Positions 1-64,000 of a stretch of DNA of 64,000 nucleotides are shown piece by piece. The stretch's first letter is position 1. Each line of letters opens with the position of its first letter. The stretch comes from Pseudomonas sp. MYb118 (GTDB taxonomy: Bacteria; Pseudomonadota; Gammaproteobacteria; Pseudomonadales; Pseudomonadaceae). A program made the position numbers and the translations under genes. The stretch lies in the NCBI RefSeq assembly GCF_040947875.1, contig NZ_JBFRXN010000002.1, positions 992,001 to 1,056,000 of the forward strand. Reading direction: 5' to 3'. The notes under the pieces are model-generated. The model ran no database searches. It saw nothing but the letters and a program-made list of their open reading frames with translations, and was not told the origin of the DNA.

Positions 1-234
1 GCGATTGCCCTGTCGCGGGTCTATCTGGGCGCGCACTGGCCGACGGATGTGCTGGCCGGCGCCATGCTGGCGGCGTGCGTGTGTGCGGCGAGTCTGGGGT
101 TGATTCAGCGCCAGACACCTCTCAACGCCATGCCTCCGAAAATCTGGTGGCTGGTATTGCCTTCGATGCTCGCGCTATTCGGTTTCTTTGCACTGCGGCA
201 TTTGCCGCATGCGATGCTCAGGTATGCGTACTGA
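1..234 (+). CDS. PAP2-family phosphatase, C-terminal part (gene enters from the left edge)
   Basis: The reading frame is open from the first base and ends in TGA at 232-234. The residues SRVYLGAHWPTD fit the third PAP2 signature (SR-x5-H-x3-D), with the catalytic His and its supporting Asp. Two hydrophobic stretches follow, consistent with the last membrane helices of an integral membrane lipid phosphatase such as an undecaprenyl-pyrophosphate or phosphatidylglycerophosphate phosphatase. The N-terminal half, including motifs 1 and 2, lies outside the window, so substrate cannot be assigned. The family call is secure from the motif; the sub-family is open. Confidence 0.8.
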   Translation, partial: AIALSRVYLGAHWPTDVLAGAMLAACVCAASLGLIQRQTPLNAMPPKIWWLVLPSMLALFGFFALRHLPHAMLRYAY

Positions 235-344
235 TCAGGGCGAGGGTAAATATATATATCGGGTATTTAGTGCAGGGCGAGCTTGCTGTTGATCAATGAC
301 AGGATAATTCGTTGACTCGCAGAGTTTGATTTATTCGTGGCATT

Positions 345-369
345 GATCGCGAGCAAGCTCGCTCCTACG
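345..369 (-). repeat. Single REP element (GTAGGAGCGAGCTTGCTCGCG family)
   Basis: An imperfect palindrome of the type repeated across this window, here without a partner in opposite orientation. It lies 6 bases past the stop of the small minus-strand frame at 376-534. The rest of the spacer 235-344 is AT-rich (TATATATATC near 250) and holds nothing else I can name. Confidence 0.75.
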
Positions 370-375
370 GGCTGC

Positions 376-534
376 TTAAACCCACTGGCGTTTGCGTTGT
401 TCGAGGATCAGGGCATCGGCCATTGCACAAGCAAGCCTGGCGGTGTCTTCGAAAGATTGCTGGCCGGAAATTTTCAGCAGAAAGCCTACTGCAGCGGCTT
501 CCCAGGTAGCGCGTTCGTTAGCGTAGATTGGCAT
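376..534 (-). CDS. Small hypothetical protein, 52 aa
   Basis: A short frame reading MPIYANERATWEAAAVGF at its start and LEQRKRQWV at its end. It begins at ATG 534 and stops at TAA 376. An AAGGGA stretch lies about 8 bases before the ATG and could serve as ribosome binding site. The composition is protein-like: amphipathic, Ala-rich and with a basic C-terminus. It is followed by a REP element, as real genes in this window often are. I do not recognise a family. An overlapping plus-strand frame (337-558) is partly REP-derived and less credible. Beyond it, 535-666 is AT-rich spacer holding nothing else I can name. Confidence 0.45.
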   Translation of the reverse strand: MPIYANERATWEAAAVGFLLKISGQQSFEDTARLACAMADALILEQRKRQWV

Positions 535-666
535 TATTTAAATCCCTTTGTGGTTTGATTGACCCGCTTCTTGCGGGCAATTAAAACTAACCACAACTTG
601 ATCTCTATGCAATGCCAGGCAAACCGGCCAACTATTACCAATTAATTAACTCAATTCATAGTTGAA

Positions 667-1257
667 CTAAGCGAATAACTCACCCTGCAACTCATCCAGC
701 AACGCCTGGATGGCATCCAGTCGCTGTTGCGGGTCATCGAGTTGCAACAGGTCGATCTTGTCGACTTCGGCGAACGGCAACAAATACGCCAATTGATTGG
801 CCAGCGATTGCTGCCCGGTCGCGTCGGTCCCCATGTTCAGCGCTTCGACCATCGGGTGTTCGGCCAGCGCCTTGAGCAAGGCCACCAGATCGGCATCCTC
901 GTCCTGCAACGGTTGCTCGGGTTCGTCTTCGAGCCACTCGACATCGGCGACGGTCAACTGATCGCGCTGGATTTCGCTGCGCAGCACATGGAAACGCCGG
1001 CCACCTTGCACTCGAATGCCCAGCAGGCCGTTGTCCTGCTGCTTGAAATCGGTGATCAGCGCTTCACAACCGACCAGCGCATAGCCCGACGGGGCGATTC
1101 CGACTTCTTCGCCGTCGAGGATACACACCACCCCGAACCCGCCGCCCTGTTTCATGCAGCGGCTGATCATGTCCAGATAGCGCGCCTCGAATATCTGCAA
1201 ATCGAGGATGCAACCGGGAAACAGCACCGTGTTCAACGGGAAAAGCGGCAGGCTCAT
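667..1257 (-). CDS. Lon-protease substrate-binding (LON) domain protein
   Basis: A 196-residue stand-alone LON N-terminal domain (N-terminus MSLPLFPLNTVLFPGC), lacking the AAA+ and protease parts of Lon. Such proteins are common in pseudomonads; their molecular role is not settled. I chose ATG 1257 over ATG 1263 because AAGGA at 1265-1269 is 7 bases from the former but only 1 base from the latter. The Shine-Dalgarno overlaps the stop of the upstream lrgB-type gene, so the two are probably translated from one message with the lrgA-type gene. Confidence 0.85.
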   Translation of the reverse strand: MSLPLFPLNTVLFPGCILDLQIFEARYLDMISRCMKQGGGFGVVCILDGEEVGIAPSGYALVGCEALITDFKQQDNGLLGIRVQGGRRFHVLRSEIQRDQLTVADVEWLEDEPEQPLQDEDADLVALLKALAEHPMVEALNMGTDATGQQSLANQLAYLLPFAEVDKIDLLQLDDPQQRLDAIQALLDELQGELFA

Positions 1258-1267
1258 AGACATTTCC

Positions 1268-1984
1268 TTACACCACCATCGACACCGCCAGCGGCAGCAG
1301 GACCGCCGTGGCCACGCCCATCAGACTCATCGCCAGTGCCGCGAAGGCACCGCATTCTTCGTTTTCCTGCATGGCCACCGCCGTGCCCACCGCATGGGCG
1401 GTCATGCCCAGCGCCATGCCACGCGCCTCGGGACTGTGCACACCAAGCCGGGTGAGCAGGCTCGGGCCGAAGATCGCGCCAATCACCCCGGTGATCAACA
1501 CGAACACCGCCGCCAGTGCCGCGACGCCACCGATCTGCTCGGCCACCAGCATTGCAATCGGCGACGTCACCGATTTCGGCGCCATGGTCATCAGGATCAT
1601 GTGTTCGGCGCCGAACCACCAGCCCAGCAGCACGCCCATGCTCGTGGCAACCACGCCGCCTATCACCAGCGTAGTAAAAATCGGCCAGAACAACTGCCGG
1701 ATACGCCGCAGATTGAGGTAAAGCGGTACGGCCAGCGCCACCGTGGCGGGGCCGAGCAAAATGCTGAGGATCTCGGTGCTCTTGCGATACTCGGCGTACG
1801 TCAGGCCGCAACCCACCAGGACACCGATCACCAGCAACATGGAGACCAGCACCGGCTGCAGGAAGATCCAGCGGGTTTTCTCGAATGCTGCCAGCACCAG
1901 TTGATAGGCACCGAGGGTGATGCCGATGCCAAACAGCGGGTGATGAATCACCGACGTCCACGCGCCTTGCCAGTCGAGCATCAT
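1268..1984 (-). CDS. LrgB/CidB-family membrane protein
   Basis: A 238-residue polytopic inner-membrane protein. It contains LrgB-type conserved stretches such as LGPATVALAVPLY, TMAPKSVTSPIAM and GMTAHAVGTA. In other bacteria LrgB/CidB works with the holin-like LrgA/CidA in murein hydrolase control or in export of small metabolites such as pyruvate. Its start overlaps the stop of the lrgA-type gene upstream by 4 bases, indicating translational coupling. Length and motifs match the family. Which of the proposed roles applies here cannot be told from sequence. Confidence 0.9.
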   Translation of the reverse strand: MMLDWQGAWTSVIHHPLFGIGITLGAYQLVLAAFEKTRWIFLQPVLVSMLLVIGVLVGCGLTYAEYRKSTEILSILLGPATVALAVPLYLNLRRIRQLFWPIFTTLVIGGVVATSMGVLLGWWFGAEHMILMTMAPKSVTSPIAMLVAEQIGGVAALAAVFVLITGVIGAIFGPSLLTRLGVHSPEARGMALGMTAHAVGTAVAMQENEECGAFAALAMSLMGVATAVLLPLAVSMVV

Positions 1985-2343
1985 GGCTGATCCTCTCGAT
2001 GGGCGTGAGGCTTGACCATGCGCTGCATCAGCACCCCGGCGAACGCCATGGACAGCAGCAGCGACAACACCAGCGCACCGACAATCGCCCAGAAGTCGGC
2101 GGCAATGTCACTGGCGTAAACCATCACGCCCACGGCCGGCGGCACCAGCAGCAACGGCAGGTAACGCAACAGGCTGCTGGCCGCCAGGCTCAAGGGCTCA
2201 CCCACCTGGCCACGCACGATCAGGTACACCAGCAGGAGCAACAGGCCGATGATCGGCCCCGGCAACACCGGCACACACAAATGATTGATGGCGGTGCCCA
2301 GCAATTGGAACAACACCAGCCAGGTCAGGCCACGTAACAACAT
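1981..2343 (-). CDS. LrgA/CidA-family holin-like protein
   Basis: A 120-residue membrane protein with four predicted helices and the family stretch VPVLPGPIIGLLLLL. It is the usual partner of the following LrgB-type gene, which it overlaps by 4 bases. I placed the start at ATG 2343 (MLLRGLTW), because a purine-rich GGGGGAGAGGA lies just upstream. A TTG 18 bases further out would put that site inside the coding region. The charged C-terminus is KPHAHREDQP. Confidence 0.88.
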   Translation of the reverse strand: MLLRGLTWLVLFQLLGTAINHLCVPVLPGPIIGLLLLLVYLIVRGQVGEPLSLAASSLLRYLPLLLVPPAVGVMVYASDIAADFWAIVGALVLSLLLSMAFAGVLMQRMVKPHAHREDQP

Positions 2344-2373
2344 CCGTCCTCTCCCCCACAAATTCGCGTCGGC

Positions 2374-2379
2374 ATTATA
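2374..2379 (-). promoter_or_regulatory. Candidate -10 box of the lrgA-lrgB-LON transcript
   Basis: TATAAT on the minus strand, 31 bases upstream of the lrgA-type start. A good -35 hexamer is not evident at 17 bases, so this rests on the -10 match alone. Confidence 0.4.
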
Positions 2380-2525
2380 AGCATGCCAGCGCTATGGACC
2401 GGCATTCGCCAAAAGCATGGTCGGTTGACCGCAGCATTCGCTCATGGTGATCTACAGTGGTATTCCGGGAGGCCTGAATCCTCCCCTTCAAAATTATAAA
2501 ACCGATGAATACAAGGAGAGTCTCA

Positions 2526-2981
2526 ATGCCCTACGTTCCCGTTGCAGAGCTCAAAGACTATGTCGGCAAGGAACTTGGACGTTCCGAATGGCTCACGATC
2601 GACCAGGAGCGCATCAACCTGTTCGCCGAAGCCACTGGAGACTATCAGTTCATCCACGTCGATCCGGTCAAGGCCGCGCAAACGCCCTTTGGCAGCACCA
2701 TTGCACACGGTTTCCTGTCGCTGTCGCTGATTCCCAAACTGATGGAAGACATCCTCGTCCTGCCGCAAGGCCTGAAGATGGTGGTCAACTACGGCCTGGA
2801 CAGCGTGCGCTTCATCCAGCCGGTCAAGGTCGATTCGAAAGTGCGACTCAAGGTCGACCTGACCGAAGTCACCGAGAAGAAACCCGGCCAATGGCTGCTC
2901 AAGGCCACCGCCACCCTGGAGATCGACGGCTCGGAAAAACCGGCCTACATCGCCGAGCCGCTGTCCCTCTGCTTCGTGTAA
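2526..2981 (+). CDS. MaoC-family (R)-specific enoyl-CoA hydratase
   Basis: A 151-residue single hot-dog domain protein. The hydratase-2 motif appears as GDYQFIHVDP at residues 38-47, with Asp39 and His44 as the expected catalytic pair. The next segment, FGSTIAHGFLSLSL, is also typical. Family members hydrate trans-2-enoyl-CoA to (R)-3-hydroxyacyl-CoA, supplying PHA or other hydroxyacyl pools in the cytoplasm. The start at 2526 is set by AAGGAG 8 bases upstream; an in-frame ATG at 2505 has no such site. The gene stands alone. Confidence 0.88.
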   Translation: MPYVPVAELKDYVGKELGRSEWLTIDQERINLFAEATGDYQFIHVDPVKAAQTPFGSTIAHGFLSLSLIPKLMEDILVLPQGLKMVVNYGLDSVRFIQPVKVDSKVRLKVDLTEVTEKKPGQWLLKATATLEIDGSEKPAYIAEPLSLCFV

Positions 2982-3095
2982 AACCCGCGGGATGCGAAGC
3001 AGCGCATGCTGTTTCGCGACCTGTCGCCATTCCCCCATCTATATAAGGTCATGGAGCTGCGGCATACTCGGTCGCCTAATTGCCCGGATCCCGCT

Positions 3096-4814
3096 ATGCG
3101 CTCACTTGCACTGCTCACCCTGACCCTGATGCTCACCGCTTGCGGCGACGGCGAATCGCTGTTGCCCCCCGACGCCCGCCTGCCGGACGGCGGACGCTAT
3201 CGCGGTGACCTGGTCGACGGCTTGCTGCAGGGCCAGGGCCGCGTCGACTACCCCAACGGCAGCTGGTACGCCGGCGGCTTCGACAAGGGCCAGTGGCATG
3301 GCCAGGGCGAATGGCATGGCAGCAACGGCGAAGTCTATCGCGGCACCTTCAACCAGGGCCTGTTCGACGGCCAGGGCACGTTGACCACCAGTGGCAGCAG
3401 CTACACCGGCGGCTTCAAGGCGGGGCGGCGCGATGGTGAAGGCAGCCTGAAGGAAAACGGCATGACCTACCGGGGCGAATTCAAGGCCGATCAGTATTCG
3501 GGACTGGGCCGCCTCGAACTTGAAGACGGCAGTTCGTATCAGGGCCAGTTCGTCCACGGCAAGCCCAACGGCGAGGGCCAGCGCGGCGACGGCAGCGGCA
3601 ATCAATTCACCGGACACTTCAAGGACGGGCAACTGGAAGGCAACGGCACCTTCAACAGCGCCGATGGCGATATCTATGTTGGCGGGTTCAAGAACAACCA
3701 GTTGAACGGCAAGGGTCGCTACGAAAACGCCGACGGCGATGTCTGGCTGGGCCAGTTCAAGGAAGGCTCGCTGAACGGCAAGGGCGAGCTGATCGGCACC
3801 GATGGCAGCCATTACCTCGGTCAGTTCAGCGACTGGCGCTTCAGCGGCCAGGGCCGACTGAACCTGTCCGATGGCAGCTTCTATATCGGCCAGTTCGAAG
3901 GTGACAGCTATAACGGCCGTGGCACGCTGGTGCTCACCGATGGCACCGTACAGAGCGGCATCTGGGCCAACGGCCAACGGGTACGCGACGCCGATGGCAA
4001 GCTGCTGCCCGACAGCCTCGAACTCGGCCTGCTGGCCCAGGGTCGCCTGCTCGATAACGCACTGGCCAATGTGCCGGCCTCCACTTCGGCGGTCGAGCTG
4101 TACACCCTGACCCTCGGCGGCGACGGCAAGCAGAGCGTGTTCCTGCGCGAATCCGACTACGTCAGCAACATGCTCGCCAGCCGTTTCGGTGCCTTTGGCC
4201 AGATCCGCCTGGTCAATCATCGCGACCACCTCGTCGACCGGCCGATGGCCACCCGGGAAAACCTGCGCCGCGCCGCCCTGACGCTGGCCGAACGCAGCGG
4301 CCCGGAAGACCTGATCTTCATCTACCTGACCAGCCACGGCACCAGCGAGCATGAACTGGTGCTCGACCAGCCGCGCATGGAGCTGGCCGACCTGCCGGCC
4401 GATGAACTCGCCGCCGTGCTCGCACCGCTGCGAAACCGCGACAAGGTGATCGTGATTTCGTCCTGCTACTCCGGCGGTTTCATCCCGGCCCTCAAGGACG
4501 AACGCACGCTGATCATGACCGCCTCGCGCGCGGACCGCGTGTCCTTCGGTTGCTCGGAAGAAGCCAACTTCACCTACTTCGGCGACGCGCTGTTCGCCCA
4601 GGCCCTGAACCAGACCGACGACCTGGAACAGGCCTTCAAGCTGGCCAGGGCCACCGTGGCCGAGCGTGAACTGGCGGACGGCTTCGAAGCGTCCGAGCCA
4701 CAGATCTGGGCGCCCAAGACCGTGCTTTCGCACTGGCAATTACTGCGCAAACAGCAGGCACGAAAAGCACTACAAAGTGTCTCTATCAGCAGCGAGGATG
4801 CAAAGAGCAACTAA
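3096..4814 (+). CDS. MORN-repeat lipoprotein with C-terminal C13 (legumain/caspase-like) peptidase domain
   Basis: A 572-residue protein starting with a lipoprotein signal (MRSLALLTLTLMLTACGDGE; lipobox LTAC). Residues about 30-300 hold eleven consecutive MORN-type units of about 23 residues (pattern YxGxFxxGxxxGxG), plus a degenerate twelfth. The C-terminal part contains LTSHGTSEHE with His414 and VISSCYSGG with Cys457, the His/Cys dyad arrangement of clan CD peptidases such as legumain (C13) and caspases. A cell-envelope location is expected from the lipobox. The start at 3096 is chosen because the lipoprotein signal begins there; upstream in-frame codons add an implausible extension. The substrate is unknown. 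Confidence 0.85.
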   Translation: MRSLALLTLTLMLTACGDGESLLPPDARLPDGGRYRGDLVDGLLQGQGRVDYPNGSWYAGGFDKGQWHGQGEWHGSNGEVYRGTFNQGLFDGQGTLTTSGSSYTGGFKAGRRDGEGSLKENGMTYRGEFKADQYSGLGRLELEDGSSYQGQFVHGKPNGEGQRGDGSGNQFTGHFKDGQLEGNGTFNSADGDIYVGGFKNNQLNGKGRYENADGDVWLGQFKEGSLNGKGELIGTDGSHYLGQFSDWRFSGQGRLNLSDGSFYIGQFEGDSYNGRGTLVLTDGTVQSGIWANGQRVRDADGKLLPDSLELGLLAQGRLLDNALANVPASTSAVELYTLTLGGDGKQSVFLRESDYVSNMLASRFGAFGQIRLVNHRDHLVDRPMATRENLRRAALTLAERSGPEDLIFIYLTSHGTSEHELVLDQPRMELADLPADELAAVLAPLRNRDKVIVISSCYSGGFIPALKDERTLIMTASRADRVSFGCSEEANFTYFGDALFAQALNQTDDLEQAFKLARATVAERELADGFEASEPQIWAPKTVLSHWQLLRKQQARKALQSVSISSEDAKSN

Positions 4815-4841
4815 GCTGAACAGTATCAAGGGAGACACACT

Positions 4842-5483
4842 ATGTACTTGACGCCTCAGCATGTATTGCTTGCCGGAGCCACCGGGCTGACCGGTGAACA
4901 TTTGCTCGATCGCCTGCTCAACGAGCCGACCATCACCCGTGTCCTGGCCCCTTCGCGTCGGCCGCTGGCCGAACACCCTCACCTGGAAAACCCGGTCGGC
5001 GACCCGGCGGTGTTCCTGCCGCAGTTGAACGGTCGCGTCGACATCGCCTACTGCTGCCTCGGCACGACCATCAAGCAGGCGGGCTCGGAAGAGGCGTTCC
5101 GCGCGGTCGATCTGGACATGGTGGTGGCTTTCGCCAAACGCGCCCGGGAGATGGGCGCGCGGCACCTGATCGTGATCAGTGCGATCGGCGCCGATCCGAA
5201 ATCGTCGATCTTCTACAACCGGGTCAAAGGGGAGATGGAACAGGCCCTGCGTGCGCAGGACTGGCCGCAGTTGACCATCTGCCGGCCTTCACTGCTGCTG
5301 GGCGAGCGTATCGAACCACGCATGGCCGAGCAGTTCGCCGGACCGCTGTCGCGCCTGATTCCAGGCAAGTACCGCGGCATCGAAGCCTGCCAACTGGCCC
5401 GCGCCATGTGGCGCCTGGCACTGGAAGAACAGGACGGGGTGCGGGTGATCGAGTCGGATGAGCTGCGCAAGTTGGGCAAGTGA
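4842..5483 (+). CDS. NAD(P)-binding Rossmann-fold protein (HTATIP2/YbjT-like)
   Basis: A 213-residue short-chain-dehydrogenase-like protein. The nucleotide-binding GATGLTG (residues 12-18) follows the first beta strand. ISAIGAD and the segment [13 protein letters not shown] (Tyr-x3-Lys) look like the atypical SDR active-site region. Related proteins are annotated as NAD(P)H-binding oxidoreductases or epimerases, with unclear substrates. GGGAGA precedes the ATG by 7 bases. It lies 27 bases after the C13/MORN gene and probably shares its transcript. It ends before a REPIN that separates it from the convergent lipoprotein gene. Confidence 0.8.
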
Positions 5484-5506
5484 TTGGTGGTGCCTATGGG
5501 AAAGGC

Positions 5507-5578
5507 TCGCGAGCAGGCTCGCTCCCACATTGGATTTGTGCACACAGAACCCGTGTGGGAGCGAGCCTGCTCGCGATG
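5507..5578. repeat. REPIN (GGGAGCGAGCCTGCTCGCG family)
   Basis: Two inverted REP copies flank a 20-odd-base interior between the convergent genes ending at 5483 and 5591. The copies can pair into a long hairpin and could act as a bidirectional transcript end. Confidence 0.85.
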
Positions 5579-5590
5579 GGTGACCAGGCG

Positions 5591-5875
5591 CTACAACCCA
5601 CCCGTCGCCTGAAAACTCACCCCGATCACCGTCAATACCGACAACGGCAACAGCAGCGTATCGAGCAAGGCACTGGCCGGCAGATCGACGCCCGGATAAC
5701 TCGGCGCCTCTGCGCCAAAGCGGTCTATCGCGCAGCAACCACCGTTCAACGCATACAAGTCCAGCCGCGTCCCGGCATACACGATGGGCGCCCCCGGCTT
5801 GGCGGCGTCCAGCGTACGCGCGGTGGCACAACCGACCAATTGCAAGGCCAGCACCATCACCAGCAGCTTAGTCAT
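5591..5875 (-). CDS. YceK/YidQ-family small lipoprotein
   Basis: A 94-residue protein with a lipoprotein signal peptide (LVGCAT lipobox, Cys16) and the YceK/YidQ-type stretch [18 protein letters not shown] predicted hydrophobic helix near the C-terminus ([13 protein letters not shown]) is usual for the family. The function is unknown. Its start overlaps the end of ubiX by 8 bases, so it is probably the last gene of the mpl-ubiX message. Confidence 0.82.
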
Positions 5876-6500
5876 CGCTGCTCAGATGGTGTTCACCCCA
5901 GCGCGGCAGCATGTCCTGCGGGATGTTCAGCAGATTGAGAATCCGCGCCACGACGAAGTCGACCAGGTCGTCGATGGTTTGTGGCTGGTGATAGAAACCC
6001 GGCGATGCCGGCAGGATCGTCACGCCCATGTTCGACAGCTTGAGCATGTGCTCCAGATGAATGCTCGAATACGGCGCTTCACGGGGAACCAGGATCAGCT
6101 GGCGACGCTCCTTCAGGGTGACATCGGCGGCACGCTCGATCAGGTTGTTGCACGCCCCAGTGGCGATGGCCGACAGCGTGCCGGTGGAGCACGGCACCAC
6201 CACCATGGCCGCCGGGCTGCCAGAGCCGGAAGCCACCGGTGACATCCAGTCTTCCTTGCCATACACGCGGATCTGTCCGTCGGCAGCGCCGGTGTACTCG
6301 GTGAGGAAGGCTTGCATCATCTGGGTTTTCGGCGGCAGCGTCACATCGGTTTCCGTGGCCATCACCAGTTGCGCGGCCTTGGAAATGAGGAAGTGCACCT
6401 CGCGGTCTTCGCGAATCAGGCAGTCCAGCAGGCGCAAGCCATACTGGGCGCCGGAAGCACCGGTCATCGCCAGCGTGATGCGATCCGGGCCGTTGTTCAT
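5868..6500 (-). CDS. ubiX: UbiX flavin prenyltransferase
   Basis: A 210-residue protein with N-terminal [16 protein letters not shown] and the UbiX core segments [15 protein letters not shown] and [17 protein letters not shown]. UbiX makes prenylated FMN, the cofactor of UbiD decarboxylases in ubiquinone synthesis. The ATG at 6500 overlaps the mpl stop by 4 bases (ATGA arrangement). The same order, mpl then ubiX, is seen in P. aeruginosa. Confidence 0.95.
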
Positions 6501-7846
6501 TTCAGCGCCTCGGCCAGCTTGCCGTGCAGGCCGCCAAAGCCGCCGTTGCTCATGATCACCACATGGGTGCCTGGCTGGGCCTGGCTTTTCACGCGCTCGA
6601 TGATGCCTTCCAGCGAATCGCTGACGATCGACGGAACGGTGCACAGGGCTGCGGTGGCGCCCAGGTCCCAACCGAGGTTGGCCGGTGCGTACCAGATCAC
6701 CTGATCGGCATCGACCACGCTTTCGGGCAAGCCGTCACGGTGGGCGCCGAGCTTCATCGAGTTGGAACGCGGCTCGATGATCGCGATCAACGGCGCGTCG
6801 CCAATGCGCTTGCGCAGGCCGTCGAGGGTGGTAGCGATCGCTGTCGGGTGGTGGGCGAAGTCATCGTAGATGGTGATGCCGCGCACTTCTGCGACTTTTT
6901 CCATACGCCGCTTCACGCTCTTGAACGCGCTCAAGGCGGCAATGCCCATGGCCGGCACAACACCGACGTGGCGCGCTGCAGCCAATGTCGCCAGGGCATT
7001 GGCGACGTTGTGCTGGCCCGTCATGTCCCACTCGACCACGCCTTGGGCCACGCCGTCGAACATCACCTCAAAGGCCGAACCGTCGTCCTTGAGCAACTTG
7101 ACCTGCCACTGCCCGCCGGCACCGGTGGTTTGCACCGGGGTCCAGCAGCCCATTTCGATCACACGCTGTAAGGCGGGCTCGGTGGTGGGATGAATCACCA
7201 GGCCTTCGCTCGGGATGGTCCGTACCAGGTGATGGAACTGCCGTTCGATGGCTGGCAGATCGGGGAAGATGTCCGCGTGATCGAACTCCAGGTTGTTCAG
7301 GATCGCCGTGCGCGGGCGGTAGTGGACGAACTTGGAACGTTTGTCGAAGAACGCGCTGTCGTATTCGTCGGCTTCGATGACGAAAAACGGCGTGCCGCCC
7401 AGCCGCGCGGACACCGAGAAGTTCTGCGGCACGCCGCCGATCAGGAAGCCCGGGCTCATGCCCGCGTGCTCCAGCACCCAGGCGAGCATGCTGCTGGTGG
7501 TGGTTTTGCCGTGCGTGCCCGCGACGGCCAGCACCCAGCGGCCTTGCAGCACGTGGTCGGCCAGCCATTGCGGGCCGGACACATAAGGCAAACCTTTGTT
7601 GAGCACGTACTCGACCGCCGGGTTGCCACGGGACATGGCGTTGCCGATCACCACCAGGTCGGGGGCCGGATCGAGCTGCGCCGGGTCATAACCCTGGGTC
7701 AGTTCAATGCCCTGCGCCTGCAACTGAGTGCTCATCGGTGGATAGACGTTGGCATCGGAGCCCGTCACGTGATGGCCCAGCTCTTTGGCCAGAACCGCCA
7801 TCGAACCCATGAAAGTGCCACAGATACCCAGAATATGAATGTGCAT
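6497..7846 (-). CDS. mpl: UDP-N-acetylmuramate:L-Ala-gamma-D-Glu-meso-DAP ligase
   Basis: A 449-residue Mur ligase of the murein recycling pathway. It attaches the recovered tripeptide L-Ala-gamma-D-Glu-meso-DAP to UDP-MurNAc. The N-terminus [17 protein letters not shown] is characteristic of Mpl, and the ATP loop [11 protein letters not shown] and later [10 protein letters not shown] match Mur ligases. The start at ATG 7846 has GAGG 7 bases upstream. It heads the mpl-ubiX-lipoprotein transcript on the minus strand. Confidence 0.95.
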
Positions 7847-7930
7847 AGTCGACCTCGTAAAACATGGCCGCAGGTTAGCGTAGGGAGGGGAAAATCGCAC
7901 CTTTGTTTCGATTGCGACGCACCGTCTCCC

Positions 7931-7997
7931 TGTAGGAGCGAGCTTGCTCGCGATGGCGTCCTCGAAATCGCCATCGCGAGCAAGCTCGCTCCTACAG
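7931..7997. repeat. REPIN (GTAGGAGCGAGCTTGCTCGCG family)
   Basis: Two near-perfect inverted REP copies with a short interior, between the end of the sigma-54 activator gene (8002) and the start of mpl (7846). It begins within a few bases of the activator stop codon. Confidence 0.88.
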
Positions 7998-8001
7998 GGG
8001 C

Positions 8002-9915
8002 TCAGCGGGCAATGCCGTGCTTGCGCAATTTTCGGTACAGGGTGTTGCGGCTCACCCCCAGCTGCTGGGCGGTATGGGTCATGTGCCAACGCTGCTGTTC
8101 CAGCGCCGTCAGCAGCGCCAGCCGCTCGGCATCTTCCAGTGGGTGCTCGCCGACAGGCTCCTCCGCCGAGGTCGCTGCCGGGCGCACCTGGACAATCATC
8201 GCGGGCAAATCCTCCAGGCCCACCCGCCCGCCGTCACACAGCGCTGCCAGTGTGCGCAGCACATTGCGCATCTGTCGCACATTGCCGGGCCATCCGAACC
8301 CCAGCAATGCCTGGCGGGCAGGCTCGTCGATCATTACCGGTTCACCGCCCGCTTCCTGCGCCAGCAAGTAGTCGAGCAACTGCGCCCGGTCGCTGCGCTC
8401 ACGCAGGGCCGGCAACCCGACTTCCAGGCCGTTGAGCCGGTAATAGAGGTCCTCGCGGAAACTGCCGGCCTGCACCCTTTCCAGCAAGTCGCGGTGGGTC
8501 GCGCTGATGATCCGCACATTGACCGACTCCGGCGCGCCGCCAATCGGCACCACCTGTCGGTCTTCGAGCACCCGCAGCAAGCGGGTCTGCATCGCCAGCG
8601 GCATGTCACCGATTTCGTCGAGGAACAGTGTGCCGCCGTCGGCCTGCTGCAACTTGCCACGCATGCCTTCCTTGCGTGCACCGGTGAAGCTGCCGCCGCG
8701 ATAGCCGAACAGCTCGCTTTCGATCAGGCTTTCGGGAATCGCCGCGCAATTGAGTGCGACGAAGGGTTTGTCGGCACGTTGGCTGGCCTGGTGCACGGCC
8801 TTGGCGAACGCCTCCTTGCCGGAACCGGTCTCGCCATTGATCAACAGCGGCACATCGCGCTCGAACACCCGCAACGCCTTGCGAAAATCCGCCTGCAACC
8901 GTTCATCGCCCAGGCAAATGCCCGGCGAGCGCGACGGTTCGGCCACGACCGGGGCTGGCGCCACAGGCACCGTAGGGCTACGAGGCTGCCCGCGCAGCAG
9001 GGCAAACAGGCTGCGGCCATCACGGGTGCGCAACGGCCAACTGGCGCTGGCGTTCACACTGGCGCGGCCGAGCAGTTCATCCAGCGCACAGTCGAAAAAC
9101 GCTTCCACCGGCTGGCCCAGCATCGAGCCGCGAACCTGCCCCAGCAGGTTCAGTGCGCTCTGGTTGACCGCGCAGACCCGCCCTTCGCCATCGAACGCGA
9201 GCAACCCTTCGCTGAACAGCCCGACGGATTCGGCCTGCAAGTGAAAACGCAGCAACCATTGATTGTCGAAATAACGCAGGAAATAGCAGCTCTCGATCAT
9301 CTTCGCCGACAGATTGACCAGCGCCATGGTGTGGAACTGGCTTTGCCGGGAGACATCGTGCCGCGCCGAGGACACATCGAGTACCGCCAGCAGTTCGCCA
9401 TGGGGGTCGAACACCGGACTCGCCGAGCAGGTCAGGCCGGTGTGGCGGCCACGAAAATGTTCGTCCTGGTGAATGGTCAGGGCCTGACGCTCCACCAGGC
9501 AGGTGCCGATACCGTTGGTGCCCTCGCAGGCCTCGCTCCAGTCGGCGCCGAGCCACAGCCCGGCGCGTTCGAAAATGCGCCGCTCGGTGGGCGCGGTGAC
9601 GCAATTGAGGATCACCCCGCGCGCATCGGTCAGCAACACTGCATGGCCGGCGCCGGAGAGTTGCTGGTGCAGGCTGCTCATTTCATTGCCGGCGATCTGC
9701 AACACGTGTTGCAGGCGTTCGCGACTTTCCAGCAGGCGGCCGTGTTCCAGCACGGTGGGCGCCACGGTCAGGGCCGGGTCGAGATGGTAGTCCTCGAGGC
9801 AACGCAGCCAGGAGCGGGCAATGGACGGATCGCTGCCGGGGCCGTGCAGGTGGGATTTGCCCTGGGTCACGGTCAACACTTGCTGGGCATGGCGACTCAA
9901 ATGGTTGTCGTGCAT
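8002..9915 (-). CDS. eatR: Sigma-54-dependent activator of ethanolamine genes (EatR/AcoR type)
   Basis: A 637-residue enhancer-binding protein. It has an N-terminal GAF-like sensor region, followed by a PAS-like segment around 230-300. The AAA+ domain has Walker A GETGSGKE (361-368), GSFTGA (408-413, a variant of the GAFTGA sigma-54 loop) and Walker B FLDEIGD (431-437). A Fis-type helix-turn-helix lies at the C-terminus (HTAQQLGVSRNTLYRKLRKHG). It is divergent from the aldehyde dehydrogenase and eutBC genes, which both carry -24/-12 promoters. Position matches EatR (PA4021) of P. aeruginosa. The ligand is inferred from context, not shown. Confidence 0.87.
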   Translation of the reverse strand: MHDNHLSRHAQQVLTVTQGKSHLHGPGSDPSIARSWLRCLEDYHLDPALTVAPTVLEHGRLLESRERLQHVLQIAGNEMSSLHQQLSGAGHAVLLTDARGVILNCVTAPTERRIFERAGLWLGADWSEACEGTNGIGTCLVERQALTIHQDEHFRGRHTGLTCSASPVFDPHGELLAVLDVSSARHDVSRQSQFHTMALVNLSAKMIESCYFLRYFDNQWLLRFHLQAESVGLFSEGLLAFDGEGRVCAVNQSALNLLGQVRGSMLGQPVEAFFDCALDELLGRASVNASASWPLRTRDGRSLFALLRGQPRSPTVPVAPAPVVAEPSRSPGICLGDERLQADFRKALRVFERDVPLLINGETGSGKEAFAKAVHQASQRADKPFVALNCAAIPESLIESELFGYRGGSFTGARKEGMRGKLQQADGGTLFLDEIGDMPLAMQTRLLRVLEDRQVVPIGGAPESVNVRIISATHRDLLERVQAGSFREDLYYRLNGLEVGLPALRERSDRAQLLDYLLAQEAGGEPVMIDEPARQALLGFGWPGNVRQMRNVLRTLAALCDGGRVGLEDLPAMIVQVRPAATSAEEPVGEHPLEDAERLALLTALEQQRWHMTHTAQQLGVSRNTLYRKLRKHGIAR

Positions 9916-10016
9916 TTCTTGTTGTTCTCTCCGCAGGGTTGGGCATCGAGCGTGAGCCTGAGCATCCTCCTGCTGGTCGCGTATTGCAATGCTGGCCGAC
10001 CCGCGCCGTCACACGC

Positions 10017-10034
10017 TGTGCCAATAACGGTACA
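10017..10034. promoter_or_regulatory. Candidate upstream activator site for the sigma-54 regulator
   Basis: TGTGCC-AATAAC-GGTACA, an inverted repeat with one mismatch between the arms. It lies about 100 bases before the -24/-12 promoter of the aldehyde dehydrogenase gene, the usual distance for an enhancer-binding protein. Only one clear copy is seen; a nearby TGTCACGAGCTG may be a weaker site. Confidence 0.4.
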
Positions 10035-10130
10035 AAGTGTCACGAGCTGCGTATCGAAAGCGCCACAGCCAGCCCCCGCCCGTCCGACCAAAACCGCGCA
10101 AGGTGTTGATTTACCTGCGCTGCAGGGCAG

Positions 10131-10146
10131 TGGCCCGACCTTTGCT
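10131..10146 (+). promoter_or_regulatory. Sigma-54 (-24/-12) promoter of the aldehyde dehydrogenase gene
   Basis: TGGCCCGACCTTTGCT has the invariant GG and GC at the required 10-base spacing and differs from the consensus only at one -24 flank base. It is 66 bases upstream of the ATG. Confidence 0.8.
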
Positions 10147-10211
10147 CTACGCTTAATGCACGCGCATCAGCGCGCTTCCTTATAAGTACAACAAGCCAAG
10201 GAGAACCCATC

Positions 10212-11732
10212 ATGCGTTACGCTCACCCCGGTACCGAAGGCGCTCTCGTCACGTTCAAGGCCAAGTACGGCAACTACATCGGCGGCGAGTTCGTCGCGCC
10301 TGTCAAAGGTCAGTACTTCACCAATACCTCGCCAGTCAATGGCCAGGCCATTGCCGAATTCCCCCGTTCCACGGCCGAAGACATCGACAAGGCCCTGGAC
10401 GCTGCCCACGCCGCGGCCGATGCCTGGGGCGCCACGTCCGTCCAGGCACGCTCGCTGATCCTGTTGAAAATCGCCGACCGCATCGAACAGAACCTGGAAA
10501 CCCTGGCGCTCACCGAAAGCTGGGACAACGGCAAAGCCGTGCGTGAAACCCTCAACGCCGACATCCCGCTGGCCGCCGACCACTTCCGTTACTTCGCCGG
10601 CTGCCTGCGCGCCCAGGAAGGCAGTGCCGCCGAGATCGACGGCAACACCGTGGCCTACCACATCCATGAGCCGCTGGGCGTGGTCGGGCAGATCATCCCG
10701 TGGAACTTCCCGATCCTGATGGCCGCGTGGAAACTCGCCCCGGCCCTGGCCGCCGGCAACTGCGTAGTGCTCAAGCCTGCCGAACAAACCCCGCTGGGCA
10801 TCAGCGTGCTGGTCGAACTGATCGGCGACCTGCTGCCACCGGGCGTGCTCAACGTCGTGCAAGGCTTCGGCAAAGAGGCCGGCGAAGCCCTGGCCACCAG
10901 CAAACGCATCGCCAAGATTGCCTTCACCGGCTCGACCCCGGTGGGCTCGCACATCATGAAATGCGCGGCGGAAAACATCATCCCGTCCACCGTGGAACTG
11001 GGCGGCAAGTCGCCGAACATCTTCTTCGAAGACATCATGCAGGCTGAACCGAGCTTCATCGAGAAAGCCGCCGAAGGCCTGGTGCTGGCGTTCTTCAACC
11101 AGGGCGAAGTGTGCACCTGCCCATCGCGTGCCCTGGTGCAGGAGTCGATCTACGACGAGTTCATGCAAGTAGTGATGAAGAAGGTCCTGCAAATCAAGCG
11201 TGGCGACCCCTTCGACACCGACACCATGGTCGGCGCCCAGGCGTCCGAGCAGCAGTTCGACAAGATCCTGTCCTACCTGGAAATCGCCAAGGGCGAAGGC
11301 GCCGAGTTGCTGACCGGCGGCAAGGTCGAGAAACTCGATGGCAACCTGGCAACCGGCTACTACATCCAGCCGACCCTGCTCAAGGGCACCAACAAAATGC
11401 GCGTGTTCCAGGAAGAAATCTTTGGCCCGGTGGTGAGCATCACCACCTTCAAGGACGAAGCCGAAGCCCTGGCCATCGCCAACGACACCGAGTTCGGCCT
11501 GGGTGCCGGCCTGTGGACCCGCGACATCAACCGCGCCTATCGCATGGGCCGCGCCATCAAGGCCGGTCGGGTGTGGACCAACTGCTACCACCTGTACCCG
11601 GCGCATGCCGCGTTCGGCGGGTACAAGAAGTCCGGCGTTGGGCGTGAAACCCACAAGATGATGCTCGATCATTATCAGCAGACCAAAAACCTGCTGGTGA
11701 GCTACGACATCAATCCGCTTGGGTTCTTCTAA
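10212..11732 (+). CDS. exaC: NAD-dependent aldehyde dehydrogenase (ExaC/AcoD type)
   Basis: A 506-residue ALDH-superfamily enzyme. The NAD-site motif GSTPVGSHI, the general-base segment [11 protein letters not shown] and the nucleophile segment [12 protein letters not shown], with the catalytic Cys, are all present. In the ethanolamine pathway it would oxidise the acetaldehyde released by EutBC to acetate. AAGGAGA precedes the ATG by 7 bases. The gene is driven by a sigma-54 promoter and divergent from the EatR-type activator. The family also covers ethanol-oxidation ExaC, so it could serve both routes. Confidence 0.88.
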
Positions 11733-11774
11733 AGCTCGGGGCGGCACGGGTAATTCTGTGTCGCCCTTCAAATG

Positions 11775-11852
11775 GCTATCGCGAGCAGGCTCGCTCCCAC
11801 ATTGGAACTGTGTACACAGGACGAATGTGGGAGCGAGCCTGCTCGCGATAGC
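11775..11852. repeat. REPIN (GGGAGCGAGCCTGCTCGCG family)
   Basis: Inverted REP pair between the aldehyde dehydrogenase gene and the eutBC promoter. It may separate the two transcripts. The interior is similar to that of the REPIN at 5507. Confidence 0.87.
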
Positions 11853-11888
11853 GCCCTCAAAAATACAGATTTAACCGACCTGCTACGC

Positions 11889-11904
11889 TGGCACGAGCCT
11901 TGCC
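11889..11904 (+). promoter_or_regulatory. Sigma-54 (-24/-12) promoter of eutBC
   Basis: TGGCACGAGCCTTGCC matches the sigma-54 consensus TGGCACG-N4-TTGCW at all but the last base, and lies 35 bases before the eutB ATG. It shows that eutBC has its own promoter and does not depend on read-through from the aldehyde dehydrogenase gene. Confidence 0.87.
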
Positions 11905-11939
11905 TCTTTGCTTGGCACTCAACCCGCCGGGAGGACACC

Positions 11940-13328
11940 ATGGCCACATTCACCCATTCCATCGGCGCCCAGACCTATCGCTTCGAGAGCCTCAAGGAGG
12001 TCATGGCCAAGGCCAGCCCCGCGCGCTCCGGCGACTTTCTGGCCGGTGTTGCCGCGCTCAACGACGGCGAACGCGTTGCCGCGCAGATGGCCCTGGCAAA
12101 CATTCCTCTTGCGCACTTCCTGCAGGAAGCGCTGATTCCCTACGAATCCGATGAAGTCACCCGACTGATCATCGACACTCACGACAAAAACGCCTTCGCC
12201 GCCGTCAGCCACCTGACCGTCGGCGGATTTCGTGACTGGCTGCTCAGCGATGCCGCCGACGAACACAGCCTGCGCGCCCTCGCCCCCGGCCTGACGCCCG
12301 AGATGGCCGCGGCGGTGTCCAAACTCATGCGCGTGCAGGACCTGGTGCTGGTGGCGCAGAAAATCCGCGTGATCACCCAGTTCCGCGGCACCATGGGCCT
12401 GCGTGGCCGCCTGTCGACACGCCTGCAACCCAACCACCCGACCGATGAACCGGCCGGTATTGCCGCGAGCATTCTCGACGGTTTGCTGTACGGCAACGGC
12501 GACGCCATGATCGGCATCAACCCGGCCACCGACAGCATCGCCTCGATCTGCGCGATGCTGGAAATGCTCGATGCGATCATCCAGCGTTACGAAATACCCA
12601 CCCAGGCCTGCGTACTGACCCACGTCACCACGTCCATCGAGGCGATCAACCGTGGCGTGCCGCTGGACCTGGTGTTCCAGTCGATCGCCGGTACCGAGGC
12701 GGCCAACGCCAGTTTCGGCATCAACCTGAATCTGTTGCAGGAAGGCTACGAGGCGGGGCTCAGCCTCAAGCGCGGCGGGCAGAACCTGATGTATTTCGAG
12801 ACCGGCCAGGGCAGCGCCCTGTCGGCCAACGCCCATCACGGCGTCGATCAACAAACCTGTGAAACCCGTGCCTATGCCGTGGCACGACGATTCAAGCCGT
12901 TCCTGGTCAATACGGTGGTCGGCTTCATCGGCCCGGAGTATCTCTACAACGGCAAGCAGATCATCCGCGCCGGTCTCGAGGATCACTTTTGCGGCAAACT
13001 CCTGGGCGTACCCATGGGGTGTGACATCTGCTACACCAACCACGCCGAAGCCGACCAGGATGACATGGACACCCTGCTGACCCTGCTGGGCGTGGCCGGG
13101 ATCAACTTCATCATGGGCATCCCCGGTTCCGACGACATCATGCTCAATTACCAGACCACCTCGTTCCATGACGCGCTCTACGCCCGGCACACCCTGGGCC
13201 TGAAACCGGCACCGGAATTCGAGCAGTGGCTGAAAAACATGGGCATCTTCACCCAGGCCGATGGCAGGATTCAGTTCGGCAGCCAACTGCCGCCGGCGTT
13301 CCGCCAGGCCGTGGCGCAACTGGGATGA
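11940..13328 (+). CDS. eutB: Ethanolamine ammonia-lyase large subunit
   Basis: A 462-residue protein carrying the catalytic barrel of the adenosylcobalamin-dependent lyase that converts ethanolamine to acetaldehyde and ammonia. Characteristic segments include [37 protein letters not shown] and [24 protein letters not shown] lies 6 bases before the ATG. It overlaps eutC by 4 bases and follows its own sigma-54 promoter. No microcompartment shell genes are near, as in other pseudomonads. Confidence 0.96.
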
Positions 13329-14161
13329 GTGTTGAAATGGATGAATTGCCTGTCGATCCGCAAGACCCGCTGCTGGCGCTGCGCCGCCTGACGCCTGCAC
13401 GTATCGCCCTGGGCCGCACCGGCACCAGCCTGCCCACCGCCGCGCAGCTGGATTTCCAGTTCGCCCATGCCCAGGCCCGGGACGCGGTGCACCTGGCGTT
13501 CGACCATGCCGGGTTGCGTGCGCAACTGGCCGACAGCGGTCGCGACAGCCTGTTGCTGCACAGTGCGGCAGACAATCGCGACACCTACCTGCAACGCCCC
13601 GATTTGGGGCGAAAATTGAGCGACCCGTCGGCGCAGGCCCTGCGCGATTACGCCGCCGCCCATCCCGGTGGTGTCGATCTGGCACTGGTGGTCGCCGATG
13701 GTTTATCGGCATTGGCGGTCCATCGGCATTGCGTGCCTCTGCTGGCGCGCCTGCAAGAGCAACTCGCCGCCGATGGCTGGTCGCAATCGCCGGTGATCCT
13801 GGTTGAACAGGGCCGCGTCGCGGTGGCCGATGAAGTCGGCCAACTGCTCGGTGCCAGGATGGTGGTGATCCTGATCGGCGAACGCCCTGGCCTCAGTTCC
13901 CCGGACAGCCTGGGATTGTATTTCACCTACAATCCCAAAGTCGGCCTGACAGACGCCCAGCGCAATTGCATTTCCAATGTGCGGCTGGAGGGGTTGAGTT
14001 ATGGCATGGCGGCGCACCGTCTGTCGTATCTGATGCGTGAAGCCTGTCGGCGGCAGCTGTCGGGTGTGCACCTGAAGGATGAGGCGCAAGTGCAGACGCT
14101 GGCCTGCGACGCAGGAACGGACATGAAAGGTAATTTCCTACTGAATACGCCGAAAGCCTGA
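13325..14161 (+). CDS. eutC: Ethanolamine ammonia-lyase small subunit
   Basis: A 278-residue EutC. With EutB it forms the B12 site of ethanolamine ammonia-lyase. Family segments include [17 protein letters not shown] near the N-terminus, [15 protein letters not shown] and [20 protein letters not shown]. The ATG at 13325 overlaps the eutB TGA (ATGA), giving coupled translation and equal subunit supply. The next gene, an acetyltransferase, is separated by 115 bases. Confidence 0.95.
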
Positions 14162-14276
14162 ACCGTTTCCGCATTGCGTTTCGGCGTCCGTTTCAGGCAG
14201 GATCGAATCACGGCCGCCAAAGGTTTCCTATCGCCGTCACGATGTAAGACAGCCACTTGAAGACGAGACCTATCGA

Positions 14277-14732
14277 ATGCGGATTATTCAAGCGACCCTC
14301 GAACACCTTGACCTGTTAACCCCGCTGTTCGTCAAATATCGCGAGTTTTACGGCTCGCTGGCGTATCCGGATTCGTCCCGGGCGTTCCTCGAGAAACGCC
14401 TGCGTCGCAAGGAGTCGGTGATCTACCTGGCCCTGTCCGATGACGACAAACTGATGGGCTTCTGCCAGCTCTACCCGAGCTTTTCCTCGCTGTCGCTCAA
14501 GCGCGTATGGATCCTCAACGACATCTACGTCGCCGAAGACGCCCGCCGTCAGCTGGTCGCCGACAACCTGATCCGTACCGCGAAGAAAATGGCCAAGGAA
14601 ACCAACGCCGTGCGCATGCGCGTGTCCACCAGCAGCGACAACCAGGTGGCGCAGAAGACCTACGAGTCCATCGGGTTCAAGGAAGACACCGAGTTCAAGA
14701 ACTACGTGTTGCCGATCAGCGAAGAGCTTTGA
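14277..14732 (+). CDS. GNAT-family N-acetyltransferase
   Basis: A 151-residue GNAT domain protein. The beta4-alpha3 acetyl-CoA region appears as LNDIYVAEDARRQLVADNLI, with a degenerate (Q/R)xxGx(G/A) loop, and the C-terminal NQVAQKTYESIGFKED is typical. The substrate is unknown. The position after eutC is the same as PA4026 in P. aeruginosa, suggesting conserved linkage though not necessarily function. Confidence 0.82.
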   Translation: MRIIQATLEHLDLLTPLFVKYREFYGSLAYPDSSRAFLEKRLRRKESVIYLALSDDDKLMGFCQLYPSFSSLSLKRVWILNDIYVAEDARRQLVADNLIRTAKKMAKETNAVRMRVSTSSDNQVAQKTYESIGFKEDTEFKNYVLPISEEL

Positions 14733-14748
14733 TCCACGATGGTGTAGG

Positions 14749-14839
14749 TGTAGGAGCGAGCTTGCTCGCGATAGCGGTGTTCCAGTGAACGATGATGTCG
14801 ACTGATACGCCGTCATCGCGAGCAAGCTCGCTCCTACAG
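14749..14839. repeat. REPIN (GTAGGAGCGAGCTTGCTCGCG family)
   Basis: Inverted REP copies with an interior containing AACGATGATGTCGACTGA, nearly the same as the interior of the REPIN at 18109. The pair follows the acetyltransferase gene. Confidence 0.88.
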
Positions 14840-14897
14840 GGATCCCCCGACGAAATCCCCCGCTACAAACTCAACGCGCTTTTCACCTGTCAGACCG

Positions 14898-14903
14898 TAT
14901 AAT
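14898..14903 (+). promoter_or_regulatory. Candidate -10 box for the DedA gene
   Basis: A perfect TATAAT with no good -35 at 17 bases, leaving a leader of about 100 bases before the DedA ATG. Confidence 0.4.
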
Positions 14904-15005
14904 GCGGACCTTTCCGGCTTGTAAGAAAAACTACACTGGTGTGTAGCCTTTCGCGAAGTCATCCGCACAGGCCTGCCGAGTCGGGCCGCTATTACAGGTG
15001 CCCCC

Positions 15006-15662
15006 ATGGATTTCAACCCGCTCGACCTTATCTTGCATCTCGATGTGTACCTCGATTTGCTGGTCAACAACTACGGGCCCTGGATCTACGCCATCCTGTT
15101 TCTGGTGATTTTCTGCGAGACCGGCCTGGTGGTGATGCCGTTCCTGCCGGGCGATTCCCTGCTGTTCATCGCGGGCGCCGTCGCGGCCGGTGGCGGCATG
15201 GACCCGGTGCTGCTCGGCGGCCTGTTGATGCTGGCCGCCATCCTCGGCGACAGCACCAACTACACCATCGGCAGAACGGCGGGCGAGCGGCTGTTCAGCA
15301 ACCCGAACTCGAAGATCTTCCGCCGTGATTACCTGCAGCAAACCCATGACTTCTACGACAAGCACGGGGGCAAAACCGTAACCATGGCGCGCTTCCTGCC
15401 GATCCTGCGCACCTTTGCACCGTTCGTCGCCGGCGTGGCGAAGATGCCTTATCCGCGTTTCTTCTTTTTCAGCGTGCTCGGCACAATCCTCTGGGTCGGC
15501 GGCCTGGTCACCCTCGGTTACTACTTCGGTAATGTACCGTTCATCAAGAAAAACCTGTCGCTGCTGGTGGTCGGTATCATTCTGCTGTCGCTGGTGCCGA
15601 TGATCATCGGCGTGTTCCGCAGTCGCTTCGGCAGCGCCGCGTCCAAAGCCGAACCGCGCTGA
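15006..15662 (+). CDS. DedA-family membrane protein
   Basis: A 218-residue polytopic protein. It has the DedA/SNARE-associated signatures VIFCETGLVVMPFLPGDSLL, GDSTNYTIGRTAG and ARFLPILRTFAPFVAG, the last holding the conserved Arg residues. DedA proteins are now linked to flipping of undecaprenyl phosphate and other lipids and to proton-dependent membrane homeostasis. It lies 3 bases upstream of mtfA and the two are probably co-transcribed. Confidence 0.92.
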   Translation: MDFNPLDLILHLDVYLDLLVNNYGPWIYAILFLVIFCETGLVVMPFLPGDSLLFIAGAVAAGGGMDPVLLGGLLMLAAILGDSTNYTIGRTAGERLFSNPNSKIFRRDYLQQTHDFYDKHGGKTVTMARFLPILRTFAPFVAGVAKMPYPRFFFFSVLGTILWVGGLVTLGYYFGNVPFIKKNLSLLVVGIILLSLVPMIIGVFRSRFGSAASKAEPR

Positions 15663-15665
15663 GCG

Positions 15666-16478
15666 ATGTGGTCGCTCAGCGCCTGGCGGCGCCGGCGTAC
15701 TCTGGCCAAACACCCGATTGCCGACGACATGTGGCAGCGGGTGCGCCACCACCTGAGTTTCCTCGACGGCATCAGCGCCACTGAAGACCAGTGGTTGCGC
15801 GAAGCCTGTGTGCTGTTCCTCGAAGACAAATACCTGACCGCCCTCCCCGGCGTCGAACTGCATCAGGAGCAGCGCCTGCTGCTTGCGGCCCAGGCGCAGT
15901 TGCCCCTGATGAACCTCGGCGAGCTCAACTGGTATCAGGGTTTCCATGAAATCGTCCTCTACCCCGACGACTTCCTCAGCCCCCAGCGCCATCGCGATGC
16001 CAGTGGTGTCGAACACGAATGGGACGGCGAACACAGCGGTGAGGCCTGGCAACAGGGGCCGGTCATTCTCGCCTGGCCGGGGGTGATGGCCAGCGGCGGC
16101 TGGGAAGGCTACAACCTGGTCATCCACGAACTCGCGCACAAACTCGACATGCTCAACGGCGATGCCAACGGCCTGCCGCCGCTGCACCCCGACATGCGCG
16201 TCAGTGAATGGGCCCGCGTCATGCAAGCGGCCTACGACGACCTGGATCAGCAACTTGAACGCAATCCGGACGCCGAAACCGCCATCGACCCCTACGCGGC
16301 GGAAAACCCGGCCGAATTCTTCGCCGTCACCAGCGAATACTTCTTCAGCGCCCCGGACCTGCTGCATGAATCCTATCCAGAGGTCTACCAACAGTTGCAG
16401 CTGTTTTACCGCCAGGACCCGTTGGCCCGGCTGCGGCAACTTCTGGCGCACGACCCGGTCTATCAGGCACGCGACTAA
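15666..16478 (+). CDS. mtfA: MtfA-family zinc metallopeptidase (M90)
   Basis: A 270-residue cytoplasmic zinc peptidase family protein. HELAHKLDM at residues 154-162 is the HExxH motif with His154 and His158. A downstream NPAEFFAVTSEYFF supplies the third ligand region. In E. coli, MtfA binds the glucose regulator Mlc and is an aminopeptidase. The gene starts 3 bases after the DedA stop. Confidence 0.88.
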   Translation: MWSLSAWRRRRTLAKHPIADDMWQRVRHHLSFLDGISATEDQWLREACVLFLEDKYLTALPGVELHQEQRLLLAAQAQLPLMNLGELNWYQGFHEIVLYPDDFLSPQRHRDASGVEHEWDGEHSGEAWQQGPVILAWPGVMASGGWEGYNLVIHELAHKLDMLNGDANGLPPLHPDMRVSEWARVMQAAYDDLDQQLERNPDAETAIDPYAAENPAEFFAVTSEYFFSAPDLLHESYPEVYQQLQLFYRQDPLARLRQLLAHDPVYQARD

Positions 16479-16523
16479 GGTCCAGGCGACTTCTGGTGCA
16501 TAGCGTCGGCGGCGGAATGTGCC

Positions 16524-16529
16524 TATAAT
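16524..16529 (+). promoter_or_regulatory. -10 box of the ppa promoter
   Basis: TATAAT 62 bases upstream of the ppa ATG, in the GC-flanked context typical of pseudomonad housekeeping promoters. The -35 region is weak. Confidence 0.5.
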
Positions 16530-16591
16530 CGCCGCCACTTTTTGGTCAATCCGGCCAAGTGTTTTTGGTCAACTAACGGGGGCAACGCCCA

Positions 16592-17119
16592 ATGAGCTAC
16601 AGCAAGATTCCGGCTGGCAAAGACCTGCCGAACGACATCTACGTCGCGATCGAGATTCCGGCCAACCACGCCCCGATCAAATACGAAATCGACAAAGACA
16701 GCGATTGCCTGTTCGTTGACCGTTTCATGGCCACCCCGATGTTCTACCCGGCCAACTACGGTTACATCCCGAACACCCTGGCTGACGACGGTGACCCCCT
16801 CGACGTGCTGGTCGTGACCCCTTACCCGGTGGCACCAGGTTCGGTGATCCGCGCACGTCCGGTCGGCATCCTGAACATGACCGACGACGGTGGCGGCGAT
16901 GCCAAAGTCATCGCAGTCCCACACGACAAGCTGTCCCAGCTGTACGTCGATGTGAAGGAATACACCGACCTGCCAGCCCTGCTGATCCAGCAGATCGAGC
17001 ACTTCTTCGCGAACTACAAAGATCTCGAAAAAGGCAAATGGGTGAAAATCGAAGGCTGGGACGGTGCAGACGCCGCCCGTGCCGCAATCACCAAGTCAGT
17101 TGCTGCCTATAAAGGCTAA
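16592..17119 (+). CDS. ppa: Inorganic pyrophosphatase, family I
   Basis: A 175-residue soluble pyrophosphatase. The family I signature [11 protein letters not shown] holds the metal-binding Asp residues, and AVPHDKLS and [10 protein letters not shown] are further conserved segments. It hydrolyses PPi released by biosynthetic reactions and so drives them forward. It is a single-gene unit: its own -10 upstream and an intrinsic terminator 35 bases after the stop. Confidence 0.96.
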
Positions 17120-17153
17120 AGACAGCTGCAAGCCCTGAGCTGCAAGCGTCAAG

Positions 17154-17181
17154 AAAAACCCCGGTTGAACCGGGGTTTTTT
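17154..17181 (+). terminator. Intrinsic terminator of ppa
   Basis: CCCCGG-TTGAA-CCGGGG stem-loop (17159-17175) followed by six T. The preceding A-run extends the stem. Confidence 0.9.
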
Positions 17182-17198
17182 GTGCCTGCCGGATTGCT

Positions 17199-17217
17199 TT
17201 TAAACATGGTGTTTAAA
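17199..17217. promoter_or_regulatory. Candidate operator upstream of the LexA-type repressor gene
   Basis: TTTAAACA-TGG-TGTTTAAA, a perfect palindrome with 8-base arms and AT-rich composition unlike its surroundings. It lies 129 bases before the repressor start, just after the ppa terminator. It fits autoregulation by the repressor. No second copy is seen. Confidence 0.5.
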
Positions 17218-17345
17218 GATTCGAAGGTTTCGTTTTTCTTGTTTAATTTCCACAAGATACGTCTTACATGAGGTCGCAAATTTCCCGCGTAATTTGAACG
17301 GGTCGTTTATTCAAACCCCCGTGCTGCACGCATAGACTCGTGTTT

Positions 17346-18098
17346 ATGAAAAAGAACAAAACCTGCGGCCTCCGCTTCAAAATGCTCCTGAAAACGGCGG
17401 GCATCTCGACGACTGATTTCGCCCATCTCCTTAATTACGACAAGGCGCAAACCGTTCACAACTGGTACACCCGTGGCGTGCCAGACCACTGCCTTGAGGA
17501 AGTTGCCCGCAAGCTCTCGGTCAACAGCGAATGGCTGAAAACCGGCGACGGTCCGAAAGACGCCAGGCACCTGCGCCTGGTCAGCGATTCTGGCGATACG
17601 TTCGATGCCCAGGCTTTGCGGGGGGTCTACACCGTTGTCGAACCCACCGAGGTCGATCTGCCTTTTTTCAAGGAAGCACCGGTCGCACCCGGCTCCCACA
17701 AAACTCACGTCATCGTGGATAACCACCAGCCCATGCGCCTGCCGCGCAGCTACCTCGACGCCCTGGACATCAACTACGCCGATGCCATCTGCGCCCACAT
17801 GATCGGCAACAGCATGGCCGAGAAGATTGGAGACGGCTCCACCATTGCCATTGATCGCGGCCTGACCCAGATCGTCGACGGGGAAATCTATGCGATCGAG
17901 CACGACGGCATGCTCAGAATCAAATACCTGCATCGTTTGCCCGGCAATGGACTGCGGCTGCGCAGCCACAATAGCGCGGAATACCCGGATGAAATCTTCA
18001 GGGCCGCACAGATCGAAGAACAGAACATCAGGGTGCTGGGATGGGTGTTCTGGAGCGCGACCCTGAACAAGCGGCGCCCGCCCCTGCCGTTTTTATAA
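17346..18098 (+). CDS. Orphan phage-type repressor (XRE helix-turn-helix plus S24 LexA-like peptidase)
   Basis: A 250-residue protein related to CI/PrtR-type repressors. The N-terminal 70 residues carry a helix-turn-helix (TDFAHLLNYDKAQTVHNW). The C-terminal half is an S24 auto-protease domain with HMIGNSM (Ser156) and RIKYL (Lys193) as the expected Ser/Lys dyad, so self-cleavage during DNA damage is possible. No integrase, capsid or pyocin gene is adjacent. The start at 17346 is uncertain: no clear ribosome binding site is visible and a GTG lies 6 bases upstream. Confidence 0.82.
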   Translation: MKKNKTCGLRFKMLLKTAGISTTDFAHLLNYDKAQTVHNWYTRGVPDHCLEEVARKLSVNSEWLKTGDGPKDARHLRLVSDSGDTFDAQALRGVYTVVEPTEVDLPFFKEAPVAPGSHKTHVIVDNHQPMRLPRSYLDALDINYADAICAHMIGNSMAEKIGDGSTIAIDRGLTQIVDGEIYAIEHDGMLRIKYLHRLPGNGLRLRSHNSAEYPDEIFRAAQIEEQNIRVLGWVFWSATLNKRRPPLPFL

Positions 18099-18108
18099 AC
18101 CCACCCTG

Positions 18109-18203
18109 TCCTGTAGGAGCGAGCTTGCTCGCGATGGGGGCGTGTCAGTCAACGATGATGTCGGCTGACACACCGCATCGCGAGCAAGCTCGCTCCTACA
18201 GGA
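18109..18203. repeat. REPIN (GTAGGAGCGAGCTTGCTCGCG family)
   Basis: Inverted REP copies, extended by matching CCTGTCC and GGACAGG flanks, directly downstream of the repressor gene. The interior resembles that of the REPIN at 14749. Confidence 0.88.
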
Positions 18204-18249
18204 CAGGGGTGGGTGAACGTCAGGCTGGGAATTTCACAAAAAAATCAGT

Positions 18250-18393
18250 ATGCTGCGCCCCACATTTGCGCATCGCCCCGCTCTGCGGCGCAGATCCGCC
18301 CTGACGAAGCAGATGATTTTCTCGCCGAGTCCCACAGCCGGACGCAAGATCCGGGTGTACGTTTTGAAGGCTGGCGAGGTTTACCAAAAATGA
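18250..18393 (+). CDS. Possible small basic protein, 47 aa
   Basis: A short frame beginning MLRPTFAHRPALRRRS and ending KIRVYVLKAGEVYQK. It is Arg/Lys-rich and its second half reads like a beta-strand protein. An intrinsic terminator begins 19 bases after its stop, which is the best evidence for a transcript here. There is no convincing ribosome binding site. A remnant of a larger gene or a non-coding RNA ending at the terminator are alternatives. The remainder of 18099-18475 is the REPIN and plain spacer. Confidence 0.35.
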   Translation: MLRPTFAHRPALRRRSALTKQMIFSPSPTAGRKIRVYVLKAGEVYQK

Positions 18394-18411
18394 ACCAAGC
18401 CAGTCCCCGAG

Positions 18412-18435
18412 AAGCCGGCCACAAGCCGGCTTTTT
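18412..18435 (+). terminator. Intrinsic terminator (plus strand)
   Basis: AAGCCGGC-CACAA-GCCGGCTT stem-loop followed by a T-run. No long plus-strand gene precedes it, so it ends either the repressor message or a short transcript across 18250-18393. Confidence 0.8.
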
Positions 18436-18475
18436 AATGCCTGGAATCTCCCTCTCCCAGGCTTTCCTGCACGGT

Positions 18476-20197
18476 TCAGCCCACCTCGGTGGCCGCTGTG
18501 AAGCACGCCGGCGCCAGGCAGCACTCCCCTTTCTGCGGCTCCTCACGTGAGGTCGGCGTCCACGTCTGGTCAAACAACGTCGTCAATGTCGCCTGGTGGC
18601 TGATGCCAATCACCGTGCAGGCCGGCAATTGCTCACGCAGCAGCACCAGCAGCGCCAGCGCACTGGTTTCGTCCAACTGGTTGGTGGCCTCATCCAGGTA
18701 CAACGTATCCGGTGCGTACAGCAGCGCCCGCGCCAGGCCAATGCGTTGCTGCTCGCCGCCCGAGAGTTCGCGTGCCCATTCGGCCTGATCGCCCAAGCGA
18801 GTCACCAGCCCCGGCAGGCCAACCTGATGCAGGACGTCGACCAGACGTTCATCGCCAGGAATTTGCACGGCAGGATAGGCCAGCAGGGTGCGCAATGGCA
18901 CGCTGGGCAGATAAGGCTTTTGCGGCAGCAGCAGGCTGCGCCCCGGTGGCAATCCCCAGCCCCCTCGGCAGTATGGCCAGATGCCCTGCAAAGTGCGTAA
19001 CAAGGTGGATTTGCCAATACCGCTGCGACCCGCAATCAGCAGCCATTGGCCCGGCTGCACTTGCATACGGATGCCCGCCAGCAGTACGGCGCCGTCCGGA
19101 CGCAGGACATCCAGGCCGTCAATGCACAGGCAATCGCCGATCACCGGTGACCTGGCCTGGACCCGGGTGGCAGCGATCGCCTGTTCGAATTGCCCCAGGC
19201 GTTCCACCGCCGAACTCCAGCGCATCAGTTTCGGATACAGCTTGATGAACCAGCTCAGCGACCCCTGAACGGCACTGAAGGCACTGCGAATCTGCATCAG
19301 GCCACCCAAGGTGATGGTCTTGGCGAGAAAGGCCGGCAGTGCGGCAAACACCGGGATGATCAGGCTGACCCGCTCGTAGCTGACGACGAACAGGCTGAGG
19401 TTGCGTTCACGCCCCATCAGCTGTCGCCAATTGCGCGCGATGGCGCCGAAGCGCTCGGCCAGGTGCTGGCGCTCCACCGCCTCACCGCGATACAACGCGA
19501 TCTGCTCGGCATGCTCACGCTTGCGCAACAGGCTGGCACGGAAGTCCGCCTCGAAGTGCTGACGATCCACGTTCAAGCGATGCAGCGGTTGGCCAACCCA
19601 GTGGGTGATCAGACTGCCCGCCAGGGTATAGAGCACCACGATCCACACCAGATAGCCAGACAAGGTGACGCTGTAGCCACCCAGGGTGAAGGTCTGCACT
19701 CCCGACAATTGCCAGAGGATGCTGATGAAGGCCCCCACCTGCGCCATGTTGATGATGAACGACGCCACCAGCTCCACGCTGAGGTCGGTGACGATGTCGA
19801 CGTCTTCGGCAATCCGCTGGTCGGGGTTATCCGGCTCGCCCGCAAGGCCCAGACGATAGAACGCCTGGTCCGTCAGCCACGCGTGGGTGAACCGTTCGGT
19901 CATGGCCTGCCGCCAGCGCATCACCAGCGCCTTGCGCACCCAGTCCAGGGTCACGACGATCAACACATAGGCGCCCAGGTACAAGGCATAGCGGCCCATC
20001 AATGCATACAGGGCGTGGGTGTCGAACTCGCCGAGGGTGTCGTAGAAGGTCTTGCTCCAGGCGTTGATCAGCACGTTGATCTGCACGATCAGCAGGCCCA
20101 TGCCGATGATGCTGGCCAGCATTAGCCAACCCAGCCACTGTCCGCCATTACGCCAGAACGGCGCGGCGAGGCGGTAAAAGGTGCGCAAGCTGTTCAC
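18476..20197 (-). CDS. SbmA/YddA-type ABC transporter, fused membrane and ATPase domains (FusD-like)
   Basis: A 573-residue half-transporter. The N-terminal membrane domain (residues about 1-330) is of the SbmA/BacA type. The ATPase domain has Walker A GRSGIGKSTLL, signature LSGGEQQRIG and Walker B LYLDEATNQLD. SbmA/BacA relatives import peptides; E. coli YddA sits next to yddB (TonB receptor) and pqqL (M16 protease), exactly as here. The GTG start overlaps the stop of the protease gene (GTGA), indicating coupling. It is the last gene of the iron-regulated locus. Peptide import of protease products is my inference. Confidence 0.85.
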   Translation of the reverse strand: MNSLRTFYRLAAPFWRNGGQWLGWLMLASIIGMGLLIVQINVLINAWSKTFYDTLGEFDTHALYALMGRYALYLGAYVLIVVTLDWVRKALVMRWRQAMTERFTHAWLTDQAFYRLGLAGEPDNPDQRIAEDVDIVTDLSVELVASFIINMAQVGAFISILWQLSGVQTFTLGGYSVTLSGYLVWIVVLYTLAGSLITHWVGQPLHRLNVDRQHFEADFRASLLRKREHAEQIALYRGEAVERQHLAERFGAIARNWRQLMGRERNLSLFVVSYERVSLIIPVFAALPAFLAKTITLGGLMQIRSAFSAVQGSLSWFIKLYPKLMRWSSAVERLGQFEQAIAATRVQARSPVIGDCLCIDGLDVLRPDGAVLLAGIRMQVQPGQWLLIAGRSGIGKSTLLRTLQGIWPYCRGGWGLPPGRSLLLPQKPYLPSVPLRTLLAYPAVQIPGDERLVDVLHQVGLPGLVTRLGDQAEWARELSGGEQQRIGLARALLYAPDTLYLDEATNQLDETSALALLVLLREQLPACTVIGISHQATLTTLFDQTWTPTSREEPQKGECCLAPACFTAATEVG

Positions 20198-22980
20198 AGG
20201 CTGTCCTTGGGCAGTACGCGCAGTTGCACCTGGTTCTCCACCGGGAACAGCCGGGTGGCCAGGGGCTTGAGCAGGTCAATGCGCATGCCGTCGACCAGGT
20301 TGGCCTGGCTGCTCAGGTAACGTGGGTCCTGCCACTGCCGTTCGCTGAGCTGCAACCGCCGCCATTGCACGGCGGGGTCCGTGCGGCGCTTGCTTTCCTC
20401 ACGACGCAGGTGGCTACGCTCATTGGCGACCCAAGGTGCGTCTACCGCTTTATCCAGTTGCGCCAGGGTCTGGCGGGCCATCGCCCAGAGCTCGTCGGTA
20501 CGTTGCGGGTCGCAGGTGAAACTCAGTTGGCTTTCGATGCGCTGGGTCTGCGGGTTGAGCTCGCTGTCGAAGCGCAAGCGATACACCCCGGATGCCTCAC
20601 CGCGCAGGCGCTGCTTGAGCTTCTGGTTGGCCAGCTCGCGCAGGGCTGCGACACGGGCAGCCGCCTGGGGTGTCCAGGTGTGTTCGCTGAAGCTGCTGGC
20701 CTGGATGACCACCCGTGGTTCGAGGGCGATGGCCAGGTCGGCCCGACGTTGCCCGACGCTTTGCAGCGTGGCGTGCACAGGCAGCGCCTCGCGGCGCGGG
20801 ATGTTCGCCAACTGCTCGCGCACGGCCGTCTCGAGCACGCTCGGCTCGATGTCCGCCATCAGGTAGTACGTCACCTGCGATTGCGCCAGTTGTTGCCAGT
20901 CCCGGGTCAGCAGCGTGGCATCCAGGGCCCGCAACGCTTGCTCATCCGGGTTTTGCCAAATGTCACTGCCGTAGCGCAACTGCCGCTCGGCAGTCGCCTG
21001 GCGGGTGCGGACATCGTCGGGCCGGGTGCGCAGGCGCTGGAGCAGGTCATCCCGGGCAGCGCTGAACAGATCGTCGTCGATCACCGCCCCCACCTGGCTC
21101 TGGCGATAGCTTTGCAGCAGGGACTTCAAGGCCGCTGCGTTGGGTTGGCTGGTGGCGCTCAAGTGCAAGCGCGTGGCGCTCTGGTCCAGGCTCAGGCTGG
21201 CTCGCTGCAGCTTGCGCCAGGCCTCCAGGCTGTCGGCCGCGACACCGGCGGGACCACTCTGGGCGCCCAATTGCGCCGCCATTTGCAGACGCCAGGCCGG
21301 CGCATCGCTGCGGTTGAAGCCGGCGGACGACTCGGCTTGCAGGCGCCACTGGCCGGCTTCGGCGTTACGCTTGAGCCAGACCAGCTTGTCGCCGTTGGAC
21401 AAGGTCCAGTGCTGCACCTGTTCCGCCTCGAACACACGACGGGAGACCACATCGCCCGGTGCCTCGACGGCCTGCGGGGTGAAACTGGCCACCTCGGGTT
21501 CGGCTGCCTCGGTGGCAGCGGGTGCAGGCAAAGAGGTGCCGGCCAGGGTATCGCGCAACTGCTGCACATCGGTTACCGACGGCAAGCGCACCGTGCTGCT
21601 GCCCGGCGCGGTCACTTGCAATACCTGGTCCGGGCTGTCGATCCAGCGGCGCAGCCTGGCGTTGAGGTCGGCGCGATCGATGCTGTCGAGCACCTGCAGG
21701 TAACGCCGGGCGATCTGGTGGGGGGCGGCAACCGCGCGGTTCTGCACCGCGGCATCGTTGAGGCTGTTGACCCATTGCTCGAAGGTGCGCGATTCATCCC
21801 TGGCCAGCATGCCATTGGCCACTCGACGAATGTTCGCTTGCTCGCTGCTCAGGTCCGCCTCACTCAAGCCGTGTTGGCGCAGGCGCTCGAGTTCGGTCAA
21901 AAGCTGTTTCAGGGCCACGTCGTGATGAGCGCCGTCAACGCCGGCGGCCACCCCCAGCACGGTGGAGTACTCACCAATCAGGGTCTTCTGCGCCGTCAGG
22001 CTACGCACTCCGTCCTGCCGAGGTTGGCGACGCAGTTCCGCGACCAGCGCGGCCAGGGTCAGCCGATCGATCAGGCGCTCGCGCATGGCCTGCGATGTGG
22101 AGCCACGGCTGTCCGGCTCATGCAGACGAAACAGCAACGACACCTGGTTGCTGCCCGATTGCGGGTCTTGCAGACGGAAGATTTTCAGCTGGCCATCAAG
22201 GGTCAGTTCGCGGTGATCGCGCTCAGGCAGTGGCTTGGCTGGCGCTGCGCCGAACACCTGTTGAATCTGCTGCTTCAGGGCCTGCGGTTCGAAATCGCCG
22301 ACCACCGACAGAATCATGTTGTTGGGCACATACCAGCGCTGTTGAAAGCGCTGCAACGCCGGCAACGAGGCCGCGCGAATGGCCGCCTCGTTGCCGATGG
22401 TGCGGTGTTCGGGGTAGCGCGAACCGACACGCTGTGAGGCCGCGCGCTGGTCATTCATGCGCTGGGCCACGCCCAGCCCACCGCGCCACTCTTCGATGAC
22501 GATTGGCCGCTCACGCTCAAGATCGGCCGCCGTGTAGTCACCGGCAAACGCCAGCTGCGCGAGTTTTTCCAGGGCCTGCGCAGCGTGCCGGGTTCCGGCG
22601 TTGGGGCTGAGCAGGTATTGCGTGCGGTCGTAGCTGGTGACGGCATTGTAGTTACGCCCCTGCACCCAGCCCAGTTCGCTCATCTGTTGCCGCAGGTTGC
22701 GATCCAGGCCGGCGCGGCTGTGGAACGTCAGGTGTTCGAGCATGTGGGCCACGCCCACCTGGTCGTCGTCTTCATCGACGGAGCCGGCGCGCACGGTCAG
22801 GCGCAGGTCGAGGCGACCCGCCTGGCTGCTGTCGCGCACCAGGCGGTATTCCAGGCCATTGGCCAACTGCCCGCGCACGATTTGCGGCGACCAGGCCAGG
22901 GGCGTGTTGTCTTCGTTGGGCGGCGATGCGCAGGCACACAGCAGCAGCGGGCCAAGCAGGCCGGCAAGGAGCTTTTTCAT
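20194..22980 (-). CDS. M16-family zinc protease lipoprotein (PqqL/FusC-like)
   Basis: A 928-residue protein, the length of E. coli PqqL. It starts with a lipoprotein signal (LLLCACASPP, lipid Cys17). The inverted zinc motif HMLEH (79-83) and ERERPIVIEEWR (155-166) about 75 residues later supply the zinc ligands and catalytic Glu. The second half is the usual inactive M16 repeat pair. FusC of Pectobacterium cleaves imported plant ferredoxin to free its iron; PqqL is its E. coli homologue. The ATG 22980 is set by the signal peptide and AAGGAG just upstream; the longer open frame overlaps the receptor gene. It is 34 bases from the receptor and overlaps the ABC gene. Confidence 0.88.
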   Translation of the reverse strand: MKKLLAGLLGPLLLCACASPPNEDNTPLAWSPQIVRGQLANGLEYRLVRDSSQAGRLDLRLTVRAGSVDEDDDQVGVAHMLEHLTFHSRAGLDRNLRQQMSELGWVQGRNYNAVTSYDRTQYLLSPNAGTRHAAQALEKLAQLAFAGDYTAADLERERPIVIEEWRGGLGVAQRMNDQRAASQRVGSRYPEHRTIGNEAAIRAASLPALQRFQQRWYVPNNMILSVVGDFEPQALKQQIQQVFGAAPAKPLPERDHRELTLDGQLKIFRLQDPQSGSNQVSLLFRLHEPDSRGSTSQAMRERLIDRLTLAALVAELRRQPRQDGVRSLTAQKTLIGEYSTVLGVAAGVDGAHHDVALKQLLTELERLRQHGLSEADLSSEQANIRRVANGMLARDESRTFEQWVNSLNDAAVQNRAVAAPHQIARRYLQVLDSIDRADLNARLRRWIDSPDQVLQVTAPGSSTVRLPSVTDVQQLRDTLAGTSLPAPAATEAAEPEVASFTPQAVEAPGDVVSRRVFEAEQVQHWTLSNGDKLVWLKRNAEAGQWRLQAESSAGFNRSDAPAWRLQMAAQLGAQSGPAGVAADSLEAWRKLQRASLSLDQSATRLHLSATSQPNAAALKSLLQSYRQSQVGAVIDDDLFSAARDDLLQRLRTRPDDVRTRQATAERQLRYGSDIWQNPDEQALRALDATLLTRDWQQLAQSQVTYYLMADIEPSVLETAVREQLANIPRREALPVHATLQSVGQRRADLAIALEPRVVIQASSFSEHTWTPQAAARVAALRELANQKLKQRLRGEASGVYRLRFDSELNPQTQRIESQLSFTCDPQRTDELWAMARQTLAQLDKAVDAPWVANERSHLRREESKRRTDPAVQWRRLQLSERQWQDPRYLSSQANLVDGMRIDLLKPLATRLFPVENQVQLRVLPKDSL

Positions 22981-23014
22981 CAGGGTATCCAGGCTAATCA
23001 GGTCACGGGAAAAA

Positions 23015-25840
23015 TCAGAAGCGGTAGCCGACTTCCAGCCAGTACTGGCGGCCAACTTCGTAGCTGACGGTGGCCGAACTGCCACTGCCGACGATCTCGT
23101 TGACCTGGTCGGTGACGTTGGTGATGTCAACGGCGGCGAATAGCGCCTGGTCCTTGCCAGTGGGAATGTCCCAGCTGACGCGCATGTCCCACGTCGGCGC
23201 GGCCTTGACCTTGGCGGTGTCGTACACCACCAGGTCCTCACCGTGGTCGGTGACGGTCTCGCCGGTGTCGATCAACTGGTCGTAGGCACCGCGATAACGC
23301 AGGAAGTTACTGACGGTCAGGTTCCACTGCGGGATCTCGGTGATTGCCGTCAGGCGTGCGGTCCAGGGACGGTTGAAGTCGCTGGCCGGCAAATCGCTGT
23401 AGGCGATGCGCTTGCCGTCGAACATCACGTCGCCGTTCACGTATTGATCGGCGGTGATGCCCGACTCGTAGGTGCCGTAGGCATCCTTGGTGCGGGACCA
23501 GTCGAAGGCCATCTGCAGGCTGGTGCGCGTGCCCAGCCACTTGAGCTCTTCAAGGGGGGTGATGCTCAGCGTTATGTTGTCGCTCTCGCTGGAAGCCTTG
23601 TTGTTGTAGGTGTAGTAGATGCTGTCAAAACCCTCCTCCGGGCCCAGGCCCATGACCCGGGAGGACGACTTGCCGATCTTGTCCTTGCCGTCGCGGTGCA
23701 CGTACTTCAGGCGAAACTCGGTGTCGAGCCAGCGCTGGTCGACCCCCAGGGTCCATTCATCGTCATAGGGCACCTTGAGGTCGGTGAACTTGTTCAGGTT
23801 CTCCACCTGAGTGGCACGCCAGGCGCCGGTCTGCGTGGTGCGGGTGTACTGCGTGTTGAACCCCTGGCGGCCCTCGGCCAGGCGGTACTTGAACAGGTTG
23901 CGCCCGTAATAGCGGTTGGCGCCGAACACCAGCACGGTGCTGCGATCCCCGAAGAAGTCATAGTCACCGGCGAAGCGCGGCGCCAGGTTGGTCTTGCCCA
24001 TGTAGTCGTCGTTCTCCAGACGCAGGCCGGGGCGCAGGCCAAGCTTGCCGAACTGCATGGCATCTTCGACGAACAACGCATATTTGTTTTCGGTCATGTC
24101 GAGCTTGCCGGCGCCGTATTCCAGGCGGCTGCTTGCCCACTGGCGGGTGTTGCCATTGAGCAACTGGCCGACGGAACACAGGCTGTCGTTGTTGGCGCAG
24201 GTGGCCACGTTGTCGCGGCGGTTCATGGTGGCAGAAGTGGCCATGGTGTCGCGCTCCCAGGTGGCCTGGTTGCGCGTCAGTTCAAGGCCGCTCACCACCG
24301 CATGCTCGGCACCAGCCCAGTTGAATCCCTGCCAGTCCGCCTTGAGTTTGTAGTTGATGGTGCGCTGCGTTTGCTCAAGGTTGCCGAAAGAGCCTTCACC
24401 GCTGCGCGAGGTGTTGGAGGTCGGGTTGCCCCAGTTCTTGACGCTGGAGTAATACCAGGCAATGACGTCGTTGGATTCGGTCTCGCGCGAACTGTTGAGG
24501 TCGCCCAGCGCCAGCGTGTGCGACCAGCGCGCCGTATCCCCTTCCCACACCGCCTTGAGCGAACCCTGCCAGCCACCGTTGATGTTGGTGAAGCCGGAAT
24601 TGAGGTAGTTCTCGCGAAAGTAATAGTTTTCCTGGGGCGCCTGGATGAACGAGGCGTCGAGGCTCAGGCGATCACTGACGTTCCAGTAGGTTTTGACCAT
24701 GTAGTTGTCGAGCTGGCGGGTCTGGTCCTTGCTGCTGTCGGCGTTCGGGCTGTTGTAGCCGCCAGCGTAGACATTGAGCGGAATGGTCGAGCGCTTCTGG
24801 GAAAAACTCAGGATGCCGCCGAAGTCCTCGGTCAGGTGCCCTTCGAGCATGCCGCGCACCGTGGTCTTTTCGAACTCGGGCTGGTACTGCTCGCTGGAGG
24901 CGTTGTCGAAGCTGGCCTGGTCCTGTTCGGTGATGTGGTATTTGGTCCACGCCGACCGGCTCATCGAATAGGACACCTTGCCGTGCAAATCCTGGCTCGG
25001 GCGACGCGTGATGGCGTCGACCACGCCACCGTTGAAACCACCGTACTCGGCGGGCACGTTGCTGTCGTAGACCTTGACCTCTTCCAGGAGGTCGGCGTCC
25101 AGGGCAATGCCATGGGAGCGGCTGGGCGCTGCGTCGAATTGACGGGTCTCGCCAAAACCATGGGCGCCGGGGTCCAGGTCGTTATTGATCGAGATGCCGT
25201 CGATCATGAAATTGTTCTGGTAGAACTTGGCGCCGTTGATGCTGATGTCCGCCGGGTCGATTTCCCCCGGGGCATTGGAGTTCTGCTGATCGCTGCTGAA
25301 CTTCACGTTGGGGTGCATCTTCAGCAAGGTGGTGATGTCGCCATTGGCACCGGGAAACGCCTGGATCGCCTTGTGATCGATCACCGTGGCGCCCTGGTAG
25401 GAGTTCTCCCGGGTGAAGCCGAGCACGACTGTGTTATCCAGCTCCATGGGCTGGTCGACACCGGCCTCGGGCAGGCGATGAAACACCAGGGTGTCGCCTT
25501 CATAACCCCAGCCGATACCGGTGCCCTGCAGCAGATAAGCCAGGGCCGCATCGTTGCTCATGGCACCGTTGACGCCTTTGGAATTCACCCCCTTGAGCAG
25601 TCGTGGGTCGACGCTGATCTGCACGCCACTTTGCTGGCCGAACGCAATCAAGGCGGCGGCCAGAGGTTGCGCCGGGATACTGAAACCGGCGTTGGTGACA
25701 GGCGTATCCGTTTGCGCCAGTGCCAGGGGTAGCGGTCCGAGCGCGCAGCAAAGCCCCAGCAGGCCGGCGGCCGCGCCTTTTTTCAGGCGCAGCGGCCACA
25801 CGCCTGGAGTCCCAGGCAAGCGGTCAAGGGTGTGTGTCAT
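23015..25840 (-). CDS. TonB-dependent receptor with N-terminal STN signalling domain (FusA/YddB-like)
   Basis: A 941-residue outer-membrane receptor. A signal peptide ends near ALAQT (about residue 43). Residues about 50-120 form an STN domain (starting FSIPAQPLAAALIAFGQQSG), the part that signals to FecR. The plug follows (DISINGAKFYQNNFMIDGIS) and then a 22-strand barrel ending in the terminal aromatic residue (WLEVGYRF). It is followed by the M16 protease and ABC genes. The ligand is unknown; the protease neighbour points to a protein or peptide cargo rather than a siderophore. Confidence 0.9.
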   Translation of the reverse strand: MTHTLDRLPGTPGVWPLRLKKGAAAGLLGLCCALGPLPLALAQTDTPVTNAGFSIPAQPLAAALIAFGQQSGVQISVDPRLLKGVNSKGVNGAMSNDAALAYLLQGTGIGWGYEGDTLVFHRLPEAGVDQPMELDNTVVLGFTRENSYQGATVIDHKAIQAFPGANGDITTLLKMHPNVKFSSDQQNSNAPGEIDPADISINGAKFYQNNFMIDGISINNDLDPGAHGFGETRQFDAAPSRSHGIALDADLLEEVKVYDSNVPAEYGGFNGGVVDAITRRPSQDLHGKVSYSMSRSAWTKYHITEQDQASFDNASSEQYQPEFEKTTVRGMLEGHLTEDFGGILSFSQKRSTIPLNVYAGGYNSPNADSSKDQTRQLDNYMVKTYWNVSDRLSLDASFIQAPQENYYFRENYLNSGFTNINGGWQGSLKAVWEGDTARWSHTLALGDLNSSRETESNDVIAWYYSSVKNWGNPTSNTSRSGEGSFGNLEQTQRTINYKLKADWQGFNWAGAEHAVVSGLELTRNQATWERDTMATSATMNRRDNVATCANNDSLCSVGQLLNGNTRQWASSRLEYGAGKLDMTENKYALFVEDAMQFGKLGLRPGLRLENDDYMGKTNLAPRFAGDYDFFGDRSTVLVFGANRYYGRNLFKYRLAEGRQGFNTQYTRTTQTGAWRATQVENLNKFTDLKVPYDDEWTLGVDQRWLDTEFRLKYVHRDGKDKIGKSSSRVMGLGPEEGFDSIYYTYNNKASSESDNITLSITPLEELKWLGTRTSLQMAFDWSRTKDAYGTYESGITADQYVNGDVMFDGKRIAYSDLPASDFNRPWTARLTAITEIPQWNLTVSNFLRYRGAYDQLIDTGETVTDHGEDLVVYDTAKVKAAPTWDMRVSWDIPTGKDQALFAAVDITNVTDQVNEIVGSGSSATVSYEVGRQYWLEVGYRF

Positions 25841-25917
25841 GCAAAGATCCCCGCGCCGGTTATTACCGGCCAGTCAATGAATACGAATACATCTCAATTG
25901 CTGCGCGCGGGACAGAA

Positions 25918-25941
25918 GACGGGACAGCTCGAAGGATTTTC
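25918..25941 (-). promoter_or_regulatory. Candidate ECF-sigma promoter of the receptor-protease-ABC operon
   Basis: On the minus strand GAAAAT is followed after 14 bases by CGTC, similar to iron-starvation sigma promoters though with a short spacer. It is about 80 bases before the receptor start, downstream of the fecR terminator. Confidence 0.3.
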
Positions 25942-25972
25942 AGAAAAAAATGAAAATAATTTCAGAGGGCAC

Positions 25973-25998
25973 AAAAAAGCCCGCTCCGGGAGCAGGCT
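25973..25998 (-). terminator. Intrinsic terminator after fecR
   Basis: On the minus strand AGCCTGCTCCCGGAGCGGGCT forms a stem with one mismatch and is followed by six T. It separates the sigma-fecR message from the receptor operon. The rest of 25841-26050 is AT-rich leader. Confidence 0.8.
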
Positions 25999-26050
25999 GA
26001 TTGGCTGACATGATCAGGTACATGAACCCGGCGAATTCGCCCGGCAAGGC

Positions 26051-27028
26051 TTACCGGCTGAGGACAAACAACCAAGGGCTGTAGCGACTGACCTTGGCAC
26101 CGGAGGGCTTGAGGATCGCTTGCAGCGCCGCCTGGGGCTTGCGCAGGTCGTAGACCCCGGTCACGCGTTGTGCGCCAAGATCTGCATCGTTCAACACGAT
26201 GAGCCCTGGCACGTAGCGACGAAGCTGCTCGACCACCTCGCTGATCGGCAGGTCATCTGCAATCAGTTGTCCCTGGCGCCATGGCGCGGCCTGGGTGGGG
26301 GCGAAGGTGGCAAGGTCGGCCTGCCCGCCGCGATAGCTCAGGCGCTGCCCGGGAACGAGGCTGGCCAGGGCACGACCGGCCTGCCAGTCCTGGACATTGA
26401 CCGAACCGTTTTGCACCGCCACGCTCATGCCGTCCCGATCCAGGTCGACGTTGAACGCCGTACCGGTCACCGTGATCTGCATGGCCTTGGCTCGTACGTG
26501 AAACGGCCGGCTCTTGTCCGGCGTCACCTTGAAAAACGCCTGCCCCACCAGCAGTCGAACATCGCGGCGCTGACCGCTGAAGTCCACGGCAATGGCCGAG
26601 TGGCTGTCCAGCTGCACCACGCTGCCATCGCTCAGGGTGACATCACGGGTCTCGCCCGAGGCGGTCCGGTAATCGGCCTGCCAGCCAAGGATCAGGCTGG
26701 GCGCCAACGCCACCACCAGGCATGCGGCAATCGCCGCCGCCACCCAGCGACGCACCCGACGTGGGCGGGCAACCAGGCGTGGCTGCGCCGTGTTCGCGGC
26801 GATCGGGGCCGTGGCAGGAGACCCGTTTTCGGAGGTAGCCGGCGCCAATCGCCCGGTCAACTGCCACACCCGTTCAGCCTTGCCATAAGCCTTGGCATTG
26901 GCCGTGTCGGCCTCGCACCACTGAACGAATTGCGCGCGCAGGACCTCATCGGCCGGTGCCTGCTGCAACCGCAGCAGCCAGTCCACGGCCTGGTCCCGAC
27001 GGGCGTTGGCGCCATCCTCAAGGGGCAT
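26051..27028 (-). CDS. FecR-type anti-sigma factor / sigma regulator
   Basis: A 325-residue inner-membrane regulator. An N-terminal DUF4880 segment (ARRDQAVDWLLRLQ) binds the sigma factor. One transmembrane helix lies near VAAAIAACLVVALAPSLILG. The periplasmic FecR domain (TASGETRDVTLSDGSVVQLD) and a C-terminal STN-like part contact the receptor. I prefer ATG 27028 because GGAGAAGG is 7 bases upstream. An alternative ATG at 27145, overlapping the sigma stop, would add 39 residues and also has a GGAG. It is followed by a terminator. Confidence 0.9.
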   Translation of the reverse strand: MPLEDGANARRDQAVDWLLRLQQAPADEVLRAQFVQWCEADTANAKAYGKAERVWQLTGRLAPATSENGSPATAPIAANTAQPRLVARPRRVRRWVAAAIAACLVVALAPSLILGWQADYRTASGETRDVTLSDGSVVQLDSHSAIAVDFSGQRRDVRLLVGQAFFKVTPDKSRPFHVRAKAMQITVTGTAFNVDLDRDGMSVAVQNGSVNVQDWQAGRALASLVPGQRLSYRGGQADLATFAPTQAAPWRQGQLIADDLPISEVVEQLRRYVPGLIVLNDADLGAQRVTGVYDLRKPQAALQAILKPSGAKVSRYSPWLFVLSR

Positions 27029-27137
27029 GAATGAGCCTTCTCCATTGGCAAAAATCGGCGGGCAGGATCCCACGGATTCGCCCTTCACTGCAAAAGACGC
27101 ATTGGCGCTGGTTTTTTTCAGAAACGACGGCGATCGG

Positions 27138-27641
27138 TCAGTCATCGTCTGGCTCCAGGCAATCCAGGCAATGGCGCAGCGCATCGTGCACCAGCTGATG
27201 CACCAGCGCCGTGGAAACTCCCAGGGCACTGGCAACCTGTTGCAGGGTGTAGCCGCCCAGGCGATGCATTTCGAAGGCACGACGGGTGCGTTCCGGCAAT
27301 TGGGCCAGGGCTCGCTCGATGACTTCCAGCTCGTTCTGGCTGCTGACTTCGTGCTCCGGCGAGGCGCTGCTGGAGGGCAGGTCATCGAGCAATTCGTCCC
27401 CGCCCGGCTGCACCCGTTCGGTGGCGGTACGCCGCGTCAGGTCGAGGGCGAGGTTGCGCACGATGCGATACAGGTAACTGGCCGGATGACGGATATCGAG
27501 CTGCTGGTCCTGGCTGTTGAAACGCAACCACGCTTCCTGGACCACGTCTTCAGCCCGCGCACGGCACCCCACGATAGGCGCGGCATAGTCCAGCAGCGCG
27601 GCCCGGTGGGTGAGGTACAGTTGGAGTTTTGCATCCGCCAC
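27138..27641 (-). CDS. FecI-type ECF sigma factor
   Basis: A 167-residue sigma-70 family protein with only regions 2 (AEDVVQEAWLRFNSQ) and 4 (LPERTRRAFEMHRLGGYTLQ). These are the iron-starvation FecI sub-type. It would direct RNA polymerase to the receptor operon when the receptor signals through FecR. A perfect Fur palindrome lies 77 bases upstream. Its stop is close to or overlaps the FecR coding start, depending on which FecR start is used. Confidence 0.93.
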   Translation of the reverse strand: MADAKLQLYLTHRAALLDYAAPIVGCRARAEDVVQEAWLRFNSQDQQLDIRHPASYLYRIVRNLALDLTRRTATERVQPGGDELLDDLPSSSASPEHEVSSQNELEVIERALAQLPERTRRAFEMHRLGGYTLQQVASALGVSTALVHQLVHDALRHCLDCLEPDDD

Positions 27642-27717
27642 GGTGATCAGTTGCCTGCGCGCGAATGTGCCGGTTGAGCACAGACAGGGAAGTTGAAGGG
27701 CGCGCAGCTTACCTTTA

Positions 27718-27736
27718 GTTGATAATGATTATCAAC
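27718..27736. promoter_or_regulatory. Fur box upstream of the FecI-type sigma gene
   Basis: GTTGATAATGATTATCAAC is a 19-base perfect palindrome around a central G and matches the Fur consensus GATAATGATAATCATTATC closely. It implies iron repression of sigma and fecR, and through them of the receptor, protease and ABC genes. Confidence 0.88.
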
Positions 27737-27847
27737 AAGTACGGCAGTGAATATCAGTTTCACGGATAACTGGCCCCGCCATTGACCAGAGACCCATCGT
27801 CCGGATTATCTGTTCGCAGATTGCCGGCCAGGCTCACGACTGCTAAC

Positions 27848-27867
27848 GTAATGACAAACGTCATTAC
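27848..27867. promoter_or_regulatory. Operator palindrome of the relBE pair
   Basis: GTAATGAC-AAAC-GTCATTAC, a perfect inverted repeat ending 12 bases before the antitoxin ATG. RelB antitoxins with ribbon-helix-helix folds bind such sites and repress their own promoter. Confidence 0.75.
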
Positions 27868-27879
27868 AGGATATTCATC

Positions 27880-28119
27880 ATGGCATCCATCAACATCCGC
27901 ATCGACGACGATTTGAAACAGCGTTCCTTTGCTGAGCTGGAGAAACTCGGAGTTACGCCCTCAGAACTGCTGCGCCAGACACTCCAGTACGTCGCAGAGC
28001 GCGGGAAATTGCCGTTCAAGGCAGCCCTGCTCAGTGAAGAAGATGAAGCCCTGATCGCCGTCGCGACAGAACGCCTTGCCGCCCCCCAGCGAGTAAAGGT
28101 AAGCCTGGATGACCTATGA
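27880..28119 (+). CDS. relB: RelB/DinJ-family antitoxin
   Basis: A 79-residue protein with an N-terminal ribbon-helix-helix (MASINIRIDDDLKQRSFAEL and VTPSELLRQTLQYV), typical of RelB/DinJ. It would neutralise the following toxin and repress the promoter through the palindrome just upstream. AGGA lies 8 bases before the ATG. It overlaps the toxin gene by 11 bases. The pair is inserted between the iron locus and the mag operon and appears less GC-rich than its neighbours, consistent with acquisition. Confidence 0.9.
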   Translation: MASINIRIDDDLKQRSFAELEKLGVTPSELLRQTLQYVAERGKLPFKAALLSEEDEALIAVATERLAAPQRVKVSLDDL

Positions 28120-28414
28120 CCTCGAATTCGATCGGCGTGCACTGAAGGAGTGGAACAAACTGGGCGATACCATCCGCCAGCAATTCAAAAAGAAACTCGC
28201 TGAAGTATTGGAAAACCCTCGCATCGAAGCCAATCGACTTCGTCAGCTACCCGACTGCTACAAACTCAAGTTGCGCAGCGCCGGCTATCGACTGATCTAT
28301 CAGGTCATCGATCGCGAGGTTGTGGTCTTCGTTATCGCCATCGGCAAGCGTGAGCGGGAAGCCGCTTATCAGGATGCACAGGACCGAATTGACGCGACGT
28401 TGCGACACGATTAG
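28109..28414 (+). CDS. relE: RelE-family mRNA interferase toxin
   Basis: A 101-residue RelE-fold toxin. Family features are FDRRALKEWNKLGDTIRQQF near the N-terminus and the basic core KLRSAGYRLIYQVIDREVVV with later GKREREAAY; these Arg/Lys/Tyr residues form the RelE active site. It would cleave mRNA in the ribosome when RelB is degraded. All expected elements are intact, so the pair is probably functional. Confidence 0.92.
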   Translation: MTYDLEFDRRALKEWNKLGDTIRQQFKKKLAEVLENPRIEANRLRQLPDCYKLKLRSAGYRLIYQVIDREVVVFVIAIGKREREAAYQDAQDRIDATLRHD

Positions 28415-28422
28415 CCCCCCCC

Positions 28423-29232
28423 TCACGGATAACTGAACCCCTTCACCAACGTCAGCTCCCCCACCGCCCGCATCGGCACCAGGAAGTTCTCGATCTTCTC
28501 GTCCGGCGTGCCCTCTTCGGTGATCACCGTCACCTGTGCCGTGGTCAGTGCCTGGGCGGCCTCTTGCTGGCCGTCTTCATCCTCGCGATAGCCGCCGCCG
28601 AAGTAGTTCACATACACCAGATACTGGCCCTTGATCGGCGCTGGCATGGCGAAGATTTCCGGGCCGTAGCCGGTGGTCACGTCGACATCCAGCGCCGCGC
28701 CGTTGGGGGCTACGCGGTCGCCGTACCAGATGTGCGCGCCGTCGGGGGTGATGAGGTGCAGGTCGAGGTCGGTGCCGTCGCTGTCCCAGGCCAGCAACAC
28801 GCGCAGTTTGGCCGGGGTCGCGCCGCCGCTACTGTTGAGAAATTGCGTGCGGTGGCGTTGCTGGCCGTCGGGGCTGCGCACTTCGACGCTGTTGCTGCCA
28901 TTGGGGAACGAGAACGGGCGGTCGAAGCGTCCGGCGGGGTCGACCTTGAGCGGCATGCTCACGCCGTTGACGATCAGTCGGCCGGGTTCGCCGGACTTCG
29001 GCGTGGTCTTGATCTGACCGCTGATGCGGGCGGTGTTGGCCTGGCCGGCCGGGGTGTTGACCGAAGAGGCCGGGTAGTTGACGGTCTGGCGGAAGTTTTC
29101 GCCTTCGCCCCCGCTCGCGCCCGTGCGCCAGCCGCCGACCAGGGTGTCGAGTTCGACAGCGCCAGCGTGGCTCGATGGCAAGGCGCCCAAGGCGCAGAGG
29201 AACAGCAAGACCTGTGGATAACGGAGTTTCAT
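28423..29232 (-). CDS. magF: MagF: DUF2135 (YfaP-like) periplasmic protein
   Basis: A 269-residue secreted protein with signal peptide MKLRYPQVLLFLCALGALPSSHA. The DUF2135 signature is LAWDSDGTDLDLHLITPDG followed by YLVYVNYFGGG. It is the last gene of the mag (yfa) operon and a paralogue of the first gene, MagA, here at 37800. The role in the alpha-2-macroglobulin complex is not established. It begins 3 bases after the magE stop. Confidence 0.88.
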   Translation of the reverse strand: MKLRYPQVLLFLCALGALPSSHAGAVELDTLVGGWRTGASGGEGENFRQTVNYPASSVNTPAGQANTARISGQIKTTPKSGEPGRLIVNGVSMPLKVDPAGRFDRPFSFPNGSNSVEVRSPDGQQRHRTQFLNSSGGATPAKLRVLLAWDSDGTDLDLHLITPDGAHIWYGDRVAPNGAALDVDVTTGYGPEIFAMPAPIKGQYLVYVNYFGGGYREDEDGQQEAAQALTTAQVTVITEEGTPDEKIENFLVPMRAVGELTLVKGFSYP

Positions 29233-29235
29233 GGC

Positions 29236-30855
29236 CTATTCCAGCAAGAGGTGGCGGGCAAGCCCTTCGATGTAGGTTTCATCCTGGCCGTTGGGGTGTG
29301 CTTCGAAGGCCAGGTGCAGGTATTCGTGGGTCAGGTCGAGGCGATCCTGCAGCGACAGCACGCCACGCACGTAGATGCGCTGGCGTTCGCGGTCGACATA
29401 GGGACGGCCGAACGCCAGGCGGCAGACCGCGAAAGTGCTGACGTCGTTGTAGCCGGTTTCGCTTTCCAGGCGCTGACGCCAGGTGCGGCGTTGTTGCTGC
29501 AACCAGTCTTGCGCGGCGGGCAGCGCTTCGCAGGACGCGACGGGGTTGTCCCAGCGACTGAGGCTCGCGCGGGGGTAGGCGTGCAGCAGGATGGCGTCGT
29601 AGCGCTGGCCGGTATTGGCCTGCTCGACGGCCTGCTGCCAGGACAGCTTGTCCGGGCCGGGTTGATCCGAGTGATAGGTGACGGTGCTGCCAGCGAGGAC
29701 GAGGTCATGGGTCCAGGCGGCGATGTGGCGCGCGTCAGCTGTCGCCGGACGTGGTGCCACCCGTTGACGGTTGCTGCTGTCGTCGATGCTCAGGCAGTCG
29801 CCGTTGCGTGAAGCGTTTTGCAGCAGGTAGGTGCGAATGGCGACGGACAGGGCCTTGGCCGCTTCGGCGGGTTGTGCCTTGGCTTCGCGTTGCAGGACGC
29901 GGGCGACGTATTCTTCGCGGTCCAGCCGTGCGACCAGCTTGCCGTCGAGCAAAAACAGCTCGCCATCGCTGTGAATATCCAGCTGGTTGCCGTTGCTGAA
30001 TTCGACCCGGTAATCGCCCATCATCGGCCCGGACGTCACCACGCGTTCTCCGGCCAGCACCCGCTTGAGCGGGTAGCGGGAAAACAGGCCGACCTCGACA
30101 CAGCGCCCGGCGTCCGCCGGCCAATTCACCGGCAACAGCTCGGCCAGCACCGGCCCGTATTGGCGCAGGACCGTCTGGCTGGTGCCGCGGCCACCGGCCC
30201 AGATCGGCGTGCCATCAGTGGTCCAACCGGCAAACCCACCCTGGCGTGACGAAGTGTCCTGGTCGCCCAGCCAGCTCCAGGTTTTCACCCGCAACCGGCC
30301 GCCGAGTTCACCCACCACATTGCCGTCCGCAGCATTGAGGACCACGTCGAGCAGCACCCGGCGCGCCTGTTCCTGCGCCGGCATCGCCGCTAGCGCCTTG
30401 AGCAGTTCGCTGACCTGCACACGGGTGGCCGGCTGCAACGACGGCAAGTCCAGCAGCCACTCAGGCGCCTGTCGGGTTTGCCAATACTGACGCCAATCGG
30501 TCGCGGCAATGCCCAACCGCGCGGGCTCGAAGTACAAGCCGCAGGACTTCACCAGCGCCTGGTCACGGGCGATCGTTCCTCCCGCCGCGCAGCAATACAC
30601 CTCTTCCTTCGATTGCCCGCGACATTGGTAAGGTGGCTCCTGGGCGCCGGTGTCCACCAGCCAGGCGTACACGAACAGTTTCCACAGGCTGCCCAATGGC
30701 GCCTGTACATCAGCGGTCAGCGGTTCGCGGGCGATCAACTGAGTACGGTTCAGCGACAACAGCTCGCCCTTGTAGGCCAGGCGCAACGGCTCGTCCTGCG
30801 CCGTGGCCAGCGCAGGGATCAAGCACAACCAAAAGCCGAGCCAGCGCCAGGGCAT
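29236..30855 (-). CDS. magE: MagE: DUF2300 (YfaQ-like) secreted protein with several enzyme-like motifs
   Basis: A 539-residue protein with a signal peptide (ALATAQ). Residues 56-59 read SLWK in the context APLGSLWKLFVYAWL, like the SxxK nucleophile motif of penicillin-binding proteins and beta-lactamases. Residues about 300-430 resemble a SpoIID domain (LDREEYVARVLQREA, then AKALSVAIRTYLLQNAS). The C-terminus holds HEYLH (510-514) with a further Glu at 530, a gluzincin-like zinc motif. The ATG 30855 follows the magD stop directly (TGACATG). DUF2300 has no assigned activity; the three motif readings are mine. Confidence 0.85.
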   Translation of the reverse strand: MPWRWLGFWLCLIPALATAQDEPLRLAYKGELLSLNRTQLIAREPLTADVQAPLGSLWKLFVYAWLVDTGAQEPPYQCRGQSKEEVYCCAAGGTIARDQALVKSCGLYFEPARLGIAATDWRQYWQTRQAPEWLLDLPSLQPATRVQVSELLKALAAMPAQEQARRVLLDVVLNAADGNVVGELGGRLRVKTWSWLGDQDTSSRQGGFAGWTTDGTPIWAGGRGTSQTVLRQYGPVLAELLPVNWPADAGRCVEVGLFSRYPLKRVLAGERVVTSGPMMGDYRVEFSNGNQLDIHSDGELFLLDGKLVARLDREEYVARVLQREAKAQPAEAAKALSVAIRTYLLQNASRNGDCLSIDDSSNRQRVAPRPATADARHIAAWTHDLVLAGSTVTYHSDQPGPDKLSWQQAVEQANTGQRYDAILLHAYPRASLSRWDNPVASCEALPAAQDWLQQQRRTWRQRLESETGYNDVSTFAVCRLAFGRPYVDRERQRIYVRGVLSLQDRLDLTHEYLHLAFEAHPNGQDETYIEGLARHLLLE

Positions 30856-30856
30856 G

Positions 30857-33800
30857 TCAGTGGACCGTGACCTGGCCAAGTGCCGGTTTTTGCTCCTGGG
30901 CCTGGTGTTGCGGTGCGTAGACCTGGGTGAACTTCACCGGTGGCAGACTGAACTGCCCCTTCTGCGAGAAGCGCACCAGGTGCCGCAAGCGCAACTCGCC
31001 GCTCAGGGCATCCACGGGCACCGCATAGGCCATCTGCCCCGGCTCGAAACGCGCCTTTTCCAGCGCTGTCGGCTCGGTGCCCGTCTTGCCTTGCAACTTG
31101 ATGCCCCAGGTGGTGCGCTCGACGTCGGCGCCCGGCGGCAACGGCACTTCAAGCATGCCGTAGCGCAGCGGTTTGGCGGCTTTGCTGGTGATGATCACTT
31201 CATCCAGGTACAGGCTGTCGCTGGACAATGGCTGCGTACCGACCGCTTCGAGCTTGAAGGTGAACGCTTCGTCACCCGGCACCAGGCGCGACAGGCGCCG
31301 CGTGATGTTCACCGCCATCGGCTCGACCGCCGGCTGACGCGTCTGATAGCTGAGCATGGCGCGCAGCGGACGCTCCTGGGTGCCGCTCAGCGACAACACG
31401 CTCGGCACTTTTTCTGCGCCCTGCCACGTCCAGTACATCTCACCGCTGGCCCCGTAGTTTTTCTTCCAGCCCGCGCCGGGCGCCAGGGCGATGGTCGGCG
31501 ACGCCTGCTCGATGCTGCGTTGCAGCCAGGTCAGCGCCAGCGCACGTTCCAGCGTCGATTGCTGTGGCAACAGGCGTTGCAGCAATGCCTGCGCCCGCGC
31601 CTGATCGAAGGTTTGCAACGACAGGTTCAAGGCTTCGGCGAACGGCTGCGAACTCACGGCCAGACGCTGTTGCGCCTCGGCCAATTGGCGGTTGAACGCC
31701 TCGGGCGGCGTGACCTTCGCTTGCCGGGCCAATACCGCGGTCAAGCTGCGCGCGGCGGCCAGGCCCAGCGCCGAATTCGGATCGCTCATGACCAGGCTGT
31801 CCTCGCCATCGTCCATCAGGTTCGCGGCACTGCCCTCGCCCGCCTGCGCCAGGTCCTGCATCAGGCCACTGAGCAGGGTGTTGACCGGCAGTTGCATCTG
31901 TTTGGCGAACGACAGGATCAGCGCCCGCTGCAGCAGCGGCGTGTTCTGCGCCTGCTTGGCGTAAACCTCCAGCACCCGCTGCCAATGCTCCGGCGGCAGG
32001 CTCAGCTCCAGCACTTTGCTGGCATGCCAGTCGGCGTAGTAGGCGTACGCAGTGAGGAAGGCATCCGGTTCACCGTCCATGCCCCACCAGGTGAAACTCG
32101 CCGACGGCCCGGCCATTTGCACCAGGCGCAGGCGACTGTTCTGCATAATCAGGCGCAGGCGATCGGCGATCTGCGGGTTCGCGGACAAGGCTGGGTAGGC
32201 GATGCTCAACGGCAGCAAACGGCTGGCGGTTTGCTCGACACCGCCATAGGGGTAGCTGAGCAAGTCGTCGAGTGCCGAACGGAACAGCGCTTGCGGGCTG
32301 TCGTCCAGGCGCAGGCGCACATCGCTGGCATCGGCCGGCAGGTTCAGCGCAGTGTCGCCGCTGGCCGCATCCAGGGCCTGGCTTTGGGTGACTTGCCAGC
32401 CATCGCCGCTCGCGGTCAATTGCACGGCCAGGGCATCGGCGCTCTTGCCGTCCTGGACCAGCTCGGCACGCCACTCGCCATCGGCCAGGGCAAATGCCGG
32501 CAAGGCGATGTAGTTGATGCCGTTGTTCAGCGTCACCGGCAGGCGCTGCTCGCTGCCGGCGTAATGCACCAGCAGTTCGGCCTTGACCGGTTGCTCGGCC
32601 TGGCTGAACGCGAACACGCCCAGGTCCGGTTTGTCGCCGCTACGGAATCGCGTCGGCCCGCTCCACTTCAGGTACAGCGGTTTTTCCGAGCGCACGAACT
32701 GTTTCTTCTGCCCGACCTGGCCGTCGTCGGCGATGGCCCGGGCGGTGATGCGCCAGCGGGTCAGCGAGTCGGGCATGGTGAAGGTGAAGCGCGTCTTGCC
32801 ATTGGCGTCGGTGATCAACTCCGGCTGCCAGGCGGCGGTATCGACGTCTTCGCGACGCGGGCGCTCCAGCACCTTCACACCGCGCTCGCTGCGGTTGGCC
32901 TTGCCCGGTGCACCCGGGCTTCCCGGCAGCGCCACGTCATAGCTGATGAACGACAGGCTGGCGCTGGTGCGCACGTTGTTGCGTCGCGGGTGGTAGAAGA
33001 ACTGGTCGATGCTCGGCGCGACTTCCGGTTGCAGCGCGTAGACCATTTCATCGACCACGCTGACCGTCAGGTGCGCCGGGATCGGCTTGCCGGCGAACGC
33101 GGTGGTGAGGTCCACCGACACCGTATCCCCTGGCCTGTAGGCCTCTTTATCGGTGCTGATGGCAACGTCGATCTGCGGCGCAATCACCTTGATACCGGCG
33201 TTCTGGAAGCTGTACTGGCCGCTCTTGGTGTACAGCACGGAGAAGGTCAGGTTCGGGGCGAAATGATCTTTCACCGGGATGCGTGCGCGGTACTGGGTAT
33301 CGCTGAGTTTTTCCATGTTCAGCCAGTCGCCGCCCTTGGACATCAACGCCGTGGCTTCGACCTTGTCACGTTCCAGCGAGAGCAAGGCATCGCTGACCGG
33401 CTCCGGGAAGGTGATCAGCGCCAGGGCTTCGTCACCGGTCTTGTACTCGGGCTTGTCGAGGACGATTTCCACGGTGCCGGGCACGGCTTTCACGCCATCG
33501 CCCGTCACCGAATGCCCGGTGGCGCCGAGTACACGGCCATGCTCGTCCTTGAGCGTCAGGTTGTAGGTGCCTGGCCGGTCGAAGGCCTGGGTGAAGCTCG
33601 TGTCGCCGGCCGCCAGTTTGCCTTCGCCGGTGCTCTGGTCTTCCAGGCGCACCCAGCTGTAGCTGCTCGGCGCGACCGCTCGGGCCTGCTCGTTCTCATT
33701 CGCGTAGCTGAACACCACCTTGTCGCCCACCGCACTGAAACGCTGTGGTGCACTCAAGCGAAAGTTTGCCGCACCGCGATCAATGAGAACTTCCTTGGTG

Positions 33801-35419
33801 GTCTTGACCCGATACGCCGCGCCATCGCTGGCGAACACGGTGAGCATGTAGCGGCTCGGCTTGTCGGCCGCCGGCAGGTCGAGCGTCGCACTGCCCTTGG
33901 CGTCGGTGGTCAGTTCGGTGCTGGTCAGCTCCACCGGGAATTGCCCGAGGTATTGCAGCTCGTTATCGACCATCGACAGTTGTTGTGCGCGCAGGCTCAG
34001 GCTCAATTTCGCGTTGGCCACCGGCTTGCCGTCCGGGTAGAGCAACACCAGGTTGCCTTTGACCGGCTCGCCGGTGCGGTAATCCTGCTTGGCCAGGTTC
34101 AGCGCGATTTCGAAGTGCGGCTTGATGTATTCGGCTACGCGGAAGGCGCTGCTGTAGGCCTGGTCCTTGTAGGTGAAACGCAGCTCATAACCACCCGCCA
34201 CCGCGTTCTCCGGCAACTGGAAACGGCCCTGGGTGCCGGCCTTCGAATCGAGCTTGAGCGCCAGCGATTGCAGGGCGGTGCCGGTGGCATCGAGCACGGT
34301 CAGGTTGACGTCGGCGGCGCCCGGCGCCACCGAGTCCCGGGCATTCTTGAACTCACGCCCGACGATCTTCAGCGACACCCAGTCGCCCGGCCGATACAGC
34401 GGACGATCGGTAAAGGCATAGAGCTTGGTGTCGTAGATTTCGCTGTCGTAATAGAAGTTCTCGGAGACGAACACCCCGCCCTCTTCGTCCTCGCCGATCA
34501 CAAAGGAACGCTCGGGGCTGACGTGTTTCAGGCGCAGCAAGCCATCGACATCGGTGGCGCCGCTGCTCATCACGCCCAGGCCATCGGTCCACAGCACATT
34601 GACCTTGGGCACCGAACTGCCTTCGTGCTTGCGCGCCGCCCACACCAGCAGCTCATCGCCGGCAATCTTGCTCACGGCCACGGTGTTGGAAACAAACACC
34701 ATGGTGGTCGCGCGGTATTTGCCGATCAGCGCTTCGACCAGGTACAGGCCGGGTTTCAGATTGCCCAGCGGGATGTAGACGTTGCCCGGCGCGACGCTGA
34801 CAAATTCACTGGAGGAGCCCGCCAGGTTGACGCCAGCCGGTGGCTGGATCGGCTTGGCTTGCCACAGCGGATAACGGAACTGACTGACCACCGGCAGGCC
34901 GGGGATCAGGGCGAATTGCGGTTGCGCGTCGTACGGCGTCGGCGCGGCAATCGCGGTGCCCATCTTCAGCTCCGGCACCTCCTCGGTCACCTGTTTACGC
35001 GACTCGTAGGAAAACGCCCGCTGCATCACCCGACGGGACTTGCGGTACCAGTTGTCCCACAGGTACGCCAGGGTGTTCGACAGGCCTTCACCCTTGAACT
35101 GGCCATCGCTGACCACCCGGTGCAGGTTCTTCTGGCGCTTGAGGAAATCCAGTGGTTTGTCGATGCGATAGACCCGGATATCGGCACCGCCGTAGGGCTC
35201 CATGCGGAACCGGCGGTAGTCGCGGCCCGGCGCTTCGAGGCGCACCATCGCCTGCTCGTCACTGGCGAAACTGCTGTCGGCCAGCAGGAAGAAACTCTCA
35301 CCGGCCACCGGCGTGTAGCCGCTCGGCTCGACGGTGTCTTCGGCGTGGGCCACTGGCACCAGCAGTGCCAGCAGCAGGAAAAGTCGTGAGCAAATGCGCA
35401 GCATGCGGGCACCGGTCAT
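30857..35419 (-). CDS. magD: MagD: bacterial alpha-2-macroglobulin-like protein without thioester
   Basis: A 1520-residue periplasmic protein with signal peptide ending VAHAED. Many macroglobulin-type beta domains are visible ([20 protein letters not shown] is the MG1/2-type signature), as are the A2M family segment [21 protein letters not shown] and the terpenoid-toroid region. At the thioester position the sequence is [12 protein letters not shown], so the Cys of CxEQ is missing, as in E. coli YfaS and P. aeruginosa MagD. The ATG 35419 overlaps the magC stop (ATGA). The protein is thought to trap proteases in the periplasm. Confidence 0.93.
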
Positions 35420-36054
35420 TGGGTCAGAAAATTCAGTCGATAGACGCCGATGAAGTTGGGGTTGGCTGCATCGGGTATCCATCGGGTGTCCTTCCATGTC
35501 ATGAGTTGTTGCAGGCTTGCCGAACGCATGCCGTTGTCAGTAGGGGTGGTGGTGCCGGTGTGATAGGCGATATAGCGGCCCATCCAGATCATCAGGTGCT
35601 GGTCGTCGCCCTGGTCGAAAAACATCAGGTCGCCGGGCCGTGCCTGGGTCACGTCGCGGCCCACCAGGTGGCTGTTGAACTGGATCAGCTTGATCGCGTT
35701 GACGTACGGCCCGACCTTGCCGCCGCCCTGCTGCCATTGCTGGGCGAGGCCGCGCTGGGCGTCGCTCAGTGCCAGCTCCGGCGGCAGGTAGCGGTTGGAC
35801 AGGCCATTGCTGCGCAGCCATTTGTCGTCGTGCACCTTCAACGCTTCGTTGGCGGCAAAACGGACCAGGCCGGCGCAGTCCTGCTGATACCAGCGCGGGC
35901 TCGGGCCTTTGCTCAGTTGCTCCTGGGCGATGCGCACGAACCAGGCGCGGAACACCTGGGACTGCTGCGGATCGAGTGCGGCAGCGTCACTGGCAAAGGC
36001 GCGACTGGCGAGCAACAGCGCCAGCAGGCCGAGGCTGCGGATCACTGTCGTCAC
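35416..36054 (-). CDS. magC: MagC: DUF1175 (YfaT-like), NlpC/P60-like hydrolase
   Basis: A 212-residue secreted protein with signal peptide ending [16 protein letters not shown] (Cys60), [21 protein letters not shown] (His153 within it) and YIAYHTG (His165) reproduce the Cys-His-His order of NlpC/P60 peptidoglycan endopeptidases. I chose GTG 36054, which overlaps the magB stop (GTGA) and has GGAA 6 bases upstream. An ATG at 36081 has no ribosome binding site and would add charged residues before the signal peptide. Enzyme activity is inferred from motifs only. Confidence 0.83.
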
Positions 36055-37763
36055 AGCGCTTTCCACTCCAGCGGCAGCCATTGCCAGTGGCCGTCCGGCT
36101 CACTGCCTGCGGGCAGGGTCAGCGCGTACTTGCCGTAGCCGCCGAGCTTGCGCAGCTTGGGAATCAGGTAGGTCTGCGCGGCGTTGTAGAACACCGGCTC
36201 CATGTCCTGCGGCAGGCTGTCGAGGGTTTCCTGCTGCATCAACTGCGCCATCGAATCCGGGCCGAAATACACCGGCATCAACAGGTCCTTGGGCACCACG
36301 TCGGCCATCGGCGGGAAGCGTTTGTCGAGGGTGCCGAGGGCCTTGTCCACCAGCTTGTCGTCGAGGGAAAACAGCAGGGTCGAACCGTGGCGCGCCAGGC
36401 TGACTTTCATGAACGCCTTGCCGGTGATGGCGTCAGGGTTCTCGGCTTCCTTGGCCTTGTACGGGCCGAAATTGGAGCTGACCTGACGCAGCCACTGGTG
36501 GCTGGCGCCTTGCTGCTTCTCGACCACCGGGAACGACTGATCTTCGACATTGCCTTCGAAGGCGCCGACCATCGAGCCGAACAGCGTGCCCAGTTCAGCG
36601 TCGAGGCTGGCGTTGTCCTGCTCCTTGAGGCTGGCCACCAGCAGCGGCGTGTACAAACGCGAATCGGCGTACCAGCACAACCCGGCGGCACCCGCCACCT
36701 GCTCGGTCAGCGCCTGGGCGACTTTTTCCTCGGCGCCGAGCTTGACCAGCAACGGCCTCTGCTGCTCGGCGGCCAATGGCAGGGCCACACAGGCGCTGGC
36801 GCCCATCGGCATGGCTTGCCAGATCGGCTTGAAGTCGAAGTCCGGCTGGTTCTCCAGCTCGTCCATGGCCAGGAAGCTGTGCCAGCCCTGGTCATCCATG
36901 TCGAAACGCAGGCCGGCGAAATTCGGGATGAAACGCTGGTAACCCATGGCCAGGACGCTGGCGTTGACCGCCAGGCGTTGTTTCACCTCGGGCGCGCGCG
37001 GCGCCAGGCCGAACGCCTCGGGGAACAGCTTGTCGCCCTTGAGCAAGGCACCGAGGGCTTGCGTCGAGACATTGCCCGGTTCCTGCGGCTCACCCGCTTG
37101 GGCGTCATAAAGCTTGGTCGGATTGGACAGCACCACCAGTTTGTCGCCATGGGAGGCGAACAGCAGCGCCTTGCTGGCGCTGTAGGTCAGTTGATAGAGC
37201 GCCACGTCGTCGGCGCCGACCTTCACCTCGCCGACCTTGCTGAGTTGCGTGTCGTCCAGCGCGACTTTCGCCAGCGGTTCGAGCACCTTGGCCAGGCCCC
37301 CACGGTCCATCACCAGCAAAAAGTCCTTCAGGCGACCATCGGCCCCGCGCCACAACGCCACATCCGCCGGCTGATCGAACAGTTGCTCGATCAGGCTGTC
37401 CTGCAACTTCAGGTCATGCTCGTAGATGATCCGCCGCAGACTGCCGATCAGGCCCAGACGATCGGCATGGGTTTCGTAGTAGAAGACGAAATCTTCGGTC
37501 AGGGTTTCCTTGAGGAATGGCACGGCCAGCAGGTCCTTGGGCAACTGGCTCAAGGAACGGGTTTCGAGCAGGCCGTCCGGACGACTCATGCCCAATTTGT
37601 CGCTGGCCAGTTGCGCCGCTGGCGTCACCGGCTTGTGCATGAACCAGCCCAGCCCGCCCGCCACGCCAGCCACCAGGCACAAGCCGATCAGCAGCGCCGG
37701 CCAGCGGCGGGGAGTAGAGCCTGCAGGTGACTCGGTGGCCGGGGTAACAGTGTTATCGCTCAT
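36051..37763 (-). CDS. magB: MagB: DUF2138 (YfaA-like) membrane-anchored protein
   Basis: A 570-residue protein with a short cytoplasmic start, one N-terminal membrane helix ([20 protein letters not shown]) and a large periplasmic domain of the DUF2138 family. In P. aeruginosa MagB is reported to help hold the macroglobulin MagD at the inner membrane. ATG 37763 is chosen because the short cytoplasmic lead begins there; it overlaps magC by 4 bases. Confidence 0.88.
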
Positions 37764-37799
37764 GTTCACAAAGCCCAATTCATCCGTGGAGCGGGATGC

Positions 37800-38591
37800 T
37801 TAATAGTTGAAAGTCTTGACCAGCAGCAGGTCACCGATGGCGCGCAAGGGGACGATGAAGGTCTCGCGTTTTTCGTCGACGGTGTTTTCGTTGAGCACCA
37901 GGTTGATCTGCGAGGTGATCACCTCGTTCTGGTTGCTGGCCTCATCGAAGTTATAGCCGCCGCTGCCGAAGTTGCCCCAATAGTTCACGTAGACCAGGTA
38001 GGTGCCGTGCAGCGGTGCCGTCATGGTGAACATCTCGGGGCCGGGGCCATCGACGCCATCCGGGTCCAGGCCACCGCCATTGGTCAATGCCGTGTGGGCA
38101 AAAAACGCATGCTGGCCGTCGGGGGTAATGATGTGCAGGTCGAGTTCGGCTTTCGGGTCGTCCCAACCCAGCACCACGCGAATTCGCGCCGGGGTGCGCA
38201 GGTTGTTGGCCTCATAGAATTGCACGCGCTTGAGCGACTGGCCTTCGGCACTGCGCACTTCGACGCTGTTGGAGCCCGCGCCAAAGGCGTAGGGCCTGGC
38301 GAAACGGCCGGCGTCGTCGGTGTACAGGTTCAGTGGGTTGCCGTTGACCGCCAGCGTGTGCGGCCCACGTTGCTTGCCGATGGCCTTGAGCTGGCCTTCG
38401 ATCATCGTGCGATTGCGTTGCACGCCCCGGTCGATGGGCGGCGTGGGGTAGGCCACGCGCGGGTTTTCACTGCGATCGAGCAGGCCGTTGAAACGCCAGC
38501 CGCCCACCGGCTCGGCCAGCTCGGCCGTCGGCGCGGCCCAGGCCGCCGAGGCCGCTGCCAGGCCCATCAACACCAGAAGAAATGAACGCAT
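37800..38591 (-). CDS. magA: MagA: DUF2135 (YfaP-like) periplasmic protein
   Basis: A 263-residue secreted protein with signal peptide ending SAAWAAPT. DUF2135 signature: LGWDDPKAELDLHIITPDG, then TYLVYVNYWGNFG. It shares this architecture with MagF at the other end of the operon. ATG 38591 has AGGAGG 6 bases upstream, the best ribosome binding site in the locus, as expected for the first gene. 36 bases separate it from magB. Confidence 0.88.
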   Translation of the reverse strand: MRSFLLVLMGLAAASAAWAAPTAELAEPVGGWRFNGLLDRSENPRVAYPTPPIDRGVQRNRTMIEGQLKAIGKQRGPHTLAVNGNPLNLYTDDAGRFARPYAFGAGSNSVEVRSAEGQSLKRVQFYEANNLRTPARIRVVLGWDDPKAELDLHIITPDGQHAFFAHTALTNGGGLDPDGVDGPGPEMFTMTAPLHGTYLVYVNYWGNFGSGGYNFDEASNQNEVITSQINLVLNENTVDEKRETFIVPLRAIGDLLLVKTFNY

Positions 38592-38716
38592 GTGACGCCT
38601 CCTGCCATGCACAACGAAACCTTGCGCCCGATCCTCGGCGCGTGACAGATGCAAACACTGCGTTTCGTCAGAAAGACCCATGACTCTTGGGTCATGGAAG
38701 GCGCGAAGGTTAGCCA

Positions 38717-38752
38717 TTTGGTGGCTTTTTAACAATTGGTGGCCTTCTTAAA
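38717..38752. repeat. Two tandem 18-base direct repeats in the mag promoter region
   Basis: ATTTGGTGGCTTTTTAAC and AATTGGTGGCCTTCTTAA are adjacent and match at 14 of 18 positions. They lie about 125-160 bases upstream of magA. This layout is typical of a binding site for a dimeric activator contacting one DNA face. Confidence 0.5.
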
Positions 38753-38782
38753 TGCGGCCTCGTTCACGTCCGCCGCTGGACG

Positions 38783-38847
38783 GTGAGCCGAATACACGGC
38801 CTATTCGGCTCACTGTATGAGCCGAATAAAGCGATTAATCGGCTCAT
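38783..38847. repeat. Twin hairpins built on TGAGCCGAATA
   Basis: The first hairpin has perfect 12-base arms (GTGAGCCGAATA/TATTCGGCTCAC) around CACGGCC. The second has 9-base arms (ATGAGCCGA/TCGGCTCAT). Together they present four copies of the half-site. Confidence 0.75.
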
Positions 38848-38860
38848 CTCTGAAACTCTT

Positions 38861-38886
38861 TGTGGGAGCGAGCCTGCTCGCGATTT
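38861..38886 (+). repeat. Single REP element (GGGAGCGAGCCTGCTCGCG family)
   Basis: One REP copy without an inverted partner, directly abutting the palindrome at 38886. Confidence 0.8.
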
Positions 38887-38918
38887 GATCGTTCCCGCGC
38901 TCTGCGTGGGAACGATCA
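38886..38918. repeat. Long palindrome with GTTCCC/GGGAAC arms
   Basis: TGATCGTTCCCGCGC-TCT-GCGTGGGAACGATCA, 15-base arms with one G/T mismatch. The same kind of palindrome (CGTTCCCACGCTCTGCGTGGGAACG) is, from memory, a common intergenic repeat in the P. fluorescens group. Confidence 0.8.
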
Positions 38919-39017
38919 CCACAGGGAATCGGGCCAGATCATACGCCCGTCAATTTGCCCATAACCCCCCTATCTGCTAGTGTCCCGCCGGTTTAACGTC
39001 AACCGGAAATAGCCGCC

Positions 39018-39260
39018 ATGGCCCGCAAAAAAGCTGCACTGGATTTCGAACAATCCCTCGCCGACCTGCAAACGCTGGTGGAGCGACTGGAGAACGGCGA
39101 ATTGTCGCTGGAAGACTCGCTGACGGCTTTCGAGCAGGGCATCGGTCTGACTCGTGATTGCCAGGCAGCGCTGGCCCAGGCCGAGCAGAAGGTGCAGGTG
39201 TTGCTCGAGCGTGATGGCGAGTTGGCCGAGGAACCTTTCGATGCGGATCAGCCAGAATGA
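39018..39260 (+). CDS. xseB: Exodeoxyribonuclease VII small subunit
   Basis: An 80-residue coiled-coil protein with the XseB core [20 protein letters not shown] and [16 protein letters not shown]. It pairs with XseA to degrade single-stranded DNA. A GGAA lies about 10 bases before the ATG. Its TGA overlaps the ispA ATG, the arrangement common to xseB-ispA-dxs operons in gammaproteobacteria. Confidence 0.95.
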
Positions 39261-40144
39261 TTGCAGCGTATTCCGCCACCAGCCAGGCCCGCGTCAACGC
39301 GGCGCTGGAAACCCTGTTCACCGCGCCAAGCCCTGAACTGGCACGGCTTTACGAAGCCATGCGCTACAGCGTGATGAACGGCGGCAAGCGCGTTCGACCG
39401 CTGTTGGCTTATGCCGCGTGCGAAGCACTGGGTGGCAAGGCCGAACAAGCCAACGGCGCCGCCTGCGCGGTGGAGCTGATCCACGCCTATTCCCTGGTGC
39501 ACGACGATTTGCCGGCGATGGACGACGACGACCTGCGTCGCGGCCAGCCCACCACCCACAAGAAATTCGATGAAGCCTGCGCTATTCTCGCCGGTGACGG
39601 CCTGCAGAGCCTGGCCTTCAGTGCCCTGCTCGACCCGCAGTTGAGCTCGGTAGAAGCCGAAATCCGCCTGCAGATGGTCAGCACCCTGGCCCTGGCGGCC
39701 GGTCCCGCCGGCATGGTCGGTGGCCAGGCCATCGACCTGGGCTCGGTGGGCCTGAAGCTCGACCAGAAAGCCCTCGAATACATGCACCGGCACAAGACCG
39801 GCGCGCTGATCGAAGCCAGCGTCAAGCTCGGCGCCCTGGCCAGCGGCCGCGCCGAGAAGGACGAACTGAAGTCGCTGAAGACGTATGCACAGGCCATCGG
39901 CCTGGCGTTCCAGGTGCAGGACGACATTCTCGACGTCGAAAGCGATACCGAGACCCTGGGCAAGCGCCAGGGCGCCGACATCGCGCGCGACAAGCCGACC
40001 TACCCGGCCCTGCTCGGCCTCGATGCGGCCAAGGCCTACGCCCTGGAACTGCGCGATCAGGCCCTGCATGCGCTGCGACCGTTTGACGCGTGCGCAGAGC
40101 CATTGCGCGATCTGGCCCGGTATATCGTCGGCCGTCGCAGCTGA
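39257..40144 (+). CDS. ispA: Farnesyl diphosphate synthase
   Basis: A 295-residue trans-prenyltransferase. The first Asp-rich motif is [14 protein letters not shown] and the second is [22 protein letters not shown] is the substrate Lys/Arg region. It condenses IPP with DMAPP and GPP to farnesyl diphosphate for undecaprenol and quinone side chains. It is translationally coupled to xseB and 91 bases upstream of dxs, its pathway partner. Confidence 0.95.
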
Positions 40145-40235
40145 CGGCGTATCGGCCAAAAAATACCAACGCGTGGGCAGGGGGCGATGCATCAGGTAAA
40201 CTGCCGCATCTTTTATACCTATAACGATTCGCCTG

Positions 40236-42134
40236 ATGCCCACGACGTTTCATGAGATTCCCCGCAAGCGCCCGACCACGCCCCTGCTCGACCGCGCCAA
40301 CACGCCGGACGGCCTGCGCCGGCTAGGTGAAGCCGAGCTGGAAACCCTGGCCGATGAGTTGCGCCTGGAATTGCTCTACACGGTCGGCCAGACCGGTGGG
40401 CATTTCGGTGCCGGCCTGGGCGTCATCGAGCTGACCATCGCGTTGCATTACGTGTTCGACACCCCGGACGACCGGCTGGTGTGGGACGTCGGTCATCAGG
40501 CGTATCCGCACAAGATCCTCACCGGCCGTCGCGAGCGCATGGGCACCCTGCGCCAGAAGGACGGCATTGCCGCCTTCCCGCGCCGTTCCGAGAGCGAGTA
40601 CGACACCTTTGGCGTCGGCCACTCCAGCACCTCGATCAGCGCCGCATTGGGCATGGCCATTGCCGCCCGCCTGCAAAACAGCGAGCGCAAGGCGATTGCG
40701 GTGATCGGTGATGGCGCGCTGACTGCTGGCATGGCCTTCGAAGCGCTGAACCACGCGCCGGAAGTGGACGCCAACATGCTGGTGATCCTCAACGACAACG
40801 ACATGTCGATTTCGCGCAATGTCGGCGGCCTGTCCAACTACCTGGCGAAGATCCTCTCCAGCCGTACCTACGCGAGCATGCGCGAGGGCAGCAAGAAGGT
40901 CCTCTCGCGCCTGCCCGGCGCCTGGGAAATCGCCCGTCGTACCGAAGAATATGCCAAGGGCATGCTGGTCCCCGGCACCCTGTTCGAAGAACTGGGCTGG
41001 AACTACATCGGCCCGATCGACGGCCACGACCTGCCGACCCTGATCGCCACCCTGCGCAACATGCGTGATTTGAAGGGCCCGCAATTCCTCCACGTGGTCA
41101 CCAAGAAGGGTAAAGGCTTCGCCCCGGCGGAAGTCGACCCGATCGGCTACCACGCGATCACCAAGCTGGAACCCGTCGATGCGCCGGCCGCTGCGCCGAA
41201 AAAGGCCAGCGGGCCGAAATACTCCGGTGTGTTCGGCCAATGGCTGTGCGACATGGCCGCTGCCGACCCGCGCCTGGTGGGCATTACCCCGGCGATGAAG
41301 GAAGGTTCGGACCTGGTGGCGTTCAGCGAACGTTTCCCGCTGCGTTATTTCGATGTGGCGATTGCCGAGCAACACGCGGTGACCCTTGCGGCCGGCATGG
41401 CCTGCGAAGGCGCCAAGCCGGTGGTGGCGATCTACTCGACGTTCCTGCAACGCGGCTACGACCAGTTGGTGCATGACGTCGCCGTGCAGAACCTCGACGT
41501 GCTGTTCGCCATCGACCGTGCCGGCCTGGTGGGTGAAGACGGCCCAACGCACGCGGGCAGCTTCGACCTGTCGTACCTGCGCTGTATCCCCGGCATGCTG
41601 GTGATGACCCCGAGCGACGAAAACGAACTGCGCAAGATGCTCACCACCGGTCACCTCTACAACGGCCCGGCGGCCGTGCGCTACCCGCGCGGCACCGGCC
41701 CGAACGCGACCATCGAGAATGACCTGCAACCGATCGAGATCGGCAAGGGCGTGGTTCGTCGCCTGGGCAAACAGGTCGCATTGCTGGTGTTCGGCGTGCA
41801 ACTGACCGAAGCGCTGAAAGTCGCCGAGACGCTGGATGCCACCGTGGTCGACATGCGTTTCGTCAAGCCACTGGATGAAGCGCTCGTGCGCGAAATCGCC
41901 GGCAACCACGAGCTGCTGGTGACCATCGAGGAAAACGCCATCATGGGCGGCGCCGGTGGCGCGGTCAGTGAATTCCTCGCCCGGGAAAACATCCTCAAGT
42001 CGATGCTGCACCTGGGCCTGCCGGACACTTATGTCGAGCACGCCAAACCGGCGCAGATGCTGGCTGAGTGCGGCCTGGATGAAGCGGGGATCGAGGCGGC
42101 GGTTCGCCAGCGCCTGCAACTGCTGAACAACTGA
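40236..42134 (+). CDS. dxs: 1-deoxy-D-xylulose-5-phosphate synthase
   Basis: A 632-residue thiamine-diphosphate enzyme. It forms DXP from pyruvate and glyceraldehyde-3-phosphate, the first step of the MEP isoprenoid pathway. Typical segments are [18 protein letters not shown], the ThDP-binding [16 protein letters not shown] to NDNDMSIS, and [17 protein letters not shown] in the pyrimidine domain. The length matches the family. Confidence 0.97.
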
Positions 42135-42155
42135 ATCGCGGATTTACATACCCCA

Positions 42156-42246
42156 CTGTGGGAGCGAGCCTGCTCGCGATAGCAGCCTGTCAGTCAATGA
42201 CCCTCCGACTGACAGACCGCTATCGCGAGCAGGCTCGCTCCCACAG
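42156..42246. repeat. REPIN (GGGAGCGAGCCTGCTCGCG family)
   Basis: Inverted REP copies whose interior is itself palindromic (CTGTCAGTC/GACTGACAG). It fills almost the whole dxs-btuB spacer and ends 28 bases before the btuB ATG. Confidence 0.9.
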
Positions 42247-42273
42247 TTGTTTTTAGTGCTGAACGGATTGCCC

Positions 42274-44127
42274 ATGACCCTCCCCCGCCTAGCCCTGGCA
42301 CTCACCCTCCTGCCATCCGCCCCGCTGCTGGCCGACACCTTCGAACGCGATCAGGCCCTCAAGCTGCCTGACGTGCTGATCAGCGCCAATCGCCAGGTCG
42401 AGGCGCGCAACGACAGCAGTGCGGCCAACACGGTGTTTACCCGCGAGGACATCGACCGCCTGCAACCGAGCAGCGTCACCGACCTGCTGCGCCGCGTACC
42501 GGGGGTGCAAGTGGGACAGACCGGCGGGCGCGGCAGCCTGCCGGGCATCTACATCCGCGGCACCAAGTCGGCGCAAAGCCTGGTGCTGGTGGACGGCCAG
42601 CGCATCGGCAACTCGACGTCCGGCGACAGCAACCTGCAACACATCAACATCGAGCAGGTCGAGCGCGTCGAAGTATTGCGCGGGTCGCGCTCGGTGATTT
42701 ACGGCAGCGATGCGATCGGCGGGGTGATCCAGATCTTCACCCGGCGCGGCACCGTGCAAGGCCTGCAACCTCGCCTGCACTTGGGGTTTGGCAGCCAGCA
42801 GACCTGGGAGCGCAGCCTCGGCCTGTCCGGGGGCGACGAGCAGACCCGTTTCAACCTCGGCGCCAGCCTCGATGAAACCGCCGGGATCGACCGCACCCGG
42901 CAGTCCTTTCCCGTTGACGGCGATCACGATGAGTACCGCAACAAATCCATCAGCCTTTCCCTGAGCCACGCGGTCAACGAAGACCTGGAAGTGGGCGCGA
43001 ATCTTTTGGATAACCGCGGGAAAAGCGCGTTCGACAGCCCCTTTTTCCAGCAACAACCCTACAACCGCTTCACCGTCAGCAGCCTCAGCAGCTATGTCGA
43101 TGCGCGGGTCAACGAGCGCTGGAAAACCCGCGTCGAATTCGGTCATAGCGAGAACCGCGAGGAAACCATCGACAAGCTCAGCGACCCGCACAGCGTGTTC
43201 AACACCTACCGCGACTCGGTGAACTGGCAGAACGACCTGACGCTCGACGCCCGCAACAGCCTGATCCTGGGCGGTGACTGGTATGAAGACCGCATCAACA
43301 GCAGCACGCCGTTCGACGAAGACAGCCGCTGGAACCGCGCGGCGTTCGTGCAACATCGCTTCGAGGCCGACAATTTTTCCACCGAACTGGGCCTGCGTCG
43401 CGACCAGAACCAGCAGTTCGGCAGCCAGAACAGTTGGAGCGGCACCTTCACCCTGCCACTCAACCCGGACAATGATCTGCTGCTGACCTACAGCGAAGGC
43501 TTTCGCGCACCGACATTCAATGACTTGTATTACCCAGGTTTCAGCAACCCGGACCTCAAGCCGGAAACCTCGAAAAGCTACGAACTGCAATGGCGCAGCC
43601 AGTTGAGCGACAGCGCCCGCCTCGAGGCCTCGCTGTACCGCACCGACCTGGAAGACGCGATCATCTTTGGCAGCAACGACCGCCCGCAGAACGTCGCCTC
43701 GGCGCGGATCAACGGCTTTGAAGCGGCGCTGAAGCAGGAGCTGTTCGGCTGGCAGAGCAATCTCGGTGTAGCGATCATCGACCCGCGCGACCGCGCCAGT
43801 GGCCACACCCTGGCCCGACGCGCACGCCGCACCCTGAGCCTGGACCTGGACCGCCAGTTCGATCGACTGGGCCTCGGCGCCAGTTGGCAGGCGGTGAGCA
43901 GCAGTTATGACGATGAGAACAATCGGCAGCCACTGGGTGGCTATGCGCTGCTGGGGCTGCGCAGCAGCTGGGCACTGAACCGCGAGGTGTCCCTGGAGCT
44001 GAAGGTGGATAACCTGCTGGACAAGGCGTACAGCCGGGCGCTGTACAGCCATGACGGTGAGCAATACGGGTATCGTGAGGAAGGTCGGGCGTGGATGTTC
44101 GGGGTGACCTGGACGCCGCCGCTCTGA
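42274..44127 (+). CDS. btuB: BtuB-like TonB-dependent vitamin B12 receptor
   Basis: A 617-residue outer-membrane receptor close in length to E. coli BtuB. After the signal peptide (SAPLLADT) comes the TonB-box region (LPDVLISANRQ), the plug segments LLRRVPGVQVGQTGGRG and IYIRGTKSAQSLVLVDGQRI, then the barrel ending in FGVTWTPPL. The absence of an STN domain fits a transporter not wired to FecR. The ATG 42274 is set by the signal peptide. A BtuF-type binding protein gene follows on the other strand. Confidence 0.85.
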   Translation: MTLPRLALALTLLPSAPLLADTFERDQALKLPDVLISANRQVEARNDSSAANTVFTREDIDRLQPSSVTDLLRRVPGVQVGQTGGRGSLPGIYIRGTKSAQSLVLVDGQRIGNSTSGDSNLQHINIEQVERVEVLRGSRSVIYGSDAIGGVIQIFTRRGTVQGLQPRLHLGFGSQQTWERSLGLSGGDEQTRFNLGASLDETAGIDRTRQSFPVDGDHDEYRNKSISLSLSHAVNEDLEVGANLLDNRGKSAFDSPFFQQQPYNRFTVSSLSSYVDARVNERWKTRVEFGHSENREETIDKLSDPHSVFNTYRDSVNWQNDLTLDARNSLILGGDWYEDRINSSTPFDEDSRWNRAAFVQHRFEADNFSTELGLRRDQNQQFGSQNSWSGTFTLPLNPDNDLLLTYSEGFRAPTFNDLYYPGFSNPDLKPETSKSYELQWRSQLSDSARLEASLYRTDLEDAIIFGSNDRPQNVASARINGFEAALKQELFGWQSNLGVAIIDPRDRASGHTLARRARRTLSLDLDRQFDRLGLGASWQAVSSSYDDENNRQPLGGYALLGLRSSWALNREVSLELKVDNLLDKAYSRALYSHDGEQYGYREEGRAWMFGVTWTPPL

Positions 44128-44135
44128 TCCGAAAT

Positions 44136-44212
44136 TATCGCGAGCAGGCTCGCTCCCACAGGGTTTTGTGACCACCGACGATCCAGTGTGGGAGCGGGCT
44201 TGCTCGCGATAG
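44136..44212. repeat. REPIN with one variant arm
   Basis: Inverted REP copies between convergent btuB and btuF. The right copy reads GGGAGCGGGCTTGCTCGCG, mixing features of the two families. Confidence 0.87.
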
Positions 44213-44224
44213 CTGCACCTCGGT

Positions 44225-45025
44225 TCAACGGTCTGGCGCAATCACCCGACACAACCTGGCCGTCGCCTCGACCATCTGCCCACTCGGCCGCTCCAGGCCT
44301 TTATCGGTCACCAGAAGCAGCTTGTTGCCCGCCACCGCCGCCACCCGCGGCCAGGCTCGCCACGCCTGCAGCTGCGCCTGATCTCCGGCCAGAATCACCT
44401 CGGGATTGCGTTGCAGTACCGCCTCGACACTGACCTGCGGCGCCGGCAGCTTCAGGTCGGCGAACACATTGCGCGCCCCGCACACCTCCAGTGCATCGCT
44501 GATGATCTGCCCACCCCCGACGGTGTACAGCGGCCGGTCCCAGACCTGATAAAACACCCGCAGCGGCTCATCGCGCCGATAGCGCTGGCGCAGGGCGGCC
44601 ACCTGTTGGCGCAGGTCGCCGGCCAAGGCAACACCTCGCTCGGGTCGGCCGAGCTGCGCGGCAATCGCCTCGATCTGCGCAGTCAGCTGATCCAGGTTGT
44701 GTGGTTCGGCGACGTAGGTGGGGATGTGCAGGCGCTGTAGCTGGTCACGTTGGGCCGGGCCGACGCTGCCGGGCCAGAGCAAGAGCAAATCGGGTTTCAG
44801 GCTGAGCAGGCGCTCGATGTCCAGTTGGCCATAGCGGCCCACCGACGGCAGGTCCTTGAGTTCGGCAGGACGCTCGCCGGCATCCAGCACGCCGACGAGC
44901 AGGTCGGCGGAGCCCAGTTCAACGACGATTTCGGAAAGCGACGGCGCCAGGCTGATGACCCGCTCGGCAGCAGGGGCCATGGCGCTGAAGGCCAGCAGCA
45001 CAAGCGCCAGCCAGGCATGCGGCAT
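44225..45025 (-). CDS. btuF: BtuF-like cobalamin-binding periplasmic protein
   Basis: A 266-residue secreted class III binding protein. It has a signal peptide (APAAERV), the N-terminal RVISLAPSLSEIVVELG and the central helix region LDQLTAQIEAIAAQLG. Family members bind B12 or ferric siderophores; the neighbouring btuB favours B12. No BtuCD genes are in the window. Its start overlaps the upstream membrane-protein stop (TGATG). Confidence 0.82.
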   Translation of the reverse strand: MPHAWLALVLLAFSAMAPAAERVISLAPSLSEIVVELGSADLLVGVLDAGERPAELKDLPSVGRYGQLDIERLLSLKPDLLLLWPGSVGPAQRDQLQRLHIPTYVAEPHNLDQLTAQIEAIAAQLGRPERGVALAGDLRQQVAALRQRYRRDEPLRVFYQVWDRPLYTVGGGQIISDALEVCGARNVFADLKLPAPQVSVEAVLQRNPEVILAGDQAQLQAWRAWPRVAAVAGNKLLLVTDKGLERPSGQMVEATARLCRVIAPDR

Positions 45026-45444
45026 CAGCTGAGTTGACGCGGGATACGGTAGAGGTAAAACAGGACCGCCGTCGATATCGCCAGCAGCACCAGCGGCACC
45101 GCTTCCAGGCCGACGAACACCGCCAGGGCGCCGATCCAGGCCGGCAGGCCGGCAGCGAGAAACGCCGCACGACGACGGGCTGCCAGGGTGATCCAGGCGG
45201 CAGGTTCATCCGGCGTATCGAGGGCTTTGCCGGTGGCGATCAGCGCATGTTTATAGCGATTGAAGAACTTCAGGCTGACGAACATCGACGCCATCCCGGC
45301 GATGAACATGGGCATCGCCAGCACCGGCAGCATCGGCTCGACGGTACCAAACACGCCGTTGATCACGAACAGCGGCAGCAGGCCCAGGGCCAGGTATTGC
45401 CACCAACTGACGGCCAGTCGCCGCCGGACCTGGCCACGGGTCAC
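45025..45444 (-). CDS. Small multi-span membrane protein, function unknown
   Basis: A 139-residue protein with about four hydrophobic helices ([70 protein letters not shown]). I do not recognise a functional family. The start is GTG 45444, which overlaps the ribA stop (GTGA); longer open frame upstream lies antisense-like across ribA and is not credible. It sits between ribA and btuF and is probably co-transcribed. Confidence 0.75.
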
Positions 45445-46058
45445 GCCGGGTCTACCTCGCCCTGGTGCTCGTTGCCCATCATGTGGTCGAGTTTTCTCGC
45501 CTTGGTCGCCAGGTAGAGTTTGTTGTGCGGGTTGTGCCCGGTGTGCAGCGGCACACGCTCGGCGACCACGATGCCCATGTCGGTCAAGGCCTTGACCTTG
45601 CGCGGGTTGTTGGTCATCAGGCGCAGGGATTTGACCCCCATGTGCTCCAGCATCGGCAGGCACATGGCGTAGTCACGCTGATCGGCGGCAAAGCCCAGGC
45701 GCTCGTTGGCTTCCACGGTGTCGGCGCCGCCGTCCTGCAACTCATAGGCGCGGATCTTGTTCAACAGGCCAATGCCACGGCCTTCCTGGCGCAGGTACAG
45801 CAATACGCCACGGCCTTCACGGGCGATGGCCCGCAGGGCGGCTTCGAGTTGCGAGCCGCAGTCGCAACGCTGGCTGAACAAGGCATCGCCCGTCAGGCAT
45901 TCGGAGTGCAAGCGGCCCAGCACCGGGGCGCCATCGTCGAACTCACCCAGGCTCAGCACCACGTGCTCGCGTCCGCTTTCCTCATCGAGAAAACCGTGCA
46001 TGGTGAATTGCGCAAAAGGCATTGGCAGCTTGCAAGCGGCGACAAAAACGACGGACAC
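45441..46058 (-). CDS. ribA: GTP cyclohydrolase II
   Basis: A 205-residue RibA that opens the imidazole ring of GTP in the first step of riboflavin synthesis. The zinc-binding motif [16 protein letters not shown] has all three Cys, and [20 protein letters not shown] is the catalytic loop region. The start is GTG 46058 with AGGAG 7 bases upstream. It complements RibB at 49643, whose cyclohydrolase domain lacks these cysteines. Confidence 0.96.
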
Positions 46059-46200
46059 CGGGGTGCTCCTGATCTAGGGGTACTGGAGATTCGCAGACGC
46101 GGCATTGTAACAGCACGTTCCGAGAGACGCTCAGGCTGAATTGTGGGGCATAACGATCGAAATGTTTGATTACTACTTGTTACTCATCGCTTTCTGCTTT

Positions 46201-46316
46201 CTGTAGGAGCGAGCACGCTCGCGATGGGCGTTAACAAAAACGTGGGCTGTCTGGATGCCAGCGGTGTCTGATCGTCCATCGTCGGAACGCCGCCCGGAGC
46301 ATGCTCGCTCCTACAG
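46201..46316. repeat. REP pair, partly degenerate
   Basis: The left copy is GTAGGAGCGAGCACGCTCGCG and the right copy is eroded to GGAGCATGCTCGCTCCTAC. The interior (AACGTGGGCTGTCTG) resembles that of the REPIN at 56438. The rest of 46059-46340 is plain spacer. Confidence 0.75.
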
Positions 46317-46340
46317 TTAGCCAGTCGGGAGCGAGGTGGG

Positions 46341-47072
46341 TTAGTCAAAGGGGTACGGCTGTTCCCAGCGTTCGAAGATCGGCTTCAACTGGCCGCTTTT
46401 CACCAACAATTCCATACGCTGGTCGAACAGCGCCATCAATTTTCGCGCCTTGGGGTTGTTGGCAAAACACAGATACAGCGGCAACTCGGCCACATGGGTG
46501 CGGCGGAACAGCGACGGATCCTTGGCCCGGTGCATGACGTAATCGACTTCGGTCAGGGCGTCGATGTAGTAGTCGGCGCGATCATGCAGCAGCATCGACA
46601 GGATGCCGGTGCGGCGCACGACCTCGTTATAGCGGGTGATGTTGGGCAGGTGGGCCTGATAATCGTAGCCACGGACCCACGCCAGTCGATAATTGCCCAG
46701 AGTCTGCGCTGTCGGCACCGGGCTGCTGGCCAGGCCCAGCGCGTAGATGTGATCGGTGTCGAAGTTCCAGCGTGGATACAACAGGTCGCTGATTTCTTCA
46801 TGGTAGGAACCCACGCAGGCGTCCACTTCACCGCGCTGCGCCAGGCCAATGGAACGGGTGTACGGCTCGGTGCGAATGTCCAGCTTGACGCCAACCGGTT
46901 CGAAGACCTCGCGCAGCACGTCCCAACCCAGGCCGCGACCGTCAGCGGCGGTGTAGTCCTCCCAGTCTTCGCTGGCCAGATGAATGACCGACGGCAGCGT
47001 CTCGGCCTCCCCCGCCTGGGCGAGCACGCCAAACATCGCAAGTACCATCACCGCCAACCAGCGTCGAGCCAT
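46341..47072 (-). CDS. Periplasmic solute-binding protein, family 3-like
   Basis: A 243-residue secreted protein with signal peptide (MARRWLAVMVLAMFGVLAQA). It has an SBP_bac_3-type fold: DGRGLGWDVLREVFEPVGV, TRSIGLAQRGEVDACVGSYH and the C-terminal helix KSGQLKPIFERW. The ligand is unknown and no permease gene is adjacent, so it may be a sensor or orphan binding protein. ATG 47072 has AGGGGA 5 bases upstream; a GTG at 47093 is less likely. Confidence 0.8.
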   Translation of the reverse strand: MARRWLAVMVLAMFGVLAQAGEAETLPSVIHLASEDWEDYTAADGRGLGWDVLREVFEPVGVKLDIRTEPYTRSIGLAQRGEVDACVGSYHEEISDLLYPRWNFDTDHIYALGLASSPVPTAQTLGNYRLAWVRGYDYQAHLPNITRYNEVVRRTGILSMLLHDRADYYIDALTEVDYVMHRAKDPSLFRRTHVAELPLYLCFANNPKARKLMALFDQRMELLVKSGQLKPIFERWEQPYPFD

Positions 47073-47093
47073 CCCAGTCCCCTGTTTCGCCAC

Positions 47094-47597
47094 TCAGGCG
47101 AAGATCCATACCAGCCCTTGCATCGCCAGCCACGCAAACACCCCGGCCAGCACATCATCGAGCATGATCCCGACACCTCCGTGTACATGCCGGTCGACCC
47201 AGTGTATCGGCCAGGGCTTGAGGATGTCGAAGAAACGGAACACGACAAACCCCGCGAGCAACCAGTACCAGCCTTCCGGCACCAGCCACAGGGTGATCCA
47301 CATCCCGACCATTTCGTCCCAGACGATGCCTTCGTGGTCGTGCACCCGCAGATCGTCGGCCACCTTGCCGCACAGCCAGAAGCCGAACAGCATGGTGATG
47401 CCCAGCATCAGCCAGTAACCCCAGTCGGGCAGCATCTGCCACAACGGAATGAAGGGTAGCGCAACTAACGAGCCCCAGGTGCCCGGAGCCTTGGGCAAGG
47501 TGCCCGAGCCGAAGCCGAATGCCAGAAAATGCCAGGGATTGCGCCAGACCGACGGCGGTACGAACTCCGCCGGAACCTGTTTGGGATGATCTGTCAC
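47094..47597 (-). CDS. pgpA: Phosphatidylglycerophosphatase A
   Basis: A 167-residue membrane enzyme that removes phosphate from phosphatidylglycerol phosphate. The PgpA signature appears as FGSGTLPKAPGTWGSL, with DEMVGMWITL and FFDILKPWPI further on. It overlaps thiL by 4 bases, the conserved thiL-pgpA arrangement. Confidence 0.95.
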   Translation of the reverse strand: MTDHPKQVPAEFVPPSVWRNPWHFLAFGFGSGTLPKAPGTWGSLVALPFIPLWQMLPDWGYWLMLGITMLFGFWLCGKVADDLRVHDHEGIVWDEMVGMWITLWLVPEGWYWLLAGFVVFRFFDILKPWPIHWVDRHVHGGVGIMLDDVLAGVFAWLAMQGLVWIFA

Positions 47598-48559
47598 GGT
47601 GTCTCCCTAAAATGTTGATAACCCCGTGTTTGCGGGGTGATGTCTTGTCCATCGGCATCGCGCAGCACCACGCCCTGCCCCGCCAGCACTTGCCCGATCA
47701 CATGGATGCGCCAGCCATCTGCCATCAAGCGCGGCAACTCGACGGACGGTAGGGTGAAGGCCAGTACGTAATCGTCGCCACCACTGAGGGCCGCCTGCTC
47801 GGCGTCCGCCTGGCCGAGGAAAGCCACCAAAGCTTTCGACAGCGGCAGCCGCTCCCGTTCAATTTCAAGGCATACCGTTGAGGCGAGTGCGATGTGCCCG
47901 CAGTCGGCGAGCAGACCATCGGAGATGTCCAGCGCCGAGGTGGCCTTGCCCCGTAGCGCCTGGCCCAGTGCGAGTTGCGGCCTGGGCGACCAGTAATGCG
48001 CCAGCAGCGGTTCAGCCGTAACGGCAGATGCCGTGCGCTGGCCGAGCACCAGCGGCAAGGCCCCGGCGGCATTGCCCAGTTCACCGCCGACACACAACAG
48101 ATCACCCACCCGGGCACCGCTGCGGGTCAGCGCCTGGCCCGCCGGCACGCGGCCGAACACCGTCACGGTCAGGCTCAACGGCCCCCGCGTGGTGTCGCCG
48201 CCCACCAGCCCGACGCCGCACTGCTGCGCCATCAGGTTCAAACCGCGGGCATAGGCCTGCAGCCAATCGGCGGTCACCGTCGGCAGGGTCAGGGCAAGGG
48301 TAAAGGCAACGGGCGTGGCGCCCATGGCCGCCAGGTCACTGACGGCCACGGCCAGCGAGCGCTGGCCGAGCAGAAACGGATCGCAAGGATCGGCAAAATG
48401 CACACCGGCCACCAGGGTGTCGGTGGAAATCGCCAGTTGCTCCCCGGCGGGAACCGCCAGCAGGGCGCAGTCATCGCCAATCCCCAGTGCAATGCCCTCG
48501 CCGCCCTGCGCACAAGGCGCGGCGGCGAAGAAATTACGGATCAGCTCAAACTCACCCAT
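47594..48559 (-). CDS. thiL: Thiamine-monophosphate kinase
   Basis: A 321-residue PurM-fold kinase making thiamine diphosphate, the cofactor needed by Dxs in this window. Signatures are GIGDDCALLAVPAGEQLAIS at the N-terminus, GVGLVGGDTTRGPLSLTVT and ALDISDGLLADCGHIA. It follows nusB by 18 bases. Confidence 0.96.
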   Translation of the reverse strand: MGEFELIRNFFAAAPCAQGGEGIALGIGDDCALLAVPAGEQLAISTDTLVAGVHFADPCDPFLLGQRSLAVAVSDLAAMGATPVAFTLALTLPTVTADWLQAYARGLNLMAQQCGVGLVGGDTTRGPLSLTVTVFGRVPAGQALTRSGARVGDLLCVGGELGNAAGALPLVLGQRTASAVTAEPLLAHYWSPRPQLALGQALRGKATSALDISDGLLADCGHIALASTVCLEIERERLPLSKALVAFLGQADAEQAALSGGDDYVLAFTLPSVELPRLMADGWRIHVIGQVLAGQGVVLRDADGQDITPQTRGYQHFRETP

Positions 48560-48577
48560 TGCAGACTCAAGCGCAGA

Positions 48578-49078
48578 TCAGCGCTTGAACGCCTTCACTT
48601 CAGCTTCACGCAGACGCGGGGCCAGCTTGTCGAGTACACCGTTGACGAACTTGTGGCCGTCGGTGGAACCGAAGACTTTCGCCAGTTCGATCCCTTCGTT
48701 GATCACAACGCGGTACGGCACGTCGACACGCTTGAGCAGCTCCCAGGTGGACAGGCGCAGAACGGCCAGTTCAACCGGGTCCAGCTCTTCGATGGTCAGG
48801 TCCAGGCAAGGCTTGAGCGCGGTGTCGATTTCGGTCTTGAACTGCGGAACCCCGTGAAGGATTTCGCGGAAGTAGGCGCCATCGACATCGGTGAAATCGT
48901 TATCGACCCGGAACTGCGCTTCGATCTCGTTCAGCGACTGCTTGGCCATGTGCCATTGATACAGCGCCTGGGTCGCGAGCTGACGGGCTTCACGACGCTT
49001 GGCGCTTTTCGATGGCTTGCCGGCATCCGCAGGCTTTGGATCGCGCGGGTTGAAACGATCGCTATCGTCGCTAATCAC
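48578..49078 (-). CDS. nusB: Transcription antitermination factor NusB
   Basis: A 166-residue all-helical RNA-binding protein of the rRNA antitermination complex. [18 protein letters not shown] opens the fold and [17 protein letters not shown] and [14 protein letters not shown] close it. It overlaps ribH by 4 bases. Confidence 0.96.
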
Positions 49079-49551
49079 TTGGCCTCCAACTGCGCCAGCA
49101 GGCTGACCATTTCCAGAGCGGACAGGGCAGCTTCAGCACCTTTGTTACCGGCCTTGGTGCCGGAACGCTCGATGGCTTGCTCGATGGAATCGACGGTCAG
49201 CACGCCAAAGGCGACCGGTACGCCGAACTCCATGGACACCTGGGCCAGGCCCTTGGTGCATTCGCCCGCCACGTATTCGAAGTGCGGAGTACCGCCACGA
49301 ATGACCGCGCCCAGGGCGATGATTGCCGCGAACTCGCCCTTCTGAGCGACTTTCTGCGCAACCAGCGGGATTTCGAAGGCGCCAGGGGCACGGATGATGG
49401 TGATGTCGCTTTCGCTCACGCCATGGCGAACCAAGGCATCAACTGCACCGCTGACCAGGCTTTCAACGACGAAGCTGTTGAAACGGCCTACTACCAGAGC
49501 GTAGCGGCCTTTAGGGGCGATGAACGTACCTTCGATGGTCTTCAGGGTCAT
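49075..49551 (-). CDS. ribH: 6,7-dimethyl-8-ribityllumazine synthase
   Basis: A 158-residue lumazine synthase. It has [19 protein letters not shown], the substrate loop [20 protein letters not shown] and the conserved His. It condenses the RibB product with the pyrimidine intermediate. It is coupled to nusB and separated from ribB by 91 bases with no riboswitch-like fold visible. Confidence 0.96.
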
Positions 49552-49642
49552 TCGATAGATCTCTTAAAGAGCCGGGACGCGTCTTCTACGCGCCCCTCAG
49601 TGATATTTGAACCGCGAATTGCTGGCCGGGAACAACCGGTCA

Positions 49643-50734
49643 TTATTCGGAGGGCACGTATTCTACAACTTCCAGGTCGAAACCGGATATCGCATTAAAC
49701 TTCATCGGCGCACTCATCAGGCGCATCTTGCGCACGCCCAGGTCGCGCAAAATCTGCGAACCGGCACCGACGGTGCTGTAGGTGGTCGGTTTTTTCACCG
49801 CCGCCTGGTCAGCGGTTTCGCGGATGTGCGCCAGCAACACGTCGCCATCCAGCGGGTGACCGAGCAACAGCACCACACCACTGCCGGCCTCGGCCACGGC
49901 CGACATGGCGGCGCGCAGGCTCCAGCGGCCCGGCTGCTTGACCATCAACAGGTCGCGCAGAGGGTCCATGTTGTGCACCCGTACCAGGGTCGGTTCTTCG
50001 GCGCAGACATTGCCCAGGGTCAGGGCCATGTGCACGTCGCCTTCCACCGAATCACGATAGGTCACCAGGTTGAATTGGCCCAGTTCGCTGTCCAGCGGCT
50101 GTTCGGCAATCCGCTGAACGGTACGTTCATGGATCATCCGGTAGTGGATCAGGTCGGCGATGGTGCCGATCTTGATGTTGTGTTCGGCGGCGAAGGCTTC
50201 CAGCTCGGCACGACGGGACATGGTGCCGTCGTCGTTCATCACTTCGCAGATCACCCCGCTTGGCTCGAAACCGGCCATGCGCGCCAGGTCGCAGGCCGCT
50301 TCGGTGTGGCCGGCACGGGCCAGGGTACCGCCGGCCTGGGCCATCAGCGGGAAGATGTGGCCCGGGCTGACGATGTCTTCGGCCTTGGCGTCCTTCGCGG
50401 CGGCCGCCTGCACGGTACGTGCGCGGTCGGCGGCGGAGATGCCGGTGGTCACGCCGGTGGCGGCTTCGATCGACACGGTGAACTTGGTGCCGAAACCGGA
50501 ACCGTTGCGCGGCGCCATCAGTGGCAGCTTGAGCAGTTCGCAGCGCTCACGGCTCATCGGCATGCAGATCAGGCCACGGGCGTGCTTGGCCATGAAATTG
50601 ATGTGCTCGGCCTGGCAGCACTCGGCGGCCATGATCAGGTCGCCTTCGTTCTCGCGGTCTTCGTCATCCATGAGGATGACCATCTTGCCTTGGCGGATGT
50701 CTTCAACCAGTTCTTCGATGCTATTGAGCGCCAC
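49643..50734 (-). CDS. ribB: 3,4-dihydroxy-2-butanone-4-phosphate synthase with degenerate GTP cyclohydrolase II domain
   Basis: A 363-residue two-domain protein. The N-terminal DHBP synthase domain is intact (MDDEDRENEGDLIMAAE, HTEAACDLARMAGF). In the C-terminal RibA-like domain the zinc Cys motif is absent: where RibA has [18 protein letters not shown] this protein has HNMDPLRDLLMVKQPGRWSL. It therefore probably makes only the butanone phosphate. It lies 16 bases after ribC. Confidence 0.93.
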   Translation of the reverse strand: MALNSIEELVEDIRQGKMVILMDDEDRENEGDLIMAAECCQAEHINFMAKHARGLICMPMSRERCELLKLPLMAPRNGSGFGTKFTVSIEAATGVTTGISAADRARTVQAAAAKDAKAEDIVSPGHIFPLMAQAGGTLARAGHTEAACDLARMAGFEPSGVICEVMNDDGTMSRRAELEAFAAEHNIKIGTIADLIHYRMIHERTVQRIAEQPLDSELGQFNLVTYRDSVEGDVHMALTLGNVCAEEPTLVRVHNMDPLRDLLMVKQPGRWSLRAAMSAVAEAGSGVVLLLGHPLDGDVLLAHIRETADQAAVKKPTTYSTVGAGSQILRDLGVRKMRLMSAPMKFNAISGFDLEVVEYVPSE

Positions 50735-50750
50735 AAGGCACCCCCTTCTT

Positions 50751-51416
50751 TCAGGATTTGAGGTAGCCGTTGGCGGCCAGGAAGCTTTCGGTAATGGTGC
50801 TGCCAGCAGCGGGCTCGGCGGCCTTGTCGCCCAGTAACAGGCGCTCCAGGTAACGGGCCAGCAGATCGACTTCCAGATTCACCCGCCGACCTGGCTGGTA
50901 CGAGGCCATGATGGTTTCGCTCAGGGTGTGCGGAATGATAGTCAGCAGGAACTCGGCGCCATCGACCGCGTTCACGGTCAGGCTGGTGCCGTCGACGGTG
51001 ATCGAGCCTTTGTGGGCGATGTACTTGGCCAGGTCTTTCGGGGCGCGGATACGGAATTCCACGGCACGGGCGTTCTCGGTGCGGGCAACCACTTCGCCCA
51101 CGCCATCGACGTGACCGCTGACCAGATGCCCGCCAAGGCGAGTGGTCGGGGTCAGGGCTTTTTCCAGATTGACGGGGCTGCCGCTTTTCAGATCGTTCAT
51201 GGCCGTACAGTCGAGGGTTTCGCGACTGACGTCTGCTGCAAAACCGTTACCAGGCAATTCCACGGCGGTCAGGCACACGCCGTTGACCGCAATGCTGTCG
51301 CCCAGTTTGACGTCGCTCAGGTCGAGCTTGCCGGTTTCTACGTGTACCCGAACATCTCCGCCTTTTGGGGTCAATGCACGAATACTGCCGATGGATTCGA
51401 TGATGCCGGTAAACAT
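50751..51416 (-). CDS. ribC: Riboflavin synthase alpha subunit
   Basis: A 221-residue duplicated lumazine-binding protein. The N-terminal MFTGIIESIGSI, repeat-one LGDSIAVNGVCLTAVE, LGGHLVSGHVDGVGEV and repeat-two GSITVDGTSLTVNAV are all present. It dismutates lumazine to riboflavin. In Pseudomonas nomenclature it is also called ribE. Confidence 0.96.
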   Translation of the reverse strand: MFTGIIESIGSIRALTPKGGDVRVHVETGKLDLSDVKLGDSIAVNGVCLTAVELPGNGFAADVSRETLDCTAMNDLKSGSPVNLEKALTPTTRLGGHLVSGHVDGVGEVVARTENARAVEFRIRAPKDLAKYIAHKGSITVDGTSLTVNAVDGAEFLLTIIPHTLSETIMASYQPGRRVNLEVDLLARYLERLLLGDKAAEPAAGSTITESFLAANGYLKS

Positions 51417-51461
51417 GGAGTCCTCCTCGAGAACAGGGCCGTGGTGTGGCGCAGCCCGGGA

Positions 51462-52595
51462 TTATACGCTCGCCTTTGGTGCAGGAATGGCAGTGACTCG
51501 CCAGTCATCGCCAACCGCGCGAATTTCAGTGATTTTGAGCTCCGGCGCATCCTTCATGTGCGCCAGTGGCCAGTCCAGCAGCGGTCGGGCCGTGGAGCCG
51601 AGAAACTTGCCGGCGATGAAGATCTGGAACTCGTCGACCAGCCCTTGCCGGGCAAAGGCGCCGGCCAGGCGCGGACCGGCCTCGACCAGCACTTCGTTGA
51701 CCCCGCGCCGGGCCAGCTCCTCCAGCAACCGCGGCAAGTCGACCAGGCCATCGCCGCCAGGCACCAGCAGGCATTCCGGGCCGTTGGCATATTGTTCCTC
51801 GACGGCCATGCTGGTGGCGACCAGGGCGGGGCCGGCCTTGAAGAACGGCGCATCCAGCGGCACCCGCAAGCGGCCATCGACCAGCACGCGCAGCGGTGGG
51901 CGACTCATCGCCTGCGCCGTCTGCTGCGCATCGAGCCCCAGTTCTTCGGCGCGCACAGTCAGGCGTGCGTTATCGGCCAGTACCGTGTCGGCACCGGTCA
52001 GGACCACGCTGGCCTGGGCGCGCAGGCGCTGCACCGCCGAGCGGGCTGCGGCGCCGGTGATCCACTGGCTTTCGCCGTTTTCCATCGCCGTGCGGCCGTC
52101 CAGGCTCATGGCCAACTTGACCCGCACGAACGGCAAGCCGTGTTCCATGCGCTTGAGGAAGCCCTGGTTGAGCTGGCGCGCCTCGCCTTCCAACACACCA
52201 CTCTGGACCGCAATGCCGGCATCGGCCAGGCGTTGCAGACCGCGACCGGCCACGGAGGGGTTGGGGTCCTGCATCGCCGCGACCACGCGGGCGACGCCGG
52301 CATTCACCAGCGCATCAGCGCAAGGCGGCGTGCGGCCGTGGTGGCTGCAGGGTTCGAGGGTGACGTAGGCCGTGGCGCCCTTGGCCTTGTCACCCGCCGC
52401 GCGCAGGGCATGGACTTCGGCGTGGGGTTCGCCGGCGCGCTCGTGCCAGCCTTCGCCGACCACCTGCCCGTCACGCACGACGACACAACCGACCCGCGGA
52501 TTGGGGTGCGTGGTGTAATGCCCCTTGCGCGCCAGTTCCAGGGCGCGGGCCATGTAATGGGCATCGAGGATGGCTTGCTCGGCGGGTGCGCTCAT
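51462..52595 (-). CDS. ribD: Bifunctional riboflavin deaminase/reductase
   Basis: A 377-residue protein with an N-terminal zinc deaminase domain (HAEVHAL and [16 protein letters not shown] ligands) and a C-terminal reductase domain ([20 protein letters not shown]). It performs the second and third steps after RibA. It overlaps the nrdR stop by 4 bases. Confidence 0.96.
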
Positions 52596-53056
52596 TCTTT
52601 CTCCGGCTCACGGGCCAGGCGATCAATTTCTTCGCGGAACTCGTTGAGGTCCTGGAAGCGACGATACACCGAGGCGAAGCGGATGTAGGCGACTTCATCG
52701 AGCTTTTTCAGCTCGGTCATCACCAGCTCACCGACCACGAGGGATTTGACCTCGCGTTCGCCGGTGGCGCGCAGTTTGTGTTTGATGTGCACCAGCGACG
52801 ATTCGAGACGCTCGACACTCACCGGACGCTTTTCCAGCGCCCGCTGCATGCCGGCACGCAGTTTTTCTTCGTCGAACGGCTGGCGACTGCCGTCGGTTTT
52901 GATCAGGCGCGGCAACACCAGTTCAGCGGTTTCGAACGTCGTGAAACGCTCGCCGCAGGCCAGGCATTCACGCCGGCGGCGCACCTGTTCGCCCTCGGCG
53001 ACCAGACGCGAGTCGATGACCTTGGTGTCGTTGGCACCGCAGAAGGGACAGTGCAT
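52592..53056 (-). CDS. nrdR: Ribonucleotide-reductase repressor NrdR
   Basis: A 154-residue regulator with an N-terminal zinc ribbon ([17 protein letters not shown] and [12 protein letters not shown]) and an ATP-cone domain ([15 protein letters not shown] segment). It senses dATP/ATP and represses ribonucleotide reductase genes. It is the first gene of the rib-nus-thi run, an arrangement widespread in proteobacteria. Confidence 0.96.
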
Positions 53057-53183
53057 GGTGGCAGGCAACAAAAAAAGGGAGGGCCATGGTAGCGCATCCC
53101 CGTGGCAAGACAAGCCATAGGGATTGCGGTATACAGACTGGCAATAGTGTCCATTCATGGATTTCACCCTGCCGGAGCCGCAA

Positions 53184-53648
53184 ATGTCCCTGAAACCGCT
53201 CGTATTGCTCAGTGTTTTAAGCTTGCTGGTGGCCTGTGGCAGCGACGCCCCCAAACCCCAGCCGCCCACGCCAGGCCCTGCCCCGCAAGCGGCGCAGAAG
53301 AAAGCCCGCCAGGCCACCGAGCTGGGGCCGCTGCCCGCTTACCAGCGTGAACTGAGCGGTACCCTGCAAGGCGTACCGGAAGGCGCCGAGGTCGAACTGG
53401 CGCTGCTGGTGATCGACGAAAAAGACCGCCCGCAACAATTGCTCGCCAGTTCCAGCCTGATCGGCACCAACCAGTTGCTGCCCTTTCACCTGCGTTTCAA
53501 CCCGGATGCTTTCCCGGCGGGCGCCCGCGTCGAACTGCGTGGTCGTGCCAGCCAGTCCGGTCAACTGATACTGCATTTGCCTTCGCAACTGATCACCCAG
53601 CCCACCACCCAGGCCCTGGGCCAGCTGCAGTTTGTCAAAGCACCATGA
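53184..53648 (+). CDS. YbaY-family lipoprotein
   Basis: A 154-residue protein with a lipoprotein signal ([10 protein letters not shown]), a Pro-rich linker ([11 protein letters not shown]) and a beta-rich YbaY/YscW-type domain ([20 protein letters not shown]). The role is unknown. ATG 53184 is set by the signal peptide. It overlaps the following methyltransferase gene by 4 bases. Confidence 0.82.
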
Positions 53649-54301
53649 TTGCACCGCGGGGCCTGCAACAGGCGTTGATTGAACTGCTGGGTGACGCCCG
53701 CCTGGTGGTGTGTGAATTGCCCGGCACCGAGCTCAAACTCTGGCTGATCGACGGCGAACGCATGGATCGCCAGTTCAGCCCGGAAGAAACCCGACGGATC
53801 CTGCATGAGCCACCCTACTGGAGTTTCTGCTGGGCCAGCGGGCTGGCCGTGGCCCGCTACCTCGCCGAGTTCCCGCAGTGGGTGAAGGGCAAGCGCGTGC
53901 TGGACTTCGGCGCAGGCTCCGGGGTCGCGGCGATTGCCGCGGTCAAAGCCGGTGCACTGGAAGTGGTGGCCTGCGACCTCGATCCGCTGGCACTGGCCGC
54001 CTGCCGGGCGAATGCCGAACTCAACGACGTGCACCTCGATTATTCGGCGGACTTTTTTGCCGAGGCCGATCGCTTCGATCTGATCCTGGTGGCCGACGTG
54101 CTGTACGACCGGGCGAACCTGCCGCTGCTCGATGAATTCCTCAGTCGCGGCCAGGAAGCGCTGGTGGCCGATTCACGGGTCAGGGATTTTCGTCACCCGC
54201 TGTATCAGCGCATCGAGATGTTGCAGGCACTGACCCTGCCGGACCTGGCCGAACCCGAGGAGTTTCGGCATGTGAGCCTGTACCACGCGCGGCGCACCTG
54301 A
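53645..54301 (+). CDS. Class I SAM-dependent methyltransferase (ETFBKMT/METTL20-like)
   Basis: A 218-residue methyltransferase. VLDFGAGSGVAAIAAVKAG is motif I, ACDLDPLALAACRAN is motif II and FDLILVADVLYDRANLPLL the post-I region. PPYWSFCWASGLAVARYL upstream is typical of protein-lysine methyltransferases acting on ETF-beta and related targets. The target here is unproven. Confidence 0.85.
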   Translation: MIAPRGLQQALIELLGDARLVVCELPGTELKLWLIDGERMDRQFSPEETRRILHEPPYWSFCWASGLAVARYLAEFPQWVKGKRVLDFGAGSGVAAIAAVKAGALEVVACDLDPLALAACRANAELNDVHLDYSADFFAEADRFDLILVADVLYDRANLPLLDEFLSRGQEALVADSRVRDFRHPLYQRIEMLQALTLPDLAEPEEFRHVSLYHARRT

Positions 54302-54360
54302 AAATGCGATGGTGATCAACAATAATGGTGGACCACCTGGCCCCCTCGGTGTGGCTGAAC

Positions 54361-54387
54361 CCATCGCGAGCAGGCTCGCTCCCACAG
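54361..54387 (-). repeat. Single REP element (GGGAGCGAGCCTGCTCGCG family)
   Basis: One copy in the spacer between the methyltransferase and cnoX, without an inverted partner. Confidence 0.8.
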
Positions 54388-54468
54388 GTTTCCAACACGC
54401 GAAGGCGCTTCCGGCCACCCCCCGCCAAGCCGTATAGTGAACCCAATCACGCTTCCAAGAGATCACCC

Positions 54469-55341
54469 ATGAGTCAGGAAACGCCGTACATCTTCGACGC
54501 CACGACCGCCGACTTCGAGCAGTCGGTGATCGAGAACTCCTTCCACAAACCGGTGCTGGTGGATTTCTGGGCCGAGTGGTGCGCGCCGTGCAAGGTACTG
54601 ATGCCGATGCTGCAGAGCATCGCCGAGAGCTATCAGGGCGAACTGCTGCTGGCCAAGGTCAACTGCGATATCGAACAGGACATCGTCGCCCGCTTCGGCA
54701 TTCGCAGCCTGCCGACCGTGGTGCTGTTCAAGGATGGCCAGCCCGTCGACGGTTTTGCCGGTGCCCAGCCTGAGTCGGCCGTACGCGCCCTGCTCGAACC
54801 GCATGTGCAGATGCCGCCACCGGCCGCGGCCGATCCGCTCGAACAGGCGCAGGCGCTGTTCGACGAGAGCCGCTTCGCCGACGCCGAAGCCGTGCTGGTT
54901 GCGCTGCTGGGCGAAGACAACAGCAACGCGCGGGCGCTGATTCTCTACGCCCGCTGCCTGACCGAACGCGGTGAACTGGGCGAGGCGCAAACCGTGCTCG
55001 ACGCGGTCAAGACCGATGAGCACAAGGCCGCACTGGCGGGTGCCAAGGCGCAGATCAAGTTTCTCGGCCAGGCCCGCGACCTTCCCGATGCCGCCGACCT
55101 GAAGACGCGCCTGGCGCAGAACCCGCAGGACGATGAAGCGGTGTACCAACTGGCGATCCAGCAACTGGCCCGCCAGCAGTACGACCCGGCGCTGGATGCG
55201 TTGCTCAAGCTGTTCATCCGCAATCGCAGCTACAGCGAAGGCCTGCCGCACAAGACCCTGCTGCAGGTGTTCGAACTGCTGGGCAACGATCACCCGCTGG
55301 TGACCACCTACCGCCGCAAGCTGTTCGCCGCGCTGTATTAA
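54469..55341 (+). CDS. cnoX: Thioredoxin-like co-chaperone CnoX (YbbN)
   Basis: A 290-residue protein with an N-terminal thioredoxin domain (FWAEWCAPCKVLMPML; Cys38 and Cys41) and a C-terminal TPR-like helical region (DPLEQAQALFDESRFADAEA onward). E. coli CnoX hands chlorine-damaged clients to GroEL and has only one of the two cysteines; this one keeps the full CxxC and may be redox-active. Its stop overlaps the convergent gene by 4 bases. Confidence 0.88.
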   Translation: MSQETPYIFDATTADFEQSVIENSFHKPVLVDFWAEWCAPCKVLMPMLQSIAESYQGELLLAKVNCDIEQDIVARFGIRSLPTVVLFKDGQPVDGFAGAQPESAVRALLEPHVQMPPPAAADPLEQAQALFDESRFADAEAVLVALLGEDNSNARALILYARCLTERGELGEAQTVLDAVKTDEHKAALAGAKAQIKFLGQARDLPDAADLKTRLAQNPQDDEAVYQLAIQQLARQQYDPALDALLKLFIRNRSYSEGLPHKTLLQVFELLGNDHPLVTTYRRKLFAALY

Positions 55342-55685
55342 GCGTCGTTGATCCAGCTGTAGAGCGGCGTATCCCCGCCGCTCGACACTTTCACCTCGGC
55401 GCAGTGACGCAAGCGCACCAGCAGGCGCTTGCCCGACGCCGCGTTGCCGGTCAGCCCTTCCAGCTGATCGAGCAGATCCGGTCCGCTCAATTGCCCGGCC
55501 TTGCGCAGCAGATCCTTGGCGATCTGCCATTGCGTGTCATCCTGGTTCAGCGTTTTCGTCGCTGCCGCACTGCCTTCCGGCTTGACCACCTGCACCTGCG
55601 CGCCCAGCCGTGCCCAGTCGGCGTCATCCATCTCCAGGGTCAAATCCACCGGCCAGTCGCCGATGGTTCCTCGTATCCGCAACAT
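55338..55685 (-). CDS. Conserved hypothetical protein, 115 aa
   Basis: A soluble protein beginning MLRIRGTIGDWPVDLTLEMD and containing DTQWQIAKDLLRKAG. I do not recognise a domain. ATG 55685 is chosen because the upstream in-frame extension is poor. The gene position, convergent with cnoX and divergent from the zinc-type operon, matches PA4062 in P. aeruginosa. Confidence 0.75.
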   Translation of the reverse strand: MLRIRGTIGDWPVDLTLEMDDADWARLGAQVQVVKPEGSAAATKTLNQDDTQWQIAKDLLRKAGQLSGPDLLDQLEGLTGNAASGKRLLVRLRHCAEVKVSSGGDTPLYSWINDA

Positions 55686-55770
55686 CGCTTCGCTCCTGCA
55701 CATTTCTGACCCACATGCTCCCATGGGACTTGTGCAACGCCAAGCAGCCGGTCAAACTCTGCGCACTTAC

Positions 55771-55788
55771 GTTATAAGATTACATAAC
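55771..55788. promoter_or_regulatory. Possible Zur-type site upstream of the zinc-linked operon
   Basis: GTTAT-AAGATTAC-ATAAC has the Zur half-sites but with 8 bases between the arms where the usual box has 3. The AT-rich block 33 bases before the ATG fits a regulated promoter. Confidence 0.3.
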
Positions 55789-55820
55789 AAATTATTCATC
55801 TTACGTTCCGGAGACTCACC

Positions 55821-56417
55821 ATGCGTCGTCTGCTGCTCGCTTTGCCGTTTGCCCTGTTGCCGCTGGCCGTCGCCCATGCCGCGCAGGAGCATGATCACGA
55901 CCATGACCACGAACATGGCAGCCTCGGCGCCCACGAACATGGTGTCGGCCGCTTGAACGCTGCGCTGGATGGCCAGACCCTGGAACTGGAACTGCAAAGC
56001 CCGGCGATGAACCTGGTGGGCTTCGAACATGCCGCCACCACCGACGCCGACAAAGCCAAGGTCGCCGCCGTGCGTGCGCAGCTGGAAAAACCCCAGGCGC
56101 TGTTCAACCTGGCAAAGGCCGCCGGTTGTGTGGTGGCGAGTCAGGAACTGGAAAGCCCGCTGTTCGGTGATAAGCCCGAGGCCGACGATGATCACGATCA
56201 TGACGAAGAGGCCAACGGCGAACACCACCACGATCACAGCGAAATCCACGCTCACTACCAGTTCACCTGCGCCACGCCTGGGGCGCTGAAAACCCTGGAT
56301 CTGGCGAACATCTTCAATACCTTCCCGGCGACCCAGAAAATTCAGGTACAACTGATTGGCCCGAGCGGTCAGCAGGGTGTGGAAGTGACGTCCAAGGCGG
56401 CGGCACTGAAATTTTGA
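55821..56417 (+). CDS. His-rich periplasmic protein, DUF2796 / ZrgA family
   Basis: A 198-residue secreted protein with signal peptide ending AHAAQ. Two His/Asp clusters, EHDHDHDHEHGSLGAHEHG near the N-terminus and DDDHDHDEEANGEHHHDHS in the middle, are likely zinc-binding. Family members support zinc uptake. In P. aeruginosa the PA4063-PA4066 operon, of the same composition, is reported Zur-controlled. The ABC and DUF3299 genes follow after a REPIN. Confidence 0.85.
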   Translation: MRRLLLALPFALLPLAVAHAAQEHDHDHDHEHGSLGAHEHGVGRLNAALDGQTLELELQSPAMNLVGFEHAATTDADKAKVAAVRAQLEKPQALFNLAKAAGCVVASQELESPLFGDKPEADDDHDHDEEANGEHHHDHSEIHAHYQFTCATPGALKTLDLANIFNTFPATQKIQVQLIGPSGQQGVEVTSKAAALKF

Positions 56418-56437
56418 CATCCTGAATGTTTGAATAC

Positions 56438-56539
56438 CTGTAGGAGCGAGCTTGCTCGCGATGGAGGTCAACGATAACGCGGGCTGCCTGATTCCCTGCG
56501 GCGGTCTTGAGTCCATCGCGAGCAAGCTCGCTCCTACAG
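56438..56539. repeat. REPIN (GTAGGAGCGAGCTTGCTCGCG family)
   Basis: Inverted REP copies inside what would be one operon, between the His-rich protein gene and the ABC ATPase gene. Confidence 0.88.
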
Positions 56540-56578
56540 GGGGCGGTGTAGCAATTTTTAATCACTAACCGGTTTCAC

Positions 56579-57289
56579 ATGACCCAAGCACTCATCGAAT
56601 TGTCCGACCTGGGCTTCAGCTGGCCCGGTCACCCGCCACTGCTGGATATCCCGGCGTTTCGCCTGGAACGGGGGGAGACCCTGTTTCTCAAGGGGCCGAG
56701 CGGCAGTGGCAAGACCACCCTGCTCGGCCTGCTGGGCGGTGTGCAGAAGCCTGATCGCGGCAGCATTCGCCTGCTCGGCCAGGAACTGACGCAGCTCGGC
56801 GCCGGCGCGCGGGATCGCTTTCGCGTCGATCATACCGGCTACATCTTCCAGCAGTTCAACCTGCTGCCGTTTCTCTCGGTGCGCGAGAACGTCGAACTGC
56901 CCTGCCACTTTTCCAAACTGCGCGCCACCCGGGCGAAACAGCGCCATGGCAGCGTCGACCAGGCCGCCGCCACTCTGCTGGCGCACCTGGGCCTGAAGGA
57001 TGAAAGCATCCTCGGTCGCCGTGCCGACTCGCTGTCCATCGGCCAGCAACAGCGGGTGGCCGCCGCCCGTGCCTTGATCGGCCAGCCGGAACTGGTGATC
57101 GCCGACGAGCCGACTTCTGCGCTGGACTACGACGCCCGGGAAAACTTCATTCGCCTGCTGTTCGCCGAATGCCGGGAAGCCGGGTCGAGCCTGCTGTTCG
57201 TCAGCCACGACCAGAGCCTCGCGCCGCTGTTCGATCGCAACCTGTCGCTGGCCGAACTCAATCGCGCCGCCACGCCTGCAGAGGTCTGA
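56579..57289 (+). CDS. ABC transporter ATPase (MacB/LolD type)
   Basis: A 236-residue ATPase. Walker A is GPSGSGKTTLL; the signature motif deviates from LSGGQ and reads LSIGQQQRVAAARAL; Walker B is ELVIADEPTSALD. MacB/LolD-type ATPases pair with FtsX-like permeases, here the next gene 1 base away. They often work mechanically on envelope components rather than by classical import. Confidence 0.9.
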   Translation: MTQALIELSDLGFSWPGHPPLLDIPAFRLERGETLFLKGPSGSGKTTLLGLLGGVQKPDRGSIRLLGQELTQLGAGARDRFRVDHTGYIFQQFNLLPFLSVRENVELPCHFSKLRATRAKQRHGSVDQAAATLLAHLGLKDESILGRRADSLSIGQQQRVAAARALIGQPELVIADEPTSALDYDARENFIRLLFAECREAGSSLLFVSHDQSLAPLFDRNLSLAELNRAATPAEV

Positions 57290-57290
57290 G

Positions 57291-58556
57291 ATGTATTTGT
57301 TTCGTCTAGCCATGGCCAGCCTGGCTAACCGTCGTTTCACCGCGATCCTCACCGCCTTCGCCATCGCCCTGTCGGTCTGCCTGTTGCTGGCCGTGGAACG
57401 GGTGCGCACCGAAGCCAAGGCCAGTTTCGCCAGCACCATCAGCGGCACCGACCTGATTGTCGGCGCCCGCTCGGGCTCGGTGAACCTGCTGCTGTACTCG
57501 GTGTTCCGCATCGGCAATGCCACCAACAACATTCGCTGGGACAGCTTCGAACACTTCGCCAGCAACCCGAAAGTGAAGTGGGCGATCCCGATGTCCCTGG
57601 GCGACTCCCACCGTGGCTATCGCGTGATGGGCACCACCGAGGCGTACTTCGAGCACTACCAGTACGGCCGCCAGCAACACCTGGCACTGGCCGACGGCCG
57701 AGCCTTCGCCACCGATCCCTTCGAAGTGGTGCTCGGCGCCGAAGTGGCCGAGGCGCTGCACTACAAGCTCGGCGACAAACTGGTACTGGCCCACGGCGTG
57801 GCCGCAATCAGCCTGGTCAAGCACGACGACAAGCCCTTCACCGTGGTCGGCATCCTCGCGCGCACCGGCACGCCGGTGGATCGCACGCTGCACATCAGCC
57901 TCGGTGGCATGGAGGCGATCCACATCGACTGGCACAACGGTGTTCCAGCGCGCGGCAACGAGCGGATCAGTGCCGATCAGGCGCGCAACATGGACCTCAA
58001 GCCGCAAGCGATCACGGCGTTCATGCTGGGCCTGAACAGCAAGATTTCGACCTTCGCGCTGCAGCGTGAAATCAACGAGTTCCGCGGCGAGCCGATGCTG
58101 GCGATCCTGCCGGGTGTGGCGCTGCAAGAGCTGTGGAGCCTGATGAGCACCGCGGAAAAAGCCTTGTTCGTGGTGTCGTTGTTTGTGGTGCTGACCGGGT
58201 TGATCGGCATGCTCACGGCGATCCTCACCAGCCTCAACGAACGTCGGCGCGAGATGGCCATCCTGCGTTCGGTCGGTGCCCGGCCTTGGCATGTCGCGAC
58301 ACTGCTGGTACTGGAGGCGTTCGCCCTGGCGTTGTCAGGGGTGATTGCCGGCGTGGCCCTGTTGTACCTGGGTATCGCCGCGGCCCAGGGCTACGTGCAG
58401 GCCAACTATGGCTTGTACCTGCCCCTGGCCTGGCCGAGCGAGTATGAATGGACGCTGCTCGGTGGCATCCTGTGCGCCGCGCTGCTGATGGGCAGCGTGC
58501 CGGCCTGGCGCGCCTATCGCCAATCCCTGGCCGATGGCCTGTCGATCCGATTGTGA
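57291..58556 (+). CDS. ABC transporter permease (FtsX/MacB type)
   Basis: A 421-residue four-helix permease. The first helix is near FTAILTAFAIALSVCLLLAV, then a large periplasmic domain, then three C-terminal helices with the FtsX-type loop SLNERRREMAILRSVGARPW that contacts the ATPase. It probably moves or releases an envelope component linked to zinc homeostasis; this is inferred from its neighbours. Confidence 0.9.
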   Translation: MYLFRLAMASLANRRFTAILTAFAIALSVCLLLAVERVRTEAKASFASTISGTDLIVGARSGSVNLLLYSVFRIGNATNNIRWDSFEHFASNPKVKWAIPMSLGDSHRGYRVMGTTEAYFEHYQYGRQQHLALADGRAFATDPFEVVLGAEVAEALHYKLGDKLVLAHGVAAISLVKHDDKPFTVVGILARTGTPVDRTLHISLGGMEAIHIDWHNGVPARGNERISADQARNMDLKPQAITAFMLGLNSKISTFALQREINEFRGEPMLAILPGVALQELWSLMSTAEKALFVVSLFVVLTGLIGMLTAILTSLNERRREMAILRSVGARPWHVATLLVLEAFALALSGVIAGVALLYLGIAAAQGYVQANYGLYLPLAWPSEYEWTLLGGILCAALLMGSVPAWRAYRQSLADGLSIRL

Positions 58557-58564
58557 GGAAGTCC

Positions 58565-59086
58565 ATGATGCCCCGCGCCCTGCTTGCGCTGTTGATGCTG
58601 GTTGCCCTGCCCCTGTGGGCGGCCGAGCCGAAAGAACTGACTTGGTCGGAAATGATCCCGCCCGATGCCATGCCTGAAGTGCCGGACATGCGCCCCATGC
58701 ACGACCTTTCGCAACTGGGCAATGCGCTGTCGGCGGAGTCGGCGCCAGCGGCCAAGCAGTCGATGCCGAATGCGCCGGTGGTGAAGAGTCTGGACGGACA
58801 GAACATTCGCCTGCCGGGCTACATCGTGCCGCTGGAAGTCAGCGAAGAAGGCCGCACCACGGAGTTCCTGCTGGTGCCGTATTTCGGCGCCTGCATTCAC
58901 GTGCCGCCACCGCCGTCCAACCAGATCGTGCATGTGAAAAGTGAAGTCGGGGTGAAGCTCGACGAACTGTATCAGCCGTACTGGATCGAGGGAGCAATGC
59001 AGGTGAAAGCGTCGACCAGTGAGCTGGCCGATGCTGGGTATCAGATGGAGGCGGACAAGATCTACATGTATGAATTGCCGGAGTAA
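58565..59086 (+). CDS. DUF3299 secreted protein
   Basis: A 173-residue protein with signal peptide (LALLMLVALPLWAAEP). The DUF3299 core is NIRLPGYIVPLEVSEEG and VPYFGACIHVPPPPSNQIVH. AGGAA lies 4 bases before the first ATG. It closes the zinc-type operon, 8 bases after the permease stop. Confidence 0.87.
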   Translation: MMPRALLALLMLVALPLWAAEPKELTWSEMIPPDAMPEVPDMRPMHDLSQLGNALSAESAPAAKQSMPNAPVVKSLDGQNIRLPGYIVPLEVSEEGRTTEFLLVPYFGACIHVPPPPSNQIVHVKSEVGVKLDELYQPYWIEGAMQVKASTSELADAGYQMEADKIYMYELPE

Positions 59087-59114
59087 GTGCGGCAATTTAT
59101 TCATCGCCAATCAG

Positions 59115-59210
59115 CCATCGCGAGCAGGCTCGCTCCCACAGTAGCAGGGGTTGTTCACACACATTGTGTTCAACGCAAAACCTTGTGGGAGCGAGCCTGC
59201 TCGCGATGGT
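59115..59210. repeat. REPIN (GGGAGCGAGCCTGCTCGCG family)
   Basis: Inverted REP copies with interior containing GTTCACACACATTGTGTTCA, between the DUF3299 gene and the oprG promoter. Confidence 0.88.
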
Positions 59211-59239
59211 TCCACAAAAAAACACGCATCACTGTTTCA

Positions 59240-59253
59240 TTGAGCTGAATCAA
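59240..59253 (+). promoter_or_regulatory. Anr/FNR box of oprG
   Basis: TTGAGCTGAATCAA matches the FNR-type consensus TTGAT-N4-ATCAA at nine of ten positions. A TACCAT -10 box at 59276-59281 places the box near -41, the class II activator position. Confidence 0.75.
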
Positions 59254-59318
59254 AAGACCATATCAGACGGCTCCGTACCATTAGGACATCAAATTTAAAA
59301 CGTCCTTTGGGAGCCTCC

Positions 59319-60017
59319 ATGCACAAGTCTTTGCTCAGCGCTTCGTTGTTCGCCCTCGCACTCGCCGCGCCAATCGCCCACGCTCACGAAGCCGGCGACA
59401 TCCTCATCCGTGCCGGTGCGATCACCGTCAACCCGAAAGCCGACAGCTCCAGCGTCAAGGTCGATCAGGGGCCTCTGAAAGGTGCTGATCTGGGCGGCAA
59501 GGCAACCATGGACAGCGACACCCAACTGGGTCTGAACTTCGCTTACATGCTCGACAGCCACTGGGGTATCGAGCTGCTGGCCGCCACCCCGTTCCAGCAC
59601 GACGTGAAGATCAAGAACACCGCCCTGGCCCCGGCCAACGGCAAGCTCGGCAGCCTGAAACACCTGCCGCCAACCCTGAGCGTCGTGTACTACCCGCTGG
59701 ACGCCAAGTCGGCGTTCCAACCGTATGTTGGCGCCGGTATCAACTACACCTGGATCTTCGACGAAGACCTGAGCAGCGGCGCCAAGTCCAACGGCTTCAG
59801 CAACTTCAAGGCGAAAAACTCCTGGGGCATGGCGTTCCAGGTCGGTGCCGACTACATGATCACCGACAACATCCTGCTCAACGCCCAAGTGCGCTACATC
59901 GACATCGACACCCAGGCGACCGTGGAAAACAATGCCGTCGCAGCGGGCACCCGCGCCAAGGTCAATGTGGATGTCGACCCGCTCATCTACATGGTCGGCC
60001 TGGGCTACAAGTTCTAA
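59319..60017 (+). CDS. oprG: OprG/OmpW-family outer-membrane protein
   Basis: A 232-residue eight-stranded barrel. It has a signal peptide (LAAPIAHAHEAGDILIRAGA), the OmpW segment QLGLNFAYMLDSHWGIELLA and a terminal YMVGLGYKF. OprG of P. aeruginosa transports small hydrophobic or amino-acid substrates and responds to oxygen through Anr and to iron. GGGAG precedes the ATG by 5 bases. The gene is monocistronic, with a terminator 30 bases after the stop. Confidence 0.94.
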   Translation: MHKSLLSASLFALALAAPIAHAHEAGDILIRAGAITVNPKADSSSVKVDQGPLKGADLGGKATMDSDTQLGLNFAYMLDSHWGIELLAATPFQHDVKIKNTALAPANGKLGSLKHLPPTLSVVYYPLDAKSAFQPYVGAGINYTWIFDEDLSSGAKSNGFSNFKAKNSWGMAFQVGADYMITDNILLNAQVRYIDIDTQATVENNAVAAGTRAKVNVDVDPLIYMVGLGYKF

Positions 60018-60046
60018 AAATCGTTCACGTGGTGGGAACGAGCTGC

Positions 60047-60077
60047 AAAAAAAAGGCGCCTGCGAAGGCGCCTTTTT
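60047..60077. terminator. Bidirectional intrinsic terminator between oprG and the epimerase gene
   Basis: GGCGCC-TGCGAA-GGCGCC stem-loop flanked by an A-run on the left and a T-run on the right, so it can end transcripts from both convergent genes. Confidence 0.92.
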
Positions 60078-60096
60078 CTATGGCAACGCAGTCCGC

Positions 60097-61026
60097 TCAG
60101 CGACCCAGCAAACGCGCCAGGCCGACACTCATCGACGTCCGGGCAGGCAAGACAAAACGCGCCTGCAAGCGCTGGTTGTTCGCCCGTGAATGGCGGATAT
60201 CCCCGGAACGCGCCGGACCGTAATTCACCGGTGGCAGTTCGCCGACCACCTCTTCCAACGCATCCAGCATCTGCTTGAGGCTGGTTGCCTGGTTCCAGCC
60301 GACGTTGATCGCCCCCGCCTCAACCTGGGGTTGCTCGAGTGCCTGTACCAGCAGGTCCACCAGATCGGCGACGAAAACAAAATCCCGCGTCTGCTCACCG
60401 TCGCCGAACACGCTGATCGGCAGGCCCTTCTGCGCACGCTCACTGAAAATACTGATCACCCCGGAGTACGGCGAGGACGGATCCTGGCGCGGGCCGAAGA
60501 TGTTGAAGAAGCGGAAAATCACCGGCTCCAGTTTGTGCTCGCGGTGGTAGAAATCGAAGTAGTATTCGCTGGCCAGTTTGTCCGAGGCGTACGGCGTCAA
60601 CGGCTCCTTGGGCGTGTCTTCGTTGATCGACTCGCCTTCGCCGTTGTTGCCATAGACCGCCGCGCTGGAAGCGAACAGCACGCGCTTGACGCCCGCCTGG
60701 CGCATGGCCTCGCAGACATTGAGCGAACCTATGAAATTGCTCTGGTGGGTCTTCACCGGATCGTCCACCGAAGCCTGCACCGACGCCACCGCAGCCAGGT
60801 GCACCACCGCGCTGCAACCGCGCATGGCCTGTGCGACCAGCGCCGCATCGGCGACATCGCCGACCATCAGCTCTACCTTGGGGTTATCCAACGGCAGGTT
60901 GCTGCGCTTGCCCGTGGACAAGTCATCGAGAATGCGCACCGAGCGGCCTTTGGCAAGCAAGGCGTCAGTCAGGTGCGAGCCGATGAAGCCGGCGCCGCCG
61001 GTAATGAGAACGGGGCCGTCAGCCAT
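60097..61026 (-). CDS. NAD-dependent sugar-nucleotide epimerase/dehydratase
   Basis: A 309-residue extended short-chain dehydrogenase. VLITGGAGFIGSHLTDALL binds NAD, SSAAVYGN precedes the active site and YASDKLASEYYFDFYHRE holds the catalytic Tyr-x3-Lys. It is UDP-glucose-4-epimerase-like; the exact sugar is unknown. It overlaps the preceding RmlD-like gene by 8 bases and the two probably act in one surface-sugar step. Confidence 0.9.
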   Translation of the reverse strand: MADGPVLITGGAGFIGSHLTDALLAKGRSVRILDDLSTGKRSNLPLDNPKVELMVGDVADAALVAQAMRGCSAVVHLAAVASVQASVDDPVKTHQSNFIGSLNVCEAMRQAGVKRVLFASSAAVYGNNGEGESINEDTPKEPLTPYASDKLASEYYFDFYHREHKLEPVIFRFFNIFGPRQDPSSPYSGVISIFSERAQKGLPISVFGDGEQTRDFVFVADLVDLLVQALEQPQVEAGAINVGWNQATSLKQMLDALEEVVGELPPVNYGPARSGDIRHSRANNQRLQARFVLPARTSMSVGLARLLGR

Positions 61027-61903
61027 GGCGATAGAACCTGTCGAGTAGACCCGGGAGCGCCGCACGCCAGGCGCGAGGCTTGATCCCGAAAGTGTGAAGG
61101 ATTTTCTTGCAGGCCAGCACCGCGTGTTGTGGCTCTTCGGCGGCGTCCGGGCGCGCGGCGTGTGCCTGGGCGGTCGGTTCCTCGATGGCCAGCGGATGCA
61201 GCGCGCGCGCCTCGGTCAGAATTGCCTGGCCCAGCGCCAGCGGTGTGGTCGCTTCGTGTCCGGCGTAGTGGTAGGTGCCCCACAGCGGCGCCGCGCAGTC
61301 GAGCTGCTTGAGCACCGAAATGATCACCCGGGCCGCGTCGTCCACGGGCGTCGGGTTGCCGCGACGATCGTCAGCCATCAACAGCTCTTCGGGGTTTTCC
61401 GCACGGGCGAGGAAACGCCCGAGGGTACCTTCGGGGCTGTCGTCGAGCAGCCAGCCGAAACGCAGCAACACATGTTGCGGGCAGGTGGCACGCACGCTCT
61501 GCTCGATCCGCCACAACGCCTGGCCGCGCAGCCCCAGGGGCACCGGCTCGTCCTTTTCGCTGTAGGCCGTCGCACGGGAGCCGTCGAACACGCGATAGCT
61601 CGACGGTTGCAGCAGGACGATGTCGTGATGCTGGCACAACTCGGCCAGCCGCTCGATGGCCCGCTCCTGCCCGGCCAGACGCGACTCGCTGACCGTCTCC
61701 GCCTGGAACCAGTCGAAGTAGTAGGCAAGGTTGATCAACGCATCCGGGCGGGTGTCGTCGAGCAGTTGCGTCAGGCTCGCGGCATCCCAGCCGTCCTGCG
61801 GTGGGCGGGGGGCGAGGAAGCCGATGTCTTCCTCCGCACCGAGGCGAATCAGCGCCTGCCCAAGGGCATTTCCGCCGCCCAGTAACATAAGGCGCATTCG
61901 CAT
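61019..61903 (-). CDS. RmlD-like sugar-nucleotide-binding protein
   Basis: A 294-residue Rossmann protein beginning MRMRLMLLGGGNALGQALI, with a GGxxALG nucleotide-binding loop. YFDWFQAETVSESRL and SSYRVFDGSRATAYSE correspond to RmlD-type segments, but the canonical Tyr-x3-Lys is not obvious, so catalysis is uncertain. The start could be ATG 61903 or 61897; neither has a strong ribosome binding site. Confidence 0.8.
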   Translation of the reverse strand: MRMRLMLLGGGNALGQALIRLGAEEDIGFLAPRPPQDGWDAASLTQLLDDTRPDALINLAYYFDWFQAETVSESRLAGQERAIERLAELCQHHDIVLLQPSSYRVFDGSRATAYSEKDEPVPLGLRGQALWRIEQSVRATCPQHVLLRFGWLLDDSPEGTLGRFLARAENPEELLMADDRRGNPTPVDDAARVIISVLKQLDCAAPLWGTYHYAGHEATTPLALGQAILTEARALHPLAIEEPTAQAHAARPDAAEEPQHAVLACKKILHTFGIKPRAWRAALPGLLDRFYRHG

Positions 61904-62026
61904 AGAGTCAGCAGGCCCAGTCTTGTTGGAGAAATGATAGTTGTCGGAATCGTTGCATTTTGCGGGTTTAGTGCGCAACCGTCATCCGTAAAGTGTCGAT
62001 GTCCGGGTCTTGTGGTGTTGCGACTG

Positions 62027-62106
62027 GCCCCATCGCGAGCAGGCTCGCTCCCACAATAGATTTGCCTACACCGCCCCACTGTGGGAGCGAGCCTGCTCGC
62101 GATGGG
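62027..62106. repeat. REPIN (GGGAGCGAGCCTGCTCGCG family)
   Basis: Inverted REP copies in the divergent spacer between the RmlD-like gene and lhr, ending about 60 bases before the lhr start. Confidence 0.88.
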
Positions 62107-62166
62107 GCCAGCAAAGATCTTGAACGGTACTTGCATCTTCCCACCCCCACCCGCATAACTGACCCC

Positions 62167-64000
62167 ATGAACCTGCCCATCCCCGCAGACAGTGCCCTGA
62201 GCGGCTTTCACCCGGCCGTCAGCGCCTGGTTCAACAGCACATTCGCGTCGGTGACCGCCGCCCAGGCCCGGGCGTGGCCGCTGATCCGCCAGCACCGCTC
62301 GACTTTGATCGCCGCACCGACTGGCTCCGGCAAGACCCTCACTGCGTTTCTCGCCGTGCTCGACGACCTGGTCCACCGCGGCCTGGAAAACGCCGACGGC
62401 TTGCCCGACGAAACGCTGGTGGTCTATGTCTCGCCACTCAAGGCGTTGTCCAACGACATCCAGATCAACCTGCAAACCCCGCTGGCCGGGATCACCGCAC
62501 AGCTACGCGCCCTGGGTCTGCCGGAACTGCGGATCAACACCGCCGTGCGCACCGGCGACACCCCGCAAAAAGAGCGTTCGGCGATGCGCAAGACCGCGCC
62601 GCATATCCTGGTGACTACGCCGGAATCGCTCTACGTGCTGCTCGGCTCCGATTCCGGCCGGCAGATGCTCAAGACCACCCGTACGGTAATCGTCGACGAA
62701 ATCCACGCGATTGCCGCCAGCAAACGCGGCAGCCACCTGGCCCTGAGCCTGGAGCGCCTGCAGGCGCTGTGCCGCGCACCCTTGATGCGCATCGGCCTGT
62801 CCGCCACGCAAAAGCCCATTGAGGCGGTGTCGCGTTTTCTGGTCGGCCACCAGCGGCCCTGCGAAATCATCGACATCGGCCACGCCCGCCCACGGGACCT
62901 GGGCATTGAAGTGCCGCCAGTGCCGTTGTCGGCGGTGATGGCCAATGATGTCTGGGAGCTGGTCTATGACCGCCTCGCCGCCCTCGCCCGCGAGCACCGC
63001 ACCACGCTGATCTTCGTCAACACCCGGCGCCTGGCCGAACGCCTGAGCCGGCACTTGAGCGAGCGCCTGGGCAAGCAGGCGGTGGCCGCCCACCACGGCA
63101 GCCTGGCCAAGGAGTTTCGCCTGGACGCCGAGCAGCGGCTCAAGCGTGGCGAACTGCAAGTGCTGATCGCCACGGCGTCGCTGGAGTTGGGGATCGACAT
63201 CGGCGACGTCGACCTGGTCTGCCAGATCGCCTCGCCGCGCTCGATTGCCGGTTTTCTGCAACGGGTCGGCCGCTCCGGTCACCAGGTCGGCGGCACGCCC
63301 AAGGGCCGCCTGTTCGCCACCACCCGCGACGACCTGATCGAATGCACCGCCTTGCTCGACTGCGTGCGCCGCGGTGAACTCGACATCCTGCAGATCCCCC
63401 AGGCGCCGCTGGACGTGCTGGCCCAGCAGATCATCGCTGAGGTCAGTTGCCAGGAATGGCAGGAACAGGCGTTGCTGGACCTGTTCCGCAAGGCGTCGCC
63501 CTACGCAGGTCTGGACGAAAAACACTATCAGGCGCTGCTGCAGATGCTCGCCGAAGGCTACAACGGTCGCCAGGGCATCCGCAGCGCGTTCTTGCACCGC
63601 GACGCCGTGACCCGCACCTTGCGCGCCCGTCGGGGCAGCCGGCTGACCGCGGTGACCAGCGGCGGCACCATCCCCGACAACGCCGACTACAGCGTGCTGC
63701 TCGAACCCCAGGGCCTGAACATCGGCAGCGTCAACGAAGACTTCGCCGTGGAAAGCATTGCCGGCGATGTCTTCCAGTTGGGCAACACCTCGTACCGCAT
63801 TCTGCGGATCGAGACCGGCAAGGTTCGGGTCGAGGACGCCCAGGGGCAACCACCGACCATTCCGTTCTGGCTTGGCGAAGCACCGGGGCGCAGCGCCGAA
63901 CTGTCGTTCGCCGTGGCACGCCTGCAAGGGCATCTCGATACACTGCTGGGCGCTACCCCCGGCCAGCTGCAACCGGCTCTCGACTGGCTGACCGGTACCC
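62167..64000 (+). CDS. lhr: Lhr-family ATP-dependent helicase, N-terminal 611 codons (runs off the right edge)
   Basis: An open frame from ATG 62167 to the window end with no stop. Helicase motifs are in order: [19 protein letters not shown] (motif I), [12 protein letters not shown] (Ia), [20 protein letters not shown] (II, DEIH), IGLSATQKP (III), [14 protein letters not shown] (IV), [19 protein letters not shown] (V) and [12 protein letters not shown] (VI). This spacing and the RSGH motif VI are typical of Lhr superfamily 2 helicases, which are 3'-5' and act in DNA repair. A winged-helix part follows. About half or more of the protein lies beyond the window. Confidence 0.93.

Follow-up and report, generated by a model that had tools for sequence, protein, structure and literature searches.

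The stretch of DNA analysed here (the window) comprises 64,000 nucleotides of the 6.58-Mb genome of Pseudomonas sp. MYb118. Five genes on its minus strand, all of them open reading frames, encode a FecI-type sigma factor, a FecR protein, a TonB-dependent receptor, an M16 protease and an ABC transporter (Table 1). An earlier note, made from the letters alone, had claimed this gene set together with a Fur box and gene overlaps. The set and the box were borne out by the reading frames, by Pfam and by a 15/19 match to the Fur consensus, and overlaps of 8 bp (fecR with the stop of the sigma gene) and 4 bp (M16 and ABC genes) were found. The sigma factor also matched NCBIfam PRK07037, at 177 bits, below the cut-off of 190. 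A chance neighbourhood was ruled out, as the same gene order returns in relatives. Next to the Fur box, the plus strand (opposite to that of the locus) carries a small pair resembling a toxin-antitoxin system (27880-28414; a protein of 79 aa and a ParE-type one of 101 aa, PF05016), and a DUF2135 protein is encoded upstream of the locus (28423-29232, minus strand).

Table 1. Features of the locus, with positions in the window
Feature	Position	Strand	Basis and remarks
FecI-type ECF sigma factor	27138..27641	-	GTG start at 27641; Sigma70_r2 and Sigma70_r4_2 (Pfam)
FecR-type anti-sigma factor / sigma regulator	26051..27145	-	ATG at 27145; FecR PF04773 (E=3e-25), DUF4880
FusA-family TonB-dependent receptor with N-terminal STN, 941 aa	23015..25840	-	ATG at 25840
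STN signalling domain, ~residues 50-122	25475..25693	-	Pfam; N-terminal matches in the PDB; folded block in the modelled structure
FusC-type M16 protease, predicted lipoprotein, 928 aa	20194..22980	-	ATG at 22980
HxxEH zinc motif (H79, E82, H83)	22732..22746	-	Alignments; kept in 46/46 relatives
Lipobox LCAC	22930..22941	-	Predicted
FusD/YddA-type ABC transporter, SbmA/BacA-like membrane domain fused to ATPase	18476..20197	-	GTG at 20197
Fur-box-like palindrome upstream of the sigma gene	27719..27739	-	15/19 to Fur consensus
ECF-type promoter TGAAAAT-N14-CGTC before the receptor gene	25918..25942	-	Conserved motif
Intrinsic terminator between fecR and the receptor gene	25978..25998	-	9-pair stem, then T-run

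The fecR and receptor genes are separated by a terminator and, after it, the promoter motif TGAAAAT-N14-CGTC, so that the locus can be read as two units: sigma-fecR, headed by the Fur box, and receptor-M16-ABC, with a promoter of the sigma-factor type. The Fur box was scored against a consensus; Fur-box-like sites of at least 12/19 were present in 59 of 69 regions upstream of the sigma gene, a set that includes the window and related strains, compared with ~5% of shuffles. The promoter motif was taken from the window sequence and afterwards tested on relatives, a literature search having given no usable published consensus. It occurred at 10/11 or better with a spacing of 14 in 45 of 63 intergenic regions (window and related strains included); in 200 shuffled sets the count averaged 0.1 and never exceeded 2. 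Other spacings also scored (9 in 13 regions, 17 in 18 and 21 in 9), which is a sign of the relatedness of the regions; counted with a looser motif, 38 distinct spacers were seen. A scan of the 6.58-Mb genome gave seven exact matches, compared with three for the reversed pattern; the one preceding the receptor gene is the only match that clearly sits in an intergenic region leading into a gene. Four of the remainder fall within ORFs on the same strand, and the other two are not closely followed by a gene start; one exact match (L201) is ambiguous, with a start codon following inside its ORF. No other exact match in the genome was convincing, which suggests a narrow sigma regulon. The terminator (fold −18 kcal/mol, z −2.4; shuffles average 0.7 such sites) is not conserved, with a terminator-like site in 5 of 60 homologous intergenic regions, the window included.

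The protease has Pfam matches to Peptidase_M16 and M16_C. A longer reading frame, to 23241, begins inside the receptor gene, and the ATG at 22980 yields a signal peptide. The intact HxxEH motif that the earlier note had reported was found (Table 1), and the lipoprotein state that it had also named is a prediction from the lipobox. Lipidation is likely, because a loose lipobox pattern recurs in 45 of 46 relatives (LGAC in 23, LCAC in 10, LSAC in 5, others in 7), and would, if true, hold the protease at a membrane. Among solved structures the best matches were 6b03 and 6brs (E = 5e-183; 6b03 over residues 19-926), followed by PqqL (3e-44). We take 6b03 and 6brs, listed in the PDB as 'putative zinc protease', to be FusC. 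The codes 6b03, 6b05 and 6brs were not found in the texts of PMC6071955 and PMC6793856. The protease shares 35% identity with the M16 protein of a plasmid cluster from Pantoea (order TonB, receptor, M16, ABC) that served as a stand-in for the Pectobacterium operon, and 23% with E. coli PqqL. By sequence, then, it is closest to FusC, over its whole length. The transporter was confirmed as the SbmA/YddA type that had been proposed, both by Pfam (ABC_membrane_2 / SbmA_BacA and ABC_tran) and by its identities of 50% to the ABC protein of the Pantoea cluster and 38% to E. coli YddA. In two relatives, L141 and L140 (the strain also represented by L040), no ABC gene was found downstream of FusC.

Pfam assigned to the receptor a Plug domain and an STN domain, the latter at E = 2e-5 and 24.7 bits, below the cut-off of 28.4. 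Two further results support the STN assignment: this N-terminal stretch also matches the solved signalling domains of HasR, FpvA and the pseudobactin receptor, and an alignment of 22 relatives agrees with it. When the receptor was compared with all solved structures, FusA (4zgv) gave E = 3.8e-102 and YddB (6ofr) 7e-74; the next matches, to HasR, FpvA, PupB and others, covered the N-terminal part only, at 3.5e-9 or weaker. The earlier note had proposed a structural comparison with FusA, and had named alignment with a siderophore receptor as one result that would tell against its reading. In an AlphaFold model built on 22 relatives (mean pLDDT 78.7), the best Foldseek match was FusA (2.5e-71, with 28% identity in the structural match), followed by YddB (3.8e-63) and then FpvA (4.6e-32). 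FusA and YddB are thus closest by sequence and by fold, and so far ahead that identity with a siderophore receptor was ruled out. On sequence and modelled fold, the receptor is a member of the FusA/YddB family.

A rival reading is that the receptor imports a siderophore or other small metal chelate, as most STN receptors do, with the M16 protease and ABC transporter processing a peptidic chelator. Modules of STN, sigma factor and FecR are indeed best known, according to passages of PMC9249621 and PMC11637429, from siderophore, citrate and haem systems. However, FusA and YddB lie ~30 orders of magnitude in Foldseek E-value ahead of any siderophore receptor, and the receptor's partner is a FusC-type protease. 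We consider chelate import very improbable. Instead, judged on sequence and model together, the locus is a Fus-type protease-associated import locus.

The search for co-occurring M16, STN-receptor and SbmA-type ABC genes across Pseudomonas that had been suggested was carried out on a sample of 398 genomes of the genus, using a receptor cut-off of E ≤ 1e-40 and scoring at most two candidates per genome. FusA-family receptors were found in 48 of the 398 genomes, at 49 loci with three architectures. In the 30 loci of type A the order is sigma-FecR-receptor-FusC-ABC, with the ABC gene absent in one (G160) and the pair displaced in three. Type B (14 loci) has sigma-FecR-receptor followed by a di-haem cytochrome c peroxidase of the CCP/MauG family, identified by Pfam scan in 4 of the 14, with which the others cluster. 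Type C (five loci) has receptor-ABC-PqqL with a convergent FecR-sigma pair. Thirteen genomes carry type B alone. One more, G355, carries peroxidase-type and FusC-type modules in tandem, each with its own sigma-FecR pair, which places two processing routes next to one another (L099 / L032; same contig as L139, Pseudomonas dryadis). Full-length FusC-type proteases, with at least 42% identity, were present in 30 of the 398 genomes, this one included; the next matches were a broken remnant in G025 and, at 24-25% identity, five PqqL-like proteins. The chromosomal surroundings differ among type-A loci, and the type-A locus therefore fits a patchy accessory system. Receptor or protease copies that are decayed or frame-broken were noted at L041/L194 (G025), L052 (G009), L048 (G305) and L105 (G343), and the system seems to have been lost in some lineages.

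A linked sigma-FecR pair accompanies all 49 loci, adjacent at 46 and displaced by 9-27 kb at three: 30 FusC-type loci (27 adjacent, three displaced), 14 peroxidase-type and five PqqL-type. The signalling module, which the earlier note had described as a departure from Fus and PqqL, is therefore rightly so described and is general in the genus sample. The displaced pairs are on the same strand as the receptor gene, at 9.0 kb in G369 and G018 and 27 kb in G149; the displaced FecR of G149 is 53% identical to that of the window, with the other FecR proteins of that genome at 42% or less. In G369 (L191; P. cichorii contig L124), a TonB-ExbD-ExbB-phytase-TonB receptor cassette and two ORFs lie between the pair and the receptor gene, and the insert in G018 (L192) looks like it, Pfam having been run on L191. 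The PqqL-type pairs score low (52-62 bits) and are convergent, and their serving this receptor is an assumption. Because peroxidase-type loci carry the same signalling with no protease, signalling is not specific to the M16 pathway.

The coupling was also followed outside the genus sample. In GTDB contigs the comparison covered the best 80 of 188 relatives, which include many strains of the same sample. Both genes lay directly upstream of 68 of 76 STN-bearing receptors versus none of four STN-less ones (Fisher p = 3e-4, relatedness ignored). Of the other eight STN-bearing receptors, one (L186) had the sigma gene only and seven had neither gene directly upstream. Two of these seven have the pair 14 kb upstream (L130, L131), one is on the same contig as G369 (L124) and one has a FecR gene 9 kb upstream at the locus edge (L125), leaving L126, L182 (contig end) and L183. 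The last, from Thiopseudomonas, is a true exception, with a weak STN and no linked pair, and its genome gave no FecR relative at E ≤ 1e-30. No linked pair was found for the STN-less relatives, which include some from Halopseudomonas, Nitrincola, Pantoea, Vibrio and E. coli. Three further STN-less gammaproteobacteria, among 368 other genomes of a class sample, have no pair nearby either; in two of the STN-less GTDB genomes, a separate contig encodes a distantly related FecR (32-33%). An STN-bearing relative on a Rhizobium grahamii plasmid (L224) lies in a sigma-FecR-receptor-FusC cluster with no ABC match, in a region for which no genes are listed.

On a receptor tree of 38 rows, built with the STN part left out, the STN state changes five times, at least four of them on well supported branches, though several long branches meet and deep placements are unsure. 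The pair changes with the STN in every independent contrast counted, from three (well supported branches) to five (all branches, L189 included), too few for a sign test to reach significance (p = 0.25 and 0.125). This count leaves out L183 and L186 and treats L033 (G149) as a bearer of the pair. The gene of L189 is frame-broken, and its N-terminus runs from signal peptide to plug with no STN.

These comparisons bear on the idea that the sigma-FecR pair is a mere neighbour controlling other genes, and the STN a relic. Such an arrangement might explain why the pair is 9-27 kb from the receptor gene in some genomes and convergent with it in PqqL-type loci, and why L183 has a weak STN without a pair. 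Set against this are the joint change of STN and pair in all three to five contrasts counted, the promoter of the sigma-factor type that precedes the receptor gene in 45 of the 63 regions, and the want of another convincing target in this genome. The relic was rejected on the co-variation of STN and pair across relatives, L183 excepted, and a pair unconnected with the receptor appears extremely unlikely.

The analysis establishes which genes are present and to which families they belong, that the zinc motif is intact, that the locus has the promoter and the Fur box, and that STN and sigma-FecR pair are coupled across relatives. From these results we arrive at a reading that we regard as probable, in which a Fus-type system under cell-surface signalling would import and cleave an iron-bearing protein in a Fur-gated and cargo-induced manner. 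Low iron would, judging from the box, lift Fur from the sigma-fecR unit. The receptor would bind a small iron-bearing protein outside the cell, the STN domain would signal the bound state to FecR, and FecR would free the sigma factor, which would read TGAAAAT-N14-CGTC and raise expression of receptor, protease and ABC transporter. We infer these signalling steps from the anatomy of the locus, from its conservation and from what transducers of this kind are known to do. A general TonB presumably powers passage of the cargo through the receptor, after which the periplasmic lipoprotein protease would catch and cut it, releasing the iron cofactor. By analogy with Fus, fragments or freed Fe-S would enter via the SbmA/YddA-type transporter; this step could carry Fe-S rather than peptides, because FusD is held, in a passage of PMC13253070, to take in the freed Fe-S cluster.

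A variant of this scheme has a peptide or protein cargo without iron, such as an antimicrobial peptide or a peptide nutrient, which the receptor admits, the M16 protease destroys and the SbmA-type transporter imports as fragments, iron control being secondary. SbmA/BacA-type transporters carry peptides and M16 proteases are peptidases, both in keeping with such a cargo. Moreover, PqqL cut none of the iron proteins tried, as the S6 Fig legend of PMC6793856 has it. However, the Fur-box-like site is conserved, and the di-haem peroxidase of the sister loci fits a redox-active metal cargo more readily than it does a peptide. We judge a non-iron cargo unlikely and retain an iron-bearing protein as the probable one. 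A search for the cargo by way of bacteriocin mimicry gave no evidence for it: colicin-M-family bacteriocin genes occur in 30 of the 398 genus genomes (32 matches), and no CxxxxCxxC motif of the plant ferredoxin type was found in the frames scanned at 30 colicin-M-family loci, nor in the first 110 residues of the own frame of L245. The proteins imported by Fus-like systems are openly stated to be unknown in the Discussion of PMC6793856.

A broader proposal, to which we give even odds, is that the imported protein is itself the inducer. FusA-family receptors of Pseudomonadaceae, Azonexus and at least one Rhizobium may serve as transducers, sensing an iron protein outside the cell and turning on the operon for its import and processing, with interchangeable processing enzymes (M16 and ABC, or a di-haem peroxidase). 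If so, a receptor-promoter reporter would be a direct screen for FusA-family cargoes; provided that the receptor signals, induction of one promoter would report the right cargo without the need for growth.

The assignment to the Fus/PqqL group stands, but of the two models to which the core had been likened, Fus and yddB-pqqL-yddA, the locus is far nearer to Fus. With the Pectobacterium system for import of plant ferredoxin (FusA, FusB, FusC, FusD) it shares the FusA-family receptor, FusC-type M16 protease and FusD-type ABC transporter. It differs in adding the STN, sigma factor, FecR and ECF-type promoter, in its protease being a predicted lipoprotein and in having no dedicated TonB, FusB. 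This last point had been made in the earlier note, and none of the six TonB_C matches of the genome falls inside the window. Unlike the locus here, the Pantoea relative has TonB in its cluster, and Pectobacterium is reported in part of PMC7593965 to need FusB to pull ferredoxin, which counts against the reading proposed here. A Vibrio pelagius plasmid (L225) encodes a FusC-type protease next to a TonB receptor, together with an SbmA-like transporter, ExbB-ExbD-TonB and FhuF, the last bearing the annotation siderophore-iron reductase. In E. coli too, the genes for ABC transporter (YddA), receptor (YddB) and M16 protease (PqqL) are neighbours, but YddB has no STN match and no sigma factor or FecR is annotated in the 20 kb inspected; Fur control of ydd/pqqL has been published (extracts of PMC6793856).

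The locus very probably belongs to the same group as the Pseudomonas cluster of FusA homologues with FusC published by Grinter et al. in 2019 (PMC6793856), excerpts of which also note FusA homologues paired with a cytochrome c peroxidase in place of FusC. No mention of a sigma/STN/FecR module was found in the main text of that paper, and no link of Fus to sigma-FecR signalling was found among open-licence PMC papers. Ferredoxin, FusA, PqqL and M16 go unmentioned in the available portions of a review of ECF-controlled iron transport (PMC9249621). What is new relative to the published Fus clusters is thus the signalling module, although a figure or table of the 2019 paper may show the genes. The iron transcriptome of Pf-5 shows an iron response for each of the 14 sigma genes that have Fur sites, and no Fus locus is named in the sections seen of that paper (PMC3377617). 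An iron-responsive 'fusA' of P. plecoglossicida is called 'ferredoxin receptor FusA' in PMC8981516; its Discussion gives S. aureus as the closest structure and a strong homology to P. aeruginosa. Going by these passages, this may be elongation factor G, which has the same gene name, and it was not counted as support.

With transducers of the FecA, FpvA and HasR type the locus shares the receptor STN, FecR, a FecI-type sigma factor, a Fur box and a sigma-type promoter before the receptor gene, and the behaviour of STN-receptor, FecR and ECF sigma factor is described in passages of PMC11637429 and PMC9249621. Those receptors import chelates or haem, whereas the receptor here is of a protein-importing family. 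HasR signalling does involve a protein, HasA, but HasA stays outside, as stated in an extract of PMC9249621. If the reading proposed here is true, a protein imported whole would be a new kind of signal for TonB-dependent transducers.
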